From positions 62,001 to 126,000 of the forward strand of contig NZ_FCOU01000012.1 of NCBI RefSeq assembly GCF_900046475.1: DNA of 64,000 bases, given 5' to 3'. A model generated the notes under the pieces. The model searched no databases. It saw only the letters and a program-made list of their open reading frames with translations, and had not been told where the DNA came from. The position numbers and the translations under genes were made by a program. This document shows positions 1 to 64,000 of this stretch, in pieces. This stretch comes from Collinsella ihumii (GTDB lineage Bacteria; Actinomycetota; Coriobacteriia; Coriobacteriales; Coriobacteriaceae). Position 1 is the stretch's first letter. Each line of letters opens with the position of its first letter.

Positions 1-4
1 GCAG

Positions 5-39
5 ATGTGCGGTATCTCCACGGTGGGGATACCGCACAT
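5..39. terminator. Hairpin at the window edge, terminator-like
   Basis: Two 12-base arms (ATGTGCGGTATC at 5-16 and GATACCGCACAT at 28-39) pair perfectly around an 11-base loop. A weak T-containing tail follows. It probably ends a gene lying to the left of the window, but the T-tract is poor. Confidence 0.4.
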
Positions 40-55
40 TTCCATTAACAGTATG

Positions 56-85
56 TTGCAGTTTATTCCCTATATGTTTTATAGT
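56..85 (+). promoter_or_regulatory. Putative sigma70 promoter
   Basis: TTGCAG at 56-61 and TATAGT at 80-85 are separated by 18 bases in a locally AT-rich stretch. Transcription would start near 92, giving a leader of about 230 bases before the first supported start codon at 324. I see no gene in that leader. Confidence 0.45.
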
Positions 86-323
86 GTTTTTCTTGAAGCA
101 TGAAACGAAAAAGCACGTCGCCTGCCGTCCGGTGCTCCTCCACCACCCTTGTTCTCCACAATTCCTCCCCTTGTGTTGCCTCTTTTTGTTGTCTTGCCGC
201 GTCCACTTCCAATCATGGTTGAGGGGTACACAATCTAACGGAACGATTCCGGCGGGACGTGCGGCCGCGATCGAACGTGCAGTGCCGCCCTCGCCGTTTG
301 CCATATCCGAAAGGGGCCAGTCC

Positions 324-1241
324 ATGGCTGCATACAGCGACAACTACACCTCGCGCAGGAGGACGCGCGTCTATCAACCCCCTCAGAGCACCCAGGTGCT
401 CAAGCATGAAACCATCGGTCAGACTCAGGCGATCCCGCCCAAGAAGAAACTGTTCGACGGCGTGTCCGTGGCCCAGATCATCGCCGGCGCCGCCGCTGCG
501 GCGACCTCGGTGGCGCTCGCATCCTATATCGGCATCGCGGGATCCATCATCGGCGCCGCGGTCAGCTCGGTTGTGACCGTCGTGTCCTCCCAGATCTACC
601 GCCGCTTCCTCGACGTCAGCGCGCGCAAGCTTAAAGATGCCGGCGCGATCGCGCAGGCAAGCATGCGCGCGTCCCAAAGCGACGACCAGGCCTCGCCGAG
701 CCAGGGAGTCAGAGGGGCGCGCATCGCGCCCGTCAACCTGCGCGAACGCGCGGCGGCGGAGCGCTCCGCGACCCAGAAGAAGGTGGTCGCGTTCTCGATC
801 CTCGCCGCCGTGGTCGCTGTTGCCGTCTGCGCCGCAGCCATCTGGTTCGGCACCTCGGGCGAGGGTATCGGCGAGAAGACCGCGCCGCTCATCCCGACGA
901 CGCAACCCGTCGATACCGGCACGCAGCAGACCGTCGATGACGGCGGCGCGCAGCTTCCCGCGACCACCGAGGACGATGCGGACGCCGTCCAGCCCGACAC
1001 CGCCACCTCCCCTGCCGATGACACCACCCAGACGGAGCCCGAGACCCCGCAGGACCAGCAGACCACGGACGCCACGACGCCTCCGGCCGACACCGCAGGC
1101 AACACGTCATCCGACACCACGGGTTCCGGCGCTTCGGACAGCTCCTCGAGCACGGGCACCGATACGAGTACGGGAAATCCGACCACGCCCCCCTCATCCG
1201 GGGCGGACACCTCTTCTGCAGCCGCCTCTTCGGCCAACTAA
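324..1241 (+). CDS. Hypothetical two-helix membrane protein with Thr/Asp/Ser-rich tail
   Basis: I do not recognise this 305-residue protein. The start at 324 is chosen because AAAGGGG lies just upstream; the frame is open further up but that part is not protein-like. The N-terminus is basic. An Ala/Gly-rich hydrophobic stretch lies near residues 50-85 and a second clear membrane helix near 153-175 (VVAFSILAAVVAVAVCAAAI). The last 120 residues are low-complexity Thr, Asp, Ser, Pro and Gln, typical of an extended extracytoplasmic region. A cell-envelope location is inferred; the function is unknown. It is followed on the same strand by another unrecognised gene, 160 bases away. Confidence 0.75.
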   Translation: MAAYSDNYTSRRRTRVYQPPQSTQVLKHETIGQTQAIPPKKKLFDGVSVAQIIAGAAAAATSVALASYIGIAGSIIGAAVSSVVTVVSSQIYRRFLDVSARKLKDAGAIAQASMRASQSDDQASPSQGVRGARIAPVNLRERAAAERSATQKKVVAFSILAAVVAVAVCAAAIWFGTSGEGIGEKTAPLIPTTQPVDTGTQQTVDDGGAQLPATTEDDADAVQPDTATSPADDTTQTEPETPQDQQTTDATTPPADTAGNTSSDTTGSGASDSSSSTGTDTSTGNPTTPPSSGADTSSAAASSAN

Positions 1242-1401
1242 TCCCCCGCATCGAGCATCAGCAGCCAGGCGGTTGTCTCCCGTAGGCGCGAGGGCCGCCT
1301 ACAGGATTTATCTGCGCGCACATCCGCCCCGCCGCCCGGTCGGAAAAAGGCTATCCGCTCGATGGTAATATGGCTATGGACGAACATGGGAAGAGGGGCA
1401 C

Positions 1402-2685
1402 ATGAGCAAGCAACCGGTCAAGCCGACGCTGTCCGTCGGCAATCATATCTATCTCTATCAGCTTCTATCGACGGCCATCGGATGCGGGAAGCAGACCCTG
1501 GCGCCCAAGATCGAAGAAGTCCTTGCAGCCGAGCGCATGACCGCCGAGGACCTCGGGTTCTCCGACACGCGAGAGCTGCTGGAAGAGCTCGACGACTTCA
1601 TCACGCTGACCGTGTTCAAAGGTGGCCGCATCTACGCCACCATCAACGCGCAGCCCGCATGGGACGAGGCGCTGGCGGCCCCCGAAAAGACCGCTGCGCA
1701 GAAATCGGGCAAGTCCTGGAAGCGCAAGAAGACCGACAAGGGCCTGAAACCCGTAAAGCCGCGCCGCGTCAAGCGCGAAGAGCCCAAGCCGCAAGAAGAG
1801 CCGGTCGAAGAGCCGACGCAAGATGCCTCGGAGACCGCCGAGGAGGCCATGGAGACCGAGCCGCAAGCCGCAGCGCAGCAGGAGCAGCTCGCTGAGGAGC
1901 CGGTCGAGCAGCCGTCTGAGGAAGCCACCTCGACAGAATCCGATACGCAAGACGATCATGATGGGGACGCCGACGAGCAGCTCTCCGATGACGCCGCGGA
2001 ACCCGTCGATGGCGTGAACGCGCCGGAAGAGCCCGAGAAACCGGAGGCGGAGTCTCCGCAGCCCGCCATCACGCTCACGGTCGTCTACGATCCCGAGAAC
2101 GCCAATGCCGGCATGCAGACGCTCGAATCGACGCCCGGCATCAGCCCGTCCGAAGTCGCCATAGAGGTGCAGGAGGACGCAGAGCCCGAGGTCGAGCAAG
2201 AAGCCACGCCATCCGATGCGCCGGACATGCCGCCTGCGGCATCCGATGAGCCCCGGGCGCCGGAACCGACAACGGAGACGGCTCCCCAGGAGCCAGCGGA
2301 CGCACCTACGGAAACCCTTGAACCTGAACCGCAGCCGGTCACTCCGCCGGAACCGGTGCCGCCCGCCGCACCCGTCATCCCGGACGACTACCCTCGGGAT
2401 TTCACGGTCGACGTCTACTGCCCCGGCGACCTGCTGCGGGAGATCTCCTATCTGCTCCCCTACGGCGCCGACGTCATGGGCATCCTCAACGAGTACTACT
2501 ACATCGCCCAGCTCCGCAACACGATCGAGGCAGCGCGCAACCGCGCGACGTTCCCCTTCGGGTATGCGCGGGACGGCGAGCGCCGTTATGCCACGGTGCG
2601 CATCAAGCGCAGCGCGACGGCCAGCGGCACCTCCTGGGTCATCGACAAGCTCGAGGTCGACGAACCGAAAGGAAGTGCTGAATAA
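1402..2685 (+). CDS. Hypothetical acidic protein with conserved-looking ends
   Basis: A 427-residue protein without a recognised family. The start follows AAGAGGGGCAC. Residues 1-100 form a compact N-terminal domain, including SVGNHIYLYQLLS and LGFSDTRELLEELDDFITLT, which recalls a winged-helix or LOTUS-like fold, though I cannot establish that. Residues 110-325 are a Glu/Pro/Ala/Asp-rich linker. The last 100 residues (from YPRDFTVDVYCPGDLLREIS) form a second globular domain. No signal peptide or membrane helix is seen, so it is probably cytoplasmic. A strong hairpin follows, shared with the convergent ettA. Confidence 0.7.
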   Translation: MSKQPVKPTLSVGNHIYLYQLLSTAIGCGKQTLAPKIEEVLAAERMTAEDLGFSDTRELLEELDDFITLTVFKGGRIYATINAQPAWDEALAAPEKTAAQKSGKSWKRKKTDKGLKPVKPRRVKREEPKPQEEPVEEPTQDASETAEEAMETEPQAAAQQEQLAEEPVEQPSEEATSTESDTQDDHDGDADEQLSDDAAEPVDGVNAPEEPEKPEAESPQPAITLTVVYDPENANAGMQTLESTPGISPSEVAIEVQEDAEPEVEQEATPSDAPDMPPAASDEPRAPEPTTETAPQEPADAPTETLEPEPQPVTPPEPVPPAAPVIPDDYPRDFTVDVYCPGDLLREISYLLPYGADVMGILNEYYYIAQLRNTIEAARNRATFPFGYARDGERRYATVRIKRSATASGTSWVIDKLEVDEPKGSAE

Positions 2686-2730
2686 TAGCCTTCGCGCCTG
2701 TCGGCCCTCTCCTGAGGTCCACATCTACGA

Positions 2731-2768
2731 AAAGCCGCCTCGGGACCCGAAGGCCCCGAGGCGGCTTT
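2731..2768. terminator. Bidirectional terminator between convergent genes
   Basis: Arms AAAGCCGCCTCGGG (2731-2744) and CCCGAGGCGGCTTT (2755-2768) pair perfectly around a 10-base loop. The A and T ends provide a U-tract in either direction, fitting its place between the gene ending at 2685 and ettA ending at 2803. Confidence 0.75.
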
Positions 2769-2802
2769 CCTCAGTGCTGCCGGTAAACCTACAGCCAGCG
2801 CA

Positions 2803-4482
2803 CTAGTCGCGCGTCAGCTTGCGGCGGATGCGATGCGGCTGCGCGGCGTCCTCGCCCAGACGCGCCACGCGGTTCTCCTGGTAGGACTGGAAGTTGCCCT
2901 CGAACCAGTACCAGTTGCCCGGATTCTCGTCGGTGCCCTCCCACGCCAGGATGTGCGTGGCCACGCGGTCCAGGAACATGCGGTCGTGGCTGATGACGAC
3001 CGAGCATCCCGGGAACTCGAGCAGTGCCGCCTCGAGCGACGACAGGGTCTCGACGTCCAGGTCGTTGGTCGGCTCGTCGAGCAGCAGCAGGTTGCCGCCC
3101 TGCTTGAGCGTGAGCGCCAGATTCAGGCGGTTGCGCTCACCGCCAGACAGCACGCCGGCGCGTTTCTGCTGGTCAGATCCCTTGAAGCCGAAGCTCGCCA
3201 CATAGGCGCGGCTCGGCACCTCGGTCTCGCCCACGAGCATCTTGTCGGTGCCGCCCGAGACGACCTCCCACAACGATTTGTCGGGGTCGATGCCCTCGCG
3301 CATCTGGTCGACATAGGAGATCTTCACGGTCTCGCCCAGCTCGATGGAGCCCGACGTCGGCTGCTCGGTGCCCACGATCATCTTGAACAGAGTCGACTTG
3401 CCCACGCCGTTGGGGCCGATGACGCCCACGATGCCGTTGCGCGGCAGGCTGAAGGTCAGATCATCGATGAGCACGCGACCGTCGAACTCCTTGTGGAGAT
3501 GCTCGACCTCGAGGACCTTCGCGCCCAGGCGCGGACCGACCGGGATGCGGATATCGGTGTAGTCGAGCTTCTGGCTGGCGCGGGCCTCGGCCTCCATCTC
3601 CTCGTAGCGCTCGAGACGGGCCTTGTTCTTGGCCTGGCGGGCCTTGGGGCTGCTGCGCACCCACTCGAGCTCGGCGGCCATGCGCTTGGCGAGCTTGGCG
3701 TCGCGCTGGCCCTGCGCGGCGATACGCGCTGCCTTGGTCTCGAGATAGGTGGAGTAGTTGCCCTTGTAGGGGTACAGGTGTCCGCGGTCGACCTCGCAGA
3801 TCCACTCGGCGACGTTGTCGAGGAAGTAGCGGTCGTGGGTGACGGCGAGCACGGCGCCCGGATAGTTGTGCAGGAAGTGCTCGAGCCACAGGACGGACTC
3901 AGCGTCCAGATGGTTCGTGGGCTCGTCAAGCAGCAGCAGGTCGGGAGCCTCGAGCAGCAGCTTGCACAAGGCCACGCGACGACGCTCGCCGCCCGACAGG
4001 ACGGAGACGGGCATATCGGCGTCCGGGCACTGCAGCGCGTCCATGGCCTGGCCGAGCTTGCTGTCGATGTCCCAGCCGTCGGCCGCATCGATCTCGTCCT
4101 GCAGCCTGCCCATCTCCGCCATGAGGGCGTCCATGTCGCAGTCCGGGTCGCACATCTCCTCGCCGATCTTGTTGAAGCGGTCGACCTTGGCGAGCAGGTC
4201 GCCGAATGCCATGCGGATGTTCTCGATGACGGTCTTGTCGTCGTCGAGCGGCGGCTCCTGCTCGAGCAGGCCCACCGTGTAACCGGGCGTCAGACGGGCC
4301 TCGCCGTTGGAGACCTCCTCCTTGCCCGCCATGATCTTGAGCAGCGTCGATTTGCCCATGCCGTTGGGGCCCACGACGCCGATCTTGGCACCGGGGTAAA
4401 ACGACAGGGTGACGTCGTCCAAAATCACCTTGTCGCCATGCGCCTTGCGCGCCTGATACATCTGATATACGAACTCTGCCAT
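2803..4482 (-). CDS. ettA: Energy-dependent translational throttle protein EttA (ABC-F ATPase)
   Basis: The 559-residue product has the EttA layout: two ABC ATPase domains on one chain and no membrane segments. Walker A motifs are GPNGMGKST (near residue 40) and GPNGVGKST (near 355), with signature motifs LSGGERRRVAL and LSGGERNRLNL and Walker B LLLLDEPTNHLD and LLLLDEPTNDLD. The linker is rich in Lys, Arg and Glu as in ABC-F proteins. The N-terminus MAEFVYQMYQARKAHGDKV is characteristic of EttA and fixes the start at 4482, with GGGAG five bases upstream. EttA binds the ribosomal E site and gates the first elongation steps according to ATP/ADP ratio. It is monocistronic and divergent from tcdA. 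Confidence 0.93.
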   Translation of the reverse strand: MAEFVYQMYQARKAHGDKVILDDVTLSFYPGAKIGVVGPNGMGKSTLLKIMAGKEEVSNGEARLTPGYTVGLLEQEPPLDDDKTVIENIRMAFGDLLAKVDRFNKIGEEMCDPDCDMDALMAEMGRLQDEIDAADGWDIDSKLGQAMDALQCPDADMPVSVLSGGERRRVALCKLLLEAPDLLLLDEPTNHLDAESVLWLEHFLHNYPGAVLAVTHDRYFLDNVAEWICEVDRGHLYPYKGNYSTYLETKAARIAAQGQRDAKLAKRMAAELEWVRSSPKARQAKNKARLERYEEMEAEARASQKLDYTDIRIPVGPRLGAKVLEVEHLHKEFDGRVLIDDLTFSLPRNGIVGVIGPNGVGKSTLFKMIVGTEQPTSGSIELGETVKISYVDQMREGIDPDKSLWEVVSGGTDKMLVGETEVPSRAYVASFGFKGSDQQKRAGVLSGGERNRLNLALTLKQGGNLLLLDEPTNDLDVETLSSLEAALLEFPGCSVVISHDRMFLDRVATHILAWEGTDENPGNWYWFEGNFQSYQENRVARLGEDAAQPHRIRRKLTRD

Positions 4483-4672
4483 GCATACTCCCTGTATGGT
4501 CATCTGACACGTATGGGTCTATCGTCGCAGATACGCGAGGTTGCCTCCATACCAAAACGGGCGCCCGACAACACTTCCACAGGCAAGGCGGAGGCAGGAG
4601 AGGCGACAACGAGGCGGAGCATGTGCCGCCTAACCTATAATGTGCATCAACGTTCCGAGGGAAAGGCGCCGT

Positions 4673-5446
4673 ATGCAGGAAACAGCAACCGACCGGCTTC
4701 GCATCATCATGGGAGACGAGGGGCTCGAGCGCCTGCAAAGCGCAACGGTCATGGTGTTCGGCTGCGGCGGCGTCGGGTCGAGCTGCATCGAGGCGCTCGC
4801 CCGCGCGTTTATCGGTCGGATCGTCATCGTCGACAAGGACGTGGTGGCGCCGAGCAACATCAACCGGCAGGCCATCGCTTTCACGAGCACCGTCGGCAAG
4901 CGCAAGGTCGACGTGATGGCCGGCATGATCCGCGACATCAACCCCGCGTGCACCGTCATCGCTTACGACGCCTTCGTGCTGCCTGAAAACCTCGAGGGCC
5001 TGTTTGATGAGTGCCTGGCCGCCTGCAGCGGACGCATCGATTACATCGTGGACGCCATCGACACGGTTTCGGCCAAGCTCGCGCTGGCCCAGCTCGCCGA
5101 CGAGCGCGGCGTGCCGCTCATCAGCAGCATGGGAGCGGCCAACAAGCTGCACCCGGAGTGCCTGCGGATATGCGATATCCGCGAAACGGAGCGCGACCCC
5201 CTCGCCCGCGTCATGCGCAAGGAATGCCGCCGACGCGGGATTCGCCGCCTGCAGGTGCTCTACTCCTGCGAGGACCCGATCGACCTTTTCGCGCGCGGAC
5301 AGGGGCAACCGGGCGAGCGCGTGCTGGGAACGGCATCGTTCATGCCGCCGATCATGGGGCAGATGATTGCCGGCGAGGTCATACGGCAGATCTCCGGTGT
5401 GGGATGCGGTAGGGCATGCGCAGGCGGCGCCCGGCGCGACCGCTAG
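4673..5446 (+). CDS. tcdA: tRNA threonylcarbamoyladenosine dehydratase (ThiF/E1-like)
   Basis: A 257-residue protein of the E1-like ThiF family. The nucleotide-binding GCGGVGSS motif lies near residue 30, followed by VIVDKDVVAPSNINRQ, the adenylation segment, and later DAIDTVSAKLAL. Family members of this length without a rhodanese domain are usually TcdA/CsdL, which cyclises N6-threonylcarbamoyladenosine at position 37 of ANN-decoding tRNAs using ATP. The start at 4673 has GAAAGG upstream. The next gene on the same strand, a TatD hydrolase, begins 31 bases later, so the two are likely cotranscribed. Another ThiF-type activating enzyme cannot be excluded. Confidence 0.85.
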   Translation: MQETATDRLRIIMGDEGLERLQSATVMVFGCGGVGSSCIEALARAFIGRIVIVDKDVVAPSNINRQAIAFTSTVGKRKVDVMAGMIRDINPACTVIAYDAFVLPENLEGLFDECLAACSGRIDYIVDAIDTVSAKLALAQLADERGVPLISSMGAANKLHPECLRICDIRETERDPLARVMRKECRRRGIRRLQVLYSCEDPIDLFARGQGQPGERVLGTASFMPPIMGQMIAGEVIRQISGVGCGRACAGGARRDR

Positions 5447-5477
5447 CCTCGGTGGGCCGAACTTCCAAGGAGGAGCC

Positions 5478-6236
5478 ATGCGCTACGTCGATATGCACTG
5501 CCACCTCGGGCTCATGCGCGACGGCCTCGCCTGCGCGCGAGAGGCCGAGATGCGCGGCATCGGGATCCTCGACGCCAGCGTGACCCCTGCGGGCTACAGC
5601 GCCTCGCGGGAGGCATACGCCGCCTGCCCCAACGTCCGCGTCGCCGCGGGCCTCCATCCGTGGTGGCTATCGGATGGAACCTGCGACGACGCGGATGTCG
5701 ACGCCCTCGTCGAGCTCGTCTCCAATACGCCGCGCGTCGGCGAAGTCGGCCTTGATTTCAGCACGAAGCACCTTCCGAGCAAAGACGCCCAGGTGCACGC
5801 GTTCACGCGCGTCGCCCGCGCCTGCACAGAGCACCCGCTTGACGGGCGTCTCCTGACCATTCATGCCGTGCGTTCGGCCGACACGGTGCTCGACATCCTC
5901 GAAGAGACCGGGCTTGTGCTCGAATCCGTCTGCATCTTTCACTGGTTTTCCGGGACGAGCGACGAGCTCGCCCGCGCGCGGCGCGCCGGCTGCTGGTTCT
6001 CCATCAACGCGCATATGCTCGCCACCCGCAAAGGCCGCGAGTACGCGCGCATCGTTCCCGAGGACAGGCTGCTGCTCGAAACCGATGCGCCGCCGTCGAA
6101 CGCCGATTTCGGCTGCGCGGAGCTGGAACGCGAACTCGCGGACACGTCTGAGCGCCTTGCCGCCATCAGGCATGCCGATGCACGCGAACTCGCCTGTCGC
6201 ATCGCTGAGCGCAGCGCCGCGCTTCTCGACCTCTAA
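5478..6236 (+). CDS. TatD family metal-dependent hydrolase
   Basis: A 252-residue TIM-barrel hydrolase. The start at 5478 has a perfect AAGGAGG. The N-terminal metal-binding motif is DMHCHLG. Later family landmarks are GEVGLDF, the His in FHWFSG near residue 157, and LLETDAPPS near residue 200. TatD proteins are Mg-dependent deoxyribonucleases acting in DNA repair and tRNA or peptide quality control, but substrates differ among paralogs. It lies 31 bases after tcdA and is probably in the same transcript. Confidence 0.82.
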   Translation: MRYVDMHCHLGLMRDGLACAREAEMRGIGILDASVTPAGYSASREAYAACPNVRVAAGLHPWWLSDGTCDDADVDALVELVSNTPRVGEVGLDFSTKHLPSKDAQVHAFTRVARACTEHPLDGRLLTIHAVRSADTVLDILEETGLVLESVCIFHWFSGTSDELARARRAGCWFSINAHMLATRKGREYARIVPEDRLLLETDAPPSNADFGCAELERELADTSERLAAIRHADARELACRIAERSAALLDL

Positions 6237-6294
6237 ACCGGGCGCCTTCCCTGCAGTGGTCTCATTCGCCGCGGGGACGGGTTCAGACCCCGAT

Positions 6295-6373
6295 CATTCA
6301 TGAACGAACGAGGGCCTTTTCGGCGTTTGCGCAGGATTCGTTTATTTGACTCCCCTCTAAATTCATGAATGAG
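6295..6373. repeat. TTCATGAA-bounded dispersed repeat, copy A
   Basis: About 79 bases bounded by TTCATGAA palindromes. It shares a core (GCGTTTGCGCAGGATTCGTT, then TTTGAC and CCCCT) with copies at 13894-13973 and 58659-58737. It lies just after the TatD gene. Confidence 0.75.
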
Positions 6374-6525
6374 CGGGCTGCGGCGCTCCGCTTCAAACCG
6401 ATCCTGGAAGGTCCGCGCCTGCTGCCGAGCAGCGTGTTCGCTCCCCCGAATTGCCGTGCATAACTGCGCATCGCGCGGGTAAGGAGCCAGTAGAAGGCAG
6501 AACCACGATACGGAAGGGAGCCATC

Positions 6526-6795
6526 ATGATCGATTTCAACGCCATCGTCACACTTGCTGGGATGCTCGCTTCGCTTGCGATCGTGTTCGTCGTGCTCGAA
6601 GCCTCTTCCATCGCCGTCCCGGCAGCCATCAAACGTGCCGCCACGTGGGTCAATCCCCGCAACGAGCGCCTGGTGTGGGCACAGCGCCATCCCGCGAGAG
6701 AGGTGAGCGGCATCGCCTCGTTCGCAGGTCGCAAGCTGCACGCGGCGCTCACCCGCCCGAGCATGAACACCATGCCGATTCGCCAGGCGGCATAG
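6526..6795 (+). CDS. Small single-pass membrane protein
   Basis: An 89-residue protein with a strong ribosome binding site (GGAAGGGAG, 6 bases before ATG). Residues 7-32 are hydrophobic (IVTLAGMLASLAIVFVVLEA) and form one N-terminal membrane helix. The rest is basic (pattern RAATWVNPRNERLVWAQRH) and probably cytoplasmic. I do not recognise a family. It stands alone between a dispersed repeat and its own intrinsic terminator, which supports it as a real transcription unit. GC and codon use match the neighbours. Confidence 0.65.
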   Translation: MIDFNAIVTLAGMLASLAIVFVVLEASSIAVPAAIKRAATWVNPRNERLVWAQRHPAREVSGIASFAGRKLHAALTRPSMNTMPIRQAA

Positions 6796-6823
6796 CGCCG
6801 CTCAGCCGCACATCGTCGACAGC

Positions 6824-6854
6824 AAGACGGGGACCCGCGGGTCCCCGTCTTTTT
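6824..6854 (+). terminator. Intrinsic terminator
   Basis: AAGACGGGGACCCG pairs with CGGGTCCCCGTCTT to give a gap-free palindromic stem, followed by a T-run. It ends the small membrane protein gene. Confidence 0.85.
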
Positions 6855-6861
6855 GAGCAAG

Positions 6862-6970
6862 CGCGTGCAAATTCGGGGACGTACCTTCCGCATGCATGTT
6901 TGCACGCCGAAGGTACGTCCCCGAATTTGCATACGTGCATGCGGGAGGTACGTCCCCGAATTTGCACGCG
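6862..6970. repeat. Three-unit palindromic repeat (GGGGACGTACC family)
   Basis: One forward unit (GTGCAAATTCGGGGACGTACC from about 6865) and two inverted units (GGTACGTCCCCGAATTTGCA from about 6911 and again from about 6947) are clustered. The outer pair forms arms of about 35 bases with one mismatch. The same core recurs in the palindrome at 62985-63062. Confidence 0.8.
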
Positions 6971-6997
6971 TCTTCACGCTGCCGTGGGCCGAATCGA

Positions 6998-7660
6998 TCA
7001 GCGCTCCCCTATGCGCAGAAGGTCGGGGATCTGATCGATGATGAGGTTCGCCTGATCCTGAGAGAAGCCGAAGCGCTCCTCGCGCTTGGCGATGACCGTG
7101 AGCCCCGCGGCGCATCCGGCGGCGATGCCGTACACCGAGTCCTCCACGCAGCAGCACGCGCTGGCGGGAAGCCCCAGCAGCTCCAGCGTGTGCAGGTAGA
7201 TCTCGGGATTGGGCTTGCTTTGATGGAACTGCTCGCCCGACACGATGGGCTCGAACCGGCCCGTCAGACCGCACGCGCTGAGGACCTTGTCGATATTCGC
7301 CAGCGGAGAGGAGGACGCCAGCGCAACGCGGACCCCCATCCCGTGCAGCGCCTCCACCGTCTCGGCGACACCGGGGTTCAACAGCTGCGCGTACGGCCGC
7401 GGGCGATGCGACGCCCACTCGTTGTAGATCGCCTCCGCCTCGTCACCGGACAGCTCGCCGCGGCCCCCGCGGCGCATCCACATCTGCAGATTGCGCTGAA
7501 AATCCTGGTGCGACATGCCGACCTGATGCTTGCATTCATCAACGGTGATGCCCAGTCCGAGCTCTTCGCTCATGACGAGCAGCTCGTCGAAGTAGAACTT
7601 CTCGGTATCGACGATCACGCCGTCCATATCGAAGATGACGGCCTTGAAGGGAAATGCCAC
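6998..7660 (-). CDS. HAD-superfamily phosphatase, beta-phosphoglucomutase-like
   Basis: A 220-residue HAD hydrolase starting at a GTG with AAAGGA nine bases upstream. Motif I is FDMDGVIVDTE near residue 10, motif II ALASSS near 115, motif III the Lys in QSKPNPEIY near 150, and motif IV CCVEDSVYGI near 170. The large alpha-helical C1 cap places it with the beta-phosphoglucomutase and phosphoglycolate phosphatase group. The substrate cannot be told from sequence. It is transcribed in the same direction as pgi and lies 83 bases downstream of it, across a terminator. Confidence 0.85.
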   Translation of the reverse strand: MAFPFKAVIFDMDGVIVDTEKFYFDELLVMSEELGLGITVDECKHQVGMSHQDFQRNLQMWMRRGGRGELSGDEAEAIYNEWASHRPRPYAQLLNPGVAETVEALHGMGVRVALASSSPLANIDKVLSACGLTGRFEPIVSGEQFHQSKPNPEIYLHTLELLGLPASACCCVEDSVYGIAAGCAAGLTVIAKREERFGFSQDQANLIIDQIPDLLRIGER

Positions 7661-7683
7661 GGCGAATAATCCTTTCGGTCACA

Positions 7684-7717
7684 GAAAAGGGACTGCCCCG
7701 AAAAGACGGGGCAGTCC
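7684..7717 (-). terminator. Intrinsic terminator of pgi
   Basis: GGGACTGCCCCG pairs with CGGGGCAGTCCC around AAAAGA. On the minus strand the stem is followed by TTTTC. It separates pgi from the downstream HAD gene. Confidence 0.8.
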
Positions 7718-7743
7718 CGATACGTCACGCAGACGCAAGCGGG

Positions 7744-9438
7744 CTACTTGCGATGGGCGCGGTAGAACTCGATGAGCGCCTTGGTGCTCGCGTCCTGGAC
7801 GGCGAGGGCCTCGTCGTCATGGAACGCGGGCGTGATCTGCTTGGCGAGCTGCTTGCCCAGCTCAACGCCCCACTGGTCGAAGGAATCGATGCCCCAGACC
7901 GTGCCCTCGACGAACGTGATGTGCTCGTAGAGCGCGATGAGGGCGCCGAGCGCATGCGGGGTGAGCTCGATGCCGAAGATCGAGGTGGACGGACGGTTGC
8001 CGGTGAAGATGCGCGCGGTGACGATCTCCTCGGGCGTGCCCTCGGCGCGGACCTCGTCGGCGGTCTTGCCGAACGCGAGCGCCTTGGTCTGAGCCAGGAA
8101 GTTGCCCAGGAACAGCTCTTGCACGTCCTGGTCGCCGTCCTTGTTGGGGTTAGCGGTGTTGACGAACGCGATGAGGTCGGAGGGGATCAGACGCGTGCCC
8201 TGATGGATGAGCTGGTAGAAGGCGTGCTGGCCGTTGGTGCCCGGCTCGCCCCAATAGATCTCGCCCGAAGCCGTGGTGAGCGCCGAGCCGTCCCAGCGGA
8301 CGCCCTTGCCATTGGACTCCATGGTGAGCTGCTGCAGATAGGCCGGGAAGCGGTGCATGTACTGGTTATACGGCAGCACGGCGTGGCTCTCGGCGCCGAA
8401 GAAGTTGACGTACCAGACGTTGATGAGGCCCATCAGCGCCACGACGTTGTCCTCGAGCGGCGTGTTCTGGAAGTACATGTCGACATCATGGAAGCCCTTG
8501 AGGAAGCACTCGAAGCGCTCGGGTCCCAGCGCGATGATGAGCGACAGGCCCACGGCGGAGTCGACGGAGTAGCGCCCGCCGACCCAGTTCCAGAAGCCGA
8601 AGGCGTTCTCGGGATCGATGCCGAAGTCGGCGACGAGGTCGAGCGCGGTCGAGACGGCGACGAAGTGCTTCTTCACGGCCTCGGCGCGGCTCTCCTCGGA
8701 ACCGTCGATGGCGCCCGCGGCCTCGAGGGCGTCGAGCAGCCAGGTGCGGACCTCGCGGCCGTTGGTCAGGGTCTCGAGCGTCGTGAACGTCTTGGACACG
8801 ACGATGACGAGCGTGGTCTCGGGGTCGAGGCCGCGAACCTTCTCGGCCATGTCGTTGGGGTCGATGTTGGAGATGTAACGGCAGTCGATGCCGGCGTCGG
8901 CGTAGGGCTTGAGCGCCTCGTACACCATGACCGGGCCGAGATCGGAACCGCCGATGCCGATGGACACGACATGCTCGATCTTCTTGCCCGTGACGCCCTT
9001 CCACTCGCCGGAGCGGACCTTCTCGGCGAACGCGTACATGCGGTCGAGCATGTCGCGGACGTCGGCTACGCAGTCCTGGTCGCCGTCGAACACGGTGCCC
9101 TTATCGGATGCCGGGCGGCGCAGCGCGGTGTGAAGCACGGCGCGGTCCTCGGAGGTGTTGATGTGCACGCCGGAATACATGGCGTCGCGGCGCTCCTCGA
9201 TATGCAGCTCGCGCGCAAGCTGGACAAGCAGCTTCATCGTCTCGTCGGTCACGAGGTTCTTGGACAGGTCGATGTGGAACTCGCCCATGTCGTAGCTGAG
9301 CTTGCTCACGCGGTCGGGATCGGCGGCGAACCAGCCCTTGAGATCGATGCCGGCACCGGTGAGCTCGTCATAGTGTTTCTGCAGGGCAGCCCATGCAGGC
9401 GTGCTCGTGGCATCGATAGGAGCAGGTACGGTAGACAT
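7744..9438 (-). CDS. pgi: Glucose-6-phosphate isomerase
   Basis: A 564-residue enzyme that interconverts glucose 6-phosphate and fructose 6-phosphate in glycolysis and gluconeogenesis. The length fits the long bacterial form. Visible signatures are the SIS-domain motif [28 protein letters not shown], the family motif [15 protein letters not shown], the catalytic-region [18 protein letters not shown], and the C-terminal [21 protein letters not shown] lies eight bases before the ATG. The gene is divergent from the S8 protease at 9767 and ends at its own terminator. Confidence 0.95.
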
Positions 9439-9766
9439 AGGAATCCTCCTTTATCCGAACAGGCGCAGGTTTTCCGCGTCGTGCAACGAAGCGACTCCAT
9501 TCTACCGCAGCGCACGGACAGATTCGCCATTGCTCCCGTCATGAAACGGTCAGGGTGCCAAAGAAACGGTGAGCATCCGAATCGAGAGTCGAAAGGCCCC
9601 GTCGATGGGTTGAAACGAACCCGTCCCCAAATGGCCCATGATTCAGCGCCCTCAGAGAGCACCCATTCGCTCCGAATACCGCCGCATTCATCCAAAGCAT
9701 CCGGTGCGATTCGCCTCCCACATATATAGTGTGTCTTATCTCGATTCCTCAAAGATTGGAACGCAT
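9439..9766. other. Divergent intergenic region, pgi / S8 protease
   Basis: No gene is seen here. It must hold promoters for both flanking genes. Near 9608-9632 is a GGGTTGAAACGAACCCGTCC half-palindrome of the same family as 61268-61295. Confidence 0.5.
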
Positions 9767-12700
9767 ATGAAACTGCCTTCCTATGGACGCCGAACGCTCA
9801 GATATGCGCTCGGCCTCGCTTTGGCCTGCGGACTTGCGCCCGCGGTCGCATATGCCCTGCCGACGATACCGGTGAACCCGCTGTCCGCGCTCACGGAGCC
9901 GTCTTCGACGGACGCTCAGGACGAGCAGACGGCCGTACCCGGCCAGGCGCTCGTCTTGTACCGAGCATCCGATGCCGCCTCGGTGAGCCTGCTCGACTCC
10001 GCGGCCGCCGACGAGTTCGCGAGCGCCGGCGTCACGATCGCCCAGACATGGGACTTCTCCGCTGTCGACCGCGCCGCAAGCCGGGGCGACATCGAGCTGC
10101 AGAGCGCCGATGGGGCAACCGACGCGATCCCGTCGGGCGACGACCTGCGTGTCGCGCTCGTCGAGCGAGAAGGGGCCGACGCAGACGAGCTGGTCGCCGA
10201 GCTCGAAGCACTCGACTTCGTGGTGGCGGCGCAACCGAACTACGTCGCGACGGTCGAAGCGACCGCGCCCGATGACACCCTGTACGACGGCTGGCAGTAC
10301 GGCTTGACCAGCGAGAGCGCCGGCATCGACCTCGAGGCGGCGCTCGCCGCCCGCGACGAGGCGGCTGCAACCGACGACAACATCGTCGCCGTGATCGACA
10401 CGGGCGTCGACGTCTCCCACCCCGACCTCGCCGACCACATGTGGGAGAACCCCGGCATCGAGGGCCTTCCCGGCGAGGCGGGCTCGAACGGCTACGACTT
10501 CACCGGCAACGACGACGACCCGACGCCGGGCACCACGGACATCGACTCCCACGGCACCCACTGCGCAGGCGTCATCGCCGGCATCCAGAACAACGCGGAG
10601 GGAATCGCGGGAGCGAGCTCCGACACCAAGATCATGGCGCTGAAGGTGGCCCCCGAGAACTGCAGGGGCGTGCTGTACCTCAAAGACGTCGTCTCCGCCT
10701 ACCAGTACCTCATCGGCGCGGCTCTCTCCGGGCAGAACGTCGTCGCGGCGAGCAACTCCTGGGAGATCGGCTCCTACGCACCCGTACTCGACTACCTGGT
10801 AAACCAGGCGGGCAAGCTCGGCATCCTGTCCGTCTTCGCTGCGGGAAACGCCACATCGGACACCGCCACCGTCGGCACCGGGGCGACCACGGGCCTCGAG
10901 AGCCCTTACGCGATCGTCATCGCGTCGAGCAACAAGTCGAACGCCCTGTCGACCTTCTCGAACTTCAACGAGACGGACGTCGACCTCGCACTGCCCGGCT
11001 CCAACATCATGTCGACGGTGAGCACCGACGCCGCGCACGCCTACTTCTCCCCGAGCGTGTCTCTGGCCGCAGGCAAGGACCTGGAGTACGCGAACGACTT
11101 CTCCGATTACACCCCGGATTCTGACGCCTACCGGCTCTTCGTCTACAACGCCGACGGGACGCTCGCCTCGCCTGAGGCCACCGACGCGTTCACCATCGAG
11201 GCGGTCGCAGATGCGGGACACGGCACCCCCGGCCTCAGGGTGACCTTCGACCCCTCCCGGGCTGACGGAAGCCCCGGGTACACCGCAACGCTCCAGTGGT
11301 ATCTCGATAACCCGTTTATCGGCACGACGCACGCGGTGCAGGACTATGCGATCGGCGTGAGCGCGAGCATCGATGCCGGCGGCCCCTCCAACACGAGGCT
11401 GTACCTCGTACCATCCCTGTACGCCGTCAAGGACGGCGCGACCGTCCCACTTCACGGCGTGTCGACCCTCACCGAGGTGAACATCGACCTGACCAACGTC
11501 TACGGCACCTCCTTGGCCGCCCTCGACACCGAGGCAGACCGACTGATCGGTGCCGCCCAGTTCAGCATCATGCCCGCCGACGACGTCTGGTCGAGCGAAA
11601 AGACCACCTTCTACATCGAGCCCTACGGCATCGGTCTGGTGGACGGCGAGGGCGTGGACGACGAGACGAGCGACTACGCCCCCTACGGCGAGATGAGCGG
11701 AACGTCCATGGCGACCCCTCTCGCCGCGGGCACCGTAGGCCAGCTCGCTGCCCTCGACCCCGAGGCGAGCGCGCTCGAGCTGCGCGGAAAGCTGGTCGGC
11801 TCGACCGTCCCGGTGAGCACGACAACTTATGGGGGCGTCGAGAAGCACACGGCGACCGACGGTCGCTTCGACTGGAACGTGGCGCTCGACGACGATGCGG
11901 TGAACGCGAACACGTGGTCCGTCGACGCCGACCCGGCGACCGGCACGGTTACCGTCCACGGCTATGCCCTCGGCGACGCGAGCGTCACCCTCGACGGCGA
12001 GGACGTCTCCTGCACGGCGCAGACCGACAGCGAGCTGACCTTCACGGCGCCTGCCGACGCCTTCGACGGAGGCGTCCATCGCATCGACGTGACCGACGGC
12101 TCGACCGGGCGCACGCACCGCGCCTCCTACAGCCTCCCTGCGCGCGAGGCATCCTATGACATGATGCGGACGGACAGCCTCCCCGGCGGCACGACGGACT
12201 CGGCCACCGGCAGACTGGTGGGCGCCGAGGGCGCGCTGTATTTCGCCGACACGAAAGGCGCCTACCTGTATCGCCTGGATCATCCCGGAAACGGCTCCTG
12301 GACCGCATGCGCGGTACCCGGAACTCCGTGGCAGTCAACTATGCACGACTCCCATTCCCCGATAGCCTACACGGCGATCGGAAGCGATATCGTCGCCGTC
12401 ACGACCGACCTAGACGAAAGCGGCATCGTCGTGCTTGCGGCGACCTACAGCGCGGAGCGCGACGAATGGAGCCCCTATCGGCAGATCGATACCATCGCGA
12501 CCCCGGAAGGGGCCGACCAGGCGATCTACATCTCCTCGCTCGCAAGCGCGACGACGACCGGCGACACCGCCTATGCGCTCGTGGGGACCTCGTACCAGGC
12601 CGCAACGGGCGATCGTTTCACCCGGTACGCGATCGTGTCGCAGGAGGGCCCCGACGGGGAGCTCTCCGCGACCGAGATTCAGACGGAGCAGTTCCCGGGC

Positions 12701-13762
12701 ATCATGCTCGCGCCGCTTGCGCCCATCGCGCATGATGGAAAGATCTACGTGATCGGCGCGATCGGCGGCGGGCGGACCGACCCCTCGGCGACGTACGCAC
12801 CGCATGCATACACTATCGACCTGACAAGCGGGGTGTTGGATGACCTCGGTGCCATCGAGGATACGCCGGTCTTTACCTACTCAGACTACGGAGATCTCGA
12901 GAGTTGCGTGACTGTCCCCTTCGAAGACGGCGCGCTCGTCTTCGCGCGCTCACAGCAAGACGTCGGCGACACCATGTACATCGACCTCGACACGCTCAGG
13001 TGCGAGGGCTCGGCATGGGTCGGCAGCGACTCCGCGACGGGCGTCACCATCACGTCTGCCACGGTCTTCGACGGGACGGTCCACCTGACCGCGCTCGACA
13101 ACGGAACCGACGCGGCGTCGGCTACGGGCGCGCTTTATACGCTGCCCCGCGCGGCTGCAGAGCAGCTCGCGAGCATCGTGTGCCCAACGGAGCGCTACAC
13201 CGACCTTGATGAGCTCGCGTGGTATCACGAGCCGGTCGACTGGGCGGTTTCCGAGAAGATCATGCTCGGCGTCGACGCGGATGCCGGCGTGTTCGACCCG
13301 ACGGGCACCCTCACACGCGCCCAGATGGCGCAGGTCCTGTACAACATGGCCGGAAAGCCGGACGTCGACGACCCGATCCCCTACAGCGACTGCGACCAGG
13401 ATGCCTGGTACCGCGATGCAGTCGCCTGGTGCACCCAGCAAGGCATCTTTATGGGGTATGACGACACCGACAAGTTCGGCCCGGACGACCCGCTGACGCG
13501 CGAGCAGATGGCGACCATCCTGTGGCGCATCGCCGCGCCCGAGACTGCCACCGAAGGCGACCTCGACCGCTTCACCGACGGTGCTGCGGTATCCGATTGG
13601 GCGACAGAAGCCGTAACGTGGACGGTTGCCGAGGGATACCTGCGCGGTATCGGCAACACGACCGAGCTCCAGCCGCGAGGAGACCTCGAGCGCGCCCAGG
13701 CGGCAACCGTGTTCATGCGTGCCGACCGCGACGGATTCCCCTTCCCGCAGCCCGCAGCATAG
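9767..13762 (+). CDS. Secreted S8 (subtilisin-like) protease with three SLH repeats
   Basis: A 1331-residue exported protease. The start at 9767 opens a Sec signal peptide (basic MKLPSYGRRTLR, hydrophobic core, cleavage after AVAYA). Residues 40-190 look like a propeptide. The catalytic triad is Asp211 in VIDTGVDVSHPDL, His262 in DSHGTHCAG and Ser647 in GTSMATPLAAG. The 385-residue gap between His and Ser indicates a large insertion, as in lactocepin-type subtilases. Residues 740-1120 are extracellular repeats with an IPT-like part followed by a propeller-like part. Three SLH-type repeats, each about 60 residues (WAVSEKIMLG, WCTQQGIFMG, WTVAEGYLRG), end the chain and would hold it on secondary cell-wall polymer. 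Confidence 0.9.
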   Translation: MKLPSYGRRTLRYALGLALACGLAPAVAYALPTIPVNPLSALTEPSSTDAQDEQTAVPGQALVLYRASDAASVSLLDSAAADEFASAGVTIAQTWDFSAVDRAASRGDIELQSADGATDAIPSGDDLRVALVEREGADADELVAELEALDFVVAAQPNYVATVEATAPDDTLYDGWQYGLTSESAGIDLEAALAARDEAAATDDNIVAVIDTGVDVSHPDLADHMWENPGIEGLPGEAGSNGYDFTGNDDDPTPGTTDIDSHGTHCAGVIAGIQNNAEGIAGASSDTKIMALKVAPENCRGVLYLKDVVSAYQYLIGAALSGQNVVAASNSWEIGSYAPVLDYLVNQAGKLGILSVFAAGNATSDTATVGTGATTGLESPYAIVIASSNKSNALSTFSNFNETDVDLALPGSNIMSTVSTDAAHAYFSPSVSLAAGKDLEYANDFSDYTPDSDAYRLFVYNADGTLASPEATDAFTIEAVADAGHGTPGLRVTFDPSRADGSPGYTATLQWYLDNPFIGTTHAVQDYAIGVSASIDAGGPSNTRLYLVPSLYAVKDGATVPLHGVSTLTEVNIDLTNVYGTSLAALDTEADRLIGAAQFSIMPADDVWSSEKTTFYIEPYGIGLVDGEGVDDETSDYAPYGEMSGTSMATPLAAGTVGQLAALDPEASALELRGKLVGSTVPVSTTTYGGVEKHTATDGRFDWNVALDDDAVNANTWSVDADPATGTVTVHGYALGDASVTLDGEDVSCTAQTDSELTFTAPADAFDGGVHRIDVTDGSTGRTHRASYSLPAREASYDMMRTDSLPGGTTDSATGRLVGAEGALYFADTKGAYLYRLDHPGNGSWTACAVPGTPWQSTMHDSHSPIAYTAIGSDIVAVTTDLDESGIVVLAATYSAERDEWSPYRQIDTIATPEGADQAIYISSLASATTTGDTAYALVGTSYQAATGDRFTRYAIVSQEGPDGELSATEIQTEQFPGIMLAPLAPIAHDGKIYVIGAIGGGRTDPSATYAPHAYTIDLTSGVLDDLGAIEDTPVFTYSDYGDLESCVTVPFEDGALVFARSQQDVGDTMYIDLDTLRCEGSAWVGSDSATGVTITSATVFDGTVHLTALDNGTDAASATGALYTLPRAAAEQLASIVCPTERYTDLDELAWYHEPVDWAVSEKIMLGVDADAGVFDPTGTLTRAQMAQVLYNMAGKPDVDDPIPYSDCDQDAWYRDAVAWCTQQGIFMGYDDTDKFGPDDPLTREQMATILWRIAAPETATEGDLDRFTDGAAVSDWATEAVTWTVAEGYLRGIGNTTELQPRGDLERAQAATVFMRADRDGFPFPQPAA

Positions 13763-13784
13763 CGGCGCGCACGCACGATCGGCC

Positions 13785-13825
13785 GAGGGCCCGAGACGTC
13801 GGAACATCCGATGTCTCGGGCCCTC
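13785..13825 (+). terminator. Hairpin after the S8 protease gene
   Basis: GAGGGCCCGAGACGTCGGA pairs with TCCGATGTCTCGGGCCCTC with one G-T pair around a three-base loop. There is no long T-run, so termination efficiency is uncertain. Confidence 0.6.
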
Positions 13826-13893
13826 GTCATGTCCGGAGCCTGTCCCGTATCCGGCACGCCGCCACGGCATCTCCCCCGATTCAGGCCCTCGTT

Positions 13894-13973
13894 CATTCAT
13901 GAACGAACGAGGGCATTTTCGGCGTTTCCGCAGGATTCGTTTGTTTGACACCCCTGTTAATTCATGAACGAAC
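13894..13973. repeat. TTCATGAA-bounded dispersed repeat, copy B
   Basis: Same architecture as 6295-6373: TTCATGAACGAACGAGGGC at the left, a GCAGGATTCGTTTGTTTGAC core, and TTCATGAACGAACG at the right. It sits between two convergent genes. Confidence 0.75.
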
Positions 13974-14014
13974 GGCCCCGCGGCACCGGCATCGGCCATG
14001 GCATCGGAGATTCC

Positions 14015-14374
14015 CTACAGGCGCAGACGCCCCAGCAGCTCGGGATAGCCCTCCTCCACCGCCTGGTTGTACTGGTGGGCGAACACGCCGATCGCAGCTG
14101 CCCACGTGCACGCCAGGCACAGAAGGACGATCGCCGTCACGACGACGCCCGCAAACAGGACCGCCGGCGTGGGCCCGGCGACAAAGACCGTCATGAACAG
14201 CAAGGCGATGTCGAGTATGAGCGAGAGCGCGGCCGCCCGGCGCAAGGCGCGCTGACGCGCCTGCTGGCCGCGCAGAAGCATCCCGTGGAGCTCCGTCAGC
14301 TCCTCCACCGTCAGGCGGTGCTCGACCAGACGCGCCCGGTCAGCCGCGCCCAGCCTGTTGATGTGAATCCGCAT
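14015..14374 (-). CDS. Hypothetical two-helix membrane protein
   Basis: A 119-residue protein. The start at 14374 has GGAGG five bases upstream; the frame stays open further up but that part overlaps the ABC-F gene and is not protein-like. The N-terminal half is charged and helical (VEHRLTVEELTELHGMLLRG). Two hydrophobic helices follow near residues 49-68 and 73-96, with a short C-terminal tail. I do not recognise a family. It lies 55 bases downstream of the ABC-F gene on the same strand, so cotranscription is likely. Confidence 0.65.
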   Translation of the reverse strand: MRIHINRLGAADRARLVEHRLTVEELTELHGMLLRGQQARQRALRRAAALSLILDIALLFMTVFVAGPTPAVLFAGVVVTAIVLLCLACTWAAAIGVFAHQYNQAVEEGYPELLGRLRL

Positions 14375-14429
14375 CGCATCCTCCAGCAAGCGGCAAGCCG
14401 CCAAGCAGCGGCGCCCGAGCCCCGGTATC

Positions 14430-16271
14430 CTACTCTTCCAGCTGCTCGCTCGCCTCGAGCCACGCGGTCTCCAGCTCGTCGAGCTCCGCGCGGGCGTCGT
14501 CGATGGCCCGCTGCTGGGCCGTAAGCGCCTCGAAATCCGTAGGGTCGACATCTGCCATGGCGGCCGTCAGCTCGTCGACCTTCGCGCGGCGCGCCTCCAT
14601 CTTACGTTCCAGGGACGAGACCTCGCGACGCAGCCGCTGGCGCTCGGCGTTGGAGAGCCGCGAGCCGCCGGAGGCCTCCCCCGACGCCGTCTGCACGGGA
14701 GAAGCCGCCTCGGCCGCCCGCTGCGCCGAGGACTTCTGCGTGCGCGCGGACGACGCGCCCACCAGACGCAGGTATTCGTCCACCCCGCCCGGCACGTGGC
14801 GCAGACGCCCATCGATGATCGCGTACTGATGGTCGGTCACGCGCTCCATGAGGTAGCGGTCGTGCGTCACCAGAATCAGCGTGCCCGGCCACCCGTCGAG
14901 CAGGTCCTCGACGATGGCCAGCATGTCGGTGTCGAGATCGTTGCCCGGCTCGTCGAGGATGAGCACGTTGGGCTCCTCCAGGATCGTCAGCAGAAGCGAC
15001 AGGCGGCGGCGCTGGCCGCCCGAAAGGTCCCCGATGCGGCTCCACAGCTGCTGGGTGGTGAAACCCAGGCGCTCGAGCAGCTTCTCGGGGCTCGTCTCCT
15101 TGCCGTCGACGATGTAGACGCGCTTGTAGCGCGAGAGCACCTCGCGAATCGTCTCGTCCATATGCGGGGCGAGCTCGTCGAGCTGCTGGGACAGCACGCC
15201 GAAGCGCACCGTCGCGCCGATCTTCACGCGGCCGCTCGTCGGTGCGAGCTTTCCCTGGATGACCGACAGCATGGTGGACTTCCCCGCGCCGTTCTCGCCC
15301 AGCAGGCCGAAGCGGTCGCCGGCGCCGATCAACCACGTCACGTCCTCGAGCACCGGCTTGACCTCGCCGTCGGCCCCGTCCGCATATCCCGCATAGACAT
15401 CGATCACGTCGATGACCTGCTTGCCCAGGCGCGACACCGCCAGGCGCTTGAGCTCGAGCTCGTTGCGCACCGGAGGCACGTCGGCGATGAGCGCGCGAGC
15501 CGCCTCGACGCGGAACTTCGGCTTCGTCGAGCGCGCCTGCGCGCCGCGGGACAGCCAGGCGAGCTCCTTGCGCGCCATGTTCCTGCGTCGGTCCTCGGCG
15601 ACCGCCGCCAAGCGGTCGCGCTCGACCCGCTGCAGGATGTAGGCGGAGTAGCCGCCCTCGAACGGCTCGACGACCCCGTCGTGCACCTCCCACATGGAGG
15701 TGCAGACCTCGTCCAGAAACCAGCGGTCGTGCGTCACGATGAGCAGCGCGCCCTCGCCTGCGCCCCAGCGGGCCTTCAGGTGCTCGGCCAGCCAGTTGAT
15801 GGTGCGCATGTCGAGATGGTTCGTCGGCTCGTCGAGCATGAGCACGTCATAGGTGCCGATCAGCAGGCGCGTGAGGTCGACGCGGCGGCGCTGGCCGCCG
15901 GACAGCTCGCCCACCGTGCCCTCCCACGGCACGTCGGCGATCAGGCCGTCCAGCACCTGGCGCACGCGCGGGCTCGAGGCCCATTCGTACTCGGGGGCGT
16001 CGCCCACCACGGCGCGATGGACCGTGTCGCCGTCGTCGAGCGCATCGCGCTGGCCGAGCAGGCCGACCGAGATGTCGCGCCGATGGGTGACACGGCCGTC
16101 ATCGGGCTCGAGCTCGCCGGACAGCACCTGGAGCAACGTGGACTTGCCGTCGCCGTTGCGCCCGACGATGCCGATGCGGTCGCCCTCGTTCACGCCGAGC
16201 GTCACGTCGTCGAAGATATGCTTGGTGGGAAACTCCAGCTTCACGGAATCGCAGCCGAGAAGAATCGCCAT
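14430..16271 (-). CDS. ABC-F family ATPase (Uup-like)
   Basis: A 613-residue protein with two ATP-binding cassettes and no membrane segments. Walker A motifs are GRNGDGKST and GENGAGKST, signatures LSGGQRRRVDL and LSGGQRRRLSL, and Walker B VLMLDEPTNHLD and VLILDEPGNDLD. The C-terminal 110 residues (from about 500) form a charged coiled coil with many Arg, Glu and Ala, as in Uup and other ABC-F proteins that act on the ribosome or on branched DNA. The N-terminal MAILLGCDSVKLEFPTK matches the family start. The branch (Uup or an antibiotic-protection type) cannot be decided here. Confidence 0.88.
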   Translation of the reverse strand: MAILLGCDSVKLEFPTKHIFDDVTLGVNEGDRIGIVGRNGDGKSTLLQVLSGELEPDDGRVTHRRDISVGLLGQRDALDDGDTVHRAVVGDAPEYEWASSPRVRQVLDGLIADVPWEGTVGELSGGQRRRVDLTRLLIGTYDVLMLDEPTNHLDMRTINWLAEHLKARWGAGEGALLIVTHDRWFLDEVCTSMWEVHDGVVEPFEGGYSAYILQRVERDRLAAVAEDRRRNMARKELAWLSRGAQARSTKPKFRVEAARALIADVPPVRNELELKRLAVSRLGKQVIDVIDVYAGYADGADGEVKPVLEDVTWLIGAGDRFGLLGENGAGKSTMLSVIQGKLAPTSGRVKIGATVRFGVLSQQLDELAPHMDETIREVLSRYKRVYIVDGKETSPEKLLERLGFTTQQLWSRIGDLSGGQRRRLSLLLTILEEPNVLILDEPGNDLDTDMLAIVEDLLDGWPGTLILVTHDRYLMERVTDHQYAIIDGRLRHVPGGVDEYLRLVGASSARTQKSSAQRAAEAASPVQTASGEASGGSRLSNAERQRLRREVSSLERKMEARRAKVDELTAAMADVDPTDFEALTAQQRAIDDARAELDELETAWLEASEQLEE

Positions 16272-16321
16272 ATGCGCTACACCGCCTCTGCAATCGCATT
16301 TCGTTCGACCATCTATCCTAG

Positions 16322-16407
16322 TGCAACTTTAGGGACAGTCCCCCAAATTTCACGGAGGAGACGCGCGTCTCCTCCGTGAAATTTGGGGGACTGTCCCTAA
16401 AGTTGCA
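16322..16407. repeat. 86-bp perfect palindrome
   Basis: The sequence equals its own reverse complement over 86 bases with no spacer, centred between 16364 and 16365. It contains TTTAGGGACAGTCCCCCAAA and its inverse. It lies between the pst operon terminator and the ABC-F gene. Confidence 0.9.
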
Positions 16408-16439
16408 AAAACGGCGACCCGGGTCTCAACGGGTCGCCG
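16407..16439 (-). terminator. Intrinsic terminator of the pst operon
   Basis: CGGCGACCC pairs with GGGTCGCCG around a ten-base loop, and the minus strand continues with TTTTT. It lies about 70 bases after the pstB stop. Confidence 0.85.
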
Positions 16440-16509
16440 CTGCATGGAGTGCCGCACCGGAGCCTGGGCATGCAACCGGACTCGACGGCGGGCATATGAG
16501 AACGTCAGA

Positions 16510-17346
16510 TTAAGAAAACATTCCCGTGAGGTAGTCGTTCAGCCGCTTATCGTTCGGACGCTGGAAGATCTGGTCCGTCTCGCCATACTCGACCATCTCT
16601 CCCATGTAGAAGAAGGCGGTGCGGTTGGACACGCGGGAGGCCTGCTCCATGTTGTGCGTCACGATGATGATGGCGCGGTTCTCGACGATCGTGTTCATGA
16701 GGTCCTCGATGGCCAGCGTCGAGATGGGGTCGAGCGCCGAGCAGGGTTCGTCGAACAGGATCACGTCGGGATGCATGGCGAGCGTGCGGGCGATGCACAG
16801 GCGCTGCTGCTGGCCGCCGGACAGGGCGAACGCGCTCTGGTCGAGCTTGTCTTTGACCTCATCCCACAGGGCGGCGCCGCGCAGGGACTCCTCCACCATC
16901 TGGTCGAGGGTCGCCTTGTCCTTGATGCCATGGCGCTTGGGCGCGAACGTGATGTTCTCGCGGATGGACTTATGGAAGGGGTTCGGCTGCTGGAACACCA
17001 TGCCGATAGACTTGCGCAGCTCGTAGAGGTTTTCGGTCTTGGTGTTGATGTTGCGTCCCTGGTAGAGGATCTCGCCCTCGACGCGGCAGCCCTTGATCTC
17101 GCGGTTCATGAGGTTCAGGCTGCGCAGGAACGTGGACTTGCCGCAACCGGAAGGACCGATGAGCGCGGTGATCTCGCCCTTGTGGAACTTGAGGCTCGTG
17201 TCGTTCAGCGCATGGTGGTCGCCGTAGTACACGTTGACGTCTTTGGTCTCGAGCACGACCTCCTCGGAGATGGCCACGCCCGTCGTGCGGTGCGTCTTTT
17301 CGCTCGAGCCGACGCTTTTGAGGAACTGGTCGGTTTCGTTCGTCAT
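16510..17346 (-). CDS. pstB: Phosphate ABC transporter ATP-binding protein PstB
   Basis: A 278-residue ABC ATPase that energises high-affinity phosphate import through PstA and PstC. Walker A is GPSGCGKST near residue 66, the Q-loop segment [13 protein letters not shown], the signature [13 protein letters not shown], and Walker [22 protein letters not shown] and [11 protein letters not shown] are PstB hallmarks. The first 25 residues are an extra polar extension. Its start overlaps the pstA stop by four bases, indicating translational coupling. No phoU follows in this window. Confidence 0.96.
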
Positions 17347-18269
17347 TCGGCGGTCATCCTCCTTGCAAGTGCCTTACCGGCGATGCGAGAAAGCACGTTG
17401 AACAGCAGCACGCAGATCATCAGCAGGGCCGCGGTGCCCCAGACGATGTGCTGGGCCTCGGGGCTGCCCTCGCCGTAGATCTTGTAGATGTGCACGGCGA
17501 GCGACTCGCCCGGACGGAAGATGTTCCACGCGCAGGTCGGGCTCGCGAAGTTGAGCGAGAAGAAGTTCAGGCGCGCCGGCGAGCTCATGCCGGAGGTGAA
17601 CAGCAGCGCAGCGGCCTCGCCGAACACGCGGCCGGCGGACAGCACGACGCCCGTCACAATAGCGGGCATCGCCGCGGGGATCAGCACGTGCAGGGTGGTC
17701 TCCCAGCGGGTCAGGCCCATGGCCAGGCACGCGTCGCGCTGGCTGGCGGGAACATCCTCGAGCGCCTGCTGGATCACGCGGGTCAGGATGGGGATGTTGA
17801 ACATCGTGAGCGCGATGGCGCCCGAGATGAGCGAGTAGCCCCACCCGAAGTTCACGGAGAACATCAGGAAGCCGAACATGCCAACGACGATGGAGGGCAG
17901 GCTGGACAGGGTCTCGATGGCCGTGGACGCGATCTTGGTGACAGGGCCCTCCGGTGCGTACTCGACCAGGAACACCGCGCCGCCCAGGCTGATGGGCAGC
18001 GAGATGATCAGGGTGAGGATCAGCAGGTAGAACGAGTCGAAGAGCTGATAGGCGATGCCGCCCTCGGTGCCGTTGGAACGGCTCGCCTCGGTCAGGAAGC
18101 CGGGCTGGAACAGCTGGCCGATACCCTGCGCGAGGATATAGATGACCATCGACACGACGATGAGCATGACCAGGCCTACGATGAGCGTCAGGATACCGGT
18201 GGCGATCCGGTCATTGCGCATGGAACGCTTGATGCGCGCGTTCTGCGCCTCCACAGAGATGTTAGCCAC
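17343..18269 (-). CDS. pstA: Phosphate ABC transporter permease PstA
   Basis: A 308-residue inner-membrane permease with about six helices. The BPD-transport EAA-like loop is [26 protein letters not shown], and EYAPEG and [11 protein letters not shown] are typical of PstA. The start is taken as the GTG at 18269, which overlaps the end of pstC by eight bases and follows purine-rich AAGGGGGCGAAGG; an ATG 21 bases upstream is possible. It forms the phosphate channel with PstC. Confidence 0.94.
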
Positions 18270-19173
18270 GCGCCTTCGCCCCCTTTGCACCGATGAGATG
18301 GATGATCAGGATGAAGATGAGCGACATGCCCATCAGCAGCAAGCCGAGCGACCACAGGACATCGTTCTGGACGGAACCGGTCGCGTAGACGGCCATGGAG
18401 GTGGTCAGCGTCGTGGTGATGGTCGACGCGGAATCAAGCAGGCCCTCGGGCATGGCCTCGACGCCGCCGATGACCATGCGGACGGCGAGCGTCTCGCCGA
18501 ACGCACGCGTCATGCCGAGGATGACCGCGGTCATGAGCGACGGCGTGGCGCTCTTGAGCACGACGTGCCAGATGGTCTGCCAACGGGTGTAGCCCAGGGC
18601 GAGCGAACCGTTGCGGTATCCGTCGGGCACGGCGCGCAGCGTATCGATGGACAGCGTCGTGATGGTCGGCAGAATCATCAATGCCAACACGATGGAGCCG
18701 GGAAGGATGCCCAGGCCCAGATCGACGTTGAAGATCACGCGCATCGCGCCGACGATGACATGGAAGCCGATCAGGCCGAACACGACCGACGGGATGCCCA
18801 CGAGCAGCTCGATGAGCGGCTGGAAGTACTTCTGACCGAACTTGGGCTGGATCTCGACGACGAAGATCGCCGCACCGATGGCGATGGGCACCGCGATAAT
18901 CGTGGAGATGACCGTCACCGCGAAGGAGGTGACGATCAGCGGGAGCGCGCCGGTAAACGGCAGGCCGGTCGCCTCGTTCGTGTTTGCGAGGTTCCACGTC
19001 GTTCCCGTGAAGAATTCTGCAATGTTAACGCCGTCCTTGATGAAGGTGGACAACCCGCGCTGAGCAACCATGAGGATGAGCGCCACAACGACAAGTGTCA
19101 CGAGCGCGACGCAGGCGCCCGTGACACTCAAGCCTACCTTCTCAAGGTTGCGTTTTGGCATCTGCTTAGCCAT
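18262..19173 (-). CDS. pstC: Phosphate ABC transporter permease PstC
   Basis: A 303-residue permease with about six membrane helices. The first is near residues 15-40. The segment FTGTTWNLANTNEATGLPFTGALPLI is the conserved periplasmic loop of PstC. The EAA loop is NGSLALGYTRWQTIWHVVLKSA and family motif GIPSVVFGLIGF is present. It partners with PstA. The gene lies 54 bases after pstS and overlaps pstA, so pstSCAB is a single operon. Confidence 0.95.
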   Translation of the reverse strand: MAKQMPKRNLEKVGLSVTGACVALVTLVVVALILMVAQRGLSTFIKDGVNIAEFFTGTTWNLANTNEATGLPFTGALPLIVTSFAVTVISTIIAVPIAIGAAIFVVEIQPKFGQKYFQPLIELLVGIPSVVFGLIGFHVIVGAMRVIFNVDLGLGILPGSIVLALMILPTITTLSIDTLRAVPDGYRNGSLALGYTRWQTIWHVVLKSATPSLMTAVILGMTRAFGETLAVRMVIGGVEAMPEGLLDSASTITTTLTTSMAVYATGSVQNDVLWSLGLLLMGMSLIFILIIHLIGAKGAKARG

Positions 19174-19227
19174 AGCGCACCTTTCGAAAAAGTTCTATGT
19201 ACTGGGCGTAATTCGGACAGGCCGGAA

Positions 19228-20172
19228 TTACTTCTCGGTAACGTTGCCGTCGGCGTCCTTGACCACGGTCATCTGGGACACGGGGATGAAGCCCTGCTCC
19301 TCGACGAGCGAGCCCTGGACGTCCTCGGAGAGCATGTACTCGAGGAAGGCGGTGGTAACCTCGTCGGCGTCCTTCTTGCAGTACATGTGCTCGGTGGCCC
19401 AGATGGGGAACGAGTTGTCGTAGACGTTCTCGGAGACGGGCTCGACGCCGTTGACCTTGATGGCCTTGAACTTGGTGTCGTCGAAGTGGGAGAAGTCGAG
19501 GTAGGAGATAGCGTTGTCGGTGGAACCGATCTGGGTCACGACGTCGCCGGACTTGTCGAGCTCAGCCTCGCCCTTGAAGGTGGACTCGGGCTGGCCGGCG
19601 CCAAAGACGGCGGCCTCGAAGGTGGCGCGGGTGCCGGAGCCGGACTTGCGGTTCATGACGTAGATCGCGGCGTCGTCGCCACCGACCTCGGACCAGTTGG
19701 TGATCTCGCCGGAGAAGATGCCCTTGAGCTGCTCAAGGGTCAGATCGTCGACGGTGACGTTCATGGAGACGACGGGACCCATGCCGACGACGGCGACCTC
19801 ATGGTCGACGAGGTCCTCGCACTGGTCGGCCTCGAGCTTGGTCTCGGCGAACACGTCGGAGTTGCCGATGGTCACGGTGCCGTCCGCGACAGCGGTCAGG
19901 CCGGTGCCGGAACCGTTGCCGGAGCCGGTGATGGAGACATCGGGGTTCTCGGCCATGAACTGTTCAGCGGCGGCCTCGACGAGAGCCTGGAAGGAGGAAG
20001 CGCCGTCATAGGTGACGGTACCGGTCAGCGAGGAGCTCCCGGAAGCGCCAGCGGAACCGGCAGCGGTGGAGGCGGTGTCGCCGCCGCAACCAGCAAGACC
20101 GAGGCCGGCAACAGCAGCAAGGCCACCGGCGAAACCGAGGAACTGACGACGAGAGCAAGCGTAGTCGAACAT
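19228..20172 (-). CDS. pstS: Phosphate-binding lipoprotein PstS
   Basis: A 314-residue substrate-binding protein. The start at 20172 follows AAAGGAG. The N-terminus has a twin-arginine-type motif SRRQFLGFAGG, then a hydrophobic stretch and the lipobox LAGC, so it is probably exported by Tat and lipid-anchored. A Ser/Gly/Ala linker follows. Phosphate-contacting features are visible: DGASSFQ, GSGNGSGTG, GNSDVF and KSGSGTRATFE. It binds orthophosphate outside the membrane and delivers it to PstCA. Upstream lie direct repeats that resemble a Pho box. Confidence 0.95.
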   Translation of the reverse strand: MFDYACSRRQFLGFAGGLAAVAGLGLAGCGGDTASTAAGSAGASGSSSLTGTVTYDGASSFQALVEAAAEQFMAENPDVSITGSGNGSGTGLTAVADGTVTIGNSDVFAETKLEADQCEDLVDHEVAVVGMGPVVSMNVTVDDLTLEQLKGIFSGEITNWSEVGGDDAAIYVMNRKSGSGTRATFEAAVFGAGQPESTFKGEAELDKSGDVVTQIGSTDNAISYLDFSHFDDTKFKAIKVNGVEPVSENVYDNSFPIWATEHMYCKKDADEVTTAFLEYMLSEDVQGSLVEEQGFIPVSQMTVVKDADGNVTEK

Positions 20173-20292
20173 GGTTCTCCTTTCGCGAATTCTGCGATTC
20201 GCAACATCCGTGCGGGCGGCCATGCAGACCCGTCCGCGTTTCGACTACGTACTCTATCGCGCGTTCACCGGGCGATTTTGCTCGCTCGCGTC

Positions 20293-20356
20293 TTATTACG
20301 ATGCTCTGACTAAGATTTACCTTCAGATTTCTACCGGTTTACACGGTCCTTACAAT
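20293..20356 (-). promoter_or_regulatory. Candidate Pho box and -10 element of pstS
   Basis: On the minus strand the tetramers GTAA, GTAA, GAAA and GTAA occur at exact 11-base steps (plus-strand positions 20350, 20339, 20328 and 20317). An 11-base period is the spacing of PhoB/PhoP direct-repeat operators. A TAATAA -10-like element lies at 20293-20298, so the repeats would cover the -35 region, as expected for a phosphate-starvation activator. The response regulator gene is not in this window. Confidence 0.55.
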
Positions 20357-20462
20357 GACACCGTGTGGTAAAGCGCTTCATCGCGACTATCAGCATCCGC
20401 CATGGGGACGGATACCCGCGGCTTTGCGCCCCGCGCCGCGCAGGCCGCAACCTCCTCCGGGC

Positions 20463-20677
20463 GAAAGTGGCTAGAAATTTCCGTTTTGCTGTAGCTGAAC
20501 CGGTATTGAGGGGCAGGAAGCCCGCCGCCGGCACCCGTCTCCCCCTTTAAGCGCCCAATTCGGGGATCTTGTGGTTCAGAGACCGACTTCACAACCGGCC
20601 AATACAGCCAAGACGGCTCATCCGGATATCTCCGCCGCGCCTGGCTTACAGCAAAACAGATATTTCTAGCCACTTTC
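20463..20677. repeat. Inverted-repeat element, 31-bp arms (MITE-like)
   Basis: Arms at 20463-20493 and 20647-20677 match at 29 of 31 positions (GAAAGTGGCTAGAAAT then, after variation, GTTTTGCTGTA). They enclose about 150 bases without a credible gene. The flanks just outside the arms are also related (CCTCC on both). It lies between pstS and the M20 dipeptidase. Confidence 0.75.
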
Positions 20678-20705
20678 CTCGGGGAGGGCAGCATCGGCGG
20701 GGACC

Positions 20706-20788
20706 GATGACACAGAACGGGCCGTTTGGCACGCTAAAGGGGGTCTGTAATTGCCTTTAGCGTGCCAAACGGCCCGTTCTGTGTCATC
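20706..20788. repeat. 35-bp-arm perfect hairpin
   Basis: Arms 20706-20740 and 20754-20788 are perfectly complementary (GATGACACAGAACGGGCCGT and onward) around a 13-base loop. It is downstream of the dipeptidase gene. No T-run follows, so it is a repeat rather than an ordinary terminator. Confidence 0.85.
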
Positions 20789-20871
20789 TCGGAACTCTGC
20801 GCTCCCGCAAGACGCGGCGGCACGCCCGCTCGAGCGCGCCGCCGCATGCAGAGATGAATTAATCAGCGTTC

Positions 20872-22284
20872 CTAGAACTCAACGTCCATGAGGCGCAGGA
20901 TGGACAGGATGTACATCTTGAGCGCACCCTTGAGCTGCGCCTCGCTCGCGCACTCGTTGGGGCCGTGCATGGACCCGCCCCACGCGGGAAGCTCGAGGCT
21001 GTTGTCCTCCGGGCCGAACGAGACGGCGCGCTTGAAGTTTCGAGCATACGTGCCGCCGCCCATGGAGAGCAGCTCGGCGGGCTTTCCGGTGACCTCCTGG
21101 TAGACGTCGAGCAGCGTCTGGACGGCAGGATGGTCGGCGGATACCGAGAACGGCACGTTGGCGTGGTCGATCGCAAGCGCGGCGCCGAAGCGACCCGCCA
21201 CCTCACTGCACGTGGCCTCGAGCTGCTCGGCCGTCGTGCTGTCGGGGAAGCGCACGTCGATCGTCTGGCTGATGCGGCCGTCCGCGACCTCGATCGTGCC
21301 GCCGTTGACGGTCAGCGGGCCGAAGGCCTCGCTGGAGGTCGCAATGCCCAGCGCCTCCCCCGCCGTGTCCGCATGGATGATGGACAGCAGCTCGAGGTAG
21401 GGCTTCTCGGACTCGGCGACGAGATTCGCCTCGCGCAGATACCCGACGATCAGGCCGATGGCGTTGATGGTCCCTTCGGGCAGCGACGCGTGGCCGCCGA
21501 TACCGTGCGCGCTGATGCGCGTGCGCCCGGGGGCGATGGCCTCGATGTCGATGCGGTCGGCATTGGCGACCGGAGCCGGGCATGCGGAGGCATCGACGGA
21601 GAGCTCGCACACCGACTCGGACGGAATGGCGTTCGTGGCCTCGGCGCCGCTCCAGGAAACGATGCGGCCGCCCTCGATCGGACCGCTCGTGAACGTGGCG
21701 CCGAACTGGCCCTTCTCGGCGTTACAGACCGGGAACTCCGCATCGGGCGTGAACAGGAAGGCGGGATGGTCATGGCCGGCGAGGTAGTGGTGCACGTCGG
21801 TCATGCCCACCTCCTCGTCGCTGCCGAGCAGGGCACGGAAGGTGTAGCGCGGCGTGATCCCCGCATGCTTGAGGTAGGCGCCCGCATAGAGGGACAGCAC
21901 GGCAGGGCCCTTGTCGTCGATCACGCCGCGGCCGAGCAACCAGCCCTCGCGGCGCTCCATGACGAACGGGTCGGTGTTCCAACCGGGACCGGCGGGAACC
22001 ACGTCCACGTGGGCGATCGTCGCGATCTGCGTATCCGACGCACCGGGGATGTCGGCGATGCCAATGTAGCCCTCGTCGTCGCTCGTCTCATACCCGAGCT
22101 TGCGCGCGATGCCCAGCGCGCAGTCCAGGGCGGCGCGGGCGGGGGCGCCGAACGGGGCGCCCGGGGTCCCAGCGTTCTCGTCGGCAACGGACGGGTGGCT
22201 CACGAGATCGGCGATGTCCGCGATGACGTCCTCCCACACCTCGTCAACGTATGCGTCGACGCTGTTCTCGAGCTCTTGATCCAT
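20872..22284 (-). CDS. M20 family metallopeptidase, PepV-like dipeptidase
   Basis: A 470-residue cytoplasmic dipeptidase or carnosinase-type enzyme. Metal-site motifs are TIAHVDVVPAGPGW (His ligand near residue 90), LLGRGVIDDKGPAV (bridging Asp near 121), LLGSDEEVGMTD (Glu pair near 154) and TPDAEFPVCNAEKG. The C-terminal His lies in WGGSMHGPNE. The domain order, catalytic split around a lid domain, and length fit PepV/Sapep. It hydrolyses Xaa-dipeptides using two zinc ions. The next gene, a HAD phosphatase, lies 35 bases upstream and is probably cotranscribed. Confidence 0.9.
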   Translation of the reverse strand: MDQELENSVDAYVDEVWEDVIADIADLVSHPSVADENAGTPGAPFGAPARAALDCALGIARKLGYETSDDEGYIGIADIPGASDTQIATIAHVDVVPAGPGWNTDPFVMERREGWLLGRGVIDDKGPAVLSLYAGAYLKHAGITPRYTFRALLGSDEEVGMTDVHHYLAGHDHPAFLFTPDAEFPVCNAEKGQFGATFTSGPIEGGRIVSWSGAEATNAIPSESVCELSVDASACPAPVANADRIDIEAIAPGRTRISAHGIGGHASLPEGTINAIGLIVGYLREANLVAESEKPYLELLSIIHADTAGEALGIATSSEAFGPLTVNGGTIEVADGRISQTIDVRFPDSTTAEQLEATCSEVAGRFGAALAIDHANVPFSVSADHPAVQTLLDVYQEVTGKPAELLSMGGGTYARNFKRAVSFGPEDNSLELPAWGGSMHGPNECASEAQLKGALKMYILSILRLMDVEF

Positions 22285-22319
22285 ATCGTGTCTCCAATCT
22301 AGATGTTGAAAGCGTGCTG

Positions 22320-22991
22320 TTAGAGAGAGACGCCCAGCACCTTGGCGACTTCCCCCATACCGTGGCAGATGACATCCGCACCGACCTCTTCGTGCTCACC
22401 GGGCTTGGCGGTGCCGGTGTAGACGGCGATGCAGGGGATGCCGCAGGCGTGCGCGCCCTGCGTATCGTGCTTGCGGTCACCGACCATGACGACCTCGTCG
22501 CAGGTGACGCCAAGCTGGCGCATGGCCTCGCGGATGCAGTCCGCCTTGGTGTCGCGCCCCGGCTCGAGACGGCCCACGATGACCTCGAACGGCGGCAGCC
22601 CGAGCGCGTTGATCATCTCGATGGCCATCGATTCCAGGCGCGACGTGGCGATCGCGATGCGCGTGCCGCGGTCGACAAGGGCCTGCAGCAGCTCCGGCAC
22701 GCCCGGAAGCGGCGGGTAGTCCTCCGGCTTGACCTCGGCGTTGAACAGCTTGCGGTACTCATTGGTGATCGCGATGGCCTCATCGAGGTCGACATGGCAC
22801 AGGTCCATGAAGCCGTCGTACAAGGGAGGTCCGATGAGGCTCGTCATGTCGCCGAGGGAATCGACGTCATATCCGCGGTTCCCCAGCGCCATGCGGGCCA
22901 TGCGCAGGATCGCGGGACTCGTGTCGGCCAGCGTGCCGTCAAAATCGAACAGCACGACCGGCCGGGTGGAAAGATGGAGCGTATCGGGCAT
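22320..22991 (-). CDS. HAD phosphatase, phosphoglycolate phosphatase-like
   Basis: A 223-residue HAD hydrolase. The start at 22991 has AAGGAGG upstream. Motif I is LFDFDGTLADT near residue 14, motif II IAIATSR near 110, motif III the Lys in GRDTKADCI, and motif IV VMVGDRKHDTQGA near 170. The alpha-helical cap and these motifs resemble Gph/PpaX-type enzymes. The substrate is not determined. It precedes the M20 dipeptidase by 35 bases on the same strand. Confidence 0.85.
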   Translation of the reverse strand: MPDTLHLSTRPVVLFDFDGTLADTSPAILRMARMALGNRGYDVDSLGDMTSLIGPPLYDGFMDLCHVDLDEAIAITNEYRKLFNAEVKPEDYPPLPGVPELLQALVDRGTRIAIATSRLESMAIEMINALGLPPFEVIVGRLEPGRDTKADCIREAMRQLGVTCDEVVMVGDRKHDTQGAHACGIPCIAVYTGTAKPGEHEEVGADVICHGMGEVAKVLGVSL

Positions 22992-23182
22992 GGATGCGCC
23001 CTCCTTTTCGTCGCGTAGGCCAACGTCCACCATCATACGACAGCCCGGGGCGGAAAACGCGAGCAGCTTGGAGCTCGCACAAAGCAAGAAGGGCTCGTCG
23101 CCGGCGGAGACGTCGCTTTCGAACAGGTGGGTTTGCCCCGAGTCTCCGATAGACCGCCATGGATACGGTAGCCCAGCGAAGG

Positions 23183-23270
23183 TTATTCATGAAAAAGCAC
23201 GGGGCCGCCATCTCCTATCCTGCGGGAATGTCGAATCGGCCCTTCTACGTTCATGAAAAAGTGCGGATCG
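23183..23270. repeat. TTCATGAAAAAG direct repeat pair
   Basis: TTCATGAAAAAGCACGG at the left and TTCATGAAAAAGTGCGG at the right bracket about 55 bases. The organisation resembles the TTCATGAA-bounded repeats at 6295, 13894 and 58659, but the internal core differs. Confidence 0.55.
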
Positions 23271-23681
23271 GGGACCGCGGCGGAGCGGCGGTAAGCTCTG
23301 CCCTGCCCCGCCGCAGTCGCGGGGCGCTTTATCCAGGGTGGCTAACAGGGGTCGACCAAAAAGCCGCTATCACGGTGCACAAAACGCATGAACATGAATT
23401 TGGTATCAATAAACCGCATATAGTATGTGAAACAGCCTGAACGGGCAATCAACGACCTGCGGTTTTGTTGATGACTCTGCAGGGGGAATCATGCATCTGG
23501 GCTCTGAGGGTCGGAAATAGCTGGATGATTGATACCAAATTGATCTGAACCTAGCCGCCGCGATCCAATATCGGCTCGATCAGGGAAGAGACGGGATCCC
23601 TCGCAGGCAAAACCCTTCAAGCTGCCCAGAAAGCATGGTATGGATACCAGATCGTAGCTCCTGAATGCCCGCTGAGTACCG
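23271..23681. other. Intergenic stretch with a 14-bp inverted repeat
   Basis: No gene is seen. AATTTGGTATCAAT (about 23398-23411) and its inverse ATTGATACCAAATT (about 23530-23543) enclose about 120 bases, suggesting a small inverted-repeat element. The stretch is poorer in G and C than its surroundings. Confidence 0.5.
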
Positions 23682-24005
23682 CTAATGACCCGCCGTGTTG
23701 AGATTCAGCAGGACCACGCCGACGACGCACAGGATGATGCCCACCGCGCTCGCGACATTGAGCTGCTCGTGAAACACGAGCGCCGAGATGGCGGTCGTCG
23801 CGACGATGCCCACGGCGCACCATGTCGCGTAGGCGACCGACAGATCGACCGTCAGCAGCGCGCGGGCAAGGCACAGATAGCATGCGACATAGCAGATGAC
23901 GGTCAGAACGCTCCAGCCGAACTGGGTGAAGCCCGCCGAGAGCTTCAGGCAGGTCGTCGCCACGATCTCGCAACCGATGGCCCCGGCCAGCAGCAGATAT
24001 CCCAT
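23682..24005 (-). CDS. Small multidrug resistance (SMR) family transporter
   Basis: A 107-residue protein with four membrane helices. The start at 24005 has AAAGGGG upstream and gives the conserved MGYLLLAGAIGCEIVATTCL beginning, with the proton-coupling Glu near position 14. YATWCAVGIVATT matches the second conserved segment with the aromatic Trp near residue 64. SMR pumps of the EmrE/QacE type work as dimers and export lipophilic cations or guanidinium by proton exchange. It lies downstream of rpsA behind a terminator. Confidence 0.87.
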   Translation of the reverse strand: MGYLLLAGAIGCEIVATTCLKLSAGFTQFGWSVLTVICYVACYLCLARALLTVDLSVAYATWCAVGIVATTAISALVFHEQLNVASAVGIILCVVGVVLLNLNTAGH

Positions 24006-24027
24006 ATTCCCGTCCCCTTTCGCCACG

Positions 24028-24059
24028 AAAAAGCCCCGGCGCCGTCAAGCACCGGGGCT
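24028..24059 (-). terminator. Intrinsic terminator of rpsA
   Basis: AGCCCCGG and CCGGGGCT pair around a 12-base loop. On the minus strand a TTTTT run follows. It ends rpsA before the SMR gene. Confidence 0.8.
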
Positions 24060-24085
24060 CAAAGCTATACAGCTAGACGCTCGCG

Positions 24086-25246
24086 TTACTCAGCGTCCTC
24101 GTCCTTCTTCTCGGACGGCAGCGGAGCAACCTCGATCTCCACGCCGAGGGTCTCGGCGGCGGACTTCATCGAGAGGCTGATGCGACGACGGTCGAGGTCG
24201 ATCTCCATGACCTTGACCTGGACCTTGGCGCCGACATGGGTGACCTGCGAAGGCTGGTCCACGTGCTTGTTGGCCATCTCGGAGATGTGCACGAGGCCCT
24301 CGATACCCTCACCGAGGTCGACGAACGCGCCGAAGGGCACGAGCTTGGTGACGGTGCCCTCGACGATAGCGCCGACGGGGTACTTCTTGACGAGCGCGCG
24401 CCACGGATCCTCGGTGGTCTGCTTGAGACCGAGGGAGATGCGCTCGCGGTTGAGGTCGACATCCAGAACCTCGACCTCGACCTCCTGGCCGACCTTGACG
24501 ACCTCGGAGGGGTGGTTAACGTGGTTCCAGGAGAGCTCGGAGATGTGGATGAGGCCGTCGATGCCGCCCAGATCCACGAAGGCGCCGAAGTCCACGATGG
24601 AGGAGACGGTGCCCTTGAGGCGCATGCCGCTCTTGAGCTTGGAGAGGATCTCGGTGCGCTCGGCCTTACGGGACTCCTCGAGCACCACGCGACGGGACAG
24701 CACGACGTTGTTGCGGTTGCGGTCCATCTCGATGACGCGAGCCTCGATGGAGGTGTGCAGGTAGGAGCTGAGGTCCTTGACGCGACGGAGGTCGACGAGC
24801 GACGCGGGCAGGAAGCCGCGCAGGCCGATGTCGAGGATCAGGCCGCCCTTGACGACCTCGATGACCTCGCCCTCGACGTTCTCGCCGGAGTTGAACTTCT
24901 CCTCGATGCGGTTCCAGGCGCGCTCGTACTCAGCACGCTTCTTGGAGAGGACCAGACGACCGTCCTTGTCCTCCTTCTGGAGCACGAGAGCCTCGATGGG
25001 ATCGCCCAGCGAGACGATGTCTGCAGGGTTGGCATCCTTGCGGATGGAAAGCTCGCGCACGGGAATGACGCCCTCGGACTTGAATCCGATGTCGACGAGA
25101 ACCTCGTCGCGCTCGATCTTCACGACGGTGCCGTTGACCAGATCTCCCTCGTCGAAATCGGTGATCGTGCCGTCGATGAGGCTGTTCATCTCCTCCTCAT
25201 TGACATCATCGAGGGAGAAAATGGACGAGTTCTGAATCTCACTCAA
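24086..25246 (-). CDS. rpsA: 30S ribosomal protein S1 (four S1 domains)
   Basis: A 386-residue protein with four consecutive S1 RNA-binding domains. Recognisable strands include GDLVNGTVVKIERDEVLVDI, GLRGFLPASLVD, VDFGAFVDLGGIDGLIHISE and VPFGAFVDLGEGIEGLVHIS. Four domains is the usual actinobacterial and Gram-positive form. It binds mRNA near the small subunit and promotes translation initiation. The start appears to be a TTG with AAAGGGG upstream, a weak start that is unusual for a ribosomal protein; the next ATG is 19 codons inside the conserved region. The C-terminus is acidic. Confidence 0.93.
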   Translation of the reverse strand: MSEIQNSSIFSLDDVNEEEMNSLIDGTITDFDEGDLVNGTVVKIERDEVLVDIGFKSEGVIPVRELSIRKDANPADIVSLGDPIEALVLQKEDKDGRLVLSKKRAEYERAWNRIEEKFNSGENVEGEVIEVVKGGLILDIGLRGFLPASLVDLRRVKDLSSYLHTSIEARVIEMDRNRNNVVLSRRVVLEESRKAERTEILSKLKSGMRLKGTVSSIVDFGAFVDLGGIDGLIHISELSWNHVNHPSEVVKVGQEVEVEVLDVDLNRERISLGLKQTTEDPWRALVKKYPVGAIVEGTVTKLVPFGAFVDLGEGIEGLVHISEMANKHVDQPSQVTHVGAKVQVKVMEIDLDRRRISLSMKSAAETLGVEIEVAPLPSEKKDEDAE

Positions 25247-25626
25247 AGGTGGACCCCTTTCGAACTATGGGGCCCCGATTGCTAGGACCTGCAGATTGCA
25301 CGTGCGTCCAGGCGGGTGCCCGGCTGCGGTGCGCACCGTTTGGAACTTCTCGGGAGCCGACAGATACTGATGTGAGCGTATGCTCACGTTCGTCTAGACT
25401 ACGTGGAATCGCTCTGATTTTCAAGGTCAAAGACGGATTTTTACGTAAACACGGTTTGAAAAGAGTTCCCGTCTCTCCACCGAATAGTCACGACTGCAAT
25501 CGCTCCGATAACAAAAGTGTAAGCGAAGCGGATGGCATGCATTCATCAGAATGGGTACAACAGACGCATATGCATCACCGGCGTTCATGCAATCCCGCCG
25601 CGATTCGACCCGTAAAGGAGGTGCAC
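25247..25626. other. Divergent intergenic region, rpsA / HAD gene
   Basis: No gene is seen. It must carry the rpsA promoter. GTGAGC and GCTCAC form a short inverted repeat at 25372-25387 that could be an operator. The stretch from 25420 to 25560 is AT-richer. Confidence 0.4.
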
Positions 25627-26394
25627 ATGCTGAAAGCCGTGGTATTCGACATGGACCAGACCCTGCTCGACATCAACCTAAGCGCCTTTATCGCGGTGCT
25701 CGCCAAGGAGGAGTCCGCGCTGCTTGCGGACATCGGGCGCAGGAACCCCCTGTCCATGTTCGCCGCGTACACGGCAGCGCTGCTCGACGTCAACCGCGCG
25801 GAGCGCGACAACACGTGCACCAACCGGGAGCTGTTCGACGCGGCCATCGAGCGGCGCGGCGGCGTGGTGCTGTCGGACCCCGTCATCGCCGACGCGCTCA
25901 CCTATTACGAGCGCGAGATCCTGCCCGGGCGCAACGACGCCATCATCGACGCGCGCCCCATGAAGGGGGCCGCCGAGGCCATCGAGGCGATGCTCTCGCG
26001 CGGGCTGCGCATCGCCCTGCTCACCAACCCGAGCTTCGGCGCCGCCTGCATCGAGTGCCGCATGGGCTGGGGACACCTGCTCGACGTGCCGTTCGAGCTC
26101 GTAACGACCATGGAGAACACGCGCCGCGTAAAGCCGAACCCCGAATACTACACCGATGCGCTCGACGAGCTGGGACTGAAGCCGTCGGAGGTCCTCATGG
26201 TCGGCAACGACCGCCAGCGGGACTTCCCAACCCCCGACATCGGGCTGCAGACCGCCTTCGTCGGCCGCGGGACCCCGGTGCGCGCAACCTGGTGCGGCCG
26301 CATGGACCAGTTCGCCGAGAGCTTCGATGAGATCGAGCAGCGCTTCTACAAGCGCGCGGAGCGCAACCTCATCGACCTCGTGCAGGAGGTCTGA
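25627..26394 (+). CDS. HAD-superfamily hydrolase
   Basis: A 255-residue protein. The start at 25627 follows AAAGGAGG. Motif I is VVFDMDQTLLDINL near residue 7, with Gln in place of the usual Gly after the second Asp. Motif II is ALLTNPS near 140, motif III the Lys in RRVKPNPEYY near 172, and motif IV VLMVGNDRQRDF near 193, where Asn replaces the common Gly-Asp spacing. These features fit a phosphatase of the HAD fold with a C1 cap. The substrate is unknown. Confidence 0.8.
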   Translation: MLKAVVFDMDQTLLDINLSAFIAVLAKEESALLADIGRRNPLSMFAAYTAALLDVNRAERDNTCTNRELFDAAIERRGGVVLSDPVIADALTYYEREILPGRNDAIIDARPMKGAAEAIEAMLSRGLRIALLTNPSFGAACIECRMGWGHLLDVPFELVTTMENTRRVKPNPEYYTDALDELGLKPSEVLMVGNDRQRDFPTPDIGLQTAFVGRGTPVRATWCGRMDQFAESFDEIEQRFYKRAERNLIDLVQEV

Positions 26395-26481
26395 CCGCGC
26401 GCGGCGCCCCGCTGCGGGAACGGGCACGCTCAGGCACCTATCGATTAGCATTCCCTAATAGGCACGTATTCTGCACTGTTC

Positions 26482-26512
26482 TTGTTATTTATTATGCAGT
26501 TTCACATATAAT
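26482..26512 (+). promoter_or_regulatory. Promoter with consensus TATAAT
   Basis: TATAAT at 26507-26512 is a perfect -10. A TTGTTA at 26482-26487 is 19 bases upstream, longer than ideal. The predicted start, near 26519, coincides with the left inverted repeat of the element that holds the 39-aa ORF. Confidence 0.5.
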
Positions 26513-26574
26513 CAAGTTGTACCAGCAAAGTCCGCTGTGGGCGGCGCTCTAATTCCTTGATTGGAGTGTCGCTT

Positions 26575-26694
26575 ATGAACATCTTCAGTGTTCTTGAAGT
26601 CCTGAAAGCCCTGGCGAGTGCCCTTGCGGACCTCGCCAGCATAGGCCGATTCCTTTTCGACCTATGGAAGGAGAATAAACAGAGAAACGGATGA
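26575..26694 (+). CDS. 39-aa amphipathic small protein
   Basis: A 39-codon frame with TTGGAG about nine bases before the ATG. The product has a hydrophobic or amphipathic body (MNIFSVLEVLKALASALADL, then IGRFLFDLW) and ends in a charged tail KENKQRNG. Size, hydrophobic helix and charged C-terminus resemble type I toxin peptides or small membrane peptides, but no family is recognised. It has its own TATAAT promoter and a following hairpin, all inside a 275-bp inverted-repeat element. It is too short for usual gene callers. Confidence 0.5.
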   Translation: MNIFSVLEVLKALASALADLASIGRFLFDLWKENKQRNG

Positions 26695-26707
26695 CGAAGG
26701 GAGATGG

Positions 26708-26735
26708 ATGAAGCCCGGCGGCAACCGGGCTTCAT
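26708..26735 (+). terminator. Hairpin after the 39-aa ORF
   Basis: ATGAAGCCCGG and CCGGGCTTCAT form a perfect 11-bp stem with a CGGCAA loop, 13 bases after the stop codon. The following tail is AT-rich but has no long T-run. Confidence 0.65.
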
Positions 26736-26953
26736 AAATCAACAGTACCTTGCGCCGCCCGCCTAAGTTAATCGCTCCGGGCTTTGCTGGTACACCAATA
26801 GTGTACCACGGCACGATTCGCTTCATTCAAAACCGCCTCGATTCGGCTTTGAATCCATCATGCCGTTGGCCTTCGGTCTTGCTTCATCCCACCGTTTGCC
26901 ATGTCGTCTACAGAAACCCTATTGATTTTGCGCCTAAGACACTTGGAGCGGGG

Positions 26954-28273
26954 CTACACGCGCGTCTTGCCGATCATGAGGTTCAAGATCTCCACGTCGG
27001 TCGCCTTCATGCCGACGCGGCCGACGTAGCCCATGGACGCGATCGTCTGCTCCACCGTATCCTTCACGAGACCCTCGCCCGCTTGGAAGCCGCGGTCGGC
27101 CATGGCCATGTCGCAACCCAGGATGGCAGCGTCGACGGCAGCCGAGATCTTCGCGGCGCAGCTCGGCTTGGCACCGTCGCACACGATGCCGCCCACGTTA
27201 CCGAGCGTGTTGACGATGGTACCTCCGATCTGCTCGCGGGTGCCCCCGCGCATCCAGCAGATGGCGGCACCCGCGCCGCATGCTGCGCACACGACGCCGC
27301 AAAACGCCGACAGCGCGCCGATATAGCCCTTGACGTGCGCGGCGACCAGGTCGGACAGGGCCAGCGCGCGCAGCAGGCGCTCATGGTCCACACCCAGCTC
27401 GGCCGCATACTCCACCACCGGCAAGCAGCAGGTGATACCCTGGTTGCCCGATCCGCAGTTGATCACCACGGGCATCGAGCAGCCGCTCATGCGCGCGTCC
27501 GATCCGGCAGCCGCGCGGGCACGGGCGCGGCAGGCCACGCCTTCGCCACGGGTCTCCATCAGCGTGCGCCCCACCTCGGCGCCCCAGCACCTCTCCAGGC
27601 CCTCGCGCGATATGGCGTCGTTGAGCTCAATCTGGCGCTCGAGCACCTCGCGCGCGCCCTCGATGTCGCCGTCCTCGGCGAACCCCACGATCGCATCGAT
27701 GGTCAGGTACGCGTAGGCGGGGTTGTCCTCCTGCACGGCCAGCGCAGGATCGGCCTCGCGCGACCCCTCGAGCACCTCGTCGTCCAGGGCGCGCAGGACC
27801 ACGTTCGTGTGGTGCTCGGCGATGACCACCTCGGCGGTGTGCCCGTCTGCGCTCGCCGTCACCTTGATATAGAGGTTCGGCACGCCCTCCACGAGCTCGA
27901 CGGTACAGTACGAGTGATCCGCTAGAAGCTCGCGCGTGCGCGCGATGTCGTCCGCCGTCACGGTCTCCAGCACCTCGAGCGCGCTGTCCGCGTTGCCGCC
28001 GACCGCGCCGAGCGTGGCCGCGGCCTCGATACCGTGCATGCCGTCCGAATTGGGGACCGTCACGCTCTTCACGTTCTTGACGATGTTGCCCGAGCACCCG
28101 ACCCGCATGGCCTGCGGCTCGGCGGCAAGCGTCGCACGGGCGAGCGCCGCCGCGTAGGCGACCGCGATGGGCTCCGTGCATCCCAGGGCGCAGACGAGCT
28201 CCTCGTTCAGGATCTCGCACAGCGAGCGGTCGCGGATTTCGGTACAGAACTGAGCGTCGCGGTCTTCGGACAT
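26954..28273 (-). CDS. L-cysteine desulfidase-like protein (UPF0597, serine dehydratase alpha-like)
   Basis: A 439-residue protein of the UPF0597/YhaM (CyuA) family, related to iron-sulfur L-serine dehydratase alpha subunits. Near residue 270 it has VINCGSGNQGITCCLPV, a conserved Cys-containing motif, with further Cys in CGVVCAACGAG near 325 and GGIVCDGAKPSCA near 370, probable ligands of a 4Fe-4S cluster. CALGCTEPIAVAYAAA near residue 30 is also conserved. Family members release pyruvate, ammonia and sulfide from L-cysteine. The start follows AAAGGA. It stands alone; a long hairpin repeat separates it from argH. Confidence 0.85.
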   Translation of the reverse strand: MSEDRDAQFCTEIRDRSLCEILNEELVCALGCTEPIAVAYAAALARATLAAEPQAMRVGCSGNIVKNVKSVTVPNSDGMHGIEAAATLGAVGGNADSALEVLETVTADDIARTRELLADHSYCTVELVEGVPNLYIKVTASADGHTAEVVIAEHHTNVVLRALDDEVLEGSREADPALAVQEDNPAYAYLTIDAIVGFAEDGDIEGAREVLERQIELNDAISREGLERCWGAEVGRTLMETRGEGVACRARARAAAGSDARMSGCSMPVVINCGSGNQGITCCLPVVEYAAELGVDHERLLRALALSDLVAAHVKGYIGALSAFCGVVCAACGAGAAICWMRGGTREQIGGTIVNTLGNVGGIVCDGAKPSCAAKISAAVDAAILGCDMAMADRGFQAGEGLVKDTVEQTIASMGYVGRVGMKATDVEILNLMIGKTRV

Positions 28274-28383
28274 GCACGGTCCTTTCAGCGTGGGCGGGCA
28301 AATCGTTTATCTATTGTAACAATTCCCTGTCGTCCACACCGCCCATCTCGGCGCACCACGGGCACCAAAGATGCAACAGTCAC

Positions 28384-28447
28384 GGCGTCACCCGGCCGGA
28401 ATGCACGGAATCGCACCGGATTCCGTGCATTCCGGCCGGGTGACGCC
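28384..28447. repeat. 29-bp-arm perfect hairpin
   Basis: GGCGTCACCCGGCCGGAATG (28384 onward) and its inverse pair over 29 bases with a six-base loop GCACCG. It lies between argH and the cysteine-desulfidase-like gene. Confidence 0.85.
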
Positions 28448-28496
28448 GGCATGGTCGCAGCTAGATTCTTTTCACAGGACGCCGAGAAGCCCTGGG

Positions 28497-29936
28497 CTAC
28501 AGCACCGAGCGGGTGCCCTCCCCCATCTCGACCACCGCCGACAGCCCGGCGAGTGCCGCCTCGTCGGCGGCCAGCGCATCCTCGACCGCCCGGCGCTGTT
28601 CGACCACCGCCGCACGTGCCGTGCCGCCGCGCGTCGTACGCGCCGCCACGATGGCATCGAGGTCGAACGCGCCCACCACGTCGTCGCCGAACAGGTCGCT
28701 TGCCGCGCGGAACGTCTCGATCGGCAGCTCGGAGATATCGCAACCGGCCTTCTCCGCCTCGAGCACCAGGTGCCCCACGACGGCGTGCGCCTCGCGGAAC
28801 GGCATGCCGCGCTTTGCGAGGTAGTCGGCAACGTCGGTCGCCGCCAGATGCCCCCGGTGCATGACGGCGCGCATGCGCCCCGCGTTCACCTTCCACGTGC
28901 TCACCATGCCGCGCATGACCGTCAGGCACTGGTCGAGCGTGTGCGCCGCGTCGAGCGCGCCCTCCTTGTCCTCCTGGAGGTCCTTGTTGTAGGCGAGCGG
29001 CAGGCCCTTGCACGTCATGAGCAGTTGGACCAGGTCGCCCACCACGCGCCCGGTCTTGCCGCGGATGAGCTCGGCGAAATCAGGGTTCTTCTTCTGCGGC
29101 ATGATCGACGAGCCGGTCGAGAAGGCGTCGGACAGGGTGATGAACCCGAACTCCTGGCTGCTCCACAGCACGATCTCCTCGGACAGGCGCGACAGGTGCA
29201 CCGCCATGACCGAGCAGGCGTACTCGAGGTCGAGCAGGAAGTCGCGGTCGGACACCGCATCCAGCGAGTTCTCGATCACGCGCGAGAAGCCCAGCGCATC
29301 GGCCGTCATCTGGCGGTCGAGCGGATAGGTGGTCCCGGCGAGCGCGGCGGCGCCGAGCGGAGAGGCGTCGGCGGCGTCGAACGCGGCCCGCAGGCGGCCG
29401 AAGTCGCGCGTCAGCATCCACACGTAGGCGAGCAGCTGGTGCGCGAAGAGCACGGGCTGCGCGTGCTGCAGGTGCGTCATGCCCGGCAAGATGGTGTCGC
29501 CGGCCGCATCCGCCGCCTCGACCAGCGCGCGGCGCAGACCCAGGTTGTCCTCCATGAGCTGCTTGGCGAGCGCCTTGGCGGCCAGTCGGGTGTCGGTCGC
29601 GACCTGGTCGTTGCGCGAGCGGCCGGTGTGCAGCCGCCCGCCCGCCTCGCCGATGCGCCGCGTGAGCTCGGACTCGATGGACATATGGATGTCCTCGTCG
29701 TTGATGTCGAACGAGAACGCCCCCGCATCGATGTCCGCCTGGATGCCGTCGAGGCCCGTGCAGATGGCGTCGCGGTCCTCCTCGCTGATGATGCCCTGCG
29801 CGGCGAGCATGGTCGCGTGCGCCTTGGATCCCGCGATGTCCTGACGGTACAGCTGCCGATCGATCGGCAGCGACGCGCCGAACTCCTGCGTCACCTCGGA
29901 TACCGCCTCTTCAAAACGGCCGCCCCACAGCGCCAT
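28497..29936 (-). CDS. argH: Argininosuccinate lyase
   Basis: A 479-residue enzyme that splits argininosuccinate into arginine and fumarate, the last step of arginine synthesis. It shows the fumarase/aspartase superfamily signature GSSIMPQKKNPDFAEL near residue 280, HTGRSRNDQVATD near 105 and TYPLDRQMTADALGFSR. The active-site loop is within the GSSIMPQKKN region. The start has AAGGAGG upstream. It follows argG on the same strand after two hairpins, so the two are probably coexpressed. Confidence 0.96.
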   Translation of the reverse strand: MALWGGRFEEAVSEVTQEFGASLPIDRQLYRQDIAGSKAHATMLAAQGIISEEDRDAICTGLDGIQADIDAGAFSFDINDEDIHMSIESELTRRIGEAGGRLHTGRSRNDQVATDTRLAAKALAKQLMEDNLGLRRALVEAADAAGDTILPGMTHLQHAQPVLFAHQLLAYVWMLTRDFGRLRAAFDAADASPLGAAALAGTTYPLDRQMTADALGFSRVIENSLDAVSDRDFLLDLEYACSVMAVHLSRLSEEIVLWSSQEFGFITLSDAFSTGSSIMPQKKNPDFAELIRGKTGRVVGDLVQLLMTCKGLPLAYNKDLQEDKEGALDAAHTLDQCLTVMRGMVSTWKVNAGRMRAVMHRGHLAATDVADYLAKRGMPFREAHAVVGHLVLEAEKAGCDISELPIETFRAASDLFGDDVVGAFDLDAIVAARTTRGGTARAAVVEQRRAVEDALAADEAALAGLSAVVEMGEGTRSVL

Positions 29937-30004
29937 CTTGCAACCTCCTTGTGTCCGGCGGACAACCCCGCCGCCCGCTTCGTGTAAAGGGTAAGTATAC
30001 GCCG

Positions 30005-30082
30005 CCTGCCCGGACCCGTCTGCGCAAGAGGGGTCCGGGCAGGCAAAACCAGGGCGCCGCAGCGAGTATGCCGCGGCGCCCG
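30005..30082. repeat. Two tandem hairpins between argG and argH
   Basis: GCCTGCCCGGACCC (30005-30018) pairs with 30032-30045, and GGGCGCCGC (30053-30061) pairs with 30074-30082. On the minus strand, the direction of transcription, neither is followed by a long T-run. They may reduce rather than stop read-through from argG into argH. Confidence 0.65.
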
Positions 30083-30099
30083 CCGAGCTCGGTGTTTCC

Positions 30100-31326
30100 C
30101 TAGTCGATCTTCTGCAGACCGGAACCCGGACCCTGCACGCGTGACCAGGTGCGGTGCTGCATGCTGTGCAGCTCGATGAAGCCGGGCGCGGCCTCGTGCG
30201 GGAAGGTGTCGCCCTCGTCGTAGGTCGCGAGGTTCTTGTCGTAGAGGCTGTAGTCGGAGCGCACGCCGTCGACGAACAGGCCGCCGCGGCACAGCTTGAT
30301 GCGGACCTCGCCGGTCACGAACTTCTGCGTGTAAGCGTTGTAGGCGTCCAGCGCGAAACGGTTCTGGCTGAACCACAGGCCGCGGTACACCGCGCTCGCC
30401 CACTCGACATCGAGCTTGGCCTTCTCCTTCAGCGTCTCGTAGTCGAGGCAGAGCGTCTCGAGCGTATGGTGCGCCTCGATGAGCAGCAGCGCGGCGGGGC
30501 ACTCGTAGCACTCACGGCTCTTGATGCCCACGACGCGGTCCTCGATCATGTCGAGGCGGCCGTACCCGTTGCGGCCGGCGATCTCGTTGGCCTTGATGAT
30601 GAGGTCGAGCAGCTCCATCTTCTCGCCGTTGATGGAGGTCGGCACGCCGCCCTCGAACCCGATGATGACGGTCTCGGGCTCGGCGGGGCAGTCCACGGGG
30701 TCGGCGGTCATCGTCCAGATGTCAGCCGGCGGGGTGTTCCACGTGTCCTCGAGCACGCCGCACTCGATGGCGCGGCCCCACAGGTTGTCGTCGATGGAAT
30801 AGGGCTTCTTCTTGGTGGTGGGCACCGGCACGTCGTGAGCGGCCGCCCACTCCATCTCGGACTCGCGGGAGGTCAGGTCCCACTCGCGAACCGGCGCGAT
30901 GATCTCCAGATCGGGGTCGAGCGCGCGGATCGAGGTCTCGAAGCGCACCTGGTCGTTGCCCTTGCCCGTGCAGCCGTGCGCCACGTACTTGGCGCCGTAG
31001 CGGTGCGCGATCTCGACGAGGTGCTTGGAGATCAGCGGGCGGGACAGGGCGGAAAGCAGCGGGTAGACGCCCTCGTACTTGCCGTTCGCCCAGATCGCCT
31101 TGGACAGGAAGTCGTGCGCGTACTCGGCGCGCATGTCGACCGCCTCGGACGCGATCGCGCCCATGTCGAGGGCCTTCTGACGAATCCACTCGAGATCCTT
31201 CTCGTCCTGGCCGACGTTGCCGCAGATGGCGATGACGTCGAGATTCTTCTCGACCTGCAGCCACTTGATGCAGACCGAGGTGTCCAGACCGCCCGAGTAC
31301 GCGAGTACGACCTTTTCCTTGCTCAT
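30100..31326 (-). CDS. argG: Argininosuccinate synthase
   Basis: A 408-residue enzyme that joins citrulline and aspartate with ATP. The N-terminal P-loop-like pyrophosphatase motif is VVLAYSGGLDTSV near residue 6. Others are YVAHGCTGKGNDQVRFE near 115, and the Asp/Ser motif WDLTSRESEMEWA. Length and motifs match the family. The start has AAGGAAGGG upstream. It is the first of the argG-argH pair; other arginine genes are not in the window. Confidence 0.96.
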   Translation of the reverse strand: MSKEKVVLAYSGGLDTSVCIKWLQVEKNLDVIAICGNVGQDEKDLEWIRQKALDMGAIASEAVDMRAEYAHDFLSKAIWANGKYEGVYPLLSALSRPLISKHLVEIAHRYGAKYVAHGCTGKGNDQVRFETSIRALDPDLEIIAPVREWDLTSRESEMEWAAAHDVPVPTTKKKPYSIDDNLWGRAIECGVLEDTWNTPPADIWTMTADPVDCPAEPETVIIGFEGGVPTSINGEKMELLDLIIKANEIAGRNGYGRLDMIEDRVVGIKSRECYECPAALLLIEAHHTLETLCLDYETLKEKAKLDVEWASAVYRGLWFSQNRFALDAYNAYTQKFVTGEVRIKLCRGGLFVDGVRSDYSLYDKNLATYDEGDTFPHEAAPGFIELHSMQHRTWSRVQGPGSGLQKID

Positions 31327-31769
31327 GGTGTTCCCTTCCTTGTCAAGGTTTGCAAACGAAACATCAACGAGCCCGTCACGGCGCTTATACGATATGTAAT
31401 GAAAGGTTGGGCCGCGGCACCAGCTGCCGTGGCGAGATCAACCCGACGCACCTATAGACGAACCCTGCCGGAGAGCCCTCCTCTCCATGCGAACAGAGAC
31501 GACCGTTTTATCGTCGTCGGGAAATTGCACGCTGGCGTCGCGTCGCGATATCGGCAGCAGTCTGGCCGGGCAGCATGGCATTGCGCGCCATGGCCTGAAT
31601 TGTCGCCAGCACGTAGCCCACCGTTCGCTTCCTTTCTGCATCGACCCTGCGTGCGTATCGTCTCGACGCATAGGAGCGTCGATTGGTCGCTACTATACGC
31701 TAAAGTGTCTGCTTGCGAAACCGTCAATAGGAAAGAAACATTCTAGAAATCTACGGTCCGGCACGCTTC
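31327..31769. other. Upstream region of argG
   Basis: No gene is seen. On the minus strand TATAGT (31692-31697) is a possible -10, which would give argG a leader of about 360 bases. No known riboswitch or T-box core is recognised in it. Confidence 0.35.
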
Positions 31770-31937
31770 CTTAGGGAAGCGCTGATCGATTGCTTTCGCG
31801 GCGGCCGGTTCCGTGGCGAGGCGGATGCGGACGAAGGCGATGAAGGCGCACCTGCGCTGCGCCGACGCAGCCTGAGCCCGCAGGCGCCCGGCACGGGGCC
31901 GACCGGCACGGAATGAATTGGTCGGCGCTTCCCTAAG
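31770..31937. repeat. 168-bp MITE-like element overlapping the end of the MFS gene
   Basis: CTTAGGGAAGCGCTGATCGA (31770 onward, 22-bp arm) is mirrored at 31916-31937 with 19 of 22 matches. The interior is GC-rich without a credible gene. The right arm supplies the TAG stop of the neighbouring MFS gene, whose last codons run into it. Confidence 0.65.
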
Positions 31938-33180
31938 CCGACTCGCCCGTAACGAGGTGGGAGATCTCGGATCGTCTGGCCACCATCACGATCAGCGGCA
32001 CGAGCAGCACCACGCAGCTCGCCCCGATCAGCACGCCCTGGACGCCGAACAGATGCGCCAGCACGGGCGCCGCGAACAGCGGGACCGCCCCCGCCCCGCT
32101 GAAGCCGGCGTTCATGACCGAGTTGACGCGGCCGAGCAGATGGAGCGGGGCGTGCATCTGGACCAGGGTGTGCTGCAGCGGCGTGACCATACCGAACGCG
32201 CAGCCGAGCAAAAGCTGGCCCGCGATGGCGCATCCCACATGCGACGTGCCCACGTACAGCACGCACGCCGCGCCCTCGAAGGCGATGAGCAGCATCAGGG
32301 TCCGCACGTTCACCCAGCGCCGCGGCACGCGCATGGCCGCGAGCGCGCCCACGACGCTGCCCAGGCCCGCAGCGCTCGAAAGCCATCCCATCCACGAAAT
32401 GTCGACCTGCAGCACGTCGCGGTAATAGAGCGACTCCAGCGGGTCGAACGCGCCGTAGCCGGCATATGCGAGCACGCCGACCCAGAACAGCAGGGCGAGC
32501 GAGGGGGCCGCGAACACCGCGCGCGCCGAATCGGCGAGCGTCGAGCCCTCGGGGCCCTGCGAATCCCCGCGCTCCCGCTCCCCCGCCCGCGCGGAGGCCC
32601 CGATGCGGCGCAGCAGCGCCCCCGCGGGAACAAGCACCAGGGCGGACAGCACCGACGTGAACGCGAAGACGCGCTGCGACGGGAGGAAGGTCGCGATGAT
32701 CCCGCCGACCGCCGGGCCCACGACCACCGCGACGTTGGAGACGACCGACATGATCGCGTTCATCCGCTTGCGCTGCTCCGCGTCGTCGCTCAGATAGGCG
32801 GGATAGGCGGACAGATAGGCGTACCCCACGCCCGTGGCGAACCCGAACGCCGCGCTCATGGCGAGCACGGCCGCCACGGATCCGCCCGCGGCCTGGAACA
32901 GCGCGCTCGACACCACGGCCACGCCCAGGGCGACCGCCGTGTGGGCCCTGGGCCCGCGCGTATCGAGCAGCGACCCGCCCGCCGTGTTCCCCGCGATGAT
33001 GAAGAGGTTGAACAGGCCGACGGCCATGGCGATGTCGCCGGTCCCGGCATGAAGCTGGTAGGTCAGCGTGCCGATGATGCCGATGAAATACGAAGCCTGG
33101 ACGCCCAGGTAGAGCATGAATCGAACCGCAGCGAGCGCGAACGTGCCGCGCGGCAAGGATGCGCGGATACCTGCGAACAT
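31933..33180 (-). CDS. MFS transporter
   Basis: A 415-residue membrane protein with about twelve hydrophobic helices. The start at 33180 follows AGGAGATC; the frame is open 33 codons further up, but that part is polar and lacks a binding site. The first helix contains AAVRFMLYLGVQASYFIGII. The loop between helices 2 and 3 has LDTRGPRAH, a loose form of the MFS motif DxxGRR. The substrate is unknown. The stop codon lies in the arm of a small inverted-repeat element, so the C-terminus may have been altered by insertion. Confidence 0.8.
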   Translation of the reverse strand: MFAGIRASLPRGTFALAAVRFMLYLGVQASYFIGIIGTLTYQLHAGTGDIAMAVGLFNLFIIAGNTAGGSLLDTRGPRAHTAVALGVAVVSSALFQAAGGSVAAVLAMSAAFGFATGVGYAYLSAYPAYLSDDAEQRKRMNAIMSVVSNVAVVVGPAVGGIIATFLPSQRVFAFTSVLSALVLVPAGALLRRIGASARAGERERGDSQGPEGSTLADSARAVFAAPSLALLFWVGVLAYAGYGAFDPLESLYYRDVLQVDISWMGWLSSAAGLGSVVGALAAMRVPRRWVNVRTLMLLIAFEGAACVLYVGTSHVGCAIAGQLLLGCAFGMVTPLQHTLVQMHAPLHLLGRVNSVMNAGFSGAGAVPLFAAPVLAHLFGVQGVLIGASCVVLLVPLIVMVARRSEISHLVTGESA

Positions 33181-33281
33181 GTGGGTGATCTCCTTTCTGA
33201 TGGCGCTTTTCTGGACGAAATCGCTTCTGCCCACGGCGGCGCGGCGCCCTTCCGTAGGGAAACGATCCCAAAAAAGCACTA

Positions 33282-34127
33282 TCAGCAGGCGATCTCGAGC
33301 AGGCGGTCGATCACTTGCGCCACGCCGCGCTCGTTGTTGGAGGGGGCGACGAAGCGCGCATGGGCGCGCATATGGTCCTCCGCGTTGGCGACGACGTAGC
33401 TATGGCCCACCGCCTCGAGCATCTGGACGTCGTTGTAGGTGTCGCCGAGCGCGAGCGCGTCGGCGACGGGAACGCCCAGGCACTCGCACAGCCGCGTGAT
33501 GCCCGTGCCCTTGTCGACGTGCTTGTTCATGAAGTCGATCCACTCCTTGCCGGCGTTGGTCACCGAGAAGCGCTCGCCCCATGCGTCGCGATAGGTCTGG
33601 GCGTACACCTCCTCGGCCATGCGGTCGGGGAAATAGACCGTGTACTTGTCGGCCTCGGCATCGAGGCCCGCAAAGGTGTCGACGTACTCGATCTTGGTGA
33701 AGAAGCGGCGGAAGAAATCGTCGTAGACGCGGTCGCACTCGAGCAGGAAAGCGCTCTCCGTGCCGCACAGGACCGGACGCCCGCGCCCGTCGTCGAGCGT
33801 GAAGTCGATGAGCTCGTGATAGGTGGGCGGATCGATCAGATCCTTGTAGGCGAGCCGTCCGTTCGCCCAGATGGCGGCGCCGTTATCGGCTATCAGCGCC
33901 ATCTGGTCGAGATGGGATGCGAACATGTCCTTCAGGGTATACAGCGGCCGCCCGCTCGCGGCGCAGAAGACGATGCCCGCGCGCGCGAGCGCCTCGATGC
34001 GCTCGGACATGCCGGGCGGCATGCTCCCGTCGTCAGCGAGCAGGGTGCAGTCCATATCGCTCGCGACGATCCTGACGCGGGCGAGATCGACGTCGTCGAA
34101 CATCGTAGGCATATCGTGAAGCGACAT
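33282..34127 (-). CDS. Cof-type HAD phosphatase
   Basis: A 281-residue protein of the Cof/YidA-type HAD group with a C2 cap. Motif I is IVASDMDCTLLADDGS near residue 21, motif II VFCAASGRPLYTL near 48, the Lys motif is in the GLDAEADKYTVYF to KGTGI region, and motif IV ALALGDTYNDVQMLEAVG near 235. The C2 cap lies between motifs II and III. The start is uncertain: ATG 34127 has GAAAGG nine bases upstream, but an ATG 18 bases earlier is also possible. Such enzymes dephosphorylate sugar phosphates or pyridoxal phosphate. Confidence 0.85.
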   Translation of the reverse strand: MSLHDMPTMFDDVDLARVRIVASDMDCTLLADDGSMPPGMSERIEALARAGIVFCAASGRPLYTLKDMFASHLDQMALIADNGAAIWANGRLAYKDLIDPPTYHELIDFTLDDGRGRPVLCGTESAFLLECDRVYDDFFRRFFTKIEYVDTFAGLDAEADKYTVYFPDRMAEEVYAQTYRDAWGERFSVTNAGKEWIDFMNKHVDKGTGITRLCECLGVPVADALALGDTYNDVQMLEAVGHSYVVANAEDHMRAHARFVAPSNNERGVAQVIDRLLEIAC

Positions 34128-34152
34128 AGGCGCGAAACCTTTCATATCCCCC

Positions 34153-34174
34153 ATGCTGCGGCACGACCCCCGCA
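34153..34174 (-). promoter_or_regulatory. Hairpin in the leader of the Cof-type HAD gene
   Basis: GCTGCGG and CCGCAGC pair around an eight-base loop 26 bases before the chosen start. It may influence translation. The evidence is only the stem. Confidence 0.35.
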
Positions 34175-34288
34175 GCAGACAACGGACGATTATAGGGCAG
34201 TCGCCCGACAGGCGGCGCCAAAGCGCCGAATATCGTGGGAGGGCCGGCGGATCGCACGGGATCCGCCGGCCCTGCATGCAGTCGATTC

Positions 34289-37045
34289 CTACTTGGCATC
34301 CGCCCAGGTGACACCCGTGGACGCCTCGGCGATCAGAGGGACGCGCAGCTTAACGACACCCTCCATCTCCTCGACGACCATCGCGGTCAGGCGCTCGACC
34401 TCGTCGACGGGGCACTCGAAATCGAGTTCGTCGTGCACCTGCAGGATCATGCGCGCGGCGAAGCCCTCGTCGTGAAGACGGCGGGCGACGCGCGCCATGG
34501 CGATCTTGATGATGTCGGCCGCACTGCCCTGCATGGGATGGTTCATGGCCGTGCGCTCGCCGAACGAGCGCTGTGCCGGGTTGCGCATCTTGAGCTCGGG
34601 GATGGGCCGACGGCGCCCGAACATGGTCTCGGCATACCCCGTGCGCTTGGCCTCGGCGACGGTACGGTCGAGGTAGGTGCGCACGCCGGGATACGCGCGG
34701 AAATACGCCTCGATCATCTCGCGTGCCTCGGCCATGGGGATGTCGAGCGATTGCGAGAGGCCGTAGGCCTGCTGGCCGTACACGATGCCGAAGTTCACGG
34801 CCTTGGCGCGGCTGCGCAGCTGGGGCGTGACCTCCTCGACCGGCACGCCGAACACGCGCGCGGCGGTCTCGGCATGAAAGTCCTCCCCCTCGTTGAAGGC
34901 GCGCACCAGGTGCTCGTCTTCGGAGAGGTGCGCGAGCAGGCGCAGCTCGATCTGGCTGTAGTCGACCGCGAGGAACACCGCGCCCTCGCCTGCCGCGAAC
35001 GCCGTCTTCACGGTGTGCCCGAGCTCGGAGCGGGTGGGGATGTTCTGCAGGTTGGGGTTGGACGACGACAGGCGGCCCGTGGCGGTGATGGTCTGGTTGT
35101 ACGTGGTGTGCACGCGGCCGTCCCCGCGACGCTGCTGGCCGAGCGTGTCCAGATAGGTAGACTTGATCTTGGTCTTCTCGCGCCATTCGAGGATCAGGCG
35201 GACGATCTCGTGGTCGCGCGCGAGGTCGTCGAGCACCTTCGCGTTGGTGGAATAGTAGCCGCGCTGCGTCTTCTTGAGGCCCTTGGTGGGCAGGCCCATG
35301 ACGTCGAACAGGATGTGCGACAGCTGCATGGGGCTGGCGATGTTGAAGGAGTCGTCGCCCGCGAGCGCGCGGATGCGGCCGGCGAGCTCGTCGATCTGGC
35401 CGACGAGCTTGTCGGACATCTCGCTCAGGCGCTCGGGGTCGAGGCGCATGCCCGTGCGCTCCATATCGGCGAGCACCGGGATGAGCGGCATCTCGATCTG
35501 CGTGAACACGCGCGCGGCGCGTGTACGGTCGAGCGACTCGGCAAGCGGCATGAGGGCCGTGCGCGCAAGGACTGCCGAGCGCGCGGCGGCGGGCACGGCG
35601 CCCTCGGCAGCGCCGTCTTCACCCGCGGCGGCGGGAAGCTGCACGTTCAGGTACGCGTCCGCGATGTACCCGTCATCGAACGACGAGCGCGCCGAATCGA
35701 GCAGGTAGGCGGCGACGACCGTATCGAAGATCCGGTCGGGATCGATTTCGAGGGCATCGATGTGGGCGGGCGCGGAGGAATCGGCCGGGGCGAGCTCGTG
35801 GATAAGCGCCTTCACGTCCGGGGAGACGACTTTCCCCTCGCCGAACAAGCGGAGCAGCACGCCCGCGATCAGGCCGTGCGAGAAGTCGTAGCCGTCGACC
35901 GTCGGCAGATCGCAGGCGCCGCCGTCGGGCTCCTCGAAGGCGAGCAGCGCGTCGGGGGCAGCGACCCACAGCGTGTGCGTGAGGCCGAACAGGGCCTCCG
36001 CCTCGCGGTCGTCGTCGAGCACCGCGGCGATCCACTCCCCCGCCTCGATGGCACGCGCGAGCTCGCGGGCGGCCTGCTCGACGTTCTCGCCCGTCGCGGC
36101 GTAGGCATGCAGGGCGTCGGGGATATCGAGGGTCGAGGCGGCCGCCTCGGGCGCGCCCTCGCCGCCGATTAGCGCGAGGAAGCGGTTCTGCATGGCGTTG
36201 ATGCCCAGCTCCCCGAGGGCGTCCGCGACCGAGGACGCGTCGTATGCCGGAAATGCCGTGTGCTCGAAATCGAGCTCGACCGGCGCGTTCGTCTGGATGG
36301 TCGCCACCTTGCGCGAAAGCAGCGCGTCATCGATGTGCGCGCGCAGGTTCTCGCCCATCTTCCCCTTGACCTCGTCAGCGTGCGCGATGACCTCGTCGAG
36401 CGAGCCGTACTGCGCGATCAGCGCGCTCGCCTTCTTGGGGCCGATGCCCGGCACGCCGGGGATGTTGTCGGAGGTGTCGCCCTTGAGGCCGTAGAAATCG
36501 GGCACGAGCTCGGGCGTGATGCCGTGGTAGAGGTCCTCGACCGACTCGGGCGTCATAATCTGGACGTCGGAGAGGCCCTTCTTGGTGCCGACGATCTTCA
36601 CGTGCTCGGTGGAGAGCTGGTACATGTCGCGGTCGCCGGTGATGAGGTACATGTCGCAGCCGGCCGCCTCGCCCATGCGCGCGAGCGTGCCCAGGATGTC
36701 GTCGCCCTCCCAACCCTCGGCCTCGAGGATGGGCACCGACAGCTTGGTCAGAAGCTCCTTGATCATGGGGAACTGCTGGCGCAGGTCCGGGTCCATGGGC
36801 GGGCGCTGGGCTTTGTACTGCGGGAGCATCTCCATGCGCACGCGCGGCTTGCCGCGGTCGAAGGCCACCGCCACGCCGTCCGGATGGAACGCGTCGATCA
36901 TCTTGAGGAACATGTTGAGGAAGCCGAAGATGGCGTTCGTGGGGCGGCCGTCCGGCGCATTCATGGTGGGCGGCACGGCGTGGAACGCGCGGTGCATCAG
37001 CGAGTTGCCGTCGATGACGGCAAACGTGCGGCGGGTATCGGGCAT
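34289..37045 (-). CDS. polA: DNA polymerase I
   Basis: A 918-residue family A polymerase for Okazaki fragment processing and repair. Residues 1-300 are the 5'-3' exonuclease (IDGNSLMHRAFH, TGDRDMYQL, FYGLKGDTSDNIPGVPGIGP). The middle domain (about 310-500) shows no DEDD motifs, so proofreading is likely absent, as in many Gram-positive enzymes. The polymerase has motif A VDYSQIELRLLAHLS, motif B RSRAKAVNFGIVYGQ and motif C LQVHDELDFE near the end. ETMFGRRRPIPEL and MNHPMQGSAADI are also typical. It begins 243 bases from the nearest convergent inverted-repeat element and is followed by the HAD gene. Confidence 0.96.
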   Translation of the reverse strand: MPDTRRTFAVIDGNSLMHRAFHAVPPTMNAPDGRPTNAIFGFLNMFLKMIDAFHPDGVAVAFDRGKPRVRMEMLPQYKAQRPPMDPDLRQQFPMIKELLTKLSVPILEAEGWEGDDILGTLARMGEAAGCDMYLITGDRDMYQLSTEHVKIVGTKKGLSDVQIMTPESVEDLYHGITPELVPDFYGLKGDTSDNIPGVPGIGPKKASALIAQYGSLDEVIAHADEVKGKMGENLRAHIDDALLSRKVATIQTNAPVELDFEHTAFPAYDASSVADALGELGINAMQNRFLALIGGEGAPEAAASTLDIPDALHAYAATGENVEQAARELARAIEAGEWIAAVLDDDREAEALFGLTHTLWVAAPDALLAFEEPDGGACDLPTVDGYDFSHGLIAGVLLRLFGEGKVVSPDVKALIHELAPADSSAPAHIDALEIDPDRIFDTVVAAYLLDSARSSFDDGYIADAYLNVQLPAAAGEDGAAEGAVPAAARSAVLARTALMPLAESLDRTRAARVFTQIEMPLIPVLADMERTGMRLDPERLSEMSDKLVGQIDELAGRIRALAGDDSFNIASPMQLSHILFDVMGLPTKGLKKTQRGYYSTNAKVLDDLARDHEIVRLILEWREKTKIKSTYLDTLGQQRRGDGRVHTTYNQTITATGRLSSSNPNLQNIPTRSELGHTVKTAFAAGEGAVFLAVDYSQIELRLLAHLSEDEHLVRAFNEGEDFHAETAARVFGVPVEEVTPQLRSRAKAVNFGIVYGQQAYGLSQSLDIPMAEAREMIEAYFRAYPGVRTYLDRTVAEAKRTGYAETMFGRRRPIPELKMRNPAQRSFGERTAMNHPMQGSAADIIKIAMARVARRLHDEGFAARMILQVHDELDFECPVDEVERLTAMVVEEMEGVVKLRVPLIAEASTGVTWADAK

Positions 37046-37206
37046 AGGTCATCCTCTCGTTTGCGAACTGGGTCAAGTCTACCCGTCTGCGAGAGTACAC
37101 GCCACGGGAAGAGACGCAAGGGCGCTGCGATACACATCAACTGCGCGAGAGCATCGCGGCGAGGTGCAGCTTCGCGCGTGCAGTCGAGCTTGGCGGCGCA
37201 CGTTGG

Positions 37207-37416
37207 CAACAGTGGAGGCTGCGAGCGGCATAATTGCTGAAAAATCGACGTTGTAGACGGCTCAAATCCGGACCCGCCCGAAACGGCACCTGCAGAGCCG
37301 GCGTTTCCGCAGGTAGCGCCTGCGCAGGAAGTGCGCTTTTCGGGGCATCCGGAAACAAGCCGTCTACAACGTCGATTTTTCAGCAATTCTTGGGGCCGGA
37401 GCCTCCACTCAACGCC
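37207..37416. repeat. MITE-like inverted-repeat element with 31-bp perfect arms
   Basis: AATTGCTGAAAAATCGACGT (37232 onward) is mirrored exactly over 31 bases by 37358-37388. Less perfect pairing continues outward (AGTGGAGGCT near 37211 and AGCCTCCACT near 37399). The 95-base centre has no credible gene. Confidence 0.8.
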
Positions 37417-37618
37417 CAAAAGGCAATCTGGGGAATCGGAAGACGGCATCTACGGAACTACACATACGGGGCCAGCCGGTGTGCCAAGGGCCCCTGCAAA
37501 TCCCTCGGCGCACCGGCCGGCCCCATATGCATGAGCCCCCACCTGCATCCAAAAAACTCGAAACCGCCCGCCCTACGCTTCGGGGCTGCAGGGGAAACCG
37601 GGCACAGTCGTCTGCGGA

Positions 37619-38044
37619 TCACGCTCCCGTGTACGCGTCCTCCGCAGTGTTCGAGAAATCTTGCGTGGCGAGCCATGAACGCTCGGCATCCGACTCGGGA
37701 ATGTCGATGCGCTCGATCTTGAATATCACCGGTCGCGTCCCGTCGTTGCAGCAGGCGATCATCATCCGGTCGTCGTTCGTCCAGCCGTGCATGATCGAGC
37801 CGCCCTGCAGGGCCGTGTAGATGTAGCGGTTGATGCAGTCCCATGCCTCGGCGCAGGGGAACTTGGGGTCGAGGTCGCGCCCGAAATGCCAAAAGTCGTC
37901 CTTGCCGTCCTCGCGCGAGAACAGATACTCTTGGCCGGGCGAAAAGCACGGGCACGGCCCGCTCGCCGGATCGGCCAGATAGCGCTCTTGGAGCTCGGGG
38001 AAGCATTTTGTCTCGAGCACCGTCACCTTGCACTGATGTTTCAT
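37619..38044 (-). CDS. TIGR04076-like protein
   Basis: A 141-residue soluble protein resembling the TIGR04076 family (MKHQCKVTVLETKCFPELQERYL at the start). It has Cys in PCPCFSPGQEYLF, CCND and FPCAEAWDC. These are usual positions for the family, whose function is unknown. The start has AGGAGC upstream. It lies next to a chimeric gene remnant on the same strand, with 106 bases between. Confidence 0.7.
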   Translation of the reverse strand: MKHQCKVTVLETKCFPELQERYLADPASGPCPCFSPGQEYLFSREDGKDDFWHFGRDLDPKFPCAEAWDCINRYIYTALQGGSIMHGWTNDDRMMIACCNDGTRPVIFKIERIDIPESDAERSWLATQDFSNTAEDAYTGA

Positions 38045-38150
38045 AGTTGCTCCTTCATCAATATTGTTGCGTCTTCTTGCGCGGTGGGACGGCCGAGCTG
38101 AACCGCCCCACCGCGCAATCGTCCTTATAGCTCTGCGCCGTTTGACGCGA

Positions 38151-38405
38151 TCACATGCCGATACCAGCCGAAGCTCTTTTCCGTAGCGTCTCGATCGAGA
38201 GCGTCATGTTCGCCACCAGGTCAATCGCGCCCCACATGGAGCAGCCAAACACCTCGACGCCATCGGCCACAGCCTCGCGCACCTGCTCGATGTGCGCTCG
38301 AGGGTATTCGATACGGTAATCCATCGGCGCCATACAGATGCCGTTCTTAAGCCGCATCGAGCCGATGGCCGCCGGTTTGAGCAGATCCCCGTAGGTCGTG
38401 AACAT
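38151..38405 (-). pseudogene. Chimeric remnant: flavin oxidoreductase N-terminus joined to GH1 C-terminus
   Basis: Residues 1-28 (MFTTYGDLLKPAAIGSMRLK, then CMAPM) match the beginning of old-yellow-enzyme NADH:flavin oxidoreductases. From residue 29 onward (YRIEYPRAHIEQVREAVADG, then VFGCSMWGAIDLV) it matches the C-terminal region of family 1 6-phospho-beta-glucosidases. The final twenty residues do not continue the usual GH1 ending. With 84 residues it cannot hold either fold. It looks like the scar of a deletion that fused the front of one gene to the back of another near 38321. A ribosome binding site remains upstream. Confidence 0.7.
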
Positions 38406-38551
38406 CCCTGCTCCGCCTTTCTGTAGCATACGGCCTGTATGCAGGCCCTTTTCGCGTTGCGGCCACTATCGCGCGCACAGGGGGTTCCCGTCTGTCGCCT
38501 AGGCTACATAGGATGGAAACAGTACAATTATCCCTGTCGAAAGGATTCGCC

Positions 38552-39229
38552 GTGATCACCCCGCGCTACCTCTACCGCAACGACTTCTCGGAGTTTCGCG
38601 AACAGCTCGAGGCGCTCCCCCACAAGCTCCGCGCGTTCGGCGCGGGAGAGGCGCTCTGGATGCCCGGCGAGTACATTGAGCGCGTCTACTACATCGAGCG
38701 CGGCATCATCAAAACCGCCCTGCACGACGAGGACGGCACCAAGAAGACCATCTACTTCCACGGGCCGAACAGCGTGTTTCCCGGGTGCCACCAATCGCAG
38801 TTCACCATCGAGCTCTCGCTCGTCACGACGGCAGTGACACCCGTCACCGCCCTGGAGTTCAGCATCGAGCAGATGCAGGGACTGTTGCGGCGAAGCCCCG
38901 ATTTTTCGCAAGCGATGCTCGAGAGCTATGCCCGCTACATCAACCTTCTCATCTTCGAGAGCGCCCACCAGAGCCACCATCGCGCGCTCGTGAAGCTCTG
39001 CAACCTGCTGTACCTACTCGCCCGCGATGCGGCTCCGGACAAATCGGGCTTGCAACGCATCGCCTTTTCACAGGAAGAACTCGCTGAGATCCTTCTGCTC
39101 AACCGAGTGAGCGTCGCCCGCCTCCTCGCGCAGCTGCGCGAGGAGGGCGCCATCGACACGAGGCGCGGCGCCATCACCATCATCGATGAGGACCGGCTGC
39201 TCTCGCACTGCTCGCTTGAGGTGAGGTAG
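38552..39229 (+). CDS. Crp/Fnr family transcriptional regulator
   Basis: A 225-residue regulator. The GTG at 38552 is preferred because GAAAGGA lies six bases upstream and a TACAAT promoter element lies at 38523; an ATG at 38513 is in frame but would overlap that element. The N-terminal cyclic-nucleotide-binding fold contains RVYYIERGIIKTAL and KKTIYFHGPNSVFP. A long dimerisation helix precedes a Crp-type winged helix with FSQEELAEILLLNRVSVARL. No Cys cluster typical of Fnr is seen. It is divergent from the OYE-GH1 remnant and probably once regulated the lost gene. Confidence 0.85.
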   Translation: MITPRYLYRNDFSEFREQLEALPHKLRAFGAGEALWMPGEYIERVYYIERGIIKTALHDEDGTKKTIYFHGPNSVFPGCHQSQFTIELSLVTTAVTPVTALEFSIEQMQGLLRRSPDFSQAMLESYARYINLLIFESAHQSHHRALVKLCNLLYLLARDAAPDKSGLQRIAFSQEELAEILLLNRVSVARLLAQLREEGAIDTRRGAITIIDEDRLLSHCSLEVR

Positions 39230-39712
39230 GGTTGGGCTCTCGGCGTGCAGGGGCGCGAAATGGCAAATACCCATAAGGACATGAGACATGGTGGCGGCAA
39301 GCGTTTTGATGATAGATTGAGCATCTTTTCGACCTTTAATTAAGAACATAACGTGCAGAAATCCCAGTCCCGTTCTCCATCGCGAGAGCAAAGCATTTGA
39401 GAAACGGCATCATCCGGCTTGCAGGCTAATCTGCTCTCGCTAAGGAGAACGGCGTTGTCGTGTTCGCTTCAACGAAAGCATCGACGTATGTCATTCGTCC
39501 TAAGGTGAAATCTGATCTGGATTATGGCCTGCGCCGCCGCCCTTCTATCTCGCGGCGCATCACAAGCAGCGAGTAAAACCAGCGATACTTGCACGCGAAT
39601 GCGATGTAAACAAACGCACTGGATAACATGCCTGCTAAACAGTCGGAATGTGCAGAGATTGTCGGTAATCGCTGAGGGGAACTCGAAATACGGACGGTTG
39701 CGCCGCCCTGAA
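39230..39712. other. Intergenic region before the CRISPR trailer end
   Basis: No gene is seen. The section from 39300 to 39690 is poorer in G and C than the surrounding genes and may be degraded sequence. A GAGGGGAACTC near 39673 recalls the repeat end but is too weak to call. Confidence 0.4.
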
Positions 39713-42669
39713 GGACAATCCCCGCATGCGTGGGGAACACCTCCTTGTTTGCCTATCGTGGCAAAACCAGAAGGGATCATCCCCGCATGCGCGGGGAACA
39801 CTTCCAATGGGCGTCGACCAGCGGTCCCCTGCGGGGATCATCCCCGCATGCGCGGGGAACACAGCGACTTCTCGCCGACCCTGATCCCCCGCCTGCGGAT
39901 CATCCCCGCATGCGCGGGGAACATCAGAGACAGCGCGAAGCGTTGTCTTCAATCTGGGGATCATCCCCGCATGCGCGGGGAACACGCATCGTGATTGAGG
40001 GAAAGCAGAATCAAGCGGGGATCATCCCCGCATGCGCGGGGAACACCACTGGGAGCTGGAGGTCGGATGATCGGGCTCGGGATCATCCCCGCATGCGCGG
40101 GGAACACAACGGCCAGAATTACCATGACTACCGGTTCGAGGGATCATCCCCGCATGCGCGGGGAACACATATAGCGTAACTGGTCGCGATCGTTGCTAGT
40201 GGGATCATCCCCGCATGCGCGGGGAACACTCCACAAGGATCGCCTCGAGGGCGTTGCACCCAGGATCATCCCCGCATGCGCGGGGAACACGCCTTTCGCC
40301 CATCGCTTGCAACGCCGCTATCGGGATCATCCCCGCATGCACGGGGAACACGCGCCGGCAGCACCATCCTGACCGTTCTGGCCGGGATCATCCCCGCATG
40401 CGCGGGGAACACTGCTTTGCGCTTTTGCTTTGGCGTGAGGCCATAGGATCATCCCCGCATGCGCGGGGAACACGATTGTTGCGGCGCTGAGCACGCCGCC
40501 GATGAGGAATCATCCCCGCATGCGCGGGGAACACGTGACGCCGAAGCTCGCGAGCGTGTACGTGGTGGGATCATCCCCGCATGCGCGGGGAACACGGCTC
40601 GCGCCCGTCCATGCGGTTTGTCGAATAGGGATCATCCCCGCATGCGCGGGGAACACCAGTTCATGCAGATATTGACGGAATATCCGTGGGGATCATCCCC
40701 GCATGCGCGGGGAACACCGTGGCGTAGGTCGACCCGTATTCGTGGACGTGGGATCATCCCCGCATGCGCGGGGAACACGTGACGAAGGGCCGGTGGGATT
40801 CGTCAATGCGGGGATCATCCCCGCATGCGCGGGGAACACACGTCGTCGCGTCTGGCTCTCTCCTCAGCCACGGGATCATCCCCGCATGCGCGGGGAACAC
40901 TCGCCGTCGACGAGATACTTTCCGAACCGGTTGGGATCATCCCCGCATGCGCGGGGAACACTGCGCTTACGAATATTCCTCCTCGATGTCAATGGGATCA
41001 TCCCCGCATGCGCGGGGAACACAGGTTCTTCCACTCGAACACGGACATATAGATGGGATCATCCCCGCATGCGCGGGGAACACGTGAGCGGCGAGACGGA
41101 TCCGTGGTACCGTGAGGGATCATCCCCGCATGCGCGGGGAACACACCTCGCAGACCCGGCGCAGGGCGGCGAGCCGGGGATCATCCCCGCATGCGCGGGG
41201 AACACTCGAGGTCGAGCTTGAGCGTGTCCGTCGCCATGGAATCATCCCCGCATGCGCGGGGAACACTGCGCGCGAGAACGGAAGGACATCGAAGCCAAGG
41301 GATCATCCCCGCATGCGCGGGGAACACCCGAGACGCGCCCGAGACGTTCACTTGCGACTGGGATCATCCCCGCATGCGCGGGGAACACACTGTCAAAGCA
41401 GCCATTGCAATCCGTTTCAAGGGATCATCCCCGCATGCGCGGGGAACACTGCGCTTGCGAATATTCCTCCTCGATGCCAATGGAATCATCCCCGCATGCG
41501 CGGGGAACACAGCCGTCCAAATCTATGTACTCGACGCTGATAGGGATCATCCCCGCATGCGCGGGGAACACCGAATCAGGCGCAATCCCTCGAAGTGTCC
41601 TGCAGGATCATCCCCGCATGCGCGGGGAACACGCTGGCCTTGTGACTTGTCCCGCTGTTGCTGTGGGATCATCCCCGCATGCGCGGGGAACACGCTGGCC
41701 TTGTGGCTTGTCCCGCTGTTGCTGTGGGATCATCCCCGCATGCGCGGGGAACACGACACGTCGAGGACGCACACCATCCCGATCTGGGGATCATCCCCGC
41801 ATGCGCGGGGAACACTGGTCCGTCGCGTAGACCACGACGGACTGGCCGGGATCATCCCCGCATGCGCGGGGAACACGCCAACCGCTTGAGGGCGGCGTGG
41901 TGCCGGACGGGATCATCCCCGCATGCGCGGGGAACACCTGGCGGTCGACGACTCGGTCGGGGACTCCTTGGGATCATCCCCGCATGCGCGGGGAACACAC
42001 GCTGTGGTAGTACACGGCGAACTCGGGACGGGGATCATCCCCGCATGCGCGGGGAACACGACTCGAGCGAGGCGGTGGAGGTCGTGCGCGAGGGATCATC
42101 CCCGCATGCGCGGGGAACACCGGTAATTTGATGCTGGCCTACCGAGATAGAAGGGATCATCCCCGCATGCGCGGGGAACACCTTACCAATTGTAAAGCCA
42201 TTGGCGCTAGCAAGGGATCATCCCCGCATGCGCGGGGAACACTAGAGGACATGGCCGATTTGCATGACGAAATGGGGATCATCCCCGCATGCGCGGGGAA
42301 CACTGACCGTTGATTATGGCGTGATTGAACAGTTCGGGATCATCCCCGCATGCGCGGGGAACACGACGCTTGGTGACCGGCGTTAATCTCCTTCCTGGGA
42401 TCATCCCCGCATGCGCGGGGAACACTAGCCGACGCTTTGGGCATAAGCCAGCAGAGCGGGATCATCCCCGCATGCGCGGGGAACACTGCCATACTCAACG
42501 ACTCCGAACTTTGAGTAGGGGATCATCCCCGCATGCGCGGGGAACACCTCGCGGCCTTGCCGTCCAGCGCGCTCTGGAGGGGATCATCCCCGCATGCGCG
42601 GGGAACACTTCGCGCGCTACGGCTACACGTGCCATCGCGAGGGATCATCCCCGCATGCGCGGGGAACAC
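39713..42669 (-). CRISPR. Type I-E CRISPR array, 49 repeats and 48 spacers
   Basis: The 28-base repeat (plus strand GGATCATCCCCGC, ATGC, GCGGGGAACAC) recurs every 61 bases from 39713 to 42642. One interval is 62 (the spacer at 39863-39896 is 34 bases). Spacers are otherwise 33 bases. On the minus strand the repeat begins GTGTTCCCCGC and ends GATGATCC, matching the type I-E pattern, with a CCCCGC/GCGGGG stem and a GCAT loop for Cas6e. The leftmost repeat is degenerate, marking the trailer; the leader is at the right next to cas2. Point variants occur at 39713, 39897 (last base), 40324, 40507, 41239 and 41483. The base before the repeat is G in 44 of 48 spacers. Confidence 0.98.
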
Positions 42670-42771
42670 GCTTGAAATCCAGCACCGACACCTCGACCGT
42701 GTCAAATTTACCTTTACTTTCAATCGAATTCAAGAAGGGCTTCTAAGCCAGAAACACTCCTTCGGAGCACC
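42670..42771 (-). promoter_or_regulatory. CRISPR leader with putative promoter
   Basis: The 102 bases between the cas2 stop and the first leader-side repeat are AT-richer than the array. On the minus strand TTGAAT (42728-42733) and TAAATT (42705-42710) are separated by 17 bases, placing the start about 30 bases before the first repeat. A CTCC-TTC-GGAG stem lies at 42757-42767. Confidence 0.55.
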
Positions 42772-43134
42772 CTACCTGCTGCCAAACCGCTTAGCCTTCC
42801 TATGCTTGCTTGCATCGCTCCAGCCTTTTGCAGGTGCCCCGACAAGTGTTGCATTGTCAGTCCCCGCCGGCCGACACATAAGCCTTACGCCATCGCAATC
42901 AACCGGCAGCCAATCGGGTTGATGCACTTTGAAATCAAAATGCTGTTCGTTACGCGCCGTGAACACCATGATTGCACGTCCACCCCTCACTAATGACACG
43001 ACGCGTTCCCACAACCTCTCGCGCACACGCGCGGATACTCTTCCCACAAACACGCCGGGCGCGATCTCGAGCAGCCATCGAGACACATCCCCGCGCAAGC
43101 CAGGAGGACAGGCGGTCAATACCAGAACTACCAT
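42772..43134 (-). CDS. cas2: CRISPR-associated protein Cas2e
   Basis: A 120-residue Cas2 of the type I-E form. It opens with a beta strand, MVVLVLTACPPGLRGDVSRW, where family members have LTxCPPxLRG, followed by EIAPGVFVGRVSARVRERLW, typical of the I-E type. It forms the central dimer of the Cas1-Cas2 integrase. The start is six bases after the cas1 stop, with AGGAG between. The last 25 residues are basic. No DEDDh domain is fused. Confidence 0.95.
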   Translation of the reverse strand: MVVLVLTACPPGLRGDVSRWLLEIAPGVFVGRVSARVRERLWERVVSLVRGGRAIMVFTARNEQHFDFKVHQPDWLPVDCDGVRLMCRPAGTDNATLVGAPAKGWSDASKHRKAKRFGSR

Positions 43135-43140
43135 AAGCTC

Positions 43141-44115
43141 CTACTCCCCGTCATCCGGTCCATACTGTCTCCCGGCAGCGACTTCTCCGACCTTCTCGTC
43201 CCATAGACCAACATGATTCTCTTCAGGTCCTCCCAGGTCAGCCATACCGTCATCGTTCAACAACGCTTTTATATCGCGCACCGCACGGTCCATAAGAGAA
43301 AAGTCGTAAAGAACGTTGCGCATCGCGTGGCGCACAGCGGAGCCGATATCCACCGGTTCTTCCGCAACAGTCCTAAAGGCAACAGGAATGGACAGCTCCG
43401 CTTTGTACAAGTCGGCGATGTCGTACACAAATGACCTCTCGTGACCCGTATGGACAAACCCAAGTCCAGGAGAGCAGCCCAACGCAACAATCACTGCATG
43501 CACGACCCCATACAGGCAGGTATGCGCCGCAGAAAGTGCCTTATTGATCTCGGTCCCGTCTTCGTACGCATCGGGATCATACGCGCGCCGGTCCCATGCC
43601 ACCCCCGTCTCCTTCGATAGGCGACGGTACACGTTTCGAATGCGGGCACCCTCACGGCCACGCAGCTGTTGCATCGTGAGTCCACCGGTATCCTCACCGG
43701 GAAACCTCATCTGGTACATGGCCCGAGCAACCGCAAGACGCGAGCGTCTGTTAGACACAAGCGCCGCCTGTCGCTGCAAAAGCGAGCTCGAATGGGTAAG
43801 CGGCCTGCCTGCGGCATACATGCGCACGCCACGCTCCCCCACCCACACAACAGTTGAGCCGTTCTCGCCGATGGCGACCATCGCTTTATGCGATATCTTC
43901 GTTCCGGGACCAAGCAGCAGCACGCTCAACGTTGCTGCCGGGATTCGGATGGTTCCCCGATCGTCGGTGACGGTAATCGAGTTATCGGCCTGACTTACCG
44001 AGCAGCGCTCGAAGTACAAGAACGAAATTCGATCCTCGACACGCGCCAAGTCGGCAACTTCAGTCGGGGTGGCACTCGGAACGGAACCGGTCGCCACCCC
44101 TTCCTTTGCGGTCAC
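43141..44115 (-). CDS. cas1: CRISPR-associated endonuclease Cas1e (integrase)
   Basis: A 324-residue Cas1 that inserts prespacers at the leader end. The start is taken as the GTG at 44115, whose GTGA overlaps the cas6e stop and which has GGAG five bases upstream. An ATG further up would overlap cas6e by 43 bases. LARVEDRISFLYFERC is the usual beginning of the beta domain. The alpha domain shows the metal-site Glu in LRGREGARIRNVY, His in GFVHTGHERSF and Asp in VYDIADLYK. About 20 residues precede the core that are not usual. Confidence 0.95.
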   Translation of the reverse strand: MTAKEGVATGSVPSATPTEVADLARVEDRISFLYFERCSVSQADNSITVTDDRGTIRIPAATLSVLLLGPGTKISHKAMVAIGENGSTVVWVGERGVRMYAAGRPLTHSSSLLQRQAALVSNRRSRLAVARAMYQMRFPGEDTGGLTMQQLRGREGARIRNVYRRLSKETGVAWDRRAYDPDAYEDGTEINKALSAAHTCLYGVVHAVIVALGCSPGLGFVHTGHERSFVYDIADLYKAELSIPVAFRTVAEEPVDIGSAVRHAMRNVLYDFSLMDRAVRDIKALLNDDGMADLGGPEENHVGLWDEKVGEVAAGRQYGPDDGE

Positions 44116-44807
44116 CGCGTCTCCGATATTGGAGCAATGGTAAGTAAGCCGCATCCAAAGCCCTTGGCGCGGCCGATTCCAAAACCCAAGGCCTTTCGAA
44201 ATTGCTGAGCATCGGTAACCTTGAGCACGCCGTCATACTGAGCGGTCACCAGGGTCACCGTTCCGCCGTCTCGCTTGAATTGCTCTCGATACCGATGCGA
44301 AACGGACAGCGCATCTGCCCCACTCGCCGACGGCATGATCTCGAACCCGTGCGCGCAGGCCCGGTCTAGCAACCATGTTCTCTGCTGCGCTTCGGTAACA
44401 TGCCCTTGAATCGAGCCGCGGATACCGTCTCTGGGCACGTTCCCCTTATCGCGAGCTACTTTTCGAACCGGGTTCGCCTTAAGCCGAAATTGCCAGCACT
44501 GACCACATGAAACATTGTTGAGAACATTGTCGTACAGCTTGGTCTGGGGTTCACAATCCGTCGGTGTCCCCGCCTGGTCGACGATGGATGCGCAGTCAGG
44601 CATTTCCGGACTTAAGACGTAGAGCCATAAACAGTCTCCACGTCCGTTCGCGTCATCGAGCCTCCAAAGGATTCTGCCCGATTCGCATACCCGTTTTGCA
44701 TGTTCCGGAAACGACGCCTCCACGGCCGCATGAATCCGATACGGAGAGCTCGCAAACTGCGCACCCTTTCGATGACTAATATCGATGGGAATCCTTGTCA
44801 GATACAT
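44112..44807 (-). CDS. cas6e: CRISPR RNA endonuclease Cas6e
   Basis: A 231-residue ferredoxin-like endoribonuclease that cuts the pre-crRNA below the repeat stem. The start at 44807 (MYLTRIPIDI) is typical of Cas6e, with AGGTGAGG upstream. A candidate catalytic His is in the RIHAAVEASFPE segment, near residue 26. The C-terminal KALGFGIGRAKGFGCGLLTI contains the Gly-rich loop of the family. Its end overlaps cas1 by four bases. Confidence 0.94.
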   Translation of the reverse strand: MYLTRIPIDISHRKGAQFASSPYRIHAAVEASFPEHAKRVCESGRILWRLDDANGRGDCLWLYVLSPEMPDCASIVDQAGTPTDCEPQTKLYDNVLNNVSCGQCWQFRLKANPVRKVARDKGNVPRDGIRGSIQGHVTEAQQRTWLLDRACAHGFEIMPSASGADALSVSHRYREQFKRDGGTVTLVTAQYDGVLKVTDAQQFRKALGFGIGRAKGFGCGLLTIAPISETR

Positions 44808-44816
44808 CTCCCTCAC

Positions 44817-45539
44817 CTATATCCACGAAAAAGGATCGTGTCCGGTAGCCATCGGCCCCGAGGTTGCCTCGGCACCATCCTCCTCATCGTCTGCACCCGG
44901 AATCGGAAGCCACAAGGATACGACTGGTCGACACGCATATCTGCGCCCCGCGAGACTGAACGACAATGGGTAGTCTGCCCTGCTCTCGCAGGCCTCCCCA
45001 TCGCGCGCATCGAATGTCGCCTCAAGCTCTGTCATGTCTCCATGGCGCACTCGATACCAGTCCACAGCGATCCACGGCTCGCGGCGCAGGGCATCGCGAA
45101 CGTCATCGTATTCGTAGCGCACGCCGAGCGTCACGGGAAGCGTCGCAGGACACGAACGACGACCGAGGTACAACGGCCAGCGTGGAGACCGCAGGGCGCG
45201 GTCAAGTTGCCCGAGCATATCATCCGGACCACCGAGCGCCACCAGATATGCAGCATCCTGCAGGTAGTACCGTTGCGAAAGCGGCATGACCTTGTCACCG
45301 GAAAGCGACCGCTCGGTCTGAAAATCCCGTAGAAGCGTCCCCGGCTGATCTGCACGCACGCCCATCTCGAGCTGCGCGAGGTCCTCTACGGAATCTTCGC
45401 GCCCCCTCCCCAATGCCGATGCGAGCAATCCGACCACACCGCTTTTCGTCGGTTCATGCCGCGTGGTCCTCCGCACAAACCGCGCGGAATCGCCCCATGC
45501 CTGCATGGGCCCTGCAAGCCGCAGCAGCAGGACGCTCAT
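44817..45539 (-). CDS. cas5e: Cascade subunit Cas5e
   Basis: A 240-residue protein that caps the 5' handle of the crRNA. MSVLLLRLAGPMQAWGDSAR is the standard Cas5e opening. RHEPTKSGVVGLLASALGR is the conserved first helix, and the segment around SLSGDKVMPLSQRYYLQDAAYL is typical. Its start overlaps the cas7e stop by four bases. The last 25 residues are acidic. Confidence 0.95.
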   Translation of the reverse strand: MSVLLLRLAGPMQAWGDSARFVRRTTRHEPTKSGVVGLLASALGRGREDSVEDLAQLEMGVRADQPGTLLRDFQTERSLSGDKVMPLSQRYYLQDAAYLVALGGPDDMLGQLDRALRSPRWPLYLGRRSCPATLPVTLGVRYEYDDVRDALRREPWIAVDWYRVRHGDMTELEATFDARDGEACESRADYPLSFSLAGRRYACRPVVSLWLPIPGADDEEDGAEATSGPMATGHDPFSWI

Positions 45540-46678
45540 CGCTCCTCCTCATGCTGAAGATGCGATGCGACCGCCCCGGAAACCTGGTCGATGAGATCCT
45601 TGAATCCCATACGCTCTCCAAGAGCAGACAGTTCATCGGAATCTGCCTTTTCGACCGTTGTACACCATTTGCCATCTGCAGGCTGGGCATATGCACCTTC
45701 TACCAAATCCAGCTCTTCAGCGAGCCGCGTGGCAGCCTGGCGAGAGATCGACATCCCCTCGATCGGACGAACGGGATCCTCAAACGCACCGACGACGTTG
45801 ATAGGTTGATCGCTGCGCACGGCGACGCAAACCGTGCTCGGAAGGGTACGGTTCGCAAAGGTGTTCTGCTTGCCTGTCGGCATCGAGCGAACAAAAGCGT
45901 CGACGAACGCTGCGCATGCACGCGTTGTCGCTTCGGCATCCTCGAGCTGCTCGAACAGCGCGTCGACGTTTACCGTCGCATAGCGGTAGAGCGTCGAGGA
46001 GTTGAAATCGACCGTTCCGATCATTCCCGCTCCCGCATTGTCTTCAGCAGCGCAATCGTCAACGGCTGTGAAATAGTCATACTCCTGGGTGATGCGGTCC
46101 ACAGAAATCGCGTGGGCAACCTGAGCCGAAGCGTCGGTATTGAAATCGGGGGCCTCTGCAAGCATACGGCCGAATAACGCGACGTCAACAGCTTGGTGCC
46201 CCTTGAACGCTGAGGAGACCTTCTTTTTGAGCTTTGCGTCCACCTTTTTGAGATCGATCCCCTGGTCCGCCCATTCGACCGCAACGCGCGCCAATGCCCG
46301 AATCTCGGCGCGACTGATGAAAATCAGATAGCCGGTTTCATCCGACTCTTTATCCGACCCCTGGCGCGTCGACTTCTTCACCTTCACCCCTGCGGCGGTC
46401 AGCACTGCAACGGCATAATCCGAGGCACTGTCGGCAAGATCGGGTCTGAGTTCCGCGATCTGCTCAGCCAGGAGCCGGACGATAAGCTTGGTGCGAACAC
46501 CGAGCGAGCCTTCGGGAAGAAGCGTCGGGAACATTTCGCGCATTGCGCGCTTCCAGGCCTGGCTGGACACACGCGATCGCAAAACTCCGCCGTACATGGC
46601 GGTCTTGGGACTTCCCGTATCGTCGCGATTGATATTGCTGGGCGGCACGTTATGGATTGCATAAACATCGATGAACAT
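45536..46678 (-). CDS. cas7e: Cascade backbone subunit Cas7e (Cse4/CasC)
   Basis: A 380-residue RRM-fold protein, six copies of which line the crRNA. FIDVYAIHNVPPSNINRDD and PKTAMYGGVLRSRVSSQAWK are the family signature. The thumb region and the C-terminal TRLAEELDLVEGAYA are present. AGGAGG precedes the ATG. It lies 12 bases after cse2 and overlaps cas5e. Confidence 0.96.
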   Translation of the reverse strand: MFIDVYAIHNVPPSNINRDDTGSPKTAMYGGVLRSRVSSQAWKRAMREMFPTLLPEGSLGVRTKLIVRLLAEQIAELRPDLADSASDYAVAVLTAAGVKVKKSTRQGSDKESDETGYLIFISRAEIRALARVAVEWADQGIDLKKVDAKLKKKVSSAFKGHQAVDVALFGRMLAEAPDFNTDASAQVAHAISVDRITQEYDYFTAVDDCAAEDNAGAGMIGTVDFNSSTLYRYATVNVDALFEQLEDAEATTRACAAFVDAFVRSMPTGKQNTFANRTLPSTVCVAVRSDQPINVVGAFEDPVRPIEGMSISRQAATRLAEELDLVEGAYAQPADGKWCTTVEKADSDELSALGERMGFKDLIDQVSGAVASHLQHEEER

Positions 46679-46690
46679 GGTTCCTCCTCG

Positions 46691-47305
46691 TTACTCGTCT
46701 TGTTTTTCCTGATCATGCGGAGCGGAGTAGTAATCACGCGACCAGCGCATGAACACTCCCTCGCGCGTTTTCTCCCCTTGCAATAAATAAAGGTCGGCAG
46801 CGAGCGTCCGATAATCCACCTGCACGTTCTTCCCGCGCATCAGGGTGATCAGGCCGCGTAGCTGATGCTCCATCTCGCTCAACCCCGCCGCTGACTCCAC
46901 CGCAGCAAGTTTTCTCCTGATTCCTGTGGCGTCGTCCAAATCCGGCTCGACCAAACGACAGGAATGCCCGAAGGAACGCCGCCGATCGCCTTGTTCCGGC
47001 ACGAACGCCATGGGGACGACCCGGGACTGCTGATGCCATGCGTACAGCTCAAGCGCCACCCTTATCGCCGTTATCATCCGCTCTTCACCACGCGCGGACA
47101 GCCCAAGGTCAGGAAGATCATCCATGAGAACCGCACCTTCGACCATCCAGCGACTCACGTGCCCCGGACGGCGCAGGCGCGCTAGGGTCGCCCTCGCCTC
47201 AGAAGCCAGCGAAGACCCGGATAGGTACATGGTTTGGAGACGGCGAATCTTGCCGTCAGCGCATGCACCGATGGCAGACGCCTCCCGATACACCGACCTT
47301 ATCAT
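46691..47305 (-). CDS. cse2: Cascade small subunit Cse2 (CasB)
   Basis: A 204-residue, mostly helical protein, two copies of which stabilise the displaced strand in Cascade. The fold-typical segments are RATLARLRRPGHVSRWMVEG and a basic helix near RRSFGHSCRLVE. The ATG overlaps the cse1 stop (TGATG), with GAGGAGG upstream. Identification rests on length, position between cse1 and cas7e and on these helices. Confidence 0.92.
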   Translation of the reverse strand: MIRSVYREASAIGACADGKIRRLQTMYLSGSSLASEARATLARLRRPGHVSRWMVEGAVLMDDLPDLGLSARGEERMITAIRVALELYAWHQQSRVVPMAFVPEQGDRRRSFGHSCRLVEPDLDDATGIRRKLAAVESAAGLSEMEHQLRGLITLMRGKNVQVDYRTLAADLYLLQGEKTREGVFMRWSRDYYSAPHDQEKQDE

Positions 47306-48999
47306 CAGCCTACCTCCTCGACTTGTTCATCGGTTACCGAAGCCGCGCCGTCCGCCCCGCCCGTGTGAGCAAGGTATTTCGCCAGCGAGGCCCTGAACAT
47401 CGCAATTGCCCGTCCGCTCGTCATCCTTTCGCTTTCGCGAAACGCCGAAAACCCCGATGACGCCAGGTACGACACGGCGATGCGATCAAGCGCAACGCGA
47501 ATCTCATCCCGCCACGCATTGCAAAACTCGTCCAGCTCGTTTTCCGGCGCGCAGTGTGCCAACCTCCTACGAAAGATGCCGTCGAGTTCGTCGTAGGCGC
47601 ACTCGCGCACGCCCTCGTCGGCAACAGGCTGGTCGGCACCGTTGGCGGTCTGCACGTTCTGGACGAATCGCACCAGCGCGCGCACCGAGTCCTCCGCTTG
47701 CGCAACCATCTCGATTGCCGCGGAAACGCCCTCGGCGTCACGGTGGAACAGCGTCGCGTCGAGATCGATGTAATCGTCGACCATGTCGATGATCACGCTA
47801 CTCTGCGTGCCATATACGACCCCCTGAGCCCGCACGCGCACCGGCCTGTGGCGCACGGTGTCATCGGCAGAAATCCGCTCGAGATGGTCCGCCCATCGGA
47901 CAACTCCCGAGCGAAGGTCTCCTCCTGATGTGACGCCATCGCGTGAGACACCAAGCAGCGACGAAAGACCTCGCCAAAGCGCCTTGGACGAATCGGGGGC
48001 GATTGGCATGAGCGGCACGTGCGCAGTCTGCAGCTTCTTTTGCTGCTCTTTGCTCTCGCGCCAACTCGTCATCAGCTCGGAGTCATACTTATCTGCCGCA
48101 CGCGTCGCATCTCCGTAACAGATAACGACGCCACGAACCGTCAGCGTCTTTTCATCGGGAACCAGACGAATCCTTCTGCTCTGCCACGTCAGCAGGTCGA
48201 TCGGACCAACCGGCTCGCGCACAACCATCTCGGCGTTAGGTGCGGGCCGCTCCCAAGGAGGTAAATCTCCGTCGATACCCAGCAACTTTTTGCCGTTCAA
48301 GAACAGCACCCAGTTACGCATTATGGTCTCAAAGAGATTCTCACCTTCAATGTAGAGACCGCCAATTGAGCCGCACCAGCCAGTCCCAAGCATCCCTTTT
48401 GGCGGGTACGCTTTGCCACCCTTGACGTCGCGATAACCCACGACAGGCGATTTAATGCCCGCCGGATCATAGGCCTGGGCGAGCAGCAAGCATCGCGCAG
48501 CCTCATCGCATGTCAGTCCGACCGGACCATGGTTTGAGCGCATGGAGAACAGGAACTTGTCCGGTTTCGGCATATCGATAATTAACTCAGATATGGGATC
48601 GGGATCCTTGGCGGCATAGGCGAGATCTGCGACCTGGTAGAAAGGTTCGGGACCGAACAGGTCGAACCGATCGTGAACATCGCTAAGGTAAGGATCGATG
48701 TCCCCCATTTCAAATCTTCCGCACGAGAACAGCTGATTCCAGAGATCGGTAAGGCTTCCCTCCGTCGCCAACTCCGAATCTCCAGCCTGCCAATAGACGC
48801 AGTAGAACACCGCGAGCGCCAAGCGCAGGATCGCGATGCGCTCGAGCGCTATATCTCCGGAAACCGACCGGATCTGATGCGCACGGACAAAGAGATCACG
48901 CAATGACACCTCATCGGTCGTGCCGTCAAGCAGCAGGACGGGAACCCACGGCTCGTCAAGTAGGTTGAAATGAATCGATTGACTTGATATTTCAGTCAT
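47305..48999 (-). CDS. cse1: Cascade large subunit Cse1 (CasA, Cas8e)
   Basis: A 564-residue protein that reads the PAM and recruits Cas3. FNLLDEPWVPVLLLDGTTDE is the family opening, followed by ALERIAILRLALAVFYCVYW. A middle region contains TGWCGSIGGLYIEG, and the four-helix bundle occupies the last 150 residues. The ATG has AAAGGAGG eight bases upstream. The 173-base gap to cas3 holds a degenerate CRISPR-like element and a putative promoter, so this is likely the first gene of the Cascade operon. Confidence 0.96.
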   Translation of the reverse strand: MTEISSQSIHFNLLDEPWVPVLLLDGTTDEVSLRDLFVRAHQIRSVSGDIALERIAILRLALAVFYCVYWQAGDSELATEGSLTDLWNQLFSCGRFEMGDIDPYLSDVHDRFDLFGPEPFYQVADLAYAAKDPDPISELIIDMPKPDKFLFSMRSNHGPVGLTCDEAARCLLLAQAYDPAGIKSPVVGYRDVKGGKAYPPKGMLGTGWCGSIGGLYIEGENLFETIMRNWVLFLNGKKLLGIDGDLPPWERPAPNAEMVVREPVGPIDLLTWQSRRIRLVPDEKTLTVRGVVICYGDATRAADKYDSELMTSWRESKEQQKKLQTAHVPLMPIAPDSSKALWRGLSSLLGVSRDGVTSGGDLRSGVVRWADHLERISADDTVRHRPVRVRAQGVVYGTQSSVIIDMVDDYIDLDATLFHRDAEGVSAAIEMVAQAEDSVRALVRFVQNVQTANGADQPVADEGVRECAYDELDGIFRRRLAHCAPENELDEFCNAWRDEIRVALDRIAVSYLASSGFSAFRESERMTSGRAIAMFRASLAKYLAHTGGADGAASVTDEQVEEVG

Positions 49000-49030
49000 T
49001 ATTAAGGCCTCCTTTCATATTATTGAATGA

Positions 49031-49093
49031 GTTCCAACCCCCCACATAAGTGGGGAACACGACAAAATTATCCTTTTATCAAGGATCATTCCC
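49031..49093 (-). ncRNA. Degenerate mini-CRISPR between cas3 and cse1, candidate crRNA-like RNA
   Basis: Read on the minus strand: GGGAATGATCC (49083-49093, one mismatch to the last 11 bases of the repeat), then a 22-base pseudo-spacer (49061-49082), then a second degenerate repeat GTGTTCCCCACTTATGTGGG and on to 49031. The second repeat keeps the first nine bases exactly. Its stem is intact because the G-C pair at positions 10/17 is replaced by A-T (CCCCAC/GTGGGG). This is the arrangement of crRNA-like regulator RNAs of the CreA/CreR kind. The pseudo-spacer starts TTGATAAAAGGA, and 11 of these bases recur in the promoter just upstream. Not recognised by standard CRISPR finders. Confidence 0.6.
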
Positions 49094-49146
49094 AAAGGAC
49101 GAAGAGCCCCATGGGAGGAAAGCGAAATAACGCCCCCCTATAAGAG

Positions 49147-49176
49147 TATCTAACTGATAAAAGGAATATTTATCAA
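49147..49176 (-). promoter_or_regulatory. Putative promoter and operator of the Cascade operon
   Basis: On the minus strand TTGATA (49171-49176) and TAGATA (49147-49152) are 18 bases apart. Between them lies TGATAAAAGGA (plus strand 49155-49165), the candidate target of the pseudo-spacer, preceded by AAC at 49152-49154. TGATAAA and TTTATCA also form a palindrome around seven bases (49155-49175), which could alternatively bind a protein repressor. Confidence 0.5.
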
Positions 49177-52100
49177 TCTAGGCGAACGGCAGATAATCCG
49201 CCCTCTCTGGTATACGAAACCAGCCAATCGCCGATACGTGTCTCAAACTGGGAGCCACGACGCTCAAGCGCCACAAACAGCTTGCCCGCAATCCAACTGG
49301 ATTCTTGCCAAGCTCCAACGAACCATCCGCAATGGCTCTCTAGTGAGCTGATCAGGGCATCGATATTCCTCGACGCGCACATAGAAAGCGGTAAGCGCAC
49401 GGCGCATTGGGCCATCGTGGCGGCGAGCTCTTCATCGGGCTCCCACTCTATAGGCACAACCCTGCCGTAGCCATCTTGTAAGGAAGCGCCCTCCATCTCT
49501 GCTGAACGGTCGCACGGCACCCACGGCAGCAAGCGCATCGTCTCGCCATCGCGCTCCAGCAGTAGAACCTCCACGCTTTCCTGCGTGTCTCGAACCGCGC
49601 GTGGACCGAAATCGTCGTCTTGACGACGCGTGCCATCAGCGTCCGCGTTGCGCGAAAACAAATCGTCTAGACCACGGCCATCTCGTACATATGGAGAGGC
49701 TTCTGCAAGCAAATAGGCCTGGGCCCTTCTCTTCTTTTCCGCTTGATGCTCCCTGCGTTTTGCCGTTGCATCGCGATAAGCGTCGCCCCAGCCTTCCGGC
49801 ATCATCCGACCCGCATCCGAGCTGTATGCACTTTGTACAAGCGGAGCGATGCAATCAGGAAGCACAACCTTCCCAATCGCATCGAATCGATCGAGGCCGA
49901 GCACGGCGAGGGATTCCATGAGCGAAGCGGAATCGTAGACGTTCAGCAATCCGGGGCGAAACGCGGGTACAGGCTCAATGCAAGTCACGCCGCGCACGAA
50001 GCACCGCGCACTCCGCACGCGAACTGGCCGGTCCCCCTGCTCCGCTCCACGCTCGTGCCGGTGCATGCGGCCCAGTCGTTGCAGCACCAAGTCGATTGGA
50101 GCGATATCGCTCACCATGACATCGAAGTCGATATCAAGGGACTGCTCCAGCACCTGGGTTCCCACGACGACCAAACGCTGTGGACGCGTTCCGTTCGTCA
50201 CGGATGAGTCGGGGCCGAGCAGACGACGCAGCTTCGCCTCGTTCTCCATGCGGTCGCAGTCCATGAAGCGCGCATGGACGAGCATGAGCTCATCGTTGGG
50301 GAAGCGCTCGGAGAGCGCCGCCAAAGCCGCTTGGGCGCGCGATACGGTGTCGCAGACCACCGCCGCGCATCCACCATCAACGAGAATCCTCGAGAGCAGA
50401 TCGGCAAGCTCATCCGGACCGTCATCGATCAGCTGCAGGTCCACATGCGTAGACCGCGATGAGCGCTCGGCGGGAATCGTCCGCACACCGGAGCGCTCAA
50501 CCACCGTGAGCAAGGGATAGATAGGCTCCTCCGCCGAAGCCTGCAAAGCAAGGGCACCATTCCGTCCTTCGTCCGCGCTCGCCGCGACGCCCCTTCTTTT
50601 TCTCCTGCCGGTCCGCAAGGCGGCAAGTAGGCCTTCCGCCCCCGAACCGCCCATGGGGCGAGCCATCAAGCCCGCGCGATATGCGTCAGCAAGATCAGAG
50701 CGCAATCCCGACGGCAACGTGGCTGACAGAAGAATCACCGGGGTCCGCATCGTGGCGAGCCATTCGAGCACGCGGCGCAGGTACATCTGCATGTAGGTAT
50801 CATATGCATGGCACTCGTCGATGATGACGACCTTGTTCGCGAGCGCAAGATGGCGCAACGACAGGTGCCTCATCTGCAAGGCGCCCATAAGCACCTGGTC
50901 GACCGTGCAGACCACGAAGTCAGCGAGCATTCCCTTCTTCCTGCCGCACATCCACGACGACACCTCGGCGCGTTCGCTTGCAAAGACCTCGTCTTCCCGT
51001 GCCGCATCGGCATCCTCGTCGATACCGATCGGACATGCTTCGTACCCTGACGCTGGCCGCGAGATGATACCTTGGTATTCCTCGTTGAGGCGAGCTTTCC
51101 CGTGCGCAAGGTAGATGGTATCTCGATCTCTCTCATCAGCAGGAAGCCTGTTGATCCACGCATGGACCCTGCCGAACATAGCGTCGGTCGTCGCCATCGT
51201 GGGAAGCGCGATGCAAACCCCGCCATGCCCCGAGCGCACCGCCAAGATCTCTGCCGCAGCGAGCGCCGCCTCGGTCTTTCCCTCCCCCATGGGCGCCTCG
51301 ACGATCAACATTCCTGCCGTATCCATTGTTTGCGCCGTCTCAATGGCCTTGCGCTGAACGGGTCGTATCGTCGTATCGCCCGGCAGATCGAAACGCTGCA
51401 AGAACGCATCGGCGGACACCACCGATGAATCGGATTCGACCCAAGAGGACTCCACACCAGACAACCTCCACCCACGCGAGGCACGCTGCGCGAGTCCCTC
51501 GAAATCGACAATGCCCTCCCGAGAAAACCCACCATCGCTGCCCTCAGGATAGATAAGGGGAAAGAATCGCTCATTGCTCGCCAACCAATCGGCCATGATG
51601 ACCAAGCCGGCGATAACGTTGGCGCACGGGGCGCCGAGGGAGCAGCGTTCGAGCTCAAACAAGGCATCATCATCCATACCGGCACAAACGCGTGCCAAGT
51701 CAATTAGCTCCGCATGGGCTTGCTCCCAACCAAGCGTTTCTGCGGGACCCGTCAACCCGATTCCGAGACGTCGTGGATGGTCGGACGCATCAAGAAGATC
51801 AACGTTACGCGGAGGGTTGCCGTGATGCGCACCGATGACGGAGCTTACCGATTGGGCCACCCGGAGCGAAAGCCCCATCTCGGTAAGATAACGCTCGAGC
51901 AGCACTTCTCCGGCGATGGCGTGGGTAGGCCTGCGAAGGCGCATACCCGGTCGAACATCGAGCCCCACCCTTTCCGGGATCCATGCCAAAGAGGAGAACT
52001 CGCCATAGCCCTTCACCACATCCCTAGCTTGAAACACGGGGGTCGCTTTACCAAGATCGTGAACGGCGCACAGGAATAAAGTCGTCGCGCGCGCCCGGTC

Positions 52101-52298
52101 AAGGCTGTCGTTAAAGGAGAGTGCCAAAGCTTCCTTCGTCCCCCGTGGCAACCAGAAGTCCCACAGCCTTTCCCCCATCGCAGCGGTGTCGCACGCATGA
52201 ATGAACAGGGGAAGCCATCCCTGGCCGTCAGTACGATCAGATTTGGCCCACAGCGAGCGGGTTGCCTTCGATAGCTTGCATTCGCTCTGAGCATACAT
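49173..52298 (-). CDS. cas3: CRISPR-associated helicase/nuclease Cas3
   Basis: A 1041-residue protein recruited by Cascade to unwind and degrade target DNA. The start at 52298 has GGGGAG six bases upstream; a GTG 39 bases earlier is also possible. The N-terminal HD nuclease domain has LFIHACDTAAMG near residue 33 and LCAVHDLGKATP near 78. The SF2 helicase has Walker A VEAPMGEGKTEAA near 332, the DECH box VVIIDECHAYDTYM near 500, and motif VI LVLQRLGRMHRHE near 760. The C-terminal domain follows. It is upstream of the Cascade operon on the same strand; the preceding gene is a broken exonuclease. Confidence 0.96.
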   Translation of the reverse strand: MYAQSECKLSKATRSLWAKSDRTDGQGWLPLFIHACDTAAMGERLWDFWLPRGTKEALALSFNDSLDRARATTLFLCAVHDLGKATPVFQARDVVKGYGEFSSLAWIPERVGLDVRPGMRLRRPTHAIAGEVLLERYLTEMGLSLRVAQSVSSVIGAHHGNPPRNVDLLDASDHPRRLGIGLTGPAETLGWEQAHAELIDLARVCAGMDDDALFELERCSLGAPCANVIAGLVIMADWLASNERFFPLIYPEGSDGGFSREGIVDFEGLAQRASRGWRLSGVESSWVESDSSVVSADAFLQRFDLPGDTTIRPVQRKAIETAQTMDTAGMLIVEAPMGEGKTEAALAAAEILAVRSGHGGVCIALPTMATTDAMFGRVHAWINRLPADERDRDTIYLAHGKARLNEEYQGIISRPASGYEACPIGIDEDADAAREDEVFASERAEVSSWMCGRKKGMLADFVVCTVDQVLMGALQMRHLSLRHLALANKVVIIDECHAYDTYMQMYLRRVLEWLATMRTPVILLSATLPSGLRSDLADAYRAGLMARPMGGSGAEGLLAALRTGRRKRRGVAASADEGRNGALALQASAEEPIYPLLTVVERSGVRTIPAERSSRSTHVDLQLIDDGPDELADLLSRILVDGGCAAVVCDTVSRAQAALAALSERFPNDELMLVHARFMDCDRMENEAKLRRLLGPDSSVTNGTRPQRLVVVGTQVLEQSLDIDFDVMVSDIAPIDLVLQRLGRMHRHERGAEQGDRPVRVRSARCFVRGVTCIEPVPAFRPGLLNVYDSASLMESLAVLGLDRFDAIGKVVLPDCIAPLVQSAYSSDAGRMMPEGWGDAYRDATAKRREHQAEKKRRAQAYLLAEASPYVRDGRGLDDLFSRNADADGTRRQDDDFGPRAVRDTQESVEVLLLERDGETMRLLPWVPCDRSAEMEGASLQDGYGRVVPIEWEPDEELAATMAQCAVRLPLSMCASRNIDALISSLESHCGWFVGAWQESSWIAGKLFVALERRGSQFETRIGDWLVSYTREGGLSAVRLD

Positions 52299-52343
52299 GG
52301 CGGTCTCCCCGATCGCGAGTTCACATTCCCCGGGCACAAGGGG

Positions 52344-53037
52344 TCAGGCATCAGCCCTCCCCCCGCGCACGACCTCAAGGTAAGGGGTGCTGCCAGGCGA
52401 AGCATAAACGGATCCATCGTCTTCAAGCATACGCCAGAAACATGCAAGCGTAGCCCGCGCGTCCGCAAGCGCATCGTGCGGACGCAGGCGGACTCCATAA
52501 TGCCGTGCGCAATCTGCAAGCCTCGTCCAAGTATACGAACTTGAGCGAAGGCGCCTGCGCCCGGCAACGGGGGCAAACTCCCGCATCACGTCGAAGTTGA
52601 GGCATGTCGGCATCGCGACGCCGACCGACTTGAGAAACGCGATGTCAAACGCCAGATTGTATCCGACAAGCAGCGTTGCTTGAGAGAAGATGCCATCGAG
52701 CTCCGAGACGAGTTCGGAAATGGGGCGTTTGGCCCGCACCATATCGGGCTTGATACCGTGCACCCTTTCCGCAGCAGGCCATGAACGATGACGCATCGGC
52801 CTCACGTAATCGCTGAAAAGAATAGCTCCGGTACCATCCAAGATTCCAAGCTGGAGAATCTCGTCCCTGTCTGCATTCAGCCCGTCGTCTCGACGTCAAA
52901 GCACAGAATGCGCTCGCGCGTCATCGCATGGATCTTGGAAACGTCACCGGTTTCATACCAAAGCATCTGCGCCGAACCGCCTTCGCACAAGGACTCTGAT
53001 ACAGCAGAGTACCCTGCAGCTGAGCGATTTCAAGCAT
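52344..53037 (-). pseudogene. DEDDh (DnaQ-like) 3'-5' exonuclease, frameshifted
   Basis: Three reading-frame segments together spell a DnaQ-like protein of about 230 residues. It begins at ATG 53037 (AAGGA upstream) with MLEIAQLQGTLLYQ. A one-base loss near 52997 moves it to a frame containing MLWYETGDVSKIHAMTRERI and LCFDVETTG (motif ExoI). A second one-base loss in the GGG at 52881-52883 moves it to LNADRDEILQLGILDGTGAI. Motif ExoII is GYNLAFDIAFL and ExoIII HDALADARAT with the catalytic His and Asp. Both breaks could be real mutations or base-calling errors. It ends 45 bases before cas3; DnaQ-family nucleases can trim prespacers in type I-E. Confidence 0.65.
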
Positions 53038-53231
53038 GAAGCATCCTTCGCCAACAACCCGCTTTAATCTCTTGCCGCCCGTTTGCAGGGCACCCGGGCA
53101 CGTCGATTCGTCCTCGTTTAGCTGAACAGGCCTCGAACCCGCCCCTCCACACAAAGCCTATGTCGCCACTAGGAATACCGTGCTACCATTCCCTGCGGAA
53201 TTATCGGTAACGGAACGAGGAGGCATCCCTT

Positions 53232-54623
53232 ATGGAGCGTCCGAACGCATGGAAGAAGTACGGTGAGGCGGATCTTGCCGAGCTCGAGAAGCTCTGCGGC
53301 GAGTACCGCGCCTTCATCAGCGAGAACAAGACCGAGCGCGAGTGCGTCCGCGCAAGCGTCAAGCTTGCCGAGGCCGCGGGCTACGTCGATCTTGGCCAGG
53401 TGACGGCCGAGGGCCGCAAGCTCTCCGCCGGCGACAAGGTCTACGCCGTCTGCCACAACAAGACCATCATGCTCGCCAACATCGGCTACGCGCCGCTCGA
53501 GCAGGGCGTGAACATCCTGGGCGCGCACATCGACTCGCCGCGTCTGGACATCAAGCAGAACCCGCTGTACGAGGCCGGCGACATGGCCTACCTCGACACG
53601 CACTACTACGGCGGCGTGAAGGCCTACCACTGGGTCGCCACCCCGCTGGCACTGCACGGCGTCGTGTGCAAGAAGGACGGCACCACGGTCGAGGTCTGCG
53701 TCGGCGAGGACGCCGCTGATCCCGTGTTCTGCATCTCCGACCTGCTGATCCACCTGGCTTCCGACCAGATGAAGAAGTCCGCCGCCGAGGCTGTCGACCA
53801 TGAGAACCTCGATGTCATCATCGGCGGCCGCCCCGTGGTGATCGAGGGCGACGACGCCCCGAAGGAGCCCGTCAAGCAGATGCTGGTCGACATCCTGTCC
53901 GACAAGTACAGCATCGAGGAGGAGGACCTGCTGTCCGCCGAGCTCGAGGTCGTGCCCGCCGGCGCTGCCCGCGAGATGGGCCTCGACCGCTCCATGATCC
54001 TGGGCTACGGCCAGGACGACCGCGTGTGCGCATACACCTCGCTTGCCGCCCAGCTCGACGTCGAGCAGGTCGAGCGCACGAGCGTGTGCCTGCTTGTCGA
54101 CAAGGAGGAGATCGGCTCGGTAGGCGCCTCCGGCATGACTAGCCGCTTCTTCGAGAACACCATGGCCGAGATCATGGAACTCGTCGGCGAGACCGGGCCG
54201 CTGGCGCTCCGTCGCTGCCTGGCCAACTCCCGCATGCTGTCCTCCGACGTGTCCGCCGGCTTCGATCAGCTCTACGCCGACCGCTTCGAGAAGAAGAACG
54301 CCGCCATCATGGGTCACGGCCTGTGCTTCAACAAGTACACCGGCAGCCGCGGCAAATCCGGCTCCAACGACGCCGACGCCGAGTACATGGCGCTCGTCCG
54401 CACCATCATGGACGAGGCCGGCGTCGACTTCCAGACCTGCGAGCTCGGCCGCATCGGCGCGGGCGGCGGCGGCACGATCGCCTTCATCCTCGCCGAGTAC
54501 GGCATGGACGTCATCGACTCCGGCGTGGCGGTCCTGTCCATGCACTCCCTGTGGGAGGTCACGAACAAGGCCGACGTCTACGAAGCCTACAAGGGCTACA
54601 AGGCGTTCATCGAGCGCGCGTAA
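53232..54623 (+). CDS. M18 family aminopeptidase
   Basis: A 463-residue cytosolic zinc aminopeptidase. Metal and catalytic motifs are GAHIDSPRLDIKQ (His near residue 99), LLVDKEEIGSVGASG (Glu pair near 294), and the C-terminal SMHSLWE (His near 440). The middle has the PDZ-like or dimerisation insert LLIHLASDQMKKS. The length and motif order match bacterial aminopeptidase I homologues, which release N-terminal residues from peptides. The start has AGGAGG upstream. It is monocistronic with a strong terminator. Confidence 0.92.
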   Translation: MERPNAWKKYGEADLAELEKLCGEYRAFISENKTERECVRASVKLAEAAGYVDLGQVTAEGRKLSAGDKVYAVCHNKTIMLANIGYAPLEQGVNILGAHIDSPRLDIKQNPLYEAGDMAYLDTHYYGGVKAYHWVATPLALHGVVCKKDGTTVEVCVGEDAADPVFCISDLLIHLASDQMKKSAAEAVDHENLDVIIGGRPVVIEGDDAPKEPVKQMLVDILSDKYSIEEEDLLSAELEVVPAGAAREMGLDRSMILGYGQDDRVCAYTSLAAQLDVEQVERTSVCLLVDKEEIGSVGASGMTSRFFENTMAEIMELVGETGPLALRRCLANSRMLSSDVSAGFDQLYADRFEKKNAAIMGHGLCFNKYTGSRGKSGSNDADAEYMALVRTIMDEAGVDFQTCELGRIGAGGGGTIAFILAEYGMDVIDSGVAVLSMHSLWEVTNKADVYEAYKGYKAFIERA

Positions 54624-54646
54624 CGCACCCCGCTCAACAGCACGAG

Positions 54647-54686
54647 GCGCGCGGGCTTGCCATCCGGCAGGCCCGCGCGCCTTTTC
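54647..54686 (+). terminator. Intrinsic terminator of the M18 gene
   Basis: GGCGCGCGGGCTTGCC and GGCAGGCCCGCGCGCC pair over 16 positions with one G-T pair around ATCC, followed by TTTT. Confidence 0.85.
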
Positions 54687-54745
54687 GTGTGTTTCAGTCC
54701 ATGTGTCTGCGAGGGGCGCGACGTGCTTATTCGGTATAGATTCCC

Positions 54746-54990
54746 AATCGTGGTCAATTTACCCATCGAACCGGGAAATGGATGCTGGATTGCGGGAGCC
54801 GGCTCGGCAGAAACGATCCGCGACACAAAAGAGACAATATAATACGTATTTCCTCGCGCGCTTAGGGTGCCTTTTCCCAAAGAGCGGGAAAGGTGGCTCG
54901 GCTGTTCTTCAATAGGCTTGTAGTAATTAATATTGTATATAAACGCACAGATGATACAGTCCCGGTTCGATGGGTAAATTGACCACGATT
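54746..54990. mobile_element. 245-bp MITE-like element with 31-bp perfect terminal repeats
   Basis: AATCGTGGTCAATTTACCCA (54746 onward) is mirrored exactly over 31 bases by 54960-54990. The 183-base interior is AT-rich compared with the flanks and encodes no protein. I see no clear target-site duplication. The size and perfect ends suggest a non-autonomous transposon moved by a transposase encoded elsewhere. Confidence 0.75.
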
Positions 54991-55118
54991 CCGAAAAGAT
55001 AGAACAGAGACGCTCGCTCAAAGGAGGCCCGCCCACTCCATCCCATCGGATATCATCGGGATGCACGGAAATCACATCCCCACCGTCCCCCACGTTGTTC
55101 GCGACCCCAGGAGAACCC

Positions 55119-55925
55119 ATGCTGCAGGTCATCATCTCCCCCGCCAAGCAGATGCGCGTCGCCGCCGACACGTTTACGCCGCGCGGCATCCCGCCGTTTC
55201 CCGAACGCACGGAACGGCTCGTGCGCGAGCTGCGCGACATCGAGCGCACGCAGGGCGCCGAGGGGCTCAAGCGCCTTTGGCGCGTGAACGACAAGCTCCT
55301 CACCGAGAACATCGAGCGCCTGCACGAATTCGAGCCCGTGTCTCACGAGGCGCAGCTGGACGACCCGACGGTCGCGCGCTTCGTCTCCCCTGCCGTGTTC
55401 TCCTACGTGGGAATCCAGTACCGCAGCATGGCGCCGGAGGTCATGGGCTTTCCCGAGCTCGAATGGCTGCAGGCTCATCTCTGGGTGCTTTCGGGCCTAT
55501 ACGGCTGCGTTCGTCCATTCGACGCCGTGCAGCCCTACCGCCTGGAGATGGGTGCGAAACTCTCCGTCGACGATGCGCGCGACCTCTATGCCTTCTGGGG
55601 TAACCGGCTGGCGCAGGTGATTTGCGCCGATGGCCCCACATGCGTGGTGAACCTGGCGAGCGTCGAGTACGCCAAGGCGGCGCTACCCCATCTTCCGGCA
55701 GGTTCACAAGCCGTGACCTGCATCTTCGGCGAGGACCTACGCGCCGGCAAGCCCGTGCAGCGCGCAACGGCGAGCAAGATCGCACGTGGCTCGATGGTCC
55801 GCTGGATGGCCGAACACGGCATAGAGCGAGCAGAGGACCTGGTCCGCTTCGACATAGGCTATGCCTACGCTCCGGAGCTCTCATCCGAAGACGGCAGCAC
55901 GCTGGTATTCATGAAGCGCGCTTGA
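55119..55925 (+). CDS. yaaA: Peroxide stress protein YaaA
   Basis: A 268-residue protein of the YaaA/DUF328 family. The start at 55119 has AGGAGA upstream and gives MLQVIISPAKQM, the family opening. Later landmarks are AVFSYVGIQYRSM, LSGLYGCVRPFDAVQPYRLE and VNLASVEYAKA. In Escherichia coli the protein limits free iron and damage during hydrogen peroxide stress and binds DNA. It follows the MITE-like element and carries no operon partners. Confidence 0.92.
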   Translation: MLQVIISPAKQMRVAADTFTPRGIPPFPERTERLVRELRDIERTQGAEGLKRLWRVNDKLLTENIERLHEFEPVSHEAQLDDPTVARFVSPAVFSYVGIQYRSMAPEVMGFPELEWLQAHLWVLSGLYGCVRPFDAVQPYRLEMGAKLSVDDARDLYAFWGNRLAQVICADGPTCVVNLASVEYAKAALPHLPAGSQAVTCIFGEDLRAGKPVQRATASKIARGSMVRWMAEHGIERAEDLVRFDIGYAYAPELSSEDGSTLVFMKRA

Positions 55926-55967
55926 TGCGACATCAAGAAAAGGTGGAATGTGCCCTCGAACTACGAG

Positions 55968-56288
55968 CTACCAGCTGCATGACTCCATCTCTTCCAGGAA
56001 ATCCTGCTCCAGGTGCTTCTTGACGCCGTAGCTCAAGTTGAGAAGCCCATCACCGGAACCCGACGCGATCGCCGTGACACGCGAGGCCGCATCATCGCCC
56101 GTGGCCACAATCGTCAGGCTGGCGTAACTCGACGTCCGCAGGTAGAACTTCTCGATAACGAGCACGTAAAGCCCTTCATCGCGCTCCACCTTCCCCGCGA
56201 TCTCGACCGAAGAGCCCAGGCGGAAAACCGCTGCGCGAATGCACTCTTTGACCTCATCCAGCCCCAGAGCCATCTGAATGTCTACCAT
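55968..56288 (-). CDS. DUF6054-like small protein
   Basis: A 106-residue soluble protein. The start at 56288 is chosen because MVDIQMALGLDEVKECIRAA begins a coherent domain and a G-rich element precedes it. A beta-rich core has GLYVLVIEKFYLRTSSYASL, and the Gly-rich turn AIASGSGDGLLNLSYGVKK resembles proteins labelled DUF6054. The function is unknown. It is convergent with yaaA. Confidence 0.6.
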   Translation of the reverse strand: MVDIQMALGLDEVKECIRAAVFRLGSSVEIAGKVERDEGLYVLVIEKFYLRTSSYASLTIVATGDDAASRVTAIASGSGDGLLNLSYGVKKHLEQDFLEEMESCSW

Positions 56289-56886
56289 GCCCCCACCATC
56301 CCTCGGAGCGAAACCCGATCGATCCGTCATCTGGCTTGAGTATAGATTCCTGCCTGTCCCTGTGAAATGCGGCGACGGTGAACACGAGAGCCCTTGCGCC
56401 GAACGGCCCTGAAGGAGGTCGCGGCGGCCGCAGACATGGAGCTTCGACCAACAAACCCCCTTATCGGCCGCCCAAAACAATAACCTCTGCTAGACCATCG
56501 TGGATACTGGGGGCTCGTGCAAGCATGCGCGCCGAAGGGGTGTCCCCAGCGTCCAAGAGCGCATGCGGAGGGCACGTCCCCGGTGCACGCCCCGCCGGGG
56601 CCCCGCAGACGGCGCGACGCCTTCCCGCAGAAAGCGTCGCGACGGATTCTGCGGGAACAGCGGGGATGATTTGCATAACGGCCAAAACGATATAGGCGTT
56701 CACCTCGGTGTTCTACGTTTCGTCTGAATCGGTATGCATTTTTCGCCCGAGCTTCCCGCAGAAACCGTCGCGACGTCAGGCACGGGTTGGAACGAACCCG
56801 TCCCCAACCAACCCGGTCCGTTTGATGCGACTGTATCTTTCTGCCACAGCGACTGCCCGCGTCGGCGCTTCGACCGGCAACAGACC
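56289..56886. other. Intergenic region with CCCGCAGAA repeats
   Basis: No convincing gene is seen. TTCCCGCAGAA and TTCTGCGGGAA form a hairpin at about 56632-56667, and CTTCCCGCAGAAA with CGTCGCGAC recurs as a direct copy at about 56752. GGGTTGGAACGAACCCGTCC at about 56784 belongs to the family seen at 61268. Confidence 0.5.
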
Positions 56887-57075
56887 TTACCTGCTGCCCA
56901 GGAGCACAAAAAGCACGAGCGCAAGACAAACCACGAGAAACACCAGCAGGCAGCCGCATCCGCAACCACCGGAATCGCGCGGCGCGCCGCCGTCGGATCC
57001 CGACAACTCGTTGATGAGCATCTCGCTCACGGCGCCCTCGCCTATACTCACGTGCCCGTCTCGGTTCCAATCCAT
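56887..57075 (-). CDS. Small membrane protein with an EF-hand-like N-terminus
   Basis: A 62-residue protein. The ATG has GGGAGGCGAG upstream. MDWNRDGHVSIGE carries a DxNxDGxI calcium-binding loop of the EF-hand or dockerin type. A Gly/Cys-rich hinge (GGCGCGC) leads to a membrane helix LLVFLVVCLALVLFVLL and a short end GSR. This would put the loop on one face of the membrane. I do not know the family. It is divergent from the thiamine operon. Confidence 0.6.
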   Translation of the reverse strand: MDWNRDGHVSIGEGAVSEMLINELSGSDGGAPRDSGGCGCGCLLVFLVVCLALVLFVLLGSR

Positions 57076-57212
57076 CGGCGTCTCGCCTCCCCTCGCGCCA
57101 TCGAGGTCGCATGTCCATTATCGCCTACATTCCCGACGCCCACCACCGCGCTTCGCACTATACTGGAGTGCAGCAGAGCGCCAACCCGTGCGGGAGGCGC
57201 CGCACAATCGCA

Positions 57213-57308
57213 TATCACGGGGAGCTTGCAGGACACCACGGCAGGCTGAGAGGGGACGCGCCCGTCCCGACCCGAGGAACCTGATATGGGTAATGCCAAC
57301 GAAGGGAG
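57213..57308 (+). promoter_or_regulatory. TPP riboswitch upstream of thiC
   Basis: The THI-box core is visible: ACGGGGAGC, GGCTGAGAGGGGACGCG, CGACCCG, GAACCTGAT and GGGTAATGCCAACGAAGGGAG in order. The last helix contains the GAAGGGAG that serves as ribosome binding site for thiC, so thiamine pyrophosphate binding should block translation. A TATACT at 57159-57164 is a candidate -10. Confidence 0.93.
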
Positions 57309-57315
57309 CATGCGT

Positions 57316-58659
57316 ATGAACGCACCCAACACTGCCAATCTTGTCACGCAGCTCGACTACGCGCGGGCGGGCGTCATCACCGACGCCATGCGCGCCGTCG
57401 CCGAGCGGGAACACCGCGATCCGGAGTTCATCCGCGCGGGCGTGGCGGCGGGCCGCATCGCCATTCCGGCGAACATCCGCCACCTCGACATGGGCCTCGA
57501 GCCCCGCGGCGTCGGGGCCGGCCTCTCCACCAAGGTGAACGTCAACCTCGGTATCTCCGGCGATGTCGCCGACGCCGATGTCGAGTGGGAGAAGGTGCGC
57601 ACCGCCGAGAAGTTCGGCGCCGACGCCATCATGGACCTCTCCAACTCCGGCAAGACGCGCTTTTTCCGCCAGCAGCTCGTGCGCGAGACGCCGCTCATGG
57701 TGGGCACCGTCCCCATGTACGACGCCATCGGCTACATGGAGAAGCCCCTGGTCGAGCTGACCGTCGACGACCTGCTCGAGGTCACGCGCGCGCACGCCGA
57801 AGACGGCGTGGACTTCCTCACCATCCACTGCGGCATCAACAAGAGCGTCATCAAGACCTTCAAGGAGACAGGCCGCCTCATGAACATCGTGAGCCGCGGA
57901 GGCTCGCTGCTGTTCGGCTGGATGGAGGTCACCGGCAACGAGAACCCCTTCTTCGAGTACTACGACGAGATCCTGAAGATCTGCCATGAGTACGACGTCA
58001 CCATCTCGCTCGGCGACTCGTGCCGCCCGGGCTGCCTCTACGATGCGAACGACGCCGTGGAGACCGCCGAGATGATCGAGCTGGGCAAGCTCACCAAGCG
58101 CGCATGGGACGCCGGCGTCCAGGTCATGATCGAGGGCCCCGGGCACATGCCCATCAACGAGATCGAGGCCAACGTGGCGCTCGAGAAGAGCCTGTGCCAC
58201 AACGCGCCCTACTACGTGCTCGGCCCGCTCGTGACCGACATCGGCGTCGGCTACGACCACATCACCGCGGCGATCGGTGGCGCCATCTCGGCGAGCGCCG
58301 GCGCAGACTTCCTGTGCTACGTCACGCCCGCCGAGCACCTGTGCCTGCCGAACGCGCAAGATGTGCTCGACGGCCTCATCGCCACGAAGATCGCCGCGCA
58401 CGCCGCCGATATCGCCAAGGGCGTGCCCGGCGCGAAGGACGTCGACAACCGCATGGGAGACGCCCGCCGGCGCCTCGCCTGGGACGAGATGTGGACCTAC
58501 GCGCTCGACCCGGTGACGTCGAAGGCGCGCTACGAGGCATCCCCCGCTTCCACCGAGGGCACCTGCACCATGTGCGGCAAGATGTGCGCCGTGCGCACGG
58601 TCAACAAGGTGTTCGAGGGGACGACGATCGATCTCGACGCCCAGGGGAATACGGATTGA
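57316..58659 (+). CDS. thiC: Phosphomethylpyrimidine synthase ThiC
   Basis: A 447-residue radical SAM enzyme that converts aminoimidazole ribotide to HMP phosphate for the pyrimidine half of thiamine. The start at 57316 is seven bases after GGGAG; an ATG at 57310 is too close. The C-terminal CTMCGKMC motif (Cys-X2-Cys-X4-Cys) binds the iron-sulfur cluster. LSTKVNVNLGISGD, SNSGKTRFFRQQL, SRGGSLLFGWM and EGPGHMPINEIEANV are conserved. It is the first gene of the thi cluster. Confidence 0.97.
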   Translation: MNAPNTANLVTQLDYARAGVITDAMRAVAEREHRDPEFIRAGVAAGRIAIPANIRHLDMGLEPRGVGAGLSTKVNVNLGISGDVADADVEWEKVRTAEKFGADAIMDLSNSGKTRFFRQQLVRETPLMVGTVPMYDAIGYMEKPLVELTVDDLLEVTRAHAEDGVDFLTIHCGINKSVIKTFKETGRLMNIVSRGGSLLFGWMEVTGNENPFFEYYDEILKICHEYDVTISLGDSCRPGCLYDANDAVETAEMIELGKLTKRAWDAGVQVMIEGPGHMPINEIEANVALEKSLCHNAPYYVLGPLVTDIGVGYDHITAAIGGAISASAGADFLCYVTPAEHLCLPNAQDVLDGLIATKIAAHAADIAKGVPGAKDVDNRMGDARRRLAWDEMWTYALDPVTSKARYEASPASTEGTCTMCGKMCAVRTVNKVFEGTTIDLDAQGNTD

Positions 58660-58737
58660 TTCATGAATGTACGGGGGCCGAATCAGCGTTTGCGCAGGAT
58701 TCGTTTATCTGACACCCCTGTTCATTCATGAATGAGC
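58659..58737. repeat. TTCATGAA-bounded dispersed repeat, copy C
   Basis: ATTCATGAATGTACGGGGGC opens and ATTCATGAATGAGC closes about 79 bases whose core (GCGTTTGCGCAGGATTCGTT) matches copies A and B. It begins at the thiC stop codon and separates thiC from thiM. Confidence 0.75.
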
Positions 58738-58815
58738 TGACCGACGCTCCCGAACGGAAAACTCACATGGAGGACCGGGCAGGGCCCCGTCCTCATCTCA
58801 GAAAGGAATAGCGCC

Positions 58816-59649
58816 ATGGACATGGCAGAACTCGGCCGTGCACTCGACAACGTTCGCACCACCGTGCCGCTCGTGCACTGCATCACCAACTACGTGACGG
58901 TCAACGACTGCGCCAACGCGCTGCTCGCGTGCGGAGGCTCCCCCATCATGAGCGACGAGCCCGATGACGTGGAGGACATCACCTCGATCTGCGGCGGCCT
59001 CGTGCTGAACATCGGCACGCTCAATCAGCGCAGCATCGAGGGCATGCGCGTGGCCGGCAAGCGCGCGGGCGAGCTGGGCCACGCGATCGTGCTCGACCCC
59101 GTGGGCGCCGGCGCATCCAAGCTGCGCACCGACACGGCGGCGGAGCTCATCGACACGCTGCCCGTCACGGTCGTGCGCGGCAACATGAGCGAGATCAAGA
59201 CCATCGCCGGCTCCGCCGCAGCGACCCGCGGCGTGGACGTCAATCCCGATGACGCCGTGACCGAGGACAACCTCGCCGCGAGCGCCGATTTCGCCCGCAG
59301 CCTCGCCGCCAAGCTCGGCGCTGTCGTGGCCATCACGGGCGCCATCGACATCGTCGCCTCCGCGGACCGCGCGGTCGCCATCCGCAACGGCGTGGCGACC
59401 ATGGGCAAGATCACCGGCACCGGCTGCATGCTCACCTGCGTCGCCGCCGCATACGCCGTCGCCAACCCCGACGACATCTTCGGCGCAACCGTCGCCGCCA
59501 TCGCGGGCCACGGCCTTGCCGGCGAGGTCGCCGCAGCGCGCATGGCGCCCGCCGACGGCAACGGCAGCTTCCGCACCTACCTGCTCGACGCCATCTGCAA
59601 TATGTCCGCCGACCAGCTCATGGCCGGCGCCAAGATCGAGGAGCTGTAA
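58816..59649 (+). CDS. thiM: Hydroxyethylthiazole kinase ThiM
   Basis: A 277-residue kinase that phosphorylates the thiazole alcohol (salvage). VPLVHCITNYVTVNDCANAL is the family opening and GAGASKLRTDT the substrate loop. The anion-hole motif GTGCM lies near residue 202. The start has AAAGGA upstream. It overlaps thiE by one base. Confidence 0.95.
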   Translation: MDMAELGRALDNVRTTVPLVHCITNYVTVNDCANALLACGGSPIMSDEPDDVEDITSICGGLVLNIGTLNQRSIEGMRVAGKRAGELGHAIVLDPVGAGASKLRTDTAAELIDTLPVTVVRGNMSEIKTIAGSAAATRGVDVNPDDAVTEDNLAASADFARSLAAKLGAVVAITGAIDIVASADRAVAIRNGVATMGKITGTGCMLTCVAAAYAVANPDDIFGATVAAIAGHGLAGEVAAARMAPADGNGSFRTYLLDAICNMSADQLMAGAKIEEL

Positions 59650-59960
59650 TGCCGGCCGCCCAGCGCGGCCCCTGGACGCCAGAGGATATCCGTCACGGCA
59701 TGCTGCTGTATGCCGTGACGGACTCCGCCTGGCTGCACGGCCGCACGCTCGCCTCGTGCGTGCGCGAGGCGCTCGCGGGGGGCGCGACCTTCGTCCAGCT
59801 GCGCGAGAAGCACATGTCGACCGACGAGCTCGTGGAGGAAGCGAAGACGATCCTCCCCATCTGCCGCGAGGCGCGCGTCCCCTTTCTGATCGACGACGAC
59901 GTCGAGGCGGCGCGGCTCGTCGGCGCCGACGGCGTGCATGTCGGCCAATCCGACACGGCC
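59649..59960 (+). CDS. thiE: Thiamine-phosphate synthase ThiE, 5' part (interrupted by artefact)
   Basis: The first 104 residues of ThiE, a TIM-barrel that joins HMP pyrophosphate and thiazole phosphate. MLLYAVTDSAWL, GATFVQLREKHMSTDELVEE and FLIDDDVEAARLVGADGVHV (with the Lys and Asp ligands) are intact. The sequence breaks after GQSDTA at 59960, where sequencing-adapter sequence begins. About 30-40 codons of the middle are missing, by comparison with the usual 210-residue length. The ATG overlaps the thiM TAA. The true genome probably holds an uninterrupted thiE. Confidence 0.9.
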
Positions 59961-60117
59961 TATCTGTGTATAAGAGCCAGCGCTCGACCCCGCCCTCCTG
60001 CCCCCCCCCCCACCTCCCCCCTCCACCCACGCCTCCCCCCCATCCTCCTACACGCCGCTCTTCCGTTCCCGAGCAGCACCTGTCTCTTATACACATCTAG
60101 ATGTGTATAAGAGACAG
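59961..60117. other. Sequencing-adapter artefact inside thiE
   Basis: 60080-60098 reads CTGTCTCTTATACACATCT and 60099-60117 AGATGTGTATAAGAGACAG, the Nextera (Tn5) mosaic end in both orientations, back to back. At 59962-59980 is a degraded copy (16 of 19). CTACACGCCGCTCTTCCGTT, ending at about 60067, matches the TruSeq adapter with two mismatches. Between them lies a C-rich low-quality-like run. The 157 bases are not part of the genome. Confidence 0.95.
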
Positions 60118-60384
60118 GACGCCCTCGGCGTGGGCGCGCTCATCCCCACGCCCACCAAGCCCGACGCCGTCGACGTCACGCCCGAGGAGCTTTCGCGAAT
60201 CTGCCGCGCCGTCGAGATTCCCGTCGTCGGCATCGGCGGGCTGCACCTGAGCACGATCGACATCCTCGACGGAACCGGTGCCGCCGGCGCCGCCGTGGTT
60301 TCCGCGATCTTCGCCGCCGAGGATATCGAGAGGGACACGCGCGGGCTTGCCGACAAGCTCTCCCGCATGGCCCTCGCACGCTAG
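60118..60384 (+). CDS. thiE: Thiamine-phosphate synthase ThiE, 3' part
   Basis: The last 88 residues of ThiE, in a different frame from the 5' part. DALGVGALIPTPTKPDAV and VEIPVVGIGGLHLSTI are the family phosphate-binding segments, and VVSAIFAAEDIERD is near the end. It resumes directly after the mosaic end. With the 5' part it accounts for about 190 residues; the missing segment is replaced by the artefact. Confidence 0.9.
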   Translation, partial: DALGVGALIPTPTKPDAVDVTPEELSRICRAVEIPVVGIGGLHLSTIDILDGTGAAGAAVVSAIFAAEDIERDTRGLADKLSRMALAR

Positions 60385-60441
60385 CGGCGAAGGATACCAT
60401 CTACGCCAATCCCAAATGGCGCAACGAGAAGGAGGTTGACG

Positions 60442-61257
60442 ATGGACACGTTCCGCGTTCCCGCCGTGCTGTCTATCGCTGGCTCGGATTCGAGCGGCGG
60501 CGCCGGCATCCAGGCGGACATCAAGACGATCGCCGCCCATGGGTTGTTCGCCGAGACCGCCATCACGGCACTCACCGCGCAAAACACCACGGGCGTTCGC
60601 GACGTGCTGGAGGCGACACCCGAATTCGTCGGCGAGCAGATCGATGCCGTGTTCGAGGACATTCCGCCCGCAGCGGTGAAGATCGGCATGGTATCGTCGG
60701 CCGCCATCATCGAGACAATCGCGCAACGTCTCGAGCGCTGGCAGGCCGCAAATATCGTCGTCGACCCCGTCATGGTCGCCACGTCGGGTGCGCGCCTCAT
60801 CAACGAATACGCCTCGACAGCGCTCACGGGCAGGCTGCTGCCGCTCGCGCGCGTGATCACGCCCAACATACCGGAGGCGACCGCCCTCGCCGGCAGGCCG
60901 ATCTCCGATGCCGACGAGCAGCAGGCGGCGGCATGCGAGCTCGCCGAGCGTTTCGGCTGCGCCGTCCTCGTTAAAGGCGGCCACGGCGTCGCCGATGCCA
61001 ACGACGTGCTCGCCGAACCCATGGGCACAGTGGAACCGCGTATCACCTGGTTCACGCACGAGCGCATCGAGACCGAGAACACGCACGGCACCGGGTGCAC
61101 GCTGTCGTCCGCCATCGCCTGCGGGCTGGCGCGGGGCCTTACGCTCTCCGATGCCGTCGAGCAGGCGAAGGCCTATCTGACCGGCGCCCTCGCCGCGGGC
61201 CTCGATCTGGGCCGCGGCTCGGGTCCCGTCGACCATATGTGGCGCCATCGCGGCTGA
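60442..61257 (+). CDS. thiD: Hydroxymethylpyrimidine (phosphate) kinase ThiD
   Basis: A 271-residue ribokinase-like enzyme that phosphorylates HMP and HMP phosphate. The opening is VLSIAGSDSSGGAGIQADIK and the anion-hole region ENTHGTGCTLSSAIACGLA. DPVMVATSGARL is also conserved. The ATG at 60442 is preferred over an upstream TTG because AAGGAGG lies seven bases before it. It closes the thiC-M-E-D cluster. Confidence 0.95.
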   Translation: MDTFRVPAVLSIAGSDSSGGAGIQADIKTIAAHGLFAETAITALTAQNTTGVRDVLEATPEFVGEQIDAVFEDIPPAAVKIGMVSSAAIIETIAQRLERWQAANIVVDPVMVATSGARLINEYASTALTGRLLPLARVITPNIPEATALAGRPISDADEQQAAACELAERFGCAVLVKGGHGVADANDVLAEPMGTVEPRITWFTHERIETENTHGTGCTLSSAIACGLARGLTLSDAVEQAKAYLTGALAAGLDLGRGSGPVDHMWRHRG

Positions 61258-61267
61258 TGGGTTGGAT

Positions 61268-61295
61268 GGGGACGGGTTCGTTTCAACCCGTCCCC
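61268..61295. repeat. GGGGACGGGTTCG palindrome
   Basis: GGGGACGGGTT and AACCCGTCCCC form an 11-bp stem with CGTTTC as the loop. Related half or full copies occur at about 9608 and 56784. It lies between convergent thiD and the pentapeptide gene. Confidence 0.75.
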
Positions 61296-61317
61296 GATGG
61301 CACGCCGACAGCTGCCC

Positions 61318-61983
61318 CTAGTCGTCCGCGACCGTCACGCCCAGCAGGCCGACGAGCGCGAGGGTCTGCTCGACGCTCACCTTCGCGCCGCGTAGCTCGC
61401 GAAAGTCGCTCGAGAGCACCGGGGCGGCAAACTCGCAGGTCGAAAGGTCGATGCCCGCAAGCGGCGTGCCGAACACGTCGATTCGCGTCAGATCGCATCC
61501 GTCGAACTCCGCGCGCTTCAGGCGCGTCCGCTGCATCGCCGCCTCGATCAGGCGCACCGCGCGCATGCACAGCACATCGACGGTGCATTCGGACAGGTTC
61601 GCATAGCTCAGGTCGCTCGAGGAGACGGCGACGCCGGCGAGCCGGGCCTGCAGAAGGCGCAGGCCCGGTGCCGAGCAGTCGACCATATCGCAGCGGTTGA
61701 GCCACGCCCGGTCCATGGAGCACCGGATGAACCGGCAGCCCTGGAAGCGCACATCGCGAAACGTGCACCCGCTGAAATCGACGCCGTCGAACGTGCAGCC
61801 GCGAAACGCCACGGTATCGAACGTCGCCGATTCCGCGTCCTCGTAGGAAAGCTCGAGCCCCACAAACGCCGTGTTACCCACCTGCGCGTCGCCCTCGGCG
61901 AACAGGTCGAGCAGCTCCTCGGCATTGATGTGGGCCCCGAGCGCCTCGGGCACCTTGGCGAACGAGGGGACCCGCCGCGCCAT
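61318..61983 (-). CDS. Pentapeptide-repeat protein
   Basis: A 221-residue protein. From residue 52 onward it is built of A(D/N)LxX-type five-residue repeats (FDTVAFRGCTFDGVDFSGCT, then FRDVRFQGCRFIRC and DLSYANLSECTVDVLCM), giving a right-handed quadrilateral beta helix. The N-terminal 50 residues are helical. Such proteins can mimic DNA or protect gyrase, but no evidence here points to that. Its start overlaps the stop of the PARG-like gene by one base, so the two are translationally coupled. Confidence 0.85.
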   Translation of the reverse strand: MARRVPSFAKVPEALGAHINAEELLDLFAEGDAQVGNTAFVGLELSYEDAESATFDTVAFRGCTFDGVDFSGCTFRDVRFQGCRFIRCSMDRAWLNRCDMVDCSAPGLRLLQARLAGVAVSSSDLSYANLSECTVDVLCMRAVRLIEAAMQRTRLKRAEFDGCDLTRIDVFGTPLAGIDLSTCEFAAPVLSSDFRELRGAKVSVEQTLALVGLLGVTVADD

Positions 61984-62891
61984 TACAGGTACTTCCTCCA
62001 GTCGTCCTCCTCCTCGGCGGCCGCCTCCGCCGCAGCATCCGCCGCGGCCTTGGCGCGGGCGGCCTGCATGTCGGAGTAGGACTCGCCGTTTTGCTCGGGG
62101 AAGCAGGCGAAGGCGTGCTCGAAGCGCGGGAGGTTGTCGTCGTAGCGGGTCTTGGGGATGGCGAACCAGACCTCCTCGAGCGCATGGGCGCCCGAGGCGA
62201 GCTCCGCGCGGAACATCTCGGCGACCGCGCTCGCGTCCCAGCCGAAGGCGCCGCAGCCGTATGCGCCGAGCACGGCCTTCTTGATTCCACGCGCGTCGAT
62301 GAGGTCGAGCACGAAGCGGATGCGGTCGCGCATGGCGTCCGCAAGGACCTCATCGGAGACCTTGTACTCCGAGCGGGCGCGGCGTGCGTTCGGGGCGGCC
62401 GCCACGACCACGTCGGCGTAGGCGTGGATCTTGCCGCGGCCGAAGCGCACGGCGGGCACCACCAGCGCGCGGTTGCGGTACAGTTCGCAGTTGAGGTTGC
62501 GGCGACGGTTCTCGGCGTACCAGTCTCCGAACGTCTCGAGGACGTTGCCCAGATAGGACTCGCGGCACAGCGACTGCTCCTGACCGGCCGCACCGCGCGA
62601 GAAGCCGCCGGCGGGATTCACGAACGAGGCGAAATCGAGGACCGCGAGATCGCAGAAGGCGGCACGTCCGCGCCCATTTTCCAAGATGACGGCGACGGCA
62701 TCGGCGTCGACGACGCTCACCTGGGGGACGCGCCCCTCTTCGACCTCATGGGCCGGGGCGCCGTCGTAGCGCACCGTGCCCTGCTGCGCCTGCTCGATTT
62801 CCTTCGCATAGCGCGCGGCCATCTGCTCGATGTGCTTTTTCGCCGCGTCCGCGCGCGCCGCCTTACGGGGATTCTCCCTGCGCTCCGCCAT
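61983..62891 (-). CDS. TIGR02452 family poly(ADP-ribose) glycohydrolase-like protein
   Basis: A 302-residue macrodomain-type protein. The start at 62891 has AAAGGAG upstream. The catalytic loop FVNPAGGFSRGAAGQEQSLC near residue 95 corresponds to the PARG signature GGGx6QEE; the second Glu is replaced by Gln (QEQ), and the third Gly of the GGG by Phe. KAVLGAYGCGAFGWD is the second diphosphate-binding loop. The C-terminus is Ala/Glu-rich. It may remove ADP-ribose from proteins or nucleic acids. It overlaps the downstream pentapeptide-repeat gene. Confidence 0.85.
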   Translation of the reverse strand: MAERRENPRKAARADAAKKHIEQMAARYAKEIEQAQQGTVRYDGAPAHEVEEGRVPQVSVVDADAVAVILENGRGRAAFCDLAVLDFASFVNPAGGFSRGAAGQEQSLCRESYLGNVLETFGDWYAENRRRNLNCELYRNRALVVPAVRFGRGKIHAYADVVVAAAPNARRARSEYKVSDEVLADAMRDRIRFVLDLIDARGIKKAVLGAYGCGAFGWDASAVAEMFRAELASGAHALEEVWFAIPKTRYDDNLPRFEHAFACFPEQNGESYSDMQAARAKAAADAAAEAAAEEEDDWRKYL

Positions 62892-62984
62892 ACTGCATGC
62901 TCCTTTGCCGTACGCATTCGGGATACCTACATGGTGCCTATGATAAACCGTGCGGCGGCGCTTTTGGGACGGGGTCGTTGTCGG

Positions 62985-63062
62985 CCGTCGGTGCAAATCG
63001 GGGACGTACCTGTTGCATGCATGCATGCACGCAACAGGTACGTCCCCGATTTGCACCGACGG
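62985..63062. repeat. 32-bp-arm perfect hairpin (GGGGACGTACC family)
   Basis: CCGTCGGTGCAAATCGGGGA (62985 onward) pairs exactly over 32 bases with 63031-63062; the 14-base loop is ATGCATGCATGCAC. The core CAAATCGGGGACGTACC matches the element at 6862-6970. It lies between divergent genes. Confidence 0.85.
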
Positions 63063-63195
63063 CACCGACCCAAATAGCACCATCATGGTATGACGGTGTT
63101 GACCGGCCATCCGGGTAGGTCATGGAATGAAACTCCGGTATCATGTCTTGAGTTCTGACCATTTTTCGTCCGCAAACGGTGGTTTCGCCTTGTCC

Positions 63196-64000
63196 ATGGA
63201 GTTCTTCATTCCATATATCTGTGTGGCCGCGGCGGCCTTTATCACCACCTATGCCTGCGTACCGCTCGCACGGCGCCTGGCGATCCGCCTGAACGCCGTC
63301 GACTATCCCTCCAAGCGCCGCATCAACAAGACGCCCATCCCCCGCATGGGAGGCGTCGCGGTGCTCCTCGGGCTCGTCGCCGCCCTCATCGTCCAGCTCA
63401 TCGGCACGTGGTACTTCCACTGGCCGCCCGTGCTGATCCCGCACCCGAGCATGAGCATCAACTATCCCCTGCTCGGAGTGTCGTTTCTGCTAATCTTTCT
63501 GACCGGCGCGGTCGACGACGTCGTCCAGCTGCGCCCGCGCGCAAAGCTCGCAGGCCAGCTCGTCGCCGCCATCTGCGCCGTCGCGAGCGGCGTGGCCATC
63601 AACTCGGTCGTCAACCCGTTCGGAACCGACTACATCCAGCTCGGGTGGCTCTCCTACCCCATCACGGTGATCTACCTCATCGCGTACAGCAACATCATCA
63701 ACCTGGTCGACGGCCTCGACGGACTCGCCACGGGCATCTCCGCCATCGCCTCGATCTCCATGTTCTCGTTCGCCGTGCTGGCCGGCCGCGTAGACGCCGC
63801 GGCGCTCGCCATCGCCCTCATGGGCAGCTGCTTCGCGTTTTTGCGCTACAACTTCCACCCGGCAAGCATCTTTCTCGGCGATTCGGGCGCGCTGCTGCTC
63901 GGCTTCGCGCTGGGCACCATCTCGCTGCTCAACGTGTCGCGCACCGCGGCCCTGACCTCGCTCATCATCCCGCTCATCGTCGCGGGCGTGCCCATCATCG
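63196..64000 (+). CDS. WecA/TagO-family undecaprenyl-phosphate glycosyl-1-phosphate transferase, truncated by the window
   Basis: At least 268 residues of a polytopic membrane protein. The Asp-rich catalytic loop LTGAVDDVVQLRPRAKLAG follows helix 3, NIINLVDGLDGLATGI is the second conserved loop, and RYNFHPASIFLGDSGALLLG the third. These mark the group that transfers a sugar 1-phosphate to undecaprenyl phosphate to start a wall teichoic-acid-like or other secondary polymer. RRINKTPIPRMGGVAVLLG in the first cytoplasmic loop is typical. The ribosome binding site is weak, so the start could be the TTG six bases earlier. The polymer may anchor SLH proteins such as the protease at 9767. Confidence 0.9.
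   Translation, partial: MEFFIPYICVAAAAFITTYACVPLARRLAIRLNAVDYPSKRRINKTPIPRMGGVAVLLGLVAALIVQLIGTWYFHWPPVLIPHPSMSINYPLLGVSFLLIFLTGAVDDVVQLRPRAKLAGQLVAAICAVASGVAINSVVNPFGTDYIQLGWLSYPITVIYLIAYSNIINLVDGLDGLATGISAIASISMFSFAVLAGRVDAAALAIALMGSCFAFLRYNFHPASIFLGDSGALLLGFALGTISLLNVSRTAALTSLIIPLIVAGVPII

Follow-up and report, generated by a model that had tools for sequence, protein, structure and literature searches.

The question raised by this locus is what a single degenerate CRISPR unit does between cas3 and cse1, inside a CRISPR-Cas operon that carries a full array of its own. An earlier note on this DNA had read the unit as the source of a crRNA-like RNA through which Cascade represses its own operon, in the manner of the Cas-regulating RNAs (CreR) reportedly described by Liu et al. 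in Cell Host Microbe in 2023. This reading is supported at the level of the sequence, and we consider it highly likely, by analogy with published CreR, that the unit is a CreR-type element by which Cascade represses its own operon, i.e., very probably a self-made brake on CRISPR defence.

On its minus strand, the window, which is the whole stretch of 64,000 nt that was analysed, carries a complete type I-E CRISPR-Cas locus, in the order cas3, a 173-base gap, cse1-cse2-cas7-cas5-cas6e-cas1-cas2 and the array. Cas3 passed the core and HD models but failed to reach the cut-off set for the full-length model, PRK09694. The main array has 48 spacers, of 32 nt in 47 cases and 33 nt in one; it includes two near-identical spacer pairs differing by one or two bases (window 41693-41754 and repeat starts 41022/41510), as if the same type of invader had been sampled twice or a unit duplicated. 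The features of the locus, with their window coordinates, are the following:

49173-52337, minus strand: cas3, upstream of the gap
49171-49176, minus strand: -35-like TTGATA (5/6 consensus), overlapping the cas3 stop codon, unlisted by the consensus scan
49155-49165, plus strand: seed target TGATAAAAGGA, copy of spacer positions 1-11 (from sequence)
49152-49154, plus strand: probable PAM, AAC (from relatives' targets and array position 29)
49147-49152, minus strand: -10-like TAGATA (3/6 consensus), 18 nt from the -35-like hexamer, unlisted by the scan
49090-49116, minus strand: left repeat hairpin of diverged sequence, its stem ending exactly at the handle (from folding)
49082-49089, minus strand: 5' handle AUGAUCCU, 8 nt, AUGAUCC plus repeat position 29 (U)
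49061-49081, minus strand: spacer TGATAAAAGGATAATTTTGTC, 21 nt
49040-49060, minus strand: right repeat with hairpin GTGTTCCCCACTTATGTGGGG (from sequence and folding)
49008-49015, minus strand: ribosome-binding-like AAAGGAGG of cse1 (by eye)
47305-48999, minus strand: cse1 (casA)
42772-47305, minus strand: cse2, cas7, cas5, cas6e, cas1 and cas2
39712-42669, minus strand: main array, 49 repeats

One degenerate repeat-spacer-repeat unit sits in the 5' leader of cse1, where the minus-strand order is a promoter-like stretch, a hairpin, the handle, the spacer, a second hairpin, a ribosome-binding-like site and then cse1 itself. The tail of the left repeat (GGGAATGATCC) was recounted and shares 10 of 11 bases with the array repeat, as had been claimed, although the left repeat is not the mere tail that had been described, a full diverged hairpin being present at 49090-49116. 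In the right repeat (GTGTTCCCCAC-TTAT-GTGGGG) the double change of a stem pair from G-C to A-T was found as reported. T49082 corresponds to repeat position 29, and the pseudo-spacer, which does exist, is therefore 21 nt long (49061-49081) and not 22, with its match at spacer positions 1-11; apart from this shift in register by one base, the earlier coordinates and counts were correct. The mature guide is predicted to span 49040-49089 (50 nt). At this level, the window thus shows what characterizes a CreR locus: close to the cas genes lies a crRNA-like unit whose flanks resemble repeats.

The recurrence of TGATAAAAGGA at 49155-49165 after AAC, previously numbered as spacer bases 2-12, stands with the numbering corrected to 1-11, and this target site lies immediately beyond the cas3 stop codon. 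Seed positions 1-5 and 7-11 match beside the PAM at 10 out of 10 bases. Mononucleotide shuffling of the 220 nt upstream produced the 11-mer, counted on either strand and with no PAM required, in 2 of 20,000 trials, and PAM plus seed (AAYTGATANAAGGA) had a single match in the 2.84-Mb, 35-contig assembly, namely the target site. The promoter hexamers proposed at the target are present but make a weak consensus match: the -10 is weak, and TTGATA-18-TAGATA was absent from the list of the consensus promoter scan, whose sole minus-strand candidate lay within the unit itself (49095-49067). Among the 20 loci with a unit (see below), a -10-like hexamer begins 1-10 nt past the PAM in 18, where 9.5 are expected from shuffled bases. 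Judging by position and by the weak hexamers, the target site is probably the cse1 promoter, and the match would then have the further mark of CreR, a PAM-flanked partial match to the candidate promoter of the own cas operon, covariation included.

In order to follow the unit in relatives, 30 Cse1 loci of the order Coriobacteriales were read, with the window's own locus among them; Cse1 was present in 33 of 395 genomes of this order. A true cas3-cse1 gap was found in 21 of the 30 loci and the unit in 20 of these 21. The one gap without a unit (L008) gave nothing when scanned for any candidate pair scoring ≥ 9; the repeat in its array nevertheless belongs to the same type as the others. In the remaining nine loci, cas3 abuts cse1 (eight loci) or has no visible frame (L028), and of three further genomes outside the 30, two have abutting genes and the third has a cas3 frame that, judged by coordinates, ends inside the cse1 match.

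The earlier note had made its reading depend on conservation of the seed/target match in relatives, and the match is conserved in 20 of the 21 gap loci, each with its own upstream site, an AAC or AAT flank and species-specific sequences. The best seed match (positions 1-5 and 7-11) in the 220 bases upstream lay on the same strand in 20/20 loci, scored 8, 9 and 10 of 10 in 4, 6 and 10 loci, and was flanked by AAC in 16 and by AAT in 4. When the spacers were dealt among the loci, none of 20,000 deals equalled the summed score actually obtained, 186 (the deals averaged 109.3 and peaked at 137), and cross pairs with a PAM (n = 380) scored 8 in 18 cases, 9 in 7 and 10 in none; as the loci are related, sister species do not provide independent cross pairs. 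Because the spacers had first been placed by eye, the test was redone with the hairpin as sole anchor and spacer length left free, which recovered 18 of the 21 loci (spacer lengths 20, 21 or 33) and missed L007 and L009, where the anchor took another hairpin, as well as L008; its cross control (n = 420) scored 8 in 39 cases, 9 in 7 and 10 in none (46 in all). Positions 1, 2, 4, 5, 7, and 8 are matched in all 20 loci, and on the Cse1 tree these six positions need at least 38 spacer changes and at least 38 target changes. Mismatches occur at position 3 in 4 loci, at 9 in 5, at 10 in 2, and at 11 in 3, and several of the loci concerned pair further at 13-17 (by eye), some seed mismatches apparently being compensated further along the spacer.

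The spacing of the mismatches bears on what does the pairing. Among the 20 loci, matches at positions 6, 12, and 18 number 5, 4, and 4 (3.9, 4.2, and 4.8 expected by dealing targets), and those at positions 10, 11, and 13 number 18, 17, and 17 (5.2, 11.2, and 5.7 expected). According to PMC13122317, a paper of 2026, Cascade leaves every sixth base unpaired, and the clustering of mismatches at 6, 12, and 18 is what Cascade pairing predicts. In a type I-B CreA (PMC8501985), transformation fell approximately 10,000-fold when any one of positions 1-5 or 7-11 was altered, with 6 and 12 free. As read from the loci compared, the pattern is seed-target covariation with a Cascade footprint, and these loci constitute a natural data set for the pairing rules of Cascade, with the seed held and every sixth base free. 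The degenerate repeats, and an 11-base match that is short when taken alone, could also be expected of a dead CRISPR remnant next to a chance repeat or of two operator sites for a protein regulator; we regard this as extremely improbable, since 20 loci covary with fixed register, strand, and PAM, and a protein operator would not vary freely at one base in six and yet change in concert at the others. Control at the RNA level, in which a read-through cas3-cse1 transcript would pair seed with target, or Cas6e cleavage of the leader would set mRNA stability, draws on the fact that the seed and target copies are complementary on the gene strand (inverted repeats) and that both hairpins lie within the presumed leader. 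A helix, however, has no reason for freedom at 6, 12, and 18, nor for AAC or AAT beside the match in 20/20 loci, and leader cleavage, which may well happen additionally, leaves the match unexplained, making this account very unlikely.

In type I-E systems, repeat position 29 is taken to derive from the last base of the PAM. The base adjacent to the repeat in the main array is C in 44 of 48 spacers, exactly as counted before (C 44, T 4, and G 1 over the 49 repeats, the 49th following the terminal repeat), and the arrays of 17 relatives (664 units) give counts of 562 C, 80 T, 14 G, and 8 A at position 29. These values agree with the last bases of the target flanks (C 16, T 4) and fit AAC as the probable PAM. 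Of the 21 gap loci, 19 have an array alongside, the stretches of L017 and L021 having reached the contig end first. Exact scans of viral contigs with the array spacers, meant for a PAM from phage protospacers, matched nothing, and the PAM therefore rests on repeat position 29 and on the PAMs of the targets. A set of 42 phage records that matched the array was rejected for this purpose, because the matches look to be mostly to repeat sequence. As a separate observation, several Streptomyces sanglieri phages (e.g., OL455886.1, ~34716-34737) share a 22-base identity with the array query, with 20 pieces matching; the stretch is probably the CRISPR repeat, and its presence in a phage might point to an RNA anti-CRISPR or a mini-array.

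The flanks of the spacer resemble the array repeat to different degrees across the 20 loci. The handle is identical to the array handle ATGATCC in only 3 but fits NTGNNCC in all 20. Standard pairs are found at five pairs of the right stem in 20/20 loci and at the sixth in 18/20; three of the pairs have changed on both sides. Next to the handle, the left 6-4-6 hairpin is complete in 9/20 and weaker in that register in the rest, and in the fold test a stem ended ≤ 1 base from the handle in 14/20 loci, against 35% of shuffles.

The nearest known relatives of such a unit are CreR and the CreA of CreTA. The text available for PMC8501985 describes CreA as having degenerate repeats around a pseudo-spacer and a seed at 1-5/7-11 beside a PAM, as the unit does here, although CreA belongs to type I-B archaea and represses a toxin RNA, whereas no toxin was recognised in the present locus. 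The seed match at 1-5 and 7-11 beside a PAM in the window is common to CreTA and CreR and cannot separate them. An addiction module of this kind, in which the guide would mainly repress a small toxin RNA or peptide between target and guide instead of the cas operon, finds a precedent in CreA guides, which share the seed and sit in cas loci (the creTA of H. hispanica lies between cas6 and cas8 in the accessible part of PMC8501985), and one unit could do both jobs. A toxin would have little room, the distance between PAM and handle being 11-152 nt (62 nt for the window's own locus, 11 nt for L019), part of it taken up by the left hairpin, and cse1 is the next gene after the unit in 20/20 loci; we consider a module of this kind highly improbable.

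We return to CreR, which is known for types I-B, I-E, and V-A from the reviews PMC12737573 and PMC13131331, and which resembles the unit in being a crRNA-like RNA in a cas locus with a partial match to a cas promoter. In comparison, the spacers of 20-21 nt in 18/20 loci and the location within the leader of cse1 are possibly specific to this clade. By analogy with published CreR, we infer RNA production, binding by Cascade, repression, and relief by anti-CRISPRs. A promoter just past cas3 would transcribe a leader holding the unit, followed by cse1 and the rest of the operon, and cleavage by Cas6e at both hairpins would release a crRNA-like RNA of ~50 nt. Cascade loaded with this guide would bind the PAM-flanked partial match of roughly 11 to 17 bases in its own promoter and block transcription, the shortness of the match presumably keeping Cas3 from attacking. 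Since the guide is located on the transcript under repression, guide and mRNA would be made together, and the brake could be lifted by array crRNAs competing for Cascade or by anti-CRISPRs disabling it. The loci show that selection has maintained CRISPR self-targeting at the probable cas promoter throughout a clade whose members are mostly gut-associated. In L019, the PAM stands so close to the handle that a start site of the presumed promoter would fall at or next to the 5' handle (by eye), and the 5' end of this guide might form without cleavage by Cas6e.

The length of the guides deserves separate consideration. Of the 20 unit spacers, 11 are 21 nt long (in L009 this length depends on a diverged right hairpin) and 7 are 20 nt long, whereas L007 and L005 have spacers of 32 and 33 nt; the array spacers of the relatives are mostly 32 or 33 nt, and 18/20 unit spacers are thus ~12 nt shorter. 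In the text available for PMC10989794, engineered 21-24-nt spacers in the type I-B system of Haloarcula hispanica left ~9-13% of the target mRNA, with primed adaptation undetected and Cas3 active, and a 20-nt engineered spacer left 44%. The likeness would lie in short guides serving gene repression; those guides are engineered, archaeal, of type I-B, and fully matched across the spacer, whereas the guides here are natural and partially matched, and seven of them have the 20 nt that was the weaker length in that study. It is conceivable, at slightly less than even chances in our judgement, that Cascade occurs here in a natural shortened form. With a guide lacking about two 6-nt Cas7 steps (20-21 against 32-33 nt), the complex would contain fewer Cas7 subunits and would bind its own promoter without a complete R-loop or a call for Cas3, guide length being a selected safety feature. 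If so, the operon would encode, as part of itself, a form of its weapon that can only bind, and the loci make it testable whether shortness of the guide separates regulation from cleavage. The guide of 20-21 nt is possibly a feature new to CreR: among the titles and abstracts listed for CreR in a mostly open-access library, none dealt with this clade or with short CreR spacers, and no paper was found there on Collinsella/Coriobacteri with type I-E.

The search was also carried beyond the loci described above. A search of genome contigs with a single Cse1 gave zero relatives, and an alignment-based search gave 281, of which the best 80 were kept; fifteen of these (L091-L105) were gap loci already read. 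Among the other 65 of the best 80 (L106-L170, with L108 being L024), the gap is ≤ 47 nt in 48 and > 70 nt in 15, with no frame in 2. The gaps of > 70 nt were set by a crude frame rule and some are plainly coding; the 15 were read by eye, the long ones to 700 bases, and gave one possible unit, L135. In this locus (Microbacterium luticocti, outside Coriobacteriia), two repeat-like hairpins flank a ~20-nt spacer upstream of cse1, and a convincing PAM-flanked target was not established. A search across the phylum matched in 22 of 396 genomes, and the stretches upstream of cse1 in 19 loci (order and phylum) were mostly abutting genes; repeat-like hairpins precede cse1 in L082 and L084, from other actinobacteria. 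Within the window, the sole Rfam match at gathering score was a TPP riboswitch at 57208-57324 (plus strand). The region upstream of cas3 was checked with a strict detector in 11 abutting loci of the order (L057, the twelfth abutting stretch, was excluded) and yielded one candidate, L053; the same detector finds just 7 of the 21 gap loci, and its misses therefore mean little. In L053, cas3 abuts cse1, and the stretch upstream of cas3 (oriented positions ~230-420) contains a mini-CRISPR whose spacer has the full length of 33 nt. Immediately downstream, next to TTGACA, is a site flanked by AAT that matches spacer positions 1-5, 7, and 8. The unit may thus be able to shift to the start of the operon.
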